A stretch of DNA of 29,450 bases from a virus (IMGVR_UViG_3300020450_000069:1-29450); one strand, 5' to 3'. Shown: positions 1 to 29,450, numbered from the stretch's first letter. A program made the numbers and translations. The notes: generated by a model from the letters alone, not told the origin.

Positions 1-384
1 AGTCTCCGTGCTGAAGGTAATAACTTTATTGGCAAGGCACAGATACTTGACACACCTATGGGTAACATCGCTAAGAATTTACTTGGCGAAGGAGTTCAAC
101 TAGGTGTTTCCTCTCGTGGTATGGGAAGCATTTCAAAAGTAGAGGACTGCAATGTGGTTGCAGATGACTTTATGCTCACCACTGCTGCAGATATTGTAGC
201 AGATCCTTCCGCACCAGATGCATTTGTCAATGGAATTATGGAAGGTAAAGAGTGGGTTTGGTGTAATGGTATACTAAAGGAAACTGAAGTTGCTAAATAT
301 AAAAGAATCATGGACGCCTCATCGCGTCAGGAATTGGAAGAGAAGACCCTCAAAATTTTTGAGGATTTCCTCGGAAAACTTTGA
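1..384 (+). CDS. gp21: Prohead core protease gp21, C-terminal part (5' end outside window)
   Basis: This is the maturation protease that sits in the prohead core and cleaves scaffold and capsid proteins during head assembly. The frame is open from base 1, so the start lies upstream; 127 residues plus the stop are visible. The visible part carries the G-V-S-S-R-G motif (bases about 100-120), in which the serine is the expected nucleophile of the T4 gp21/U9-type proteases. It is preceded by a strand that reads F-I-G-K-A-Q-I-L-D-T-P. The assignment is strengthened by the order 21-22-23, which is fixed in T4-like phages. The catalytic histidine should lie in the missing N-terminal part. The stop is followed directly by a late promoter for gp22. 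Confidence 0.93.
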   Translation, partial: SLRAEGNNFIGKAQILDTPMGNIAKNLLGEGVQLGVSSRGMGSISKVEDCNVVADDFMLTTAADIVADPSAPDAFVNGIMEGKEWVWCNGILKETEVAKYKRIMDASSRQELEEKTLKIFEDFLGKL

Positions 385-386
385 TT

Positions 387-394
387 TATAAATA
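387..394 (+). promoter_or_regulatory. T4-type late promoter upstream of gp22
   Basis: An exact TATAAATA octamer lies in the short gap between gp21 and gp22, about 40 bases before the gp22 ATG. It is the -10 element recognised by the T4 late sigma factor gp55 with sliding-clamp activation; gp55 and gp45 are both encoded in this window. A good ribosome binding site (ACGAGGAAAA) follows just before the gp22 start. Confidence 0.8.
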
Positions 395-434
395 AACTTA
401 GATTAATTATACGGAAATTACGAGGAAAACTCAG

Positions 435-1622
435 ATGTCAGACAAACTAAACGAAAAGTTTGAAGAGTTCGTTACCGAGCAAAAGGTGATTGTAGAAGAC
501 GATCAATCAAAAATGCCTACTGTACAAGCAACAGTAATTCCTGGCACTGGTAGTGAACCCTCCCAAGTTTCTGACGCCCAGACTTCTAATAAAACAGATG
601 CTGGCGATCAGGGAACTCAACCTAAAGTAGACGCTTCACAATCCTATGGGCAATCTGCTCCTACGGATCTTGGTGGCTCATCTACTGCTCCAAATGAGCA
701 CGATGAGGATGGAGAGGAAAATCCTGGCGCTAAGGCAGCTGCTCCTGTTGGAGACAAAGCAGCACAGAGCGATGGATCTGCTCAGACATCTAGCATTAAT
801 GATGCTGGTGATATGGGTACACAACCTACAGTCGGTGCTGACGTAGCATACGGAACTAAGGTAGGTGGTGCAGTCACATATCCTATCAAACCTTCGTTTG
901 AAGATCTTGACGTTTCCGCTGATGTAAACGCCCTAGTAGAGGGTACAGGACTCTCTGAAAAATTTGCTGAGAAAGCAAGGATTATTTTTGAATCCGCTGT
1001 AAAAGCAAAAATTTCTACAGAGTATGACAGGCTTGTAGAACACTTTGCCGACGAATTGGATAAGCAAGTAGAAGCTGCTAAAGCAGAGCTATCCGAGGAA
1101 GTTAATGGTACAGTTAACTACGCCATTGGTCAATGGGTAGAGCAAAATCAAGTTGCTATTGACCGTGGAATCAGAAATGAGATCACCGAAGACTTCATTG
1201 CAGGTCTGAAGGGTCTCTTTGAAGAGCACTACATTTCTATCCCAGACGAGAAAGTGGATGTGGTAGAAGGTATGGCTGAATCAATTCGTGAGATGGAAGA
1301 ACGCCTTGACGAACAGGTCAAAGCAAATGTGAAATTACAAAATAGTCTTAATGAGACTGCAAGAAAAAATATTCTGAACAATGTTTCAGAAGGATTGGCA
1401 GATACTCAGAAAGAAAAACTCGCAGCACTTGCTGAGGGTCTAGAGTTTGTTTCAGAAGAATCATTCTCCAAGAAGGTTACTACCATCAAGGAGGCATATT
1501 TCAAAGAAGCAGCTGCACCTCAAAGCGAGGTTGCTGATGAAACTCCAGTAGAAGGAGAAAATGCAGAGGTAACACCAGCAATGGCACAATACCTTAACGC
1601 ACTCAATCACTGGAAAGTTTGA
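435..1622 (+). CDS. gp22: Prohead core scaffold protein gp22
   Basis: This is the major scaffolding protein of the T4-like prohead core, which is degraded by gp21 after assembly. At 395 residues it is longer than the T4 protein. The N-terminal 150 residues are Gly/Ala/Gln/Asp-rich and low in complexity, and they hold a 24-residue element repeated twice (residues 49-72 and 117-140). Residues about 155-395 are highly charged and predicted helical or coiled-coil, as expected for a core scaffold, with several L/I-x-E tripeptides that match the known gp21 cleavage preference. Assignment rests on the position between gp21 and gp23 and on composition. The start is supported by the ribosome binding site at about 420-429. 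Confidence 0.88.
   Translation: MSDKLNEKFEEFVTEQKVIVEDDQSKMPTVQATVIPGTGSEPSQVSDAQTSNKTDAGDQGTQPKVDASQSYGQSAPTDLGGSSTAPNEHDEDGEENPGAKAAAPVGDKAAQSDGSAQTSSINDAGDMGTQPTVGADVAYGTKVGGAVTYPIKPSFEDLDVSADVNALVEGTGLSEKFAEKARIIFESAVKAKISTEYDRLVEHFADELDKQVEAAKAELSEEVNGTVNYAIGQWVEQNQVAIDRGIRNEITEDFIAGLKGLFEEHYISIPDEKVDVVEGMAESIREMEERLDEQVKANVKLQNSLNETARKNILNNVSEGLADTQKEKLAALAEGLEFVSEESFSKKVTTIKEAYFKEAAAPQSEVADETPVEGENAEVTPAMAQYLNALNHWKV
579..854 (+). repeat. Duplicated 24-residue element inside gp22
   Basis: Two copies (579-650 and 783-854) encode related 24-residue segments sharing the pattern Q-T-S-x3-D-A-G-D-x-G-T-Q-P-x-V-x-A-x3-Y-G, with 15 of 24 positions identical. The spacer between them is 44 residues, low-complexity and rich in Ala, Gly and acidic residues. 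The duplication is visible in the protein; the DNA copies have diverged. Confidence 0.85.
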
Positions 1623-1657
1623 TAATAAAATAAATTCAATTTTTCTCATAAGAGCAA

Positions 1658-3082
1658 ATGTTTAACTCAAAAGCTCTAACAGAAAAGTGGTCACCTGTTC
1701 TAAGTCATGAAGGTGCTGGCACCATCAAAGACAATTATAGAAAGGCAGTTACCGCTGTTTTGTTAGAGAACACAGAGTCTCAACTTAGAGAAGAGCGTGG
1801 AATGATCAATGAAGCATCCAACACAGTTGGTGCCATTGGTACAAACGCACTCTCAGGTTCAGGACTTGATACAAAAACAGGCGGACTTGCTGGATTTGAT
1901 CCAGTGATGATTAGCCTCATCCGTCGTGCTATGCCAAACTTGGTAGCATACGACATCTGTGGTGTACAACCAATGAGCGGTCCTACAGGACTAATCTTTG
2001 CGATGAAGTCACACTATCAGGAAAATGGTGCAGCACTCAGAGCTGGTTCTGAAGCACTATACAACGAACCAGATGCAAACTTCTCTGGTAACTCACAAGG
2101 ACCTGCAGCATTCAACGATCCTATCTCTCCTCTTGGAGATGGTGGTACAACTGATGCTAACCCAGGTTTACTTAACGATGCTACTGGTGGTGGTACAACT
2201 AGTGCTAACTACGAGAAAGTTGCTTCAAAAATCGCTAGAGAAGATGCTGAAACTCTAGGAGCTGGATCTACTCTCTTTAACGAGATGAGTTTCAGTATAG
2301 AGAAGACCTCTGTTACTGCTAAAACAAGAGCACTAAAGGCAGAGTACACTCTAGAACTAGCACAAGACTTAAAAGCAATTCACGGTCTTGATGCAGAGCA
2401 GGAACTTGCTAACTTACTTTCTAGTGAGATCCTTGCAGAAATCAACCGTGAGGTTGTTAGAACTGTTTACACTATTGCTAAGCAAGGTGCACAGAACAAC
2501 GTAGCTAACGCTGGTGTGTTTGACCTTGATGTAGACAGTAATGGAAGATGGTCAGTTGAGAAATTCAAAGGACTCATGTTCCAGATTGAGAGAGACGCTA
2601 ACGCAATCGCACAGCAAACTCGTAGAGGAAAGGGTAACTTCATCATCACATCTGCTGATGTTGCTAGTGCTCTTGCTATGTCAGGTACACTTGACTACTC
2701 TTCTGGTTTATCAGGTGCTGGCGGTCCTTCAATCGGTGAAGTAGACGACACAGGTAACCTACTTGTGGGTACAATGAACGGTAGAATTAAGGTCTTCGTT
2801 GATCCTTACTCTGCAAACGTTTCTAACACTCACTACTACGTTGTAGGATACAAGGGTACATCACCTTATGACTGTGGATTATTCTACTGTCCATACGTAC
2901 CGCTCCAAATGTTAAGAAGCATTGACCCATCTACCTTCCAACCCAAGATTGGTTTCAAGACTAGATACGGTATGGTTGCTAACCCATTTGTTGTACAGTC
3001 TAATGGTACTCCTGATGCTGAGGCATTAACTCATAACATCAACCAGTACTATAGAAGAGTTAGAGTAGCTAACTTAACTTAA
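1658..3082 (+). CDS. gp23: Major capsid protein gp23
   Basis: This is the hexamer-forming major head protein of T4-like phages, with an HK97-type fold. At 474 residues it is close to cyanophage gp23 and shorter than T4 gp23 (521). The N-terminal segment fits the removable propeptide: an L/I-x-E tripeptide followed by Ala occurs at residues 50-53 (I-N-E then A53), giving an inferred gp21 cleavage after E52. The C-terminal part has the expected motifs around F-Y-C-P-Y-V-P-L and the final Y-Y-R-R-V-R-V segment. No gp24 vertex protein follows, as is usual in cyanomyoviruses. Codon use is more C-rich than in neighbouring hypothetical genes, in line with high expression. Two hairpins follow the stop. 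Confidence 0.97.
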   Translation: MFNSKALTEKWSPVLSHEGAGTIKDNYRKAVTAVLLENTESQLREERGMINEASNTVGAIGTNALSGSGLDTKTGGLAGFDPVMISLIRRAMPNLVAYDICGVQPMSGPTGLIFAMKSHYQENGAALRAGSEALYNEPDANFSGNSQGPAAFNDPISPLGDGGTTDANPGLLNDATGGGTTSANYEKVASKIAREDAETLGAGSTLFNEMSFSIEKTSVTAKTRALKAEYTLELAQDLKAIHGLDAEQELANLLSSEILAEINREVVRTVYTIAKQGAQNNVANAGVFDLDVDSNGRWSVEKFKGLMFQIERDANAIAQQTRRGKGNFIITSADVASALAMSGTLDYSSGLSGAGGPSIGEVDDTGNLLVGTMNGRIKVFVDPYSANVSNTHYYVVGYKGTSPYDCGLFYCPYVPLQMLRSIDPSTFQPKIGFKTRYGMVANPFVVQSNGTPDAEALTHNINQYYRRVRVANLT

Positions 3083-3093
3083 TTGTGGAAAAC

Positions 3094-3112
3094 TTCCTAA
3101 CATTGTTAGGAA
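3094..3112 (+). other. Hairpin just after gp23
   Basis: TTCCTAAC and GTTAGGAA form a perfect 8-bp stem with a 3-base loop (ATT). It begins 12 bases after the gp23 stop and has no T-run of its own. It sits 8 bases upstream of the intrinsic terminator and could protect the gp23 mRNA 3' end. Confidence 0.75.
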
Positions 3113-3120
3113 TCACTAAC

Positions 3121-3146
3121 AGGGATCCTACGGGATCCCTTTTTTT
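3121..3146 (+). terminator. Intrinsic terminator after gp23
   Basis: AGGGATCC and GGATCCCT form a perfect 8-bp stem closed by a TACG loop, which belongs to the exceptionally stable UNCG tetraloop class in RNA. A run of seven T follows (3140-3146). It ends the head-gene transcript after the most highly expressed gene. Confidence 0.92.
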
Positions 3147-3180
3147 ATGCTTAAATAGTAGTGTGGAATGGAGATGTCAC

Positions 3181-3345
3181 ATGAACGGCAGACTTTCTAA
3201 AGTTGATATGACCAATAAATTAATGCAGCTCAAAAGAGAATTACACTACAAATGTGAGATTGGTGAAAAAGGAGAGTGGGAATGCAAGGGTGCTGACGAA
3301 TACCTAAATAGGGTATTTGATGTGCTAGATGAGTATTGGCAATGA
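3181..3345 (+). CDS. Small hypothetical protein (54 aa)
   Basis: This is a short soluble charged protein with no recognised domain. The ATG at 3181 is chosen because a GGAG ribosome binding site lies just upstream (about 3168-3174). An in-frame GTG at 3085 would place the terminator inside the gene and is unlikely. Its stop overlaps the next ATG (ATGA). It starts a run of four small genes between gp23 and gp3, a usual site for small accessory genes in cyanomyoviruses. Confidence 0.65.
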   Translation: MNGRLSKVDMTNKLMQLKRELHYKCEIGEKGEWECKGADEYLNRVFDVLDEYWQ

Positions 3346-3524
3346 ACCAATCTTCTGTTATACTATTACTATGCTTATCACCCATAGTGGTGATATTTGT
3401 GGTCATCAAAATTTCACTGTGGATAACTGAAACCATGAGGTTTAGTTCAGAAACAGAAAAGTTAAAACGAATGCAACACGGTCCTTACATTGTGTGGGAC
3501 GAGGAGGAGGAAGAAGATGACTGA
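3342..3524 (+). CDS. Small membrane protein (60 aa)
   Basis: This is a single-span membrane protein candidate. Residues about 6-28 form a strongly hydrophobic segment (L-L-L-C-L-S-P-I-V-V-I-F-V-V), followed by a charged region and an all-acidic C-terminus (run of Glu/Asp). The acidic tail is encoded by the GAGGAGGAGGAAGA stretch that also serves as ribosome binding site of the next gene. ATG 3342 overlaps the upstream stop. Function unknown. Confidence 0.6.
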   Translation: MNQSSVILLLCLSPIVVIFVVIKISLWITETMRFSSETEKLKRMQHGPYIVWDEEEEEDD

Positions 3525-3873
3525 CAAAATCAAACGTTACTTAGACAAAAACATGGTATTATCCAGATATGGTAGAGATCTAATCTCAAAAAACAAAAAG
3601 GTAAAAAGTGCTTACGATAAGAATTTTTTTACTACAAAAAAACAAACCATGGTCAGCAAAGAGGAAGTGGATCATATGATAGAGTTTGCTATCAATAGAC
3701 ACAACCGCAATGCAAGTTTGATTAGTATGGCATTAGGATTTACATTCCTTGCATTATTTGTTGATGGTTTGTTTAGAGTATTAGGATTGATTCCACCTTT
3801 CATGGGATTAGATGTAAATATTATTCAAGATGTTGTAGATAAATTAAAAGACGAAGCATTAAAACAAATGTAA
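3517..3873 (+). CDS. Hypothetical protein with one or two membrane segments (118 aa)
   Basis: The N-terminal 50 residues are strongly basic (many Lys/Arg). A segment with F-A-I-N-R-H-N-R-N-A-S-L-I-S-M leads into a hydrophobic stretch (residues about 66-92), and the C-terminus is amphipathic. The start at 3517 is set by the very strong GAGGAGGAGG ribosome binding site just upstream; it overlaps the previous gene by 8 bases. The combination resembles conserved cyanophage proteins next to gp23, but I cannot name a function. Confidence 0.65.
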   Translation: MTDKIKRYLDKNMVLSRYGRDLISKNKKVKSAYDKNFFTTKKQTMVSKEEVDHMIEFAINRHNRNASLISMALGFTFLALFVDGLFRVLGLIPPFMGLDVNIIQDVVDKLKDEALKQM

Positions 3874-4079
3874 TGCGAAGAATATTCAAAATGCTAATGA
3901 GATTAGATATTCTACACAAAAGAATTAGAAGATTAGAGGTAGCAGAAAAGATAGATGCAGCTATAGAGGAATACTATACAAAAAAAGGTATGCCAATTCC
4001 TAAATGGAAGATGCAAAAGAATCCAGAGTGGTGGACACAATATCTCGTGGGTTTAGGGATGGATCCTAACAACCCATAA
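3873..4079 (+). CDS. Small basic hypothetical protein (68 aa)
   Basis: This is a helical, Arg/Lys-rich protein with a Trp-containing C-terminus (P-K-W-K, E-W-W-T). It starts at the TAATG overlap with the previous stop. A late-promoter octamer for gp3 overlaps its last codons. No domain is recognised. Confidence 0.6.
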   Translation: MRRIFKMLMRLDILHKRIRRLEVAEKIDAAIEEYYTKKGMPIPKWKMQKNPEWWTQYLVGLGMDPNNP

Positions 4080-4082
4080 ATA
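4075..4082 (+). promoter_or_regulatory. Candidate late promoter upstream of gp3
   Basis: CATAAATA matches the NATAAATA late -10 pattern of T4-like cyanophages. It ends 21 bases before the gp3 ATG, so transcription would start about 6-7 bases downstream and leave a short leader. The match is one base away from the T4 consensus. Confidence 0.55.
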
Positions 4083-4103
4083 CAGGTAGATTATAGTATA
4101 GGT

Positions 4104-4634
4104 ATGCCTTTAAACGGTGCTGAATGGTATAAGGAGCAACCTAGTAATAGGAACTTCTTAAATCCTATTGGATTTCTCCTCAAGCTAGAAAAATTTGCAG
4201 GGGTAGATTTTTTCTGCCAAACAGTAAATGTTCCTGATGTCAATATGCCAAACATTGAGGTAGCAAGTCCTTTTAGGAGCTTACCTATCGTGCCTGGCGG
4301 AGGTGTGGTGTTTGGAGATTTGGTTATAAGTTTTATCGTTGACGAGGATCTTAAAAATTATAATAGTATTTACAAATGGATACGTGATAATGGAAACGCT
4401 GATCAGATGAAGCGTGTCACTGATGAGAAAGATATCTATACAGATGGACAACTACACATAGTTACCAGTCAATATAACCCTGCATTTATTGTAGAGTTTA
4501 GAGACATATTCCCCGTATCACTGACAAATTTGCAATTTGATGCTACAATAGGAGATGTAGAGTACATTACCGCAGAGGTAACATTTAAACATCAGCGGTT
4601 CTTTATTCGTGATAAAGATTTACAACCCTTATGA
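4104..4634 (+). CDS. gp3: Tail completion and sheath stabiliser protein gp3
   Basis: In T4, gp3 caps the head-proximal end of the tail tube and sheath before the tail joins the head. This product is 176 residues, the same length as T4 gp3. It sits between gp23 and uvsY, where cyanomyoviruses carry gp3. The sequence is beta-rich (V-P-D-V-N-M-P, S-L-P-I-V-P-G-G-G, F-G-D-L-V-I-S-F) in a pattern typical of tube-like proteins of the gp19/gp3 fold, so a remote tail-tube label is the main alternative. The late-promoter octamer just upstream fits a structural gene. Confidence 0.72.
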   Translation: MPLNGAEWYKEQPSNRNFLNPIGFLLKLEKFAGVDFFCQTVNVPDVNMPNIEVASPFRSLPIVPGGGVVFGDLVISFIVDEDLKNYNSIYKWIRDNGNADQMKRVTDEKDIYTDGQLHIVTSQYNPAFIVEFRDIFPVSLTNLQFDATIGDVEYITAEVTFKHQRFFIRDKDLQPL

Positions 4635-5104
4635 ACTTTGATTCACTTCGTAATAAATTTGAAAAGTTAAGAGAAGATTGGGCAGAGGATAGTCACGTAG
4701 ATTTTCAATTTAAGAGTAAACAATACAGTGCTGATCTAGGACAACTTGCATTAGACATCCCTTTCCAACACAATAAATACTTAAACCATTACACTGACAT
4801 ATCTCAAATAAAAACTTCTTTAGAGTTTGAAATTCGTAAATTGGTAAAGGATAAACGTGAGTATTATTCTGGTGAGGCAGATGCTAAAACATATGCATCT
4901 AAACCATTTGGATCTCATATTAAAACATCCGAAAAGATGAAGGTCTATCTAGAGTCTGATGATGAGATCATTAATCTAGAGGCAAAGATTAAATATCTAG
5001 AACAGATGATGTATTTTCTTGATCAAGTTATGAAACAAATTTCCAATAGGGGTTTTCAAATTAAGAGTGCAATTGAGTGGGAGAAATTTGTAAATGGACA
5101 ATGA
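4631..5104 (+). CDS. uvsY: UvsY recombination mediator
   Basis: UvsY loads the UvsX recombinase onto gp32-coated single-stranded DNA. The product is 157 residues, slightly longer than T4 UvsY (137). It is mostly helical and Lys/Glu-rich, with the characteristic segment L-E-A-K-I-K-Y-L-E-Q and C-terminal F-Q-I-K-S-A-I-E-W. Its location directly before uvsW is conserved. The start overlaps the gp3 stop as ATGA and the end overlaps uvsW in the same way, so the three genes are translationally coupled. Confidence 0.88.
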   Translation: MNFDSLRNKFEKLREDWAEDSHVDFQFKSKQYSADLGQLALDIPFQHNKYLNHYTDISQIKTSLEFEIRKLVKDKREYYSGEADAKTYASKPFGSHIKTSEKMKVYLESDDEIINLEAKIKYLEQMMYFLDQVMKQISNRGFQIKSAIEWEKFVNGQ

Positions 5105-6573
5105 TGACTACTCTAAGTATTAAAAAGAAGAACGAAGTTTATATTAATATCCAGTCCAAAGAACCTCATGTTCATCAGGAGCTATCTGATTACTTTACAT
5201 TTGAGGTTCCCGAAGCAAAGTATTTAAAAAAGAATCCCAGATACAAATACTGGGATGGTACTATAAGATTGTACTCTCCTGCTACAGGAGACTTGTATCA
5301 TGGTCTAATGAAACATGTACAAGAATGGGCAGATGAAAAACAATATAACGTAGAGTATGAAAAAAATGATTGGTACGGAGATGTTACCGATGATAACAAA
5401 TTTGTATCTCCTGCAGGTGTCAAACATTTTATGGATAAAATTACACGCAGTGATATCAGTCCGCGTGCATATCAATATAATGCAGTCTACGAAGCTATAA
5501 AGTATAATAGAAAACTTTTACTTTCTCCTACGGGATCTGGGAAATCTCTCATGATCTACTCCATAGTCAGATACTATGCTGCCACCTCCAAGAAGATACT
5601 TATAGTCGTCCCAACTACTTCCCTTGTTGAGCAAATGGTGAGCGATTTCACTGACTATGGGTGGGACGCTGATTCTTTTATTCATAAGATCTACGGTGGT
5701 AAGGATAAAATTACTGATAAGAATATTATAATCTCTACTTGGCAATCTATCTACAAATTTCCTAAAAGATATTTTGATGATATTGATTGTGTCATCGGTG
5801 ATGAGGCACATCTATTCAAGTCTAAATCCCTTACAGGAATTATGACCAAGCTACACAATGCCAAATATCGTTTTGGTTTTACTGGCACATTAGATGGTAG
5901 CAAGACTCATAAGTGGGTGTTAGAGGGATTGTTCGGTGACTGTGAGCGTGTAACTAAAACTGATGATCTAATTAGAGAAGGTTATCTTTCTAAGTTTAGG
6001 ATCAAAGTTTTACTTTGTAAACATGCTCCGCAACACTTTGAATCATATCATGATGAGATGGAGTATCTTGTAGGACACAAAGGAAGAAATAATTTAATTA
6101 AAAACCTAGTTAATGATTTAACAGGAAACACTCTCGTCCTCTTTAACTATGTAGAGAAACACGGAGAACCACTTTACGAATTGATAAATAGCATCATAGA
6201 CCCTGAGCGAAAATTGTTTTTTGTTCATGGTGGGACTGATGTAGAGGATAGGGAAGAAGTTCGTTTGATTACTGAGACCGAAAACAACGCTGTTATAATA
6301 GCTTCTTACGGAACTTTCTCTACAGGTATTAACATCAAACGATTACACAATATTGTTTTTGCTTCTCCAAGTAAGTCACGTATCCGTAATTTGCAGTCCA
6401 TCGGACGTGTTCTTAGAAAAGGAGAGGGTAAAGATATTGCAACCTTATATGATATCGCCGACGACATCGGCGGTCAAAATTATACACTTCGGCATTTGAA
6501 TGAAAGAGTAAACATTTATAATGATGAAAATTTTAAGTATGAGGTTATCAGAGTAAACCTTAGAGCAAATTAA
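5101..6573 (+). CDS. uvsW: UvsW RNA/DNA and recombination helicase
   Basis: UvsW is a superfamily 2 helicase that unwinds R-loops and branched recombination intermediates and turns off origin-dependent replication in T4. The 490-residue product is close to T4 UvsW. An N-terminal UvsW domain (Y-K-Y-W-D-G-T-I-R-L, about residues 48-57) is followed by Walker A G-S-G-K-S (145-149), DEAH box (234-237), motif III in F-T-G-T-L-D, and motif VI Q-S-I-G-R-V-L-R. The ATG at 5101 overlaps the uvsY stop; an in-frame ATG at 5077 lies inside uvsY and is less likely. Confidence 0.95.
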   Translation: MMTTLSIKKKNEVYINIQSKEPHVHQELSDYFTFEVPEAKYLKKNPRYKYWDGTIRLYSPATGDLYHGLMKHVQEWADEKQYNVEYEKNDWYGDVTDDNKFVSPAGVKHFMDKITRSDISPRAYQYNAVYEAIKYNRKLLLSPTGSGKSLMIYSIVRYYAATSKKILIVVPTTSLVEQMVSDFTDYGWDADSFIHKIYGGKDKITDKNIIISTWQSIYKFPKRYFDDIDCVIGDEAHLFKSKSLTGIMTKLHNAKYRFGFTGTLDGSKTHKWVLEGLFGDCERVTKTDDLIREGYLSKFRIKVLLCKHAPQHFESYHDEMEYLVGHKGRNNLIKNLVNDLTGNTLVLFNYVEKHGEPLYELINSIIDPERKLFFVHGGTDVEDREEVRLITETENNAVIIASYGTFSTGINIKRLHNIVFASPSKSRIRNLQSIGRVLRKGEGKDIATLYDIADDIGGQNYTLRHLNERVNIYNDENFKYEVIRVNLRAN

Positions 6574-6575
6574 AT

Positions 6576-6974
6576 ATGGACGACGAATTTTTTGCAACCG
6601 TAAAACTTATTACTGGAGAGGAACTAGTTTCTAAAGTTTGTTATCTAGAAGATGAAGATAAAATTTTATTAGAAAATCCTCTTATAGTAGATGCAGCTAG
6701 ACAAAGAAAAGGACAGTTAGAAATTTCTGGGTTTTCTTTTAGAGAATGGATCTGCGCCACGTTTGATAATATGTTTATTGTAAACAGAGATCATATTGTT
6801 ACAATAAGTGAAGTAGAAGGTCCTATCGTAAATTTTTATGAGAAAACTTTACAGAGAATACAAAATGGAAAATCCTTACAAGGGAATGGAAAAAAACTTT
6901 CTAGAGATTCTGGATACCTAGGATCCGTAAAGGATATGAAAAAATCTTTAGAAGATATTTTTAATAAAAGCTAG
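6576..6974 (+). CDS. Small beta-rich protein, Sm-like candidate (132 aa), paralogue of three proteins before gp43
   Basis: No named family is recognised with certainty. The first 90 residues follow a small beta-barrel pattern: V-K-L-I-T-G-E-E-L-V (strand, T-G-E turn), L-L-E-N-P-L-I-V, F-R-E-W, then N-R-D-H-I-V-T-I. The same pattern (T-G-D/E, P-hydrophobic, F/Y-x-x-W-x-P, D/E-x-I/V-x-x-V) recurs in three consecutive genes at 20879-21819, so the four look paralogous; a link to the Sm/Hfq fold is inferred from the pattern only. The C-terminal 40 residues are basic and probably flexible. It starts two bases after the uvsW stop and ends the uvsY-uvsW operon. Confidence 0.7.
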   Translation: MDDEFFATVKLITGEELVSKVCYLEDEDKILLENPLIVDAARQRKGQLEISGFSFREWICATFDNMFIVNRDHIVTISEVEGPIVNFYEKTLQRIQNGKSLQGNGKKLSRDSGYLGSVKDMKKSLEDIFNKS

Positions 6975-7037
6975 TATATCTCTTCTGAACCTCTACAAGG
7001 TTAATTGTACTGAGATTTACAACCTTTGTCAACCCCC

Positions 7038-7066
7038 TTTACAAATTGAGTTTCATATGCTACCAT
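7038..7066 (+). promoter_or_regulatory. Candidate sigma70-like promoter for gp55
   Basis: TTTACA (7038-7043) and TACCAT (7061-7066) are separated by 17 bases in the 118-base gap before gp55. A second possible -10, GATAAT at 7075-7080, has a weaker -35 (TTCATA) at the right distance. The gap is one of the few long enough for a promoter. Which of the two is used cannot be decided by eye. A weak 5-bp hairpin (AACCT/AGGTT, 6989-7003) lies upstream and lacks a T-run. Confidence 0.45.
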
Positions 7067-7092
7067 TAGAACATGATAATGGTATATAAACC

Positions 7093-7602
7093 ATGGCATA
7101 CAAAGCAGTAATGACAAGAAAAAAGACTGAATACTACGTCAATAATAAAGAATTCCTTGCTGCGATCACTGAATATCGGCGCAAGGTTCATGCTGCTAAA
7201 GAAGCTGACAAACCTCGCCCAAGAGTTACAAATTATCTTGGAAGTTGTTTCTTAAAGATCGCAACACATTTGTCGTATAAACCGAACTTCGTTAACTACA
7301 TGTTCCGCGAGGACATGATTTGTGATGGAATTGAAAATTGTCTCCAGTACATAGACAACTTTGATCCAGAAAAATCTAAAAACCCTTTTGCTTACTTCAC
7401 TCAGATTATATACTATGCGTTCTTGCGTAGAATCCAAAAGGAGAAAAAGCAACTTGAGATTAAAGGTAAAATTCTAGAACGGTCAGGATATGATGAAGTT
7501 ATGCACACTGACAGATATACTGGTAACATGTCAGGTATGAATGCTTCCTATTCTGATATGGGTAGCATTAAAGAAAACATTGAAACCAAAATGAATAGGT
7601 AA
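7093..7602 (+). CDS. gp55: Late-transcription sigma factor gp55
   Basis: gp55 directs host RNA polymerase to TATAAATA late promoters and is activated by the gp45 clamp. The product has 169 residues (T4: 185). The hallmark block runs F-R-E-D-M-I, D-G-I-E-N-C, Y-I-D-N-F-D-P and N-P-F-A-Y-F-T-Q-I, which corresponds to the sigma region 2-like core of T4 gp55. The usual helix-turn-helix -35 recognition domain is absent, as in all gp55 proteins. The gene stands alone behind a probable host-type promoter and opens a run of tiny genes that overlap its stop. Confidence 0.95.
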   Translation: MAYKAVMTRKKTEYYVNNKEFLAAITEYRRKVHAAKEADKPRPRVTNYLGSCFLKIATHLSYKPNFVNYMFREDMICDGIENCLQYIDNFDPEKSKNPFAYFTQIIYYAFLRRIQKEKKQLEIKGKILERSGYDEVMHTDRYTGNMSGMNASYSDMGSIKENIETKMNR

Positions 7603-7754
7603 TGCCTAATCCAAACGCTTTATACGATGACATGGAGAAGCTAAATGCTCTCTACGAAGAACTATGTTGGGGACATGATGATGAACTCATCTTTACTCAT
7701 GACGGAACACGAGTAATCGTGTATAATAAAACTTTACAGGACAGAAAAAAATGA
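7602..7754 (+). CDS. Very small hypothetical protein (50 aa)
   Basis: This is an acidic 50-residue reading frame that begins at the TAATG overlap with the gp55 stop and ends in an ATGA overlap with the next small frame. It has E-L-I-F-T-H-D-G-T-R-V-I-V-Y, a beta-hairpin-like stretch. The two-sided stop/start overlaps in a gene-dense operon support it as real. Confidence 0.55.
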   Translation: MPNPNALYDDMEKLNALYEELCWGHDDELIFTHDGTRVIVYNKTLQDRKK

Positions 7755-7828
7755 TTACAACACTTGTCGTGGCATCATTAGTGTCATATACACTATTCAC
7801 ACTTCATTATTATAATCCACATCATTAA
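7751..7828 (+). CDS. Possible 25-residue membrane micropeptide
   Basis: ATG 7751 overlaps the previous stop (ATGA) and encodes 25 residues, mostly hydrophobic (L-V-V-A-S-L-V-S-Y-T-L-F), ending in a His/Tyr/Pro tail. The next gene starts one base after the stop. It is too short for confident calling; the seamless spacing is the main support. Confidence 0.4.
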   Translation: MITTLVVASLVSYTLFTLHYYNPHH

Positions 7829-7829
7829 T

Positions 7830-8063
7830 ATGAATACTAAACCAACTGAAAATTTTGAACAACTCATATCAAGGTTTACAAAAAGAACCACCCAACTATC
7901 TGCTAGAGCAGCAGAAGTAAAAGAGGCACATGATGAGTATGTTCGTATTCAAAAAGATCTTGCCAGATTGGAGGGTTCTATGCAAGCTGTAGAATATCTT
8001 GCCTATGGTAAAATGCCTGGTGATGGCAACCATGATAAATTTAAGGATCATAAACCACAATGA
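7830..8063 (+). CDS. Small coiled-coil hypothetical protein (77 aa)
   Basis: Residues about 8-58 are helical and heptad-like (repeated Leu/Ala with Lys/Glu), followed by a Gly/His/Lys-rich tail. The stop overlaps the next ATG. No recognised family. Confidence 0.6.
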   Translation: MNTKPTENFEQLISRFTKRTTQLSARAAEVKEAHDEYVRIQKDLARLEGSMQAVEYLAYGKMPGDGNHDKFKDHKPQ

Positions 8064-8254
8064 AAACAGGCACAAAATATATCATAGGTAGTATCGGAGC
8101 ATTTACAGTATTACTTTCTACAAGCTTATTCTATTTGGGTTCAAGTAATCATAGATTATCAGATACAAATGATGCACTGTCAACAGACATGCAACTATTG
8201 ATAGAGACACTACAATACACTACTACCCCGCAAGAACAAACAATTTATTGGTAA
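8060..8254 (+). CDS. Small membrane protein (64 aa)
   Basis: Two Lys flank a hydrophobic segment at residues about 7-28 (I-I-G-S-I-G-A-F-T-V-L-L), which fits a single N-terminal membrane anchor or uncleaved signal with a polar C-terminal part. Overlaps both neighbours by 1-4 bases. Function unknown. Confidence 0.55.
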   Translation: MKTGTKYIIGSIGAFTVLLSTSLFYLGSSNHRLSDTNDALSTDMQLLIETLQYTTTPQEQTIYW

Positions 8255-8361
8255 TGATTGACACCGACCTTTTGCTTAGGATTTACAGAGCAGTTCAAGT
8301 TCCTGTAAAACCAAAATATCCACCTATCCGTAAACACTATAATGTTACAACTTTTGGGTAA
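8254..8361 (+). CDS. Very small basic protein (35 aa)
   Basis: This short frame begins at a TAATG overlap and ends at another TAATG overlap. It is basic and Pro/Lys/Tyr-rich (V-P-V-K-P-K-Y-P-P-I-R-K). The overlap on both sides supports translation, but the length makes it tentative. Confidence 0.45.
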   Translation: MIDTDLLLRIYRAVQVPVKPKYPPIRKHYNVTTFG

Positions 8362-8606
8362 TGCAACTAACACAAGAAATAATTGACAAGATCCAGATTG
8401 CCTTGCAACATACCAAAAAAGATGGTACAATAAATTGGAAAGATGGTGATGAGATAGAAGTTAATGTTGCAGGATCTTTTGCTGCTGACAAATTTATTGT
8501 GATAAACAATAGATCTAAAAAACCATGGGTTCCTGCACAACCACATCCTAGATTTGATTATGAGAAAGGAGAGTTTATAAAAGATGAAGATAGCACTGAT
8601 AACTGA
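8361..8606 (+). CDS. Hypothetical protein before gp47 (81 aa)
   Basis: This is a mixed alpha/beta small protein with a Pro/Trp-rich segment (K-P-W-V-P-A-Q-P-H-P) and an acidic end. It overlaps the start of gp47 by 23 bases, so gp47 translation is likely coupled to it. The type is common before gp47 in cyanomyoviruses, but no function is recognised. Confidence 0.65.
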   Translation: MQLTQEIIDKIQIALQHTKKDGTINWKDGDEIEVNVAGSFAADKFIVINNRSKKPWVPAQPHPRFDYEKGEFIKDEDSTDN

Positions 8607-9624
8607 TCAACATCTTGATGGACGAAAAGGCAACATTAATTTCTGGAACTACTTTCAAAAGTTTTATGACAACATCTTTTTTCCTACGCTTGAGAAAGAA
8701 GGTATCACTACCATCCTTGATTTGGGTGACACTTTTGATAACAGAAAGTCTATGGACTATAATACTTTTAATCGGATTGAAGCTAATTATTTCAAACGTC
8801 TAGAAGATTATACAGTTCATATGATTCTTGGTAATCATTGTACTTACTATAAGAATACTAATGATATTAATTCACCAGAACTTTTACTAGACAAGTATAA
8901 TAATATTACTATCTACTCCAAACCCAAAGACATTGAGTTGGGAGGTAAAACTTTTTTGATGATGCCATGGATAAACTCTGGTAATAAGGAGGAAGCTGTT
9001 AAACACATCAACGAGAGTAAATCAGAAATTATGTGTGGTCATCTTGAATGTGATGGTTTTGAGGTTACGCCAGGCATGAGACATGAGGGAGGTTTTAAAG
9101 TATCAGATTTTAAAAACTTCAAACGTGTATGGTCTGGACATTTTCATATGAAATCAAAGCATGGAAATGTGCAATACTTAGGCAATCCATATCAGATGTT
9201 CTGGAATGATTATAAAGATACTCGTGGGTTTCATATCTACGATACTAAAACTGACAGACTTAGATTTATCAAAAATCCGTATGAAATTTTTGAGAAAGTC
9301 TTCTACGATGATGCCAAGTACGACTACAACAAATCAGATGTGTCTGATTATAAAAACAAGTTCATCAAGATCATTGTTGAAGAAAAAAGAGACTACCAAA
9401 TGTTTGAAACATTGGTTGATCGTCTTTACAACGTAGGTGCCCATGATGTTAAAATTATTGAGACACTTGTGGATGCAGATGGAATTGATGACGCTGATTT
9501 AGAAACAAAAGATACTATGACATTACTCAATGAATACATTGATGAGGTAGAGGTCTCCGTAGACAAATCAGATTTGAAGTCTGTCATGAGATCCCTATAT
9601 ATTGAAAGCTGTCAAGTAGTCTGA
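8584..9624 (+). CDS. gp47: Recombination nuclease subunit gp47 (SbcD/Mre11-like)
   Basis: gp47 is the metallophosphoesterase subunit of the gp46/gp47 complex that resects DNA ends for recombination-dependent replication. The 346-residue product shows the family motifs in order: D-x-H (D8, H10), G-D-T-F-D (D49), G-N-H (N84, H85), C-G-H, and S-G-H-F-H. The residue after G-N-H is Cys rather than the more usual Asp/Glu. The start M-K-I-A-L-I-T-D fits the first beta strand, so the ATG at 8584 is secure despite the overlap with the preceding gene. Confidence 0.95.
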   Translation: MKIALITDQHLDGRKGNINFWNYFQKFYDNIFFPTLEKEGITTILDLGDTFDNRKSMDYNTFNRIEANYFKRLEDYTVHMILGNHCTYYKNTNDINSPELLLDKYNNITIYSKPKDIELGGKTFLMMPWINSGNKEEAVKHINESKSEIMCGHLECDGFEVTPGMRHEGGFKVSDFKNFKRVWSGHFHMKSKHGNVQYLGNPYQMFWNDYKDTRGFHIYDTKTDRLRFIKNPYEIFEKVFYDDAKYDYNKSDVSDYKNKFIKIIVEEKRDYQMFETLVDRLYNVGAHDVKIIETLVDADGIDDADLETKDTMTLLNEYIDEVEVSVDKSDLKSVMRSLYIESCQVV

Positions 9625-9887
9625 TGTTTATCCTTACACTAGAAGATCACCCTGACGGAGTTTTTTCTGTGTTTGGTGAAGACGACAGTCGTATCGTTCC
9701 TATATGGACAAAAGGAGATGATGCAGAAAGATACTTGATGATGATGCAAAATGATATAGATTATCCTCCTATGCAGGTTGTAGAAATGGAAGATCATGTT
9801 ATAATAGGAGCATGTCAAGATCGTGGACAACGTTTTTCCATAATTACACCTGACGATTTTATAATACCACCTGATGATTTAGTATGA
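9624..9887 (+). CDS. Hypothetical protein between gp47 and gp46 (87 aa)
   Basis: This is an acidic small protein (V-F-S-V-F-G-E-D-D start, P-P-D-D near the end) with an alternating beta pattern. It is locked between gp47 and gp46 by a TGATG overlap at its start and a 4-base overlap at its end. Cyanomyoviruses commonly keep a small gene here, so an accessory role for the nuclease is possible. No domain is recognised. Confidence 0.65.
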   Translation: MFILTLEDHPDGVFSVFGEDDSRIVPIWTKGDDAERYLMMMQNDIDYPPMQVVEMEDHVIIGACQDRGQRFSIITPDDFIIPPDDLV

Positions 9888-11629
9888 TAATTTTTGAGAA
9901 TATCCGTTGGAAGAATTTTCTATCAACTGGAAATGTTTTTAGTGAGATTGATTTACAAGAGGGAAGAACAAATCTAATCGTTGGTAGCAACGGTGCAGGA
10001 AAGAGCACCATCTTGGATGCTCTCACTTTTTCATTGTTTGCAAAACCTTTTCGTAAGATTAGTAAAGGATCTTTAGTCAATAGTATTAATGAAAAGGATT
10101 GTGTGGTAGAGATTGAATTTCGTATTGGTAAGCTAGAATATAAAGTTATACGTGGTATTAAACCAAATAAATTTGAGATATATTGTAATGGTCAGGCATG
10201 GAATCAAGAAAGCTCTGTAAATGAACAACAGAAAAATTTTGAGGCAAATGTTCTCAAGATGAATTACAAATCATTTACACAAATTGTTGTATTGGGATCC
10301 TCTACATTTGTCCCATTTATGAAATTGCCAGGTTCACAACGTCGTGATATCATTGAAGACATTCTAGACATTCAAGTATTCTCTACAATGAATGTTCTTC
10401 TCAAGGATAAAATACGTAGTAATAATGAAGAGCTTCGTGATGTTGATTACGAATTAGATTTATTAAAAGATAAGATTGAGTTGCAGAAACAACATATGTT
10501 GTCTTTACAGCAAAAGACTCAGGAAGAAATAGATCGTAAGTTAGATAAAGTAAAAGAATTCAAAGAAACAGAATCACAGGGTGTAGAAGATGTTGAGATT
10601 CTAACAAATCAAATCGGAAGACTTAATGAAGAAATGCAGGAGTATTCAAAGTCCAATGGAAAACTACAAAAGTTGAACACATACTTGATTAAGTTAACAC
10701 ATAAGTTGAACACATGTAAGAAGGAACATAAATTTTTTGAGGACAATCATGTGTGCCCGACGTGTACACAGGAACTATCCGAAGAATTTCGTAATGAAAA
10801 GTTAGAGGCAGGACAGACTAAAGTTGATGAGATGAATGTTGGATATGATGATTTACAACAAGCAATATCAGATGAACAAAAAAGATTTGATAAATTTACC
10901 GAACTATCTACTGAAGTAAACAATATTAATACAACAATTTCTCAAACCAATTTTCAGTTAATGACTATCAGAAAACAGGTAGAGGAATTAGAATCTGAGA
11001 TCAAAGGACTAGAGGGAGCTAGTCCAGATAAGAAAGCAGAATTAGATAAATTACAACTTCTTGTAAACAGTAAAAAGGATTTTGCTAAACAACATGCTAA
11101 CCTAAAGAAAGACCGTGATGTTCTAACAACAGCAGGTCAACTTCTCAAAGATAATGGTATTAAGACTAGGATTATTAAAACCTATCTTCCTACTATGAAT
11201 AAGTTAATTAACGATTTCTTACAAAGGATGGAGTTTTATGTCAATTTCACCCTAAATGAAAACTTTGAGGAGATAATTAAAAGTAGATACCGTGACGTAT
11301 TTTCCTATGATAGTTTCAGCGAGGGTGAAAAAGCTCGTATTGATATCGCTCTTCTGCTCACTTGGCGCAGTATTGCTAAGCTTAAGAATAGCGTGGATAC
11401 TAACTTACTTATCTTAGACGAGATATTTGATGGATCACTAGATCAAACTGGCACATCTGATCTAGGATGGATCCTCAGAAATTTTGATGAGAACACAAGA
11501 GTCTATGTAATTAGTCACAAACAGAATTTAGATGATAAGTTTGATAGAACTATAACTGTTGAGAAAGAAAAAAATTATTCCATTATAAAGGAGACAGTTC
11601 ACGAAGTGTCACATGCACTGGTTGGTTAG
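9884..11629 (+). CDS. gp46: Recombination nuclease ATPase subunit gp46 (SbcC/Rad50-like)
   Basis: gp46 is the SMC-like ATPase partner of gp47. In 581 residues the order is Walker A G-S-N-G-A-G-K-S-T (about 34-42), Q-loop region, a long coiled coil (about 170-430), a zinc hook C-P-T-C at 291-294 in the middle of the coil, then the ABC signature F-S-E-G-E-K-A-R (about 478-485), Walker B L-L-I-L-D-E-I (about 507-513) and the D-loop. Everything needed for ATP-driven dimerisation is present. The ATG overlaps the upstream stop. Confidence 0.96.
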   Translation: MIIFENIRWKNFLSTGNVFSEIDLQEGRTNLIVGSNGAGKSTILDALTFSLFAKPFRKISKGSLVNSINEKDCVVEIEFRIGKLEYKVIRGIKPNKFEIYCNGQAWNQESSVNEQQKNFEANVLKMNYKSFTQIVVLGSSTFVPFMKLPGSQRRDIIEDILDIQVFSTMNVLLKDKIRSNNEELRDVDYELDLLKDKIELQKQHMLSLQQKTQEEIDRKLDKVKEFKETESQGVEDVEILTNQIGRLNEEMQEYSKSNGKLQKLNTYLIKLTHKLNTCKKEHKFFEDNHVCPTCTQELSEEFRNEKLEAGQTKVDEMNVGYDDLQQAISDEQKRFDKFTELSTEVNNINTTISQTNFQLMTIRKQVEELESEIKGLEGASPDKKAELDKLQLLVNSKKDFAKQHANLKKDRDVLTTAGQLLKDNGIKTRIIKTYLPTMNKLINDFLQRMEFYVNFTLNENFEEIIKSRYRDVFSYDSFSEGEKARIDIALLLTWRSIAKLKNSVDTNLLILDEIFDGSLDQTGTSDLGWILRNFDENTRVYVISHKQNLDDKFDRTITVEKEKNYSIIKETVHEVSHALVG

Positions 11630-11639
11630 GTGATTTTTC

Positions 11640-11648
11640 TGTTATGAT
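11640..11648 (+). promoter_or_regulatory. Candidate extended -10 promoter before the CobT-like gene
   Basis: TGTTATGAT in the 42-base gap fits an extended -10 (TGn-TATGAT, with 5/6 to TATAAT). No good -35 is seen at 16-18 bases; a TTGGTT lies only 15 bases upstream. Expected start of transcription is about 11655, 17 bases before the ATG. Confidence 0.4.
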
Positions 11649-11671
11649 GTGTTCATCAGACAAAAAGACAC

Positions 11672-13879
11672 ATGCAAATGCAAACCCAAGAAATCAAAGG
11701 TAACCTTGCAAGATTACTTGCCACAGAAAATCTTATTGTAGAACACCGCAAGGTTCCTACTGCAATGTTTGACGTAGACCGTCGTGTATTGACATTGCCA
11801 ATGTGGGATAAAGCATCTAGTGTTGTATATGACATGCTAGTAGGTCATGAGGTAGGACATGCATTGTTCACACCTAACGAAGACTGGCGTGATGCTGTTG
11901 ACTGTCCTAAAGATTTTATCAACGTTATTGAGGATGCTCGTATTGAGAAACTTATGAAGCGTAAGTTTCCAGGTCTTAACAAGTCTTTTGCAGGTGGATA
12001 TAAAGAATTACATGACATGGATTTCTTCAGTGTTCAAGGTCAAGACCTAAGCACTTTCAGTTTGATTGATCGTATCAATCTTCACTTCAAGATTGGTGCT
12101 AAAGCATTAGTTCCTTTCTCTATTGAAGAACAGCTATTTGTTGCTCGCACTGATCTTGCTGAGACTTTTGAAGAAGTCTTACAAATTGCTTCTGATGTAT
12201 ATGAGTTCAGTAAGCAAGAAAATGATATGCAACAGATTGATGTTGCTATTGACCCATCTGTATCTGAGAGTGGATCAGGAAATACTTCTATGTCATCTGA
12301 TAATCAAGATTCTGGTGAGGCAGATGGTGATGAGCAAGATCAAGATGATGCAGATCAAGAATCTCAATCAGGAAGAACAGGTGGAGCAACATCAAGCACT
12401 GGTTCAGATCTAGAAGATGTAAGAGATGATTGGTATGATGAGGATGGCGATATGATTGATGAACTAGGTGAAGAGGGTGGTCAAACAGGTGGAGATACTT
12501 CTGAGTCTAAGACTCAACGTTCTTTTGATAATGCATCAGAAAATCTTTCCTCTCGCGAAATTCGTGATCCACAGTATGTTGAGATTCCTGATACAGTTGA
12601 TCTAGATAAGCATGTTGTTGATTGGAAAAAACTTCATGATTGGATTGATAGTCAATCACAAGGCACAGAAGTATACCTAGAAGTTGATCAAACATACCAA
12701 GCATTTCGTAAGCAATCTCAAAAAGAGGTGAACTATCTTGTCAAAGAATTTGAGTGCAAAAAATCTGCTGATGCCTATGCACGTGCAGGTCAGTCTAAGA
12801 CTGGTGTTCTTGATACTACAAAGTTACACACCTACAAATACAATGATGACATTTTCAAAAAGATAACTGTATTACCTGATGGTAAGAATCATGGTCTACT
12901 ATTTCTTCTTGACTGGTCTGGTTCTATGTCAGGTGAGATTCTTTCAACTGTCAAACAACTTCTAAACCTAACTGCATTCTGCAAAAAAGTTCAGATTCCA
13001 TTTGAGGTATATGCATTTACTAATGAGTGGATTATTGCTGAGCGTGCTATGCAAGGTATAGAAGGTCGTGATGCATACTATGGTGATTATCACAAAAAAT
13101 CTAATGCTGAAAAGAACAAGGTTTATGTAAATGATGAGTGGTTCCACCTAATGAATTTTGTTTCATCTCGTTCTAATGGTAAGGACTATGAGCGTATGTG
13201 CAAAAATCTTTGGAGAGAAGCTTCTTACTACAGAAACTACACTGGTTATCAGTATACTCTAGGTTTACAACTTTCTGGAACTCCTTTGAATGAAGCAATT
13301 GTAATGATGAATTACATTATCCCTGAGTTCAAGAAAAACAATTCTCTTCAGAAAGTAAATCTTTGCATCTTATCTGATGGAGATGCATGCACATCAGCAT
13401 ACGGTCAAGAAATTTATCTTGATCATGAGGATGAGTATGTTATTCGTGCACGTCGTCTTGACTGGAATACAATTCTACGTGACCGTAAAACTGGTCACAC
13501 ATACCCACAGTTTGAGTATGACACTGTTACAAACATTTTTATTCAACAGTTACGTGATCGTAATCCTGATGTAAATGTAATTGGTTTCCGTATTCTTCAA
13601 GGCAATGACCTTTCTAGTTTTGTAGGAAAGTATGCAAACTTTGAATACTATGCTGAAGTACAAAAGCAATGGAAAAAAGAGAAGTCTGCCATTATCAAAA
13701 ACCCAAAAGCTTACAGTGCATTATACGCTATCAATGGTAAATCATTGAACAAAGAAATTGAGTTTGATGTTGAGTCTGGTGCTAAGAAGAGTGACATCTC
13801 TCGTGCATTCAAGAAAATGCTTAACAACAAATCAACTAACAAAAAACTACTCAGTTCTTTCATAGGGTATGTCAGTTGA
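11672..13879 (+). CDS. CobT-like VWA protein with N-terminal zincin-type HExxH motif (735 aa)
   Basis: The C-terminal half matches the VWA domain of CobT-type cobaltochelatase subunits: a segment R-A-G-Q-S-K-T-G-V-L-D (371-381) leads into a complete MIDAS, D-W-S-G-S (414-418), Thr in S-G-T-P-L-N-E (537), and Asp in L-S-D-G-D (569). The N-terminal part carries H-E-V-G-H (59-63) and, 20-30 residues on, N-V-I-E-D-A-R-I-E (84-92), the layout of a zinc metallopeptidase with a downstream Glu ligand. An acidic Ser/Asp/Gln-rich linker (about 190-290) joins the two parts. The adjacent CobS-like AAA+ gene is its expected partner, as in MoxR-VWA pairs. The cobalamin role is inferred only: no large CobN-type subunit is visible. 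A peptidase or chaperone function is equally possible. Confidence 0.82.
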   Translation: MQMQTQEIKGNLARLLATENLIVEHRKVPTAMFDVDRRVLTLPMWDKASSVVYDMLVGHEVGHALFTPNEDWRDAVDCPKDFINVIEDARIEKLMKRKFPGLNKSFAGGYKELHDMDFFSVQGQDLSTFSLIDRINLHFKIGAKALVPFSIEEQLFVARTDLAETFEEVLQIASDVYEFSKQENDMQQIDVAIDPSVSESGSGNTSMSSDNQDSGEADGDEQDQDDADQESQSGRTGGATSSTGSDLEDVRDDWYDEDGDMIDELGEEGGQTGGDTSESKTQRSFDNASENLSSREIRDPQYVEIPDTVDLDKHVVDWKKLHDWIDSQSQGTEVYLEVDQTYQAFRKQSQKEVNYLVKEFECKKSADAYARAGQSKTGVLDTTKLHTYKYNDDIFKKITVLPDGKNHGLLFLLDWSGSMSGEILSTVKQLLNLTAFCKKVQIPFEVYAFTNEWIIAERAMQGIEGRDAYYGDYHKKSNAEKNKVYVNDEWFHLMNFVSSRSNGKDYERMCKNLWREASYYRNYTGYQYTLGLQLSGTPLNEAIVMMNYIIPEFKKNNSLQKVNLCILSDGDACTSAYGQEIYLDHEDEYVIRARRLDWNTILRDRKTGHTYPQFEYDTVTNIFIQQLRDRNPDVNVIGFRILQGNDLSSFVGKYANFEYYAEVQKQWKKEKSAIIKNPKAYSALYAINGKSLNKEIEFDVESGAKKSDISRAFKKMLNNKSTNKKLLSSFIGYVS

Positions 13880-13894
13880 CAAAGTGGCACATAG

Positions 13895-13912
13895 GGGGTT
13901 GCCTATAACCCC
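13895..13912 (+). repeat. Inverted repeat overlapping the cobS promoter
   Basis: GGGGTT and AACCCC form a perfect 6-bp stem with a 6-base loop, starting 15 bases after the CobT-like stop. The repeat covers the -35 hexamer of the next promoter. No T-run follows, so a terminator is unlikely; an operator is possible. Confidence 0.6.
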
Positions 13913-13927
13913 ACCACACCCTATACT
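13899..13927 (+). promoter_or_regulatory. Sigma70-like promoter for cobS
   Basis: TTGCCT (13899-13904) and TATACT (13922-13927) are separated by exactly 17 bases in the 85-base gap before cobS, a good match to a host housekeeping promoter as used for phage early genes. Transcription would start near 13934. Confidence 0.65.
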
Positions 13928-13964
13928 ATATTCATACACAACAAACCGAATCCTTTTTAATCCA

Positions 13965-15068
13965 ATGCCTTTTGAACCAGTTCCTGTTACAACCGAAGAC
14001 CTAGTTACATACCTTACTGATAAGGTTGGTACTGAGGTAAATACTAAACAACTCTTTGAAGCTTCAGAACATTTCAATTGTTCTCTTGCTACTGTCAAGA
14101 AAAGACTCAAGTCTTATAAGCAAGGCATTGGTAAGTGGAATCTTACTGTTCAAGAAAAACTTGAAAAGACTTTCCAAGCACCCTCTGCAATGCCCTCTGT
14201 CGTACAAAATCTTATTCCTTTCAAAGACGACAGTTATGTTCCTTTTGGTAATTTTGCTGACGTAAAAAAAGTTATCAATTCTAAATTATTCTATCCAGTT
14301 TTTATCACTGGTATGTCAGGTAATGGTAAAACATTTTCTGTTGAGCAAGCATGTGCTGTTCTAAATAGAGAATTAATTCGCGTAAATATTACAATTGAAA
14401 CAGACGAAGATGATCTTATTGGTGGGTTCCGTCTTGTTAATGGTAATACTGTTTGGCACAACGGACCTGTGGTTGAAGCTTTGGAAAGGGGAGCTATACT
14501 ACTTCTAGACGAAGTTGACCTTGCATCTAATAAAATCCTTTGCTTGCAATCTGTCCTTGAGGGTAAAGGAGTATTCCTTAAAAAGATTGGTAGATATGTA
14601 AAACCCTCTGCAGGTTTTAATATCATTGCTACTGCAAATACTAAGGGTAAAGGTAGTGACGATGGTAGATTCATCGGAACTAATGTTCTCAACGAAGCAT
14701 TCCTTGAAAGATTTGCTTTGACATTTGAACAAGAATATCCTGCTCCCAAGACAGAGCAAAAAATACTTGAGAAAGTAGCTGCTATTGTTGGTAAAAATGA
14801 CACAGAGTTCTATCAGAATCTTGCTAACTGGGCAGACATCATTCGTAGAACTTTCAAGGATGGTGGTATTGATGAGGTCATCTCAACACGTAGACTTGTT
14901 CACATCGTGAGAGCATACTCTATTTGGAATGATCGTATGAAAGCAATCAAAGTTTGTGTCAATCGTTTTGATGAAGAGACTAAGCAATCCTTCATTGAAT
15001 TGTATGATAAGATTGATGCAGGTGTAAATTTAGAGGAGACTGATGAAGAAACTGAACAAACAGTTTGA
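13965..15068 (+). CDS. cobS: CobS-like AAA+ ATPase (MoxR family)
   Basis: The product is 367 residues from the ATG at 13965. An N-terminal region of about 100 residues is followed by the AAA+ core: Walker A G-M-S-G-N-G-K-T, Walker B I-L-L-L-D-E-V-D, sensor 1 A-T-A-N-T, and an arginine-finger region N-E-A-F-L-E-R-F, then a helical lid. In bacteria CobS powers cobalt insertion with CobT and CobN; cyanomyoviruses often carry cobS alone or near replication genes. An in-frame ATG at 13869 would put the promoter and hairpin inside the coding region, so the later start is preferred. The neighbouring VWA protein is the expected partner. Confidence 0.85.
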   Translation: MPFEPVPVTTEDLVTYLTDKVGTEVNTKQLFEASEHFNCSLATVKKRLKSYKQGIGKWNLTVQEKLEKTFQAPSAMPSVVQNLIPFKDDSYVPFGNFADVKKVINSKLFYPVFITGMSGNGKTFSVEQACAVLNRELIRVNITIETDEDDLIGGFRLVNGNTVWHNGPVVEALERGAILLLDEVDLASNKILCLQSVLEGKGVFLKKIGRYVKPSAGFNIIATANTKGKGSDDGRFIGTNVLNEAFLERFALTFEQEYPAPKTEQKILEKVAAIVGKNDTEFYQNLANWADIIRRTFKDGGIDEVISTRRLVHIVRAYSIWNDRMKAIKVCVNRFDEETKQSFIELYDKIDAGVNLEETDEETEQTV

Positions 15069-15237
15069 TGGATACTTAGGACACATCCTCCGTCTTAAAG
15101 ACGGTAGGAGTGTTCGTATCATAGGTGATGAGGGTAACGAATGGTCAGCAACACATAAAATAAATGTTGTTGACCTTGACGGAAATGAATTTCAATGTTA
15201 TCATGGTGACATAGAACATGTCTGGAGTAAGAATTGA
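15043..15237 (+). CDS. Small hypothetical protein (64 aa)
   Basis: This is a beta-rich small protein with L-K-D-G-R-S-V-R-I-I-G and N-V-V-D-L-D-G-N-E-F, consistent with an SH3-like barrel. It overlaps the end of cobS by 26 bases and the next gene by 4, so it is co-translated in this operon. No function is recognised. Confidence 0.65.
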   Translation: MKKLNKQFDGYLGHILRLKDGRSVRIIGDEGNEWSATHKINVVDLDGNEFQCYHGDIEHVWSKN

Positions 15238-15494
15238 AATACAATGAGAAAGAGATTCTTGATGAAATCTCTGACTACATCTCCAATACCTATGGTGCTC
15301 ACTACAGTCAAAATGATGGGTTTCAAACCCTTGATCTTATTGACGCTATAGGTGACGCAGAAGCATTCTGTAGGTCTAACATATTAAAATATGCTTCACG
15401 TTATGACAAAAAAGGTACAGCGAAAAAAGACATCTTTAAAGTTGTCCATTACGCAGTATTACTATTACATTTTCACAACAAATCTACATCATGA
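15234..15494 (+). CDS. DUF3310-like protein (86 aa)
   Basis: The pattern A-H-Y-S-Q, D-L-I-D-A-I-G-D-A-E-A-F, N-I-L-K-Y-A-S-R-Y-D-K-K-G and K-D-I-F-K-V-V-H-Y-A matches the DUF3310 family found in many phages, often annotated loosely as nucleotide kinase-like although its function is not established. The position directly before the sliding clamp suggests a link with replication. Start ATG? The start codon is TTG at 15234 (TTG-AAA-TAC), overlapping the upstream stop TGA. Confidence 0.68.
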   Translation: MKYNEKEILDEISDYISNTYGAHYSQNDGFQTLDLIDAIGDAEAFCRSNILKYASRYDKKGTAKKDIFKVVHYAVLLLHFHNKSTS

Positions 15495-16162
15495 GTAAAG
15501 TTACTTTATCTAAAAAGACACTAGACGTTCTTAAAAACTTTAGCACCATCAACTCCTCAATTGTATTTCGTAAAGGAAGTACAGTAAGGACTATTTCAAA
15601 CGCTGAAAATATTTTAGCTAAATTTACTGGTGAAGAGGTGTTTCCTTCTGATTTTGCAATCTATGATTTAAGTCAGTTTCTTAGTGGTATCTCTCTGTTC
15701 AATGATCCACAATTGGAATTTACAACTTCAGATTTTGTGAACATTAAAGGTGGTCGCCAGTCTGCTAAGTATTATTTTTCCGATCCTGAGATCACTCTTA
15801 AATCTGCACCAGAAAGGAATGTAAATTTTCCTGGCTCTGATCTTGAGTTTAATCTTACTGGTGATGATTTGATTGCCTTGCAAAAGGCATCTGCTATTTA
15901 CAGTTTACCCGATCTTACTTTCTTTTCTGAAGAGGGATCAGACACTATCAAACTTATTCTTAGAGATAAGGAAAACGATACTAGCAATACTTATGACATC
16001 ACATTACAAGGAACTGCTACTGGTACGTTTAGTCTTGATCTCAAGATTGAAAACATCCGTTTGTTGCCAGGCGACTATAATGTAAAAGTATCCCAACATC
16101 TTATTTCCGAGTGGACTAATACTGATGTTGACCTTACTTATTACATTGCACTAGAACCTTGA
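15491..16162 (+). CDS. gp45: Sliding clamp gp45
   Basis: gp45 is the trimeric processivity clamp for gp43 and the mobile activator of gp55-dependent late transcription. The length of 223 residues is close to T4 (228). It begins M-S-K-V-T-L-S-K-K-T-L-D-V-L-K-N-F and has F-A-I-Y-D-L-S-Q-F-L in the first domain, typical of T4-like clamps. The stop TGA overlaps a TTG start of the next gene. Confidence 0.95.
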   Translation: MSKVTLSKKTLDVLKNFSTINSSIVFRKGSTVRTISNAENILAKFTGEEVFPSDFAIYDLSQFLSGISLFNDPQLEFTTSDFVNIKGGRQSAKYYFSDPEITLKSAPERNVNFPGSDLEFNLTGDDLIALQKASAIYSLPDLTFFSEEGSDTIKLILRDKENDTSNTYDITLQGTATGTFSLDLKIENIRLLPGDYNVKVSQHLISEWTNTDVDLTYYIALEP

Positions 16163-16671
16163 ATATATTTGTTACTGATCCTTCACCCCATGTTTCTGCT
16201 CAGGTATTACCTGACAAACATATTGTCAAGATGCCACTAGAAACATGTCAAATGCTTTCTATTGTTTGCTCTGACAAATGGGGTCACAACTATGGCGAAT
16301 TGCATCGTCTTGATGGACAACCATACAAAACAGAAAAGGGTGCCTTTCGTAATCATCCTTGCACTGTATGGGCAAATCAATCACTCATCAATACATGGTG
16401 GTTAGTTGCTCATGGTATAGGATTATGTCAAGAATACACACATCGTTATGGCAAAACACATAGTTGTCAAAAGACAATAGAAGAGGCACAGAGTATCATA
16501 CCATTTGGTTATCATAATACACCAGAATCATTTACCTTTGCAGGTCCTGATGAGTTCAAGTATGATAAAACCATTGATATTTTTACTGCCTATAAAAGAT
16601 ATATTGCATCTAAACCATGGGTAGCTACAAACTATCTACGTGATCCATCTCGCAAACCATCTTGGGTATGA
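16159..16671 (+). CDS. Conserved phage protein of unknown function (170 aa), TTG start
   Basis: The N-terminus M-N-I-F-V-T-D-P with D-K-H-I-V-K-M-P-L-E-T-C-Q-M-L belongs to a phage protein type I have seen annotated as hypothetical or as distantly related to pyrimidine dimer glycosylases; I cannot confirm that label. Many conserved His, Trp and Cys residues (H-P-C-T-V-W, W-W-L-V-A-H-G) and the C-terminal Y-L-R-D-P-S-R-K-P-S-W-V suggest an enzyme. The family N-terminus begins exactly at TTG 16159, so this non-ATG start is preferred. It overlaps gp45 and speD by four bases each. Confidence 0.7.
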   Translation: MNIFVTDPSPHVSAQVLPDKHIVKMPLETCQMLSIVCSDKWGHNYGELHRLDGQPYKTEKGAFRNHPCTVWANQSLINTWWLVAHGIGLCQEYTHRYGKTHSCQKTIEEAQSIIPFGYHNTPESFTFAGPDEFKYDKTIDIFTAYKRYIASKPWVATNYLRDPSRKPSWV

Positions 16672-17021
16672 AACATATATTATTTGATTTACGTGGATGT
16701 CTCTTTAAAAATCTTTTAGATGAAGAAGAGTTCATACATGATAGCTTGGTGAATGCAGCAATAGTTGCAAAGTCACCCTATCTAAAAGTAGTAACACATA
16801 AGTTTGAACCTCAAGGTGTAACTGGTTTTGCTATGTTGAGGGATAGTCACATCAGCATACACACATGGCCTGAATATGATCTTGCAAAGTGTGACATATT
16901 TTGTTGTGGTCTTGAATCTAAACCAAAGGATGCGGTAGAATATATGAAAGAACGCTTTCACGCAACAGAAGTTGTAAGGTGGGCATGTGATAGATCAAGT
17001 GGTATTGACATGGTATTATGA
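16668..17021 (+). CDS. speD: S-adenosylmethionine decarboxylase (SpeD), pyruvoyl-dependent
   Basis: SpeD makes decarboxylated S-adenosylmethionine, the aminopropyl donor for spermidine synthesis, and is an auxiliary metabolic gene of cyanophages. The 117-residue proenzyme shows the self-processing motif D-S-H-I-S-I-H-T-W-P-E. With this start the future pyruvoyl serine is S60, the proton donor H65 and the catalytic cysteine C80, in the same spacing as the bacterial class (63/68/83 in Thermotoga). The residue before the cleaved serine is Asp rather than the usual Glu. The start is ATG 16668, overlapping the previous stop; an upstream in-frame TTG at 16662 is less likely. It lies between clamp and clamp loader genes, so it is expressed with replication genes. 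Confidence 0.92.
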   Translation: MKHILFDLRGCLFKNLLDEEEFIHDSLVNAAIVAKSPYLKVVTHKFEPQGVTGFAMLRDSHISIHTWPEYDLAKCDIFCCGLESKPKDAVEYMKERFHATEVVRWACDRSSGIDMVL

Positions 17022-17962
17022 GCAAAGAATTTTTATGGGTGGAGAAATACCGTCCAAACAAAGTTAAAGATTGTATTCTTCCTGATAGCACTAAAAATGT
17101 GTTCCAAGGATTTATTGATCAAGGAGAACTTCCTAACCTACTTCTAACAGGAACTGCAGGTGTTGGTAAAACTACCATTGCCAAAGCTATGTGTGAAGAG
17201 ATAGGAGCATCATATATTGTTATCAATGGATCTGACGAAGGTCGTTTTCTGGATACAGTTAGAAATCGTGTAAGGCAGTTTGCTACAACTGTATCATTGA
17301 CATCAGGTGCATCACATAAAGTTGTTATCATTGATGAGGCAGACAATACTACTAACGATGTACAACTGTCATTGCGAACTGCTGTAGAGGAGTTCCATAA
17401 CAACTGTCGTTTTATATTCACATGTAATTTTATCAATAAGATTATTGAACCATTACATTCTAGATGCACAGTTGTTGATTTTAGAATTAAACCTGAGCAA
17501 TCAACAAAATTACAAGGTGAATTTTTTACACGTCTTAAATCTATTTTAAGCAATGAAAAAGTTAAATTTGAAGATAAAGTTTTAGCAAAACTTGTCAAAA
17601 GATATTATCCTGATTGGCGTAGACTTATTAATGAATGTCAACGTTATGCTGCATCAGGTTCTATTGATTCTGCTATTCTTGTAGACGTTGCTGATATTAA
17701 CCTCAACGATCTTATGGGATCTCTTAAGAGAAAAGAATTTACCACAGTAAAAAACTGGGTAGTTCAACATATGGACAATGACCCTAGTATGGTCATGAGA
17801 AAAATTTATGATAGTCTATATGGTATGTTAAAACCTGCCTCTATTCCAGAAGCAGTTCTGATCATTGCCAAGTATATGCGTGACATTACTGTGGTTCCCG
17901 ATCAGGAAATTAATCTGTTAGCATGTCTAACAGAAATTATGATGAGTTGTGAATTCAAATGA
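17018..17962 (+). CDS. gp44: Clamp loader ATPase subunit gp44
   Basis: gp44 forms the ATPase tetramer of the gp44/62 clamp loader that opens gp45. The 314 residues (T4: 319) begin with E-F-L-W-V-E-K-Y-R-P, the standard RFC start, then Walker A T-G-T-A-G-V-G-K-T-T, Walker B V-V-I-I-D-E-A-D and the S-R-C arginine-finger motif (H-S-R-C-T-V). The start is ATG 17018 in a 4-base overlap with speD; the end overlaps the next gene in the same way. Confidence 0.96.
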   Translation: MSKEFLWVEKYRPNKVKDCILPDSTKNVFQGFIDQGELPNLLLTGTAGVGKTTIAKAMCEEIGASYIVINGSDEGRFLDTVRNRVRQFATTVSLTSGASHKVVIIDEADNTTNDVQLSLRTAVEEFHNNCRFIFTCNFINKIIEPLHSRCTVVDFRIKPEQSTKLQGEFFTRLKSILSNEKVKFEDKVLAKLVKRYYPDWRRLINECQRYAASGSIDSAILVDVADINLNDLMGSLKRKEFTTVKNWVVQHMDNDPSMVMRKIYDSLYGMLKPASIPEAVLIIAKYMRDITVVPDQEINLLACLTEIMMSCEFK

Positions 17963-18231
17963 TTATGACATTTATTACATTAATCCCACATGCTAACCTA
18001 CAGGGTGGTGCTGCCTTTGCAGTATTCTTAGGTGTATTTGTTCTTGCCTTTATGATATATGGTGTGTACATGACCTTTGGTGCAGGAGGTAAAGATCTTA
18101 AAGATGAGATTAAGGAACATGCAAGAATGCATGAGTTAGGAATTGCTCATGGACATGAGGGTGGAGGACCTAGACCTGTGATGACACAAACAGCACAGGA
18201 ACAAGATTATCCACAACACCATCATGACTAA
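17959..18231 (+). CDS. PsbN-like single-span membrane protein (90 aa)
   Basis: A membrane segment at residues about 17-39 is followed by Y-M-T-F-G-A-G-G-K-D-L-K-D-E-I-K-E-H. The arrangement of one span, then F-G, a basic residue, L-K/R-D and E-H, resembles the photosystem II assembly protein PsbN, which is about 43 residues long. This product has an extra His/Gly-rich tail (H-G-H-E-G-G-G, final H-H-H-D). Similarity is short and could be convergent, so the label is tentative. It is coupled to gp44 by ATGA. Confidence 0.5.
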   Translation: MIMTFITLIPHANLQGGAAFAVFLGVFVLAFMIYGVYMTFGAGGKDLKDEIKEHARMHELGIAHGHEGGGPRPVMTQTAQEQDYPQHHHD

Positions 18232-18385
18232 AAAAAGAACACAGAATAAAGAAAATTATTACTATGTTTTTTGGGTAGTAGCTATGGTTGCTTTCATAGT
18301 GCCACAATGTTTTACAGCATGGGCATACATGGAATTAGTTGATATACTAAAGACAAGAACAATTGAGGTAAAGGTCATTGACTAA
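18224..18385 (+). CDS. Small membrane protein (53 aa)
   Basis: It starts in an 8-base overlap with the previous gene. A basic N-terminus precedes a hydrophobic segment at residues about 14-35 (V-F-W-V-V-A-M-V-A-F-I-V-P), then a short charged tail. This suggests an N-in membrane anchor. It overlaps the dam start by 8 bases. Function unknown. Confidence 0.55.
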   Translation: MTKKRTQNKENYYYVFWVVAMVAFIVPQCFTAWAYMELVDILKTRTIEVKVID

Positions 18386-19226
18386 AGCTTTAAAAACTCC
18401 ACTAAGATATCCTGGCGGAAAGAGTAGAGCATTAAGTAAACTGTTTCAATTTATTCCCAACCTATCACAGTATGAAGAATATCGTGAACCATTCTTAGGT
18501 GGTGGTTCAGTAGCAATAGAGATAGGTAAGAGATATCCACATTTACAAATATGGGTGAATGATTTATATGAACCCTTGTATAATTTTTGGTGTGAACTAC
18601 AACACAATGGTGAGAAATTACAAAAGGAATTGGAGGATATAAAAAGTGTTTATTGCAATCCAGATTCAGCAAGGTGTCTTTTCCAAACAATGAAAGATGT
18701 CATCAATGACAAAAGTAAATCTGAATTTGATCGTGCTGTTGCTTTTTATATTGTTAACAAATGTTCTTTCAGTGGTCTTACTGAATCATCATCATTTAGT
18801 TCACAAGCTTCTGATTCTAATTTTTCTCTTAGAGGAATACAAAAACTTAATGACTATTCAAATCTGATTCAGTCTTGGACTATAACAAATCTTTCATATG
18901 AAAGAATGTTAACTGATGATAAAGATATATTTTTATACCTAGATCCTCCATATGATATTAAAGATAATCTTTATGGTGGTAAAGGAGGAACAATGCATAA
19001 AAGATTTGATCATGATGAATTTGCTTCATGGTGTGATAATTATGCATCATCCATGTTGATCTCTTACAACTCTGATCAAATTGTTAAGGATCGTTTTAAG
19101 GAGTGGACAGCTGCAGAATTTGCACACACTTACACCATGCGGTCTGTGGGATGCTATAATACAGAACAAGCATCCAGAAAAGAATTAGTCCTCGCAAATT
19201 ATGAAATGCCAAGTAAAACTCTTTAA
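18378..19226 (+). CDS. dam: DNA adenine N6-methyltransferase (Dam, D12 class)
   Basis: This product transfers methyl groups from S-adenosylmethionine to adenine, in T4-like phages usually at GATC. The 282 residues show the alpha-class order: the N-terminal L-R-Y-P-G-G-K-S, SAM-binding motif I F-L-G-G-G-S (about 39-44), and the catalytic D-P-P-Y (about 191-194) preceded by L-Y-L. The start is TTG at 18378 inside the end of the preceding small gene; the family N-terminus T-P-L-R-Y-P-G-G-K begins right after it. Specificity cannot be read from the sequence. It probably protects phage DNA from restriction or marks replicated DNA. Confidence 0.92.
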   Translation: MTKALKTPLRYPGGKSRALSKLFQFIPNLSQYEEYREPFLGGGSVAIEIGKRYPHLQIWVNDLYEPLYNFWCELQHNGEKLQKELEDIKSVYCNPDSARCLFQTMKDVINDKSKSEFDRAVAFYIVNKCSFSGLTESSSFSSQASDSNFSLRGIQKLNDYSNLIQSWTITNLSYERMLTDDKDIFLYLDPPYDIKDNLYGGKGGTMHKRFDHDEFASWCDNYASSMLISYNSDQIVKDRFKEWTAAEFAHTYTMRSVGCYNTEQASRKELVLANYEMPSKTL

Positions 19227-19341
19227 AGCAGGAACTGTATTTACCGAAGAGGTAATTGCTACAGATTATCAAGACGCACGTAAAGTTGCTCTTGCTCGTA
19301 ATCCTGGCGCAACTGTTGTTGGAGTAAATGTTAAATTCTAA
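19201..19341 (+). CDS. Small conserved phage protein (46 aa)
   Basis: This compact protein has the pattern K-V-K-L-F-type strand, E-E-V-I-A-T-D-Y-Q-D-A-R-K-V-A-L-A-R-N-P-G-A and a final V-V-G-V-N-V strand (beta-alpha-beta). I have seen similar short proteins in marine T4-like phages without a function. It overlaps dam by 26 bases and the next gene by 14. Confidence 0.6.
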   Translation: MKCQVKLFKAGTVFTEEVIATDYQDARKVALARNPGATVVGVNVKF

Positions 19342-19555
19342 ACTATGGAGAATCTGGGCAAAGGCACTAGGTGACAAATCGGGTAAAGATGATAAAGAGG
19401 CAGATTTTATTGCTATCATCAGAACTCTTATTTTTATACAGTTAGTAGTCACTAACTGTTTTATTATTGCAGGAAACATAAGACACTGGAACGACAATGT
19501 ACCAACTGAAAGATTATCTATACAGCATCAATCAATCCAAGAAGAACATTCTTGA
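19328..19555 (+). CDS. Small membrane protein before gp62 (75 aa)
   Basis: The N-terminal segment L-W-R-I-W-A-K-A-L-G-D-K is followed by an acidic stretch and a membrane segment at residues about 27-50 (I-A-I-I-R-T-L-I-F-I-Q-L-V-V-T-N-C-F-I-I-A-G-N). This type is widespread in cyanomyoviruses without assigned function. It overlaps gp62 by 59 bases. Confidence 0.65.
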   Translation: MLNSKLWRIWAKALGDKSGKDDKEADFIAIIRTLIFIQLVVTNCFIIAGNIRHWNDNVPTERLSIQHQSIQEEHS

Positions 19556-19883
19556 TGATGATCTTGATGCACAGAAAAAATATCCAACATATATTGTCAA
19601 TAGATGCCTTAGTTCTTTTACAGATACAATCTTGTTTGCTAATGAAATGAACAAGAATCCTCATCTACCAACCAAGCTACAATATGATTTTTTACTAAAT
19701 AGTGTGAAGCCTAGGAAACGTTTCTCTCCTTGGGCAAGGAAAGATTCTATTGATGATCTTGATTTAGTCAAAGAGTATTATGGTTATAATGACGATAAGG
19801 CACTCCAAGCACTCAGGATTCTCACCAAGGATCAACTAGATAATATTAAAAAATCATTGAGCAAAGGTGGTAAAAATGGGTGA
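19497..19883 (+). CDS. gp62: Clamp loader small subunit gp62
   Basis: gp62 is the single non-ATPase subunit of the gp44/62 clamp loader. The 128 residues are shorter than T4 gp62 (187), as expected for cyanomyoviruses. The signature runs Y-P-T-Y-I-V-N-R-C-L-S, A-N-E-M-N, L-Q-Y-D-F-L-L-N and K-R-F-S-P-W, then Y-Y-G-Y-N. It overlaps the membrane protein gene upstream and regA downstream (by 8 bases), so clamp loader and RegA are co-translated. Confidence 0.92.
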   Translation: MYQLKDYLYSINQSKKNILDDDLDAQKKYPTYIVNRCLSSFTDTILFANEMNKNPHLPTKLQYDFLLNSVKPRKRFSPWARKDSIDDLDLVKEYYGYNDDKALQALRILTKDQLDNIKKSLSKGGKNG

Positions 19884-20304
19884 GACAGAAATTCAGTGGA
19901 AACAAACTGATATGGTGGAAGTGTTTCTAAATGAACCAGATGATTTTCTCAAAGTGAGAGAAACATTAACAAGAATTGGTGTAGCGTCAAGAAAAGAAAA
20001 AAAGATTTATCAATCCTGTCATATACTTCACAAACAGGGTAAGTATTATATCGTACACTTTAAAGAATTATTTGCATTAGATGGTAAGAATACAAATTTT
20101 TCCGTGAATGATGTGCAACGTCGCAATCGTATTGTACAACTATTAGTTGATTGGGGATTAGTGAGTATCTCACCAATAAGTAAAGAAAAAATTTCTGATC
20201 CAGCTCCTCTAAATCAAATTAAAGTATTGTCTTTTAAAGAGAAAAACGATTGGACTCTTGAGTCAAAATACAACATTGGTCGTAAGAAACAAGAAGGAGA
20301 GTAA
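19876..20304 (+). CDS. regA: Translational repressor RegA
   Basis: RegA binds the translation start region of many early phage mRNAs and blocks ribosomes. The 142-residue product is a bit longer than T4 RegA (122). The core is very close to T4: D-F-L-K-V-R-E-T-L-T-R-I-G, Y-Q-S-C-H-I-L, Y-Y-I-V-H-F-K-E and D-W-G-L. The start is ATG 19876, with AAGGTGG ribosome binding site a few bases upstream inside gp62; an in-frame GTG at 19867 is less likely. It ends the clamp-loader operon before a 108-base gap. Confidence 0.94.
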   Translation: MGETEIQWKQTDMVEVFLNEPDDFLKVRETLTRIGVASRKEKKIYQSCHILHKQGKYYIVHFKELFALDGKNTNFSVNDVQRRNRIVQLLVDWGLVSISPISKEKISDPAPLNQIKVLSFKEKNDWTLESKYNIGRKKQEGE

Positions 20305-20324
20305 ACCGTATTTACAATGAGGGT

Positions 20325-20353
20325 TTGCACACCTCTATTTTTTATGATATTAT
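20325..20353 (+). promoter_or_regulatory. Sigma70-like promoter for hsp20 and possibly gp43
   Basis: TTGCAC (20325-20330) and TATTAT (20348-20353) are 17 bases apart in the gap after regA, a good match to a host-type early promoter. Transcription would start near 20360, so the hsp20 start at 20413 has a leader of about 53 bases. TATGAT at 20343-20348 is a weaker alternative as its spacing is only 12 bases. Confidence 0.6.
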
Positions 20354-20366
20354 TATAAAATAATAT
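20347..20366 (+). repeat. AT-only inverted repeat overlapping the -10 element
   Basis: ATATTATT and AATAATAT form a perfect 8-bp inverted repeat with a 4-base spacer, covering the -10 hexamer and the predicted start site. It could be an operator or just an easily melted AT-rich promoter core. Confidence 0.5.
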
Positions 20367-20412
20367 TGTGATGCCTAACGGGTCACATGTAAACGTCGCT
20401 TTTTATAGGACA

Positions 20413-20814
20413 ATGGTAACATTTAATTGGGAGACTTACACTCCATTTACAATCGGTTTAGATGAAACATTCAACAGACTTGAAGCTCTTGCAGGAACAA
20501 GAGATAATTATCCTCCACACAATGTCATTAATGGATCTGATGGTAGAACCATATTGGAACTCGCTCTTGCGGGATTTTCAAGAGGAGATATTGAGGTTGA
20601 GACAGAACGGAATGTTTTAACCGTTTCAGCAAACAAATCTTCAAAAGAAGAAAAACAGTATCAACATAAAGGTATTTCACAAAGATCTTTTTCAAAAAAC
20701 TGGCAAATGTCAGATGATGTAGAAGTTGAAAAGGTAGAATTTGAGGATGGTTTATTGCAAATTATCTTAAAGAAAGAATTACCAGAAAAACAAAAAAGAA
20801 AGAAACATTTTTAA
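20413..20814 (+). CDS. hsp20: Small heat shock protein Hsp20 (alpha-crystallin domain)
   Basis: This is a 133-residue small heat shock protein, an ATP-independent holdase that forms oligomers. The alpha-crystallin domain spans residues about 39-125: Y-P-P-H-N-V-I, L-A-L-A-G-F-S-R-G-D-I-E-V, V-L-T-V-S-A, G-I-S-Q-R-S-F, and the terminal G-L-L-Q-I-I-L-K. Cyanomyoviruses carry hsp20 near gp43; it may protect phage proteins or the host photosynthetic apparatus. The ATG at 20413 gives the usual short N-terminal arm; in-frame GTG 20368 and ATG 20371 upstream are also possible. A terminator follows directly. Confidence 0.9.
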   Translation: MVTFNWETYTPFTIGLDETFNRLEALAGTRDNYPPHNVINGSDGRTILELALAGFSRGDIEVETERNVLTVSANKSSKEEKQYQHKGISQRSFSKNWQMSDDVEVEKVEFEDGLLQIILKKELPEKQKRKKHF

Positions 20815-20822
20815 ATCATAAC

Positions 20823-20846
20823 GGGCACTTGACGGTGCCCTTTTTT
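20823..20846 (+). terminator. Intrinsic terminator after hsp20
   Basis: GGGCAC and GTGCCC form a perfect GC-rich 6-bp stem with a 6-base loop (TTGACG), followed by six T. It lies 9 bases after the hsp20 stop and separates hsp20 from the gp43 gene cluster. Confidence 0.9.
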
Positions 20847-20878
20847 AATGCTAAACTTAAAGCTAACTCATAAAAATT

Positions 20879-21232
20879 ATGGCGGTATCAATCATAACCC
20901 TAAAAACGGGTGATCGCATCATTACCGAGTTGAAAGAGATTTTTGATGGAGAGGGAGATGACAAGAAAGGCATCTGTCTTATGATGGAAGATCCTTACAT
21001 CTTAAACCTTGATGGTGCAACACCTCAATATCTAACAGAACAACATGGTATGGAGTATCAAGTTCGTTTCAGTAAATGGAATCCATATTCTATTGACTGG
21101 CAATTTAAACTTCCATATGATAGTGTCATGACTATTAGTAATCCAGAACCAGGATTAGAAAAAGCATGGAAACAAAAACTTACCGAAAAAAAGGAATTAG
21201 AAAATGACGGAAAAAACACAACTGAAGACTAA
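20879..21232 (+). CDS. Small beta-rich protein, Sm-like candidate 1 before gp43 (117 aa)
   Basis: The fold pattern is S-I-I-T-L-K-T-G-D-R-I (strand and T-G-D turn), M-M-E-D-P-Y-I-L, R-F-S-K-W-N-P-Y-S, then D-S-V-M-T-I-S-N-P-E-P and a helical tail. Its layout matches the next two genes and the gene after uvsW, so it belongs to a local paralogous family. The first two elements resemble the strand order of Sm-fold proteins; that is inference. It starts 33 bases after the hsp20 terminator, and I see no clear promoter in that gap. Confidence 0.75.
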   Translation: MAVSIITLKTGDRIITELKEIFDGEGDDKKGICLMMEDPYILNLDGATPQYLTEQHGMEYQVRFSKWNPYSIDWQFKLPYDSVMTISNPEPGLEKAWKQKLTEKKELENDGKNTTED

Positions 21233-21599
21233 TCACAATATTCGTATTGTAAATCTTACAACTGGTGATAACGTTCTTTGTATGTTTGGCGAAGTTCGTG
21301 GAGATGATGATAAGATTATCGGATATCGTATGTTGTATCCATATGCTTTAGGTCTTGGTCAAGAAAATGAAGATGGAACTATTCCTATTTCATATACACG
21401 TTGGTGTCCATTCTCTCCTGTAGAAGAACATCGTCTTGGCGGAGAACATATTATTAGTGTGGTATATCCAGACAATGGTATTGTTGATAATTTTGCAAGT
21501 AGACTTCGTGAAATTGGATTAACTGATGAACAAATTTTCTTTCCAAAAAAAGAGGTAACCGATGGAGATAACAGCGAACCTAATAAAACTGCAGCATGA
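21204..21599 (+). CDS. Small beta-rich protein, Sm-like candidate 2 before gp43 (131 aa)
   Basis: I-R-I-V-N-L-T-T-G-D-N-V, R-M-L-Y-P-Y-A-L, Y-T-R-W-C-P-F-S and E-H-I-I-S-V-V-Y-P-D-N-G-I repeat the plan of the previous gene, with an extended C-terminal tail of about 30 residues. It overlaps the previous gene by 29 bases and the next by 38. No known family is assigned. Confidence 0.75.
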   Translation: MTEKTQLKTNHNIRIVNLTTGDNVLCMFGEVRGDDDKIIGYRMLYPYALGLGQENEDGTIPISYTRWCPFSPVEEHRLGGEHIISVVYPDNGIVDNFASRLREIGLTDEQIFFPKKEVTDGDNSEPNKTAA

Positions 21600-21819
21600 G
21601 TGGATCGTCACTCAGATGGAATCAGTTGAGGGAGAAACTTTGCCTGGCGATCCAGATGTTTGGTTAATTGAACCTTATCTGGTAGACTATGAAGGTCAAT
21701 TAACTCCTTGGGCAGAGCAGTCATCTGAACGAGAGTTCAATGTTAGATCTTCTGATTTGTTAGTAGTGACCAATCCAAGCAAGTCAATTCTTGCTCGTTA
21801 TATTGAATGTCTTGAATGA
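21562..21819 (+). CDS. Small beta-rich protein, Sm-like candidate 3 before gp43 (85 aa)
   Basis: This is a shorter and more divergent member: A-N-L-I-K-L-Q-H-E-W-I (the T-G-D turn is replaced), L-I-E-P-Y-L-V, L-T-P-W-A-E-Q-S and S-S-D-L-L-V-V-T-N-P-S-K-S-I-L-A-R-Y. It overlaps the upstream gene by 38 bases and gp43 by 4, which ties its translation to the polymerase. Confidence 0.7.
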   Translation: MEITANLIKLQHEWIVTQMESVEGETLPGDPDVWLIEPYLVDYEGQLTPWAEQSSEREFNVRSSDLLVVTNPSKSILARYIECLE

Positions 21820-24308
21820 ATTTTTACACAAGTGTAGAGCAAGCAGGCAACCGTCTACTTGTACGTGGTTATGATAATGGCAATCGTTACAGCGTCAGGG
21901 TTCCTTTCAACCCTACGCTGTTTTTGCCTAGCAAAAATTATTCGGAATGGCATACACTTGAGGGTGATTGTGTAGAACCACATAAGTTTGGTTCTATTCA
22001 AGAAGCTCGTGAATTTATTAAACAATACAAAGAAATTCCTGACTTTGAAATACATGGCAACTCTCGTTTCTTATATCAATACATTGCAGAACAACATCCA
22101 GAAAATCAAATTAAATTTGACAGCAGTAAGATCCGTATATTCAACATTGACATTGAAACCGCAGCAGAAAATGGGTTTCCCGATGTTGAATCTGCCGATC
22201 AGGAAATCCTTGCTATCTCAATCAAAGATAGTTTCACTGGTAGAGTTACTGTGTTCGGAGCAAGACCATACGATAACAAAGACTCCATGGTGGACTACAT
22301 GCATTTCAGATCAGAAGAAAGCATGTTGGGAGCATTCCTTGAATACTGGCAAGCAAACTTTCCAGATGTAATTACAGGATGGAATGTGCAGTTGTTTGAT
22401 ATGCCATACATCTGCAATCGTGTCAATCGTATACTTGGTGAGAAGTTTATAAAGTTATTATCACCATGGAAACTTGTATCACAACGTGAGATATACATCA
22501 AAGGTCGTAAACAATTTGCTGTTGATACTCTAGGTATTTCTACTCTTGATTATCTTGAACTGTATAAGAAGTTTACCTATACAAATCAGGAATCATATCG
22601 TCTTGATCATATTTGTAATGTAGAACTTGGTGAGAAAAAACTTGATCACTCGGAATATGACACATTCAAAGAGTTCTATGAGAATGATTGGCAAAAGTTT
22701 ATTGATTATAATATTCATGACGTTCGTCTAGTTGATAAACTAGATGATAAAATGAAACTGATTGAACTAGCTTATACTATGGCATATGATGCCAAGGTAA
22801 ACTATGAAGATGTGTTTAGTCAGGTTCGTATGTGGGACAATTACATCTACAACGAATTAAATAAACGTAAGATTGCAATTCCTCCTAAGAAAGAGAGTGC
22901 AACTAAAACTGAAAAATATGCAGGTGCTTATGTTAAAGAACCGATTGCTGGATTCTATGATTGGGTGGTCTCTTTTGATCTTAACAGTCTGTATCCTCAT
23001 CTCATTATGCAGTACAATATTTCCCCAGAAACGTTACAAGACACCAGACATTCAGAAGTTACAGTTGATAAAATCCTTGAAAAGCAAGTAGATATTGATG
23101 GCAAATTTTCTGTCTGTGCTAATGGAGCACAGTATTGTAAAGATAAACATGGGTTTCTTCCTGAGATGATGCAGAAGATGTATGACAGTCGTGTCATCTT
23201 CAAGAAGAAAATGATCAAGGCAAAGCAACAGTATGAAAAAACTCCTACTGTTGAACTGATGAAAGAAATTGCTCGCTGTAATAATATACAGATGGCAAAG
23301 AAGATCTCTCTCAACTCTGCCTATGGTGCTATCGGTAATGAACATTTCCGATACTATCGTTTAGCAAATGCAGAAGCTATTACATTATCAGGTCAGGTAT
23401 CAATCAGATGGATTGAGAACCGTATGAACCAATACCTAAATAAATTGCTCTCCACAGAAAAGGAGGATTATGTCATTGCATCTGACACTGACTCAATCTA
23501 TCTTAATCTCGGACCTCTTGTTACTAAATTTTTTGCTAATAAGTCTAGCGATAAAGGTGCAGTTGTTTCCATACTTGACAAGATCTGTCAGGAGAAACTG
23601 GAACCTTTTATTGAACGTTCGTATCAAGAACTTGCGTCGTATGTTTCAGCGTATGATCAAAAGATGAGCATGAAGCGAGAGAACATCGCTGATCGTGGTA
23701 TCTGGACTGCAAAGAAAAGATACATTCTCAACGTTTGGGATAGTGAGGGAGTTAGGTATAAAGAACCCAAGATGAAAATCATGGGATTGGAAACTGCAAG
23801 GAGTTCTACTCCTGCTTATTTTAGAGATAAATTGTATGCAGCGTTTAAGATTATTATCGGCAAAACAAATGATGAACTTATCACTTTCATTAATGGAGTC
23901 AGAACAGAAACCAGAGAAAGACCCTATGAGGAAGTCGCCTTTCCCAGAGGAGTTAACAACCTTGCCAAGTACCGTCACCCTAAGGAGATCTATCAAAAAG
24001 GAACTCCCATCCACGTAAGGGGTGCACTACTTTACAATTACTACGTAAAGCACTATAATGTAGAAAACAAACATGCTCTCATCCAAGAGGGTGAGAAGAT
24101 CAAATTCATGTATCTTAAAACACCAAACCCAATACATGAGAATGCTATTAGCTTCTTTGGTGAATTACCAAAAGAGTTTGGTATTGAGAAATATGTGGAT
24201 TACCAAACACAGTTTGAGAAATCATTTCTTGAACCACTGAAGAACGTGCTACAATGTATTGGTTGGACACACGAAAAGACTATTTCAATTAGTAATTTTT
24301 TTGAATGA
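21816..24308 (+). CDS. gp43: DNA polymerase gp43 (family B)
   Basis: gp43 is the replicative polymerase with 3'-5' proofreading. It has 830 residues (T4: 898). Exonuclease motifs are Exo I N-I-D-I-E (D112, E114), Exo II W-N-V-Q-L-F-D, and Exo III Y-N-I-H-D. Polymerase motifs follow: A D-L-N-S-L-Y-P, B K-K-I-S-L-N-S-A-Y-G, C S-D-T-D-S, and the K-K-R-Y motif. All catalytic residues are present and the gene is one intact frame, without the intein, intron or split seen in some relatives. The start overlaps the upstream gene as ATGA. Confidence 0.98.
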   Translation: MNFYTSVEQAGNRLLVRGYDNGNRYSVRVPFNPTLFLPSKNYSEWHTLEGDCVEPHKFGSIQEAREFIKQYKEIPDFEIHGNSRFLYQYIAEQHPENQIKFDSSKIRIFNIDIETAAENGFPDVESADQEILAISIKDSFTGRVTVFGARPYDNKDSMVDYMHFRSEESMLGAFLEYWQANFPDVITGWNVQLFDMPYICNRVNRILGEKFIKLLSPWKLVSQREIYIKGRKQFAVDTLGISTLDYLELYKKFTYTNQESYRLDHICNVELGEKKLDHSEYDTFKEFYENDWQKFIDYNIHDVRLVDKLDDKMKLIELAYTMAYDAKVNYEDVFSQVRMWDNYIYNELNKRKIAIPPKKESATKTEKYAGAYVKEPIAGFYDWVVSFDLNSLYPHLIMQYNISPETLQDTRHSEVTVDKILEKQVDIDGKFSVCANGAQYCKDKHGFLPEMMQKMYDSRVIFKKKMIKAKQQYEKTPTVELMKEIARCNNIQMAKKISLNSAYGAIGNEHFRYYRLANAEAITLSGQVSIRWIENRMNQYLNKLLSTEKEDYVIASDTDSIYLNLGPLVTKFFANKSSDKGAVVSILDKICQEKLEPFIERSYQELASYVSAYDQKMSMKRENIADRGIWTAKKRYILNVWDSEGVRYKEPKMKIMGLETARSSTPAYFRDKLYAAFKIIIGKTNDELITFINGVRTETRERPYEEVAFPRGVNNLAKYRHPKEIYQKGTPIHVRGALLYNYYVKHYNVENKHALIQEGEKIKFMYLKTPNPIHENAISFFGELPKEFGIEKYVDYQTQFEKSFLEPLKNVLQCIGWTHEKTISISNFFE

Positions 24309-24336
24309 TTATGTACAATTTTATGAGGATTAATTA

Positions 24337-25353
24337 ATGGGATTTCTTGATACCGTTATTAAAGATAGTGGAAATGAATTTGCTGGTTTAGTTAGTGAAG
24401 GAGTTGCAGCTGGTGACATTACTAATTACGTTGACACTGGTAGTTATATTTTTAATGCTTTGATTAGTGGTTCTTTGTATGGAGGTCTTCCTGCTAACAA
24501 AGTTACCGCACTCGCAGGAGAGAGTAGCACAGGTAAAACTTTCTTTGCTCTGAGTGTTGTTCGTAATTTCTTAGAAGCAAATCCTACTGGTGGTGTTATC
24601 TATTTTGAGACTGAATCTGCAATATCAAAACAGATGATTGAATCTCGTGGCATAGATTCTAAACGCATGGTATTGTTTCCCGTAGCAACCATTGAGGAGT
24701 TTAGAACACAAGCATGTAGAATTCTTGACAAGTATCTTAAAGAGGATAAAGATAAACGTGAACCCATGATGTTTGTACTTGACAGTCTTGGCATGTTATC
24801 TACCAGTAAAGAGATGGAAGATATTGCCAATGATAAACAGGTTCGTGACATGACTAAATCACAACTTATTAAAGGTGCGTTTCGTGTTCTTACGTTGAAA
24901 TTAGGACAAGCACAGGTTCCTATGATTGTTACAAACCATACATATGATGTAATAGGGTCGTATATGCCTACCAAAGAAATGGGTGGTGGCACTGGTCTTA
25001 AGTATGCAGCATCTACAATTATAATGCTTACTAAGAGTAAGGAACGTGATAGCAATAAGGATGTCGTAGGAAATATTATTAAATGCGAAGCTAAGAAATC
25101 TAGGTTAACACAGGAGGGTTCTAAAGTTGCAACACGTTTATTTTTTGACGAACGCGGATTGGATAAGTATTACGGATTACTGGAATTGGGTGAACAATAT
25201 GGGATCTTCAAACGTAAAGGTAACAGGGTTGTTGTTGGCGAATCTTCCGTTTATCCTTCTGCTATTCTTGCCAATCCTAGCAAATATTTCACAGAAGAAG
25301 TGATGCAAAAACTAGAGGAGGCAGCTAATAAGGAATTTAGTTATGGTGGTTGA
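24337..25353 (+). CDS. uvsX: Recombinase UvsX (RecA-like)
   Basis: UvsX forms filaments on single-stranded DNA and promotes strand exchange for recombination-dependent replication. It has 338 residues (T4: 391). Walker A is G-E-S-S-T-G-K-T (about residues 61-68) and Walker B is M-F-V-L-D-S-L-G, followed by a RecA-type L1/L2 region with [13 protein letters not shown] ribosome binding site precedes the ATG by 8-9 bases, in a 28-base gap after gp43. The stop overlaps the methyltransferase start. Confidence 0.96.
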
Positions 25354-26437
25354 TACAGTTTTATTCGGCGATTGTCGTGAGACTCTGAAGGAGTTTGATG
25401 GTGAGGTGCGAACATGTGTCACATCACCTCCTTACTATGGTCTTAGAGATTACGGAACTGCTACTTGGATAGGAGGAGATCCTAACTGCGATCATAAGAG
25501 AAAAGGTAAACAAGGTTCAAACTGTATTACAGGACATAAGAACCATGATATAATGGGTGGTGTTGGAGATTACATATACAAAAGTGTATGTCCAAAATGT
25601 GGTGCAGTGAGGCAAGATAGTCAGATTGGATTAGAGGAAACACCAGAAGAATATATACAAAATCTTGTATCAGTTTTTAGGTCTGTGCGTGACGTGTTAT
25701 CTGACGATGGCACATTGTGGGTAAATATAGGAGATAGTTATTATAACTATAGACCTGGCAAAGGTCAGGCATTACCTAAACAAACGGTAAGTAAAACTAA
25801 ACAAGATTTACCTGATGAGTGTGCTAAGAGAGGTAACAAACTAGAAGGTCTCAAAGAAAAAGACCTCATTGGTATACCATGGATGTTAGCATTTGCACTA
25901 CGTGCTGACGGTTGGTATCTTAGACAAGATATCATATGGCATAAACCAAACCCTATGCCAGAAAGTGTTAAGGATAGGTGTACCAAAGCACATGAGTACA
26001 TATTTTTGTTTAGTAAGAATAGGACATACTACTATGATAACGAAGCCATCAAAGAACCAGTTAAAAAAGATTGGGGTACTAGGAATCGTACTAAAGGGAA
26101 GTATCATAATGCTGGCACTGGTCTATCCCCTCATACAGGGTTGACTAAAAGTTATACGACAAAAAATAAAAGATCTGTTTGGACTGTAACAAATAAACCA
26201 TATAAAGGAGCACACTTTGCTTGTTATCCACCAGATCTTATTGAACCTTGTATCAAGGCAGGAAGTGAGGAAGGTGATATTGTCTTAGATCCTTTTATGG
26301 GATCTGGAACAACAGCAGTTGTTGCAAAATCTTTAGGAAGACATTATATTGGGTGTGAATTAAATGAAGATTATGGTAAACTACAGAAGAAAAGATTAAG
26401 TGAGAAATCATTTGCGAGGTTAAAACTAGATGACTGA
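25343..26437 (+). CDS. Beta-class DNA methyltransferase (N4-cytosine or N6-adenine) with zinc-ribbon-like insert
   Basis: This is a SAM-dependent DNA methyltransferase of 364 residues. The catalytic motif T-S-P-P-Y (27-31) is N-terminal and SAM motif [10 protein letters not shown] (316-324) is C-terminal, which is the beta-class order. S-P-P-Y occurs in both N4-cytosine and N6-adenine enzymes, so the base cannot be fixed. An insert at residues about 41-90 carries C-D-H (49-51) and C-P-K-C (83-86), a likely zinc site known in relatives of this family. No restriction endonuclease gene is adjacent. It overlaps uvsX by 11 bases and gp41 by 8, so it is embedded in the core replication operon. Confidence 0.9.
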
Positions 26438-27815
26438 ACGTATAGAGCAATCCATCTTAAGAAACCTCCTACATAACGAGGAGTATTATCGTAAAGTAAT
26501 ACCATTTCTTAAAGCAGAATATTACGAAAGCTTACATGAAAGGATTATTTACGAAGAAATTGCTGACTTTGCTTCTAAGTATGACAAAGTTCCTACTAAA
26601 GAAGTATTGTCAATTAACATCCAAAATCGCACAGATCTTACTGATGAATCTTTTAAGGATTCATTATTTGCAGTGCGAGAATTATCCGATGATTGGGTAG
26701 ATTACGATTGGTTACTTGACGCCACAGAAAAATGGTGTAAAGACCGAGCGATATATCTTGCTCTTATGCAATCAATTAAGATTGCTGACGGAGGTGACAA
26801 GAAAATGTCGCGAGATGCAATACCATCTATTCTTCAAGAAGCTCTATCAGTCTCTTTTGATGAACACATCGGACACGATTACATTGAACAAGCAACAGAC
26901 AGGTATGAATTCTACCATCGGAAAGAAGAAAAGATCCCCTTTGATCTTGAGAAGTTTAACTTCATTACCAAAGGTGGTCTCCCTAATAAGACTCTCAACA
27001 TCGCTCTTGCTGGTACAGGCGTCGGGAAGTCTCTATTCATGTGCCACATGGCTGGTTCCGCACTCACTCAGGGGTACAACGTTCTCTACATTACATGTGA
27101 AATGGCAGAGGAGAAAATTGCTGAGCGAATTGACGCAAACTTATTAAATGTAAATGTTAAAGATATTGTAGAATTACCAGAAGTTTTATTCTCTAGTAAA
27201 GTTAATGAGATCTCTAAAAAAACTAGAGGAAAACTTATTATCAAAGAATATCCTACTGCATCAGCACATGCAGGACATTTTAGAGCACTCTTAAGTGATC
27301 TTAGATTGAAAAAAGATTTCAAACCAGATCTCATATTTGTTGATTACTTAAACATATGTGCATCTGTTAGGTACAAAGGTGCTATAGTAAACTCATACAC
27401 ATATGTTAAAGCAATCGCAGAGGAACTTCGTGGTCTCGCAGTTGAGACAAATGTTCCAATCGTATCCGCTACTCAAACTACTCGTGCGGGTTTTGGGAAT
27501 AGTGATCCTGATCTCACTGACACAAGTGAGTCTTTCGGTCTCCCTGCAACTGCTGACTTTATGTTTGCTCTTATTTCTACCGAAGAACTAGAATCACAGG
27601 GTCGCATCTTAGTCAAACAACTTAAAAACAGGTACAACGACCCGACTTCCTCAAGAAAATTCATGGTGGGAATTGACAGATCCAAAATGAAGTTGTATGA
27701 TGTTGCAGAGGACTCATCTGCTATTAGCATAGAGGACGAAGAGGTAGGAGAAACCTTACAACAATTCTCACAAACACAAAATCGTTTATCAAAATTCGCA
27801 GAGTGGAACGTATGA
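26430..27815 (+). CDS. gp41: Replicative DNA helicase gp41 (DnaB-like)
   Basis: gp41 is the hexameric 5'-3' helicase of the replication fork. It has 461 residues (T4: 475). A helical N-terminal domain is followed by a RecA-like core with Walker A A-G-T-G-V-G-K-S, Walker B L-I-F-V-D-Y-L-N, and motif region S-A-T-Q-T-T-R and K-N-R-Y-N-D. The start overlaps the methyltransferase; the stop overlaps mazG as ATGA. Confidence 0.96.
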   Translation: MTERIEQSILRNLLHNEEYYRKVIPFLKAEYYESLHERIIYEEIADFASKYDKVPTKEVLSINIQNRTDLTDESFKDSLFAVRELSDDWVDYDWLLDATEKWCKDRAIYLALMQSIKIADGGDKKMSRDAIPSILQEALSVSFDEHIGHDYIEQATDRYEFYHRKEEKIPFDLEKFNFITKGGLPNKTLNIALAGTGVGKSLFMCHMAGSALTQGYNVLYITCEMAEEKIAERIDANLLNVNVKDIVELPEVLFSSKVNEISKKTRGKLIIKEYPTASAHAGHFRALLSDLRLKKDFKPDLIFVDYLNICASVRYKGAIVNSYTYVKAIAEELRGLAVETNVPIVSATQTTRAGFGNSDPDLTDTSESFGLPATADFMFALISTEELESQGRILVKQLKNRYNDPTSSRKFMVGIDRSKMKLYDVAEDSSAISIEDEEVGETLQQFSQTQNRLSKFAEWNV

Positions 27816-28216
27816 CCATAGATTTTAAAAGATATGAAGAATTTGTATCAGCAGTTACTTCAGAAGCTTCAACAAATTTTGTTGACTTTGCTGATCGCAT
27901 TGGCGAGCTTGATCGTGAGGGTGCCAATATTGAGCGGCTCCTTACTGCTGGCGTTGGAATTAACGCAGAGGGTGGTGAATTTCTGGAGATCATTAAGAAA
28001 ATGGTATTCCAAGGAAAACCATGGAATGAAGACAACCGTGATCATCTCATCATTGAGTTGGGCGATCTTCTGTGGTATGTTGCTCAAGCAACAATGGCAT
28101 TGGACGTCTCATTTGATGAAGTCATAGAAACAAACATCAAAAAATTAGAAAAAAGATATCCCTCTGGATCATTTGATATTTACAAATCAGAAAACAGAAG
28201 AGTAGGAGATAGGTAA
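27812..28216 (+). CDS. mazG: MazG-like nucleotide pyrophosphohydrolase
   Basis: MazG enzymes hydrolyse nucleoside triphosphates. Cyanophage MazG was proposed to lower host (p)ppGpp, but biochemical work points to a preference for dGTP/dCTP, so its role may be nucleotide recycling. The 134 residues show the all-helical motif E-G-G-E-F-L-E-I-I-K-K (E-x-x-E type), then E-L-G-D-L-L-W-Y (E-x-x-D), which together bind Mg2+. The ATG at 27812 overlaps the gp41 stop; an upstream in-frame GTG at 27803 is less likely. Confidence 0.9.
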   Translation: MTIDFKRYEEFVSAVTSEASTNFVDFADRIGELDREGANIERLLTAGVGINAEGGEFLEIIKKMVFQGKPWNEDNRDHLIIELGDLLWYVAQATMALDVSFDEVIETNIKKLEKRYPSGSFDIYKSENRRVGDR

Positions 28217-28371
28217 TGAGTGGGGATATAGGATTAAACCATGAACCAGTGATATTTTATAGTAAAGAAATGACTATGGCAAAATTAATTTTATTAAGTC
28301 ATAAAGGTATTCCATTTCATCTTTATAAGAATACCATGGAGAAATTAAACAATAAAAAAGGAGATCATTAA
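28216..28371 (+). CDS. Small hypothetical protein (51 aa)
   Basis: The frame starts at a TAATG overlap with the mazG stop and ends at a TAATG overlap with the next gene. P-V-I-F-Y-S-K and A-K-L-I-L-L-S-H-K-G-I-P-F resemble the first strands of a thioredoxin/glutaredoxin-like fold, but no Cys pair is present. No function assigned. Confidence 0.55.
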   Translation: MSGDIGLNHEPVIFYSKEMTMAKLILLSHKGIPFHLYKNTMEKLNNKKGDH

Positions 28372-28595
28372 TGTCTTGTGATTTAAGAAAACAAACTTTG
28401 ACAGCTATACGTGATGCTGCTCAAGGTAATATCAGTAAAGCAAAAGTAACAGTTGAAGTTTATCTACATAACCCTGTTGGTATTGGTGAACATCCTGATA
28501 TTATTGGTGCAATTCAAGAACAACTTGATATAATTGCACATGCAGAAGAGCAAATATCTATAGTTGATAAGTATTTTTCAGATCCTCATCATTAA
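28371..28595 (+). CDS. Small hypothetical protein (74 aa)
   Basis: This is a helical protein with L-R-K-Q-T-L-T-A-I-R-D-A-A, V-E-V-Y-L-H-N-P-V-G-I-G-E-H-P-D-I and a final Y-F. Similar short proteins occur after mazG in cyanomyoviruses, without a known function. A good GGAG ribosome binding site lies 7-8 bases before the ATG. It is the last gene of the gp43-mazG run. Confidence 0.65.
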   Translation: MSCDLRKQTLTAIRDAAQGNISKAKVTVEVYLHNPVGIGEHPDIIGAIQEQLDIIAHAEEQISIVDKYFSDPHH

Positions 28596-28596
28596 T

Positions 28597-28632
28597 AACC
28601 TCTCTCTAAATAGTTAGACGCGAGGTTTTCTT
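28597..28632 (+). other. Possible terminator and promoter region before the last gene
   Basis: AACCTC (28597-28602) pairs with GAGGTT (28622-28627) around a 19-base loop, followed by TTCTT, which is a weak terminator candidate. Inside the loop, TCTAAATA (28605-28612) is one base from the NATAAATA late element. Either reading is weak, but the 37-base gap is the only break between this gene cluster and the next gene. Confidence 0.35.
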
Positions 28633-29450
28633 ATGGCATATAATCTTATACCATCTACTTTTTCAGAGGCGGGATCCTCTGTAAAACATATGGACAAAGT
28701 TGTAGCAGCAGAGGGATTGAGATTATGGAATTACCTTGTCAGCACATATGGTATGCCAAATCCTCTTGCGTTTGATGGTAAAAATAAAAAACAGGTAAAG
28801 ATATCTAGAGCTTTACAAACAGAATTTACAAAAGCAGAGATAAAGAAGAAGTTAAAGATAACTGCATTGAAAGTTGATTTTGGTGATGGAAGTAGAGGAA
28901 ATAGAGGATCAGGTAACCAAGGAAATTTATTTGAACAACAATTAGAGGCAGGTATCAACGATTGGATTGAGACTAGTGAACTTACTAATAACAAATATAA
29001 AGATTTTATTTACGGTTTGGTAAAACATTATCACTTAGAAGATTGTATTGCAGTTAGAGTTATTGCAGAGGGTGGTGAGAATAAGAAAAGACCTATGCAA
29101 CTTGTAAATGGACATTGGAAAATTGGAACAGCATCTATGTCAACTGGATATGAAATTGGTTCTACCATTACTGACTTAACATTAGAAAGTAAGTGTAAAG
29201 GCAAACCACTTCATAAGTATTATTTGTCATTAAAAACTAGTGGCACAACCAACCTATCTAATCTAGGTCTTAAGACAAATGTTTTTCCTGTTGATCAAAT
29301 AAAAGCAGGAAAGATTACTACTAGAGATGGCATTGCATTAATGAAAACGTTTGGATTGGATGAGGAAACATTCTGTGCAACATTTAATCAATTTCAATCA
29401 GGAAATAAAAGTTTTAAAGTATTAGACAATTCTCCAAGTTATAATAAACC
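28633..29450 (+). CDS. Incomplete gene, possible PD-(D/E)XK-type nuclease (272 aa visible)
   Basis: The frame opens at ATG 28633 and continues past the window edge, so the C-terminus is missing. I do not recognise a named family with certainty. The layout suggests a restriction-endonuclease-like core: a helix with N-L-F-E-Q-Q-L-E-A-G (E101), then I-T-D-L-T-L-E-S (D181), and a strand Y-Y-L-S-L-K-T (K201), with G-T-T-N-L-S-N-L-G-L-K after it. The D/E position before the lysine is Ser. A Gly/Arg/Asn-rich loop (residues about 84-98) precedes the helix. Alternatives include a structural or DNA-binding protein. Lack of overlap with the upstream gene suggests a separate transcription unit. Confidence 0.6.
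   Translation, partial: MAYNLIPSTFSEAGSSVKHMDKVVAAEGLRLWNYLVSTYGMPNPLAFDGKNKKQVKISRALQTEFTKAEIKKKLKITALKVDFGDGSRGNRGSGNQGNLFEQQLEAGINDWIETSELTNNKYKDFIYGLVKHYHLEDCIAVRVIAEGGENKKRPMQLVNGHWKIGTASMSTGYEIGSTITDLTLESKCKGKPLHKYYLSLKTSGTTNLSNLGLKTNVFPVDQIKAGKITTRDGIALMKTFGLDEETFCATFNQFQSGNKSFKVLDNSPSYNK

Follow-up and report, generated by a model that had tools for sequence, protein, structure and literature searches.

The CobT-like and CobS-like genes that lie side by side in this phage DNA probably encode a MoxR–VWA remodelling machine with a metalloprotease site of its own, placed among replication genes and not serving as a vitamin B12 gene. According to its virus record and gene content, the window (the whole stretch of 29,450 bases that was analysed) is part of the genome of a T4-like (Kyanoviridae) phage. 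Its T4-like genes encode a gp21-type protease, scaffold, major head protein, a gp3-like tail protein, UvsY and UvsW, followed in our inventory by a gp55-type late sigma factor, gp47/gp46, the CobT-like/CobS-like pair, gp45 and gp44; further genes encode methyltransferases, DNA polymerase, UvsX and the replicative helicase. The pair, its parts and its immediate neighbours are positioned as follows.

9884 to 11629, + strand: gp46, SbcC-like recombination nuclease subunit (PHROG 77), upstream neighbour of the pair
11672 to 13879, + strand: CobT-like or 'peptidase' gene (ORF; T4-GC 146, PHROG 459), 735 amino acids, with zincin-like domain, acidic linker and VWA domain
11693 to 12244, + strand: zincin-like N-terminal domain, approximately residues 8–191, from an AlphaFold2 fold with zincins as best Foldseek and VIA matches
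11846 to 11860, + strand: HEXXH motif, H59-E-V-G-H63, read from the sequence and kept in 74/74 homologues
11921 to 11947, + strand: helix N84-V-I-E87-D88-A-R-I-E92 with the putative third metal ligand (D88 favoured, E87 the alternative), from conservation and lineage comparison
12239 to 12571, + strand: acidic low-complexity linker (residues 206–300 are 32% Asp/Glu)
12884 to 13771, + strand: VWA domain, approximate limits, from MIDAS conservation and homology to CobT_C via SSU5-type proteins
12911 to 12925, + strand: MIDAS D414-x-S-x-S (DWSGS, residues 414–418)
13280 to 13282, + strand: MIDAS T537, assigned by conservation
13376 to 13378, + strand: MIDAS D569, assigned by conservation
13869 to 15068, + strand: CobS-like MoxR-type AAA+ ATPase gene (T4-GC 150, PHROG 249), 399 amino acids
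14310 to 14333, + strand: Walker A, GMSGNGKT, at residue 148
14508 to 14519, + strand: Walker B, DEVD, at residue 214
15491 to 16162, + strand: gp45 sliding clamp (PHROG 223), downstream neighbour of the pair

The CobT-like ORF matches PHROG 459, annotated 'peptidase', with E = 1.1e-274, and the protein may start at M3 (11678) instead of 11672. The earlier note on this DNA had read from it H-E-V-G-H at residues 59–63, N-V-I-E-D-A-R-I-E at 84–92, a complete MIDAS and an acidic linker, with a MoxR-type neighbour, and all of these are confirmed. No Pfam family, PF06213 and PF11775 included, matches the protein at E ≤ 1, and NCBIfam and PADLOC scans gave nothing useful; the PADLOC models of anti-phage defence with MoxR–VWA proteins have no match in the pair. 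By tblastn the protein is matched in 463 phage records (among them 365 of Synechococcus phages, 61 of 'Cyanophage' and 24 of Prochlorococcus phages), and the CobS-like protein gives the same numbers for these three groups. The region of the pair was found to contain neither an RNA family nor a tRNA nor any notable repeat.

The CobS-like protein matches AAA_5 (E = 6.6e-20) and the solved midasin, CobS and CbbQ/NorQ, and its PHROG is labelled 'porphyrin biosynthesis', i.e. cobS. The homology begins near query residue 33, which makes the ATG at 13965 the probable true start. Of the 171 loci where linkage could be tested, 164 have the gene on the same strand as the CobT-like gene and within ~1.1 kb of it; the median gap is 61 nt. 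A MoxR-type AAA+ gene stands beside a VWA protein with an intact MIDAS, as in MoxR–VWA chaperone pairs. CobS is among the core genes of cyanophages (Sullivan et al. 2010, PMC3037559), and almost every T4-like virus that infects ocean cyanobacteria carries the gene pair, both being core genes of Kyanoviridae. CobS-like matches in Kayvirus, Pumpernickel and similar phages were dropped, the neighbouring genes there encoding no HEXXH–VWA protein.

The motifs are strongly conserved. From IMG/VR and GenBank 154 full-length homologues were assembled and reduced to 75 at <90% identity, the most divergent being ~20–30% identical to the window protein. Among the 74 that retain the N-terminus, H59, E60, H63, T67, N84, E87, D88 and R90 are identical in every one, and position 92 has Glu in 64 of them and Asp in the other 10. 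In the VWA domain D414, S416, S418 and D569 are identical in 75/75; at position 537, 74 have Thr and the remaining one has Ser. Conservation of this kind excludes a chance occurrence of the motifs; poor conservation of the active-site residues had been named beforehand as a finding that would count against the metallopeptidase idea, and the reverse is seen.

The N-terminal domain is zincin-like as modelled. AlphaFold2 applied to residues 1–200 with 67 sequences gave a model with a mean pLDDT of 87 and a pTM of 0.82, in which a helix and three strands are followed by the HEXXH helix (50–66), a helix (80–98) carrying E87 and D88, and further helices. The best 12 PDB matches found by Foldseek are without exception zincins (selecase, abylysin, jannalysin and ArdC), with a best probability of at least 0.9 and a best E of 0.066 that alone is not significant. 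On realignment with VIA the highest Z scores are those of ZMPSTE24 (7.3; 133 residues, 3.4 Å), selecase (6.1; 95 residues, 3.1 Å) and ArdC (6.0; 122 residues, 4.3 Å), with the zincins IrrE (5.6), BlaR1 (5.5), BepA (5.1) and Wss1 (4.6) among the others; the first clearly unrelated fold is TetR at 3.5, and every Z is below 8. The assignment is carried by the coherence of the match list and by no single value. Profile searches of PDB sequences with profiles A1, A2 and A4 found no relative. The zincin-type N-terminus proposed earlier, to be given up if the predicted fold proved unrelated to zincins, is consistent with these leading matches, nearly all of which are zincins. The minigluzincins (selecase, abylysin and jannalysin) and ArdC, the best structural matches, differ in being stand-alone proteins or other fusions that lack an AAA+/VWA partner, at 10–19% identity.

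Profile comparisons indicate that this domain is homologous to the N-terminal domain of bacterial CobT, through the proteins of SSU5-type phage-plasmids. The profile of the window family finds proteins of SSU5-type elements, Rhizobium, Stenotrophomonas and Roseobacter phages and an Acinetobacter plasmid with E from 4e-7 to 1e-12 (SSU5 itself 3.5e-11 by hmmsearch), and the cyanophage N-terminal profile aligns with phage CobT N-terminal domains at E = 1.2e-10 (hhalign). Pfam clearly identifies the SSU5 protein as a CobT (PF06213, E = 2e-37; PF11775, E = 2.5e-112), and the phage CobT group aligns in turn with cellular CobT N-termini at E = 4.1e-6 (hhalign), the phage R-G-F-L-D-H-E-V-A-H lying opposite cellular R-G-F-A-D-A-F-A-L-R. 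When hhalign was used to compare the cyanophage N-terminus with cellular CobT directly, it gave no relationship (probability 3%), and the link to CobT thus rests on the phage-plasmid intermediate. The cyanophage profile had no match in 289 alphaproteobacterial genomes, in a search that carried no positive control, and viral contigs scanned with an Ochrobactrum phage protein yielded nothing. The modelled N-terminal domain of cellular CobT (pLDDT 94) agrees with the window domain in its order of helices and strands; its similarity to zincins is weaker (selecase Z 5.1 over 97 residues at 4.4 Å) and mixed with unrelated folds.

The N-terminal domain of CobT is a zincin that has decayed; in most phages its site is intact. 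In cellular CobT the HEXXH is absent from the aligned position in 81/81 sphingomonad and 17/17 other alphaproteobacterial sequences, where those checked have D-x-x-[AS]-L-[RK] instead, and the E-x-A-R-[IV]-E helix persists. The solved CobT chain, when aligned, likewise has no HEXXH. Fifteen of the 18 phage or phage-plasmid proteins compared have it intact, including those of SSU5, an E. coli plasmid, Klebsiella PO552, Cupriavidus, Rhizobium, Roseobacter CRP-810, an ICP2-type phage, Tsukamurella, Gordonia and the halovirus HCTV-2. The proteins of Pseudomonas nickie, Stenotrophomonas ANB28 and Acinetobacter pDD520 have lost it. All 19 proteins, cellular CobT among them, have an intact MIDAS. A tree gives two changes of HEXXH state (2–3 in bootstraps), with long branches that make their placement and the rooting unsure.

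The same comparison bears on the third metal ligand, for which the earlier note had chosen E87. That residue is indeed invariant in Kyanoviridae, but D88 is the likelier ligand when the lineages are compared, because D88 tracks the HEXXH whereas E87 persists where the HEXXH is lost. All proteins with an intact HEXXH have an Asp at the position of D88, and in the ICP2-type protein Val takes the place of E87; the proteins that have lost the HEXXH retain E87 and have mostly changed D88 (to T, S or E), with ANB28 still having D.

In the preferred reading the MIDAS of the VWA domain would capture a specific protein, which the CobS-like hexamer, powered by ATP, would pull or remodel through the acidic linker. 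The HEXXH/D88 site would hold zinc and cut the presented substrate or part of it, probably in the replication phase and on a phage or host protein, not in B12 synthesis. Zinc binding, proteolysis, the time of action and the substrate are all inferred, and it is gene position that suggests the role in replication. In Kyanoviridae the pair is flanked by gp46 and gp45, and in SSU5-type elements it adjoins DNA ligase and/or DnaE, so that it stands with replication genes in two unrelated replication systems. The stretches compared from CRP-810, Gordonia, Tsukamurella and HCTV-2 are exceptions, with no polymerase beside the pair. The timing of expression of cobS or the peptidase gene was not found in the transcriptome paper.

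The nearest competitor to a working protease is a remodelling pair in which the zincin-like domain merely binds a peptide, a metal or a partner. Decayed peptidase domains often serve for binding alone, and the cellular CobT domain shares the order of helices and strands and has no HEXXH. Loss of the HEXXH with retention of the MIDAS, the more universal feature, in cellular CobT and in the three lineages of nickie, ANB28 and pDD520 shows that proteolysis would be dispensable for some versions. Against this, the invariance of H59, E60, H63, N84 and D88 in Kyanoviridae and the retention of the HEXXH in most of the distant phage lineages, that of an archaeal virus included, suggest that catalysis is under selection, and we consider a purely non-proteolytic function in the window phage rather unlikely. 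The pair might instead assemble and trim structural proteins of the virion. In an archaeal virus a MoxR–VWA pair takes part in forming the tail, and many head proteins are processed in T4-like phages. Virion assembly with processing was proposed for the MoxR and VWA-metallopeptidase pairs of T4-like jumbo phages (Iyer et al. 2021, PMC7824862), where the same architecture is reported. However, the pair is found in replication blocks and not in structural blocks, and the prohead protease gp21 is already encoded in the window. The T4-late-type motif ATAAATA, itself a weak indicator, is present upstream of gp22 (388) and gp3 (4076) and was not found near 11672 or 13869. A virion role is in our judgement unlikely, slightly more so than binding alone.

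The remaining possibility, that the pair acts as viral cobaltochelatase subunits recruiting host CobN to raise the supply of cobalamin, appears improbable. In marine cyanophages cobS is counted as a B12 auxiliary metabolic gene and is used as an ecological marker. Viral CobST have been grouped with cobaltochelatase and the capture of host CobN proposed (Liu et al. 2021, PMC8651126). The homology is real, to CobT through the two hhalign steps given above and to CobS at 29% identity over 256 residues, and a CobN/ChlH-type protein was found in a cyanobacterial control genome. Yet the CobS-like protein scores 70.4 bits against the TIGR01650 CobS equivalog, below the curated cut-off of 558 bits, the CobT-like protein has no Pfam CobT match, and the phages strictly keep a zincin site that cellular CobT lacks. 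Elements of Escherichia, Salmonella, Klebsiella, Vibrio, Acinetobacter and Pelagibacter, in which CobN is not known to be used, also carry relatives, and in 105 of 216 alphaproteobacterial genomes (drafts included) cellular CobT is present with no CobN match. The low equivalog score, the kept site, these hosts and the CobT found apart from CobN together weaken the B12 reading. A search of the 29,450-base window found no CobN-type gene, in agreement with the earlier note, whose suggestion that the pair is more than a B12 auxiliary gene is borne out to the extent that a B12-only role is doubtful. Caution is therefore advisable before viral cobST are taken as a sign of vitamin B12 metabolism.

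The cobaltochelatase CobS–CobT (PF06213/PF11775; PDB 9uka series, 21vu) resembles the window genes in being a pair, in its type of AAA+ protein, in the acidic linker and the VWA MIDAS, and in the N-terminal order of secondary structure and the E-x-A-R-[IV]-E helix, and differs in the replaced HEXXH and, on the side of the window, in the missing CobN and the CobS-like score far below the equivalog cut-off. The CobT/CobS of SSU5-type phage-plasmids, ICP2-type phages and haloarchaeal tailed viruses (PMC8651126) have the same architecture with the HEXXH mostly intact, and those of SSU5-type elements likewise adjoin replication genes; they differ in being annotated as cobalamin genes. In the T4-like jumbo phages (group 2.2; PMC7824862) the neighbour of a MoxR AAA+ gene encodes a VWA protein whose N-terminal domain is a metallopeptidase. 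The likeness there is one of reported architecture; that study concerns jumbo phages, refers the pair to virion assembly and has no CobS/CobT in its main text. Bacterial DUF2201_N (PF13203), a putative metallopeptidase, has a HEXXH followed by N-x-x-x-D-x-x-I, a VWA-like domain and a neighbouring P-loop/MoxR ATPase; PF13203 has no match in the window, and the likeness is one of motif and architecture.

The idea of a peptidase domain is not new, for 'peptidase' is the standing annotation of the CobT-like gene throughout Kyanoviridae, and Iyer et al. (2021, PMC7824862) describe such a domain. The label on the cyanophage protein was called a mistake by Liu et al. (2021, PMC8651126), a verdict against which the conservation of the predicted active site argues. 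The comparisons support the view that 'CobT' and 'peptidase' are each partly right, both describing homologues of which the viral ones alone usually keep the site; the two labels are joined in that CobT carries the decayed zincin and phages the kept one. On a wider and more tentative scheme, which we regard as possible though doubtful, the viral pairs would be an ATP-powered metalloprotease of bacterial and archaeal tailed viruses that processes or removes a replication-linked protein. Cellular CobST, often found apart from CobN, would be its protease-dead descendant, with a derived role in cobalamin synthesis. The function of the pair is now directly open to point mutants of H59, E60, D88 and D414.

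In cellular genomes CobT does not always come with a match to CobN, its partner in cobalt insertion. CobT (PF06213) is present in 216 of 289 alphaproteobacterial genomes, drafts included, and among these 216 a match to CobN (TIGR02257) was found in only 111, the remaining 105 having none. Caulobacter vibrioides, from the control set, likewise has CobT with no CobN match. Cellular CobST may serve some function other than inserting cobalt. Bacteria may have a counterpart of the phage machine at one locus (L309), where a DUF2201_N protein with an HEXXH motif, N-x-x-x-D and a VWA-like domain is encoded adjacent to the gene for a P-loop ATPase. The CobT-like protein is also carried by ~994 records of the plasmid collection, for the most part SSU5-like phage-plasmids from Klebsiella, Escherichia, Acinetobacter and Enterobacter. 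The plasmid protein is usually annotated as belonging to porphyrin or cobalamin biosynthesis.

The CobS-like open reading frame begins at 13869 in the window, where its first ATG overlaps the stop codon of the CobT-like gene, while homology of the protein starts only at the ATG at 13965. The intervening N-terminal extension of 32 residues is probably either not translated or not conserved. The segment that follows in the Kyanoviridae ATPase (13965–14200, CobS residues ∼33–110) has no Pfam match and resembles a small binding domain built of helices.

In the Pseudoalteromonas phage vB_Psh_XG4 (a record marked UNVERIFIED) the CobT-like protein is divided between two reading frames, one part containing HEVSH and EDIRIE and the other DFSWS where DWSGS is expected. 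The split may be a rearrangement or a sequencing error.

The sequence ATAAATA, resembling a T4 late promoter, occurs in the window less often than expected by chance (4 observed versus 11.7). Two of these lie shortly upstream of genes, at 388 before the scaffold gene (gp22) and at 4076 before the gp3-like gene.
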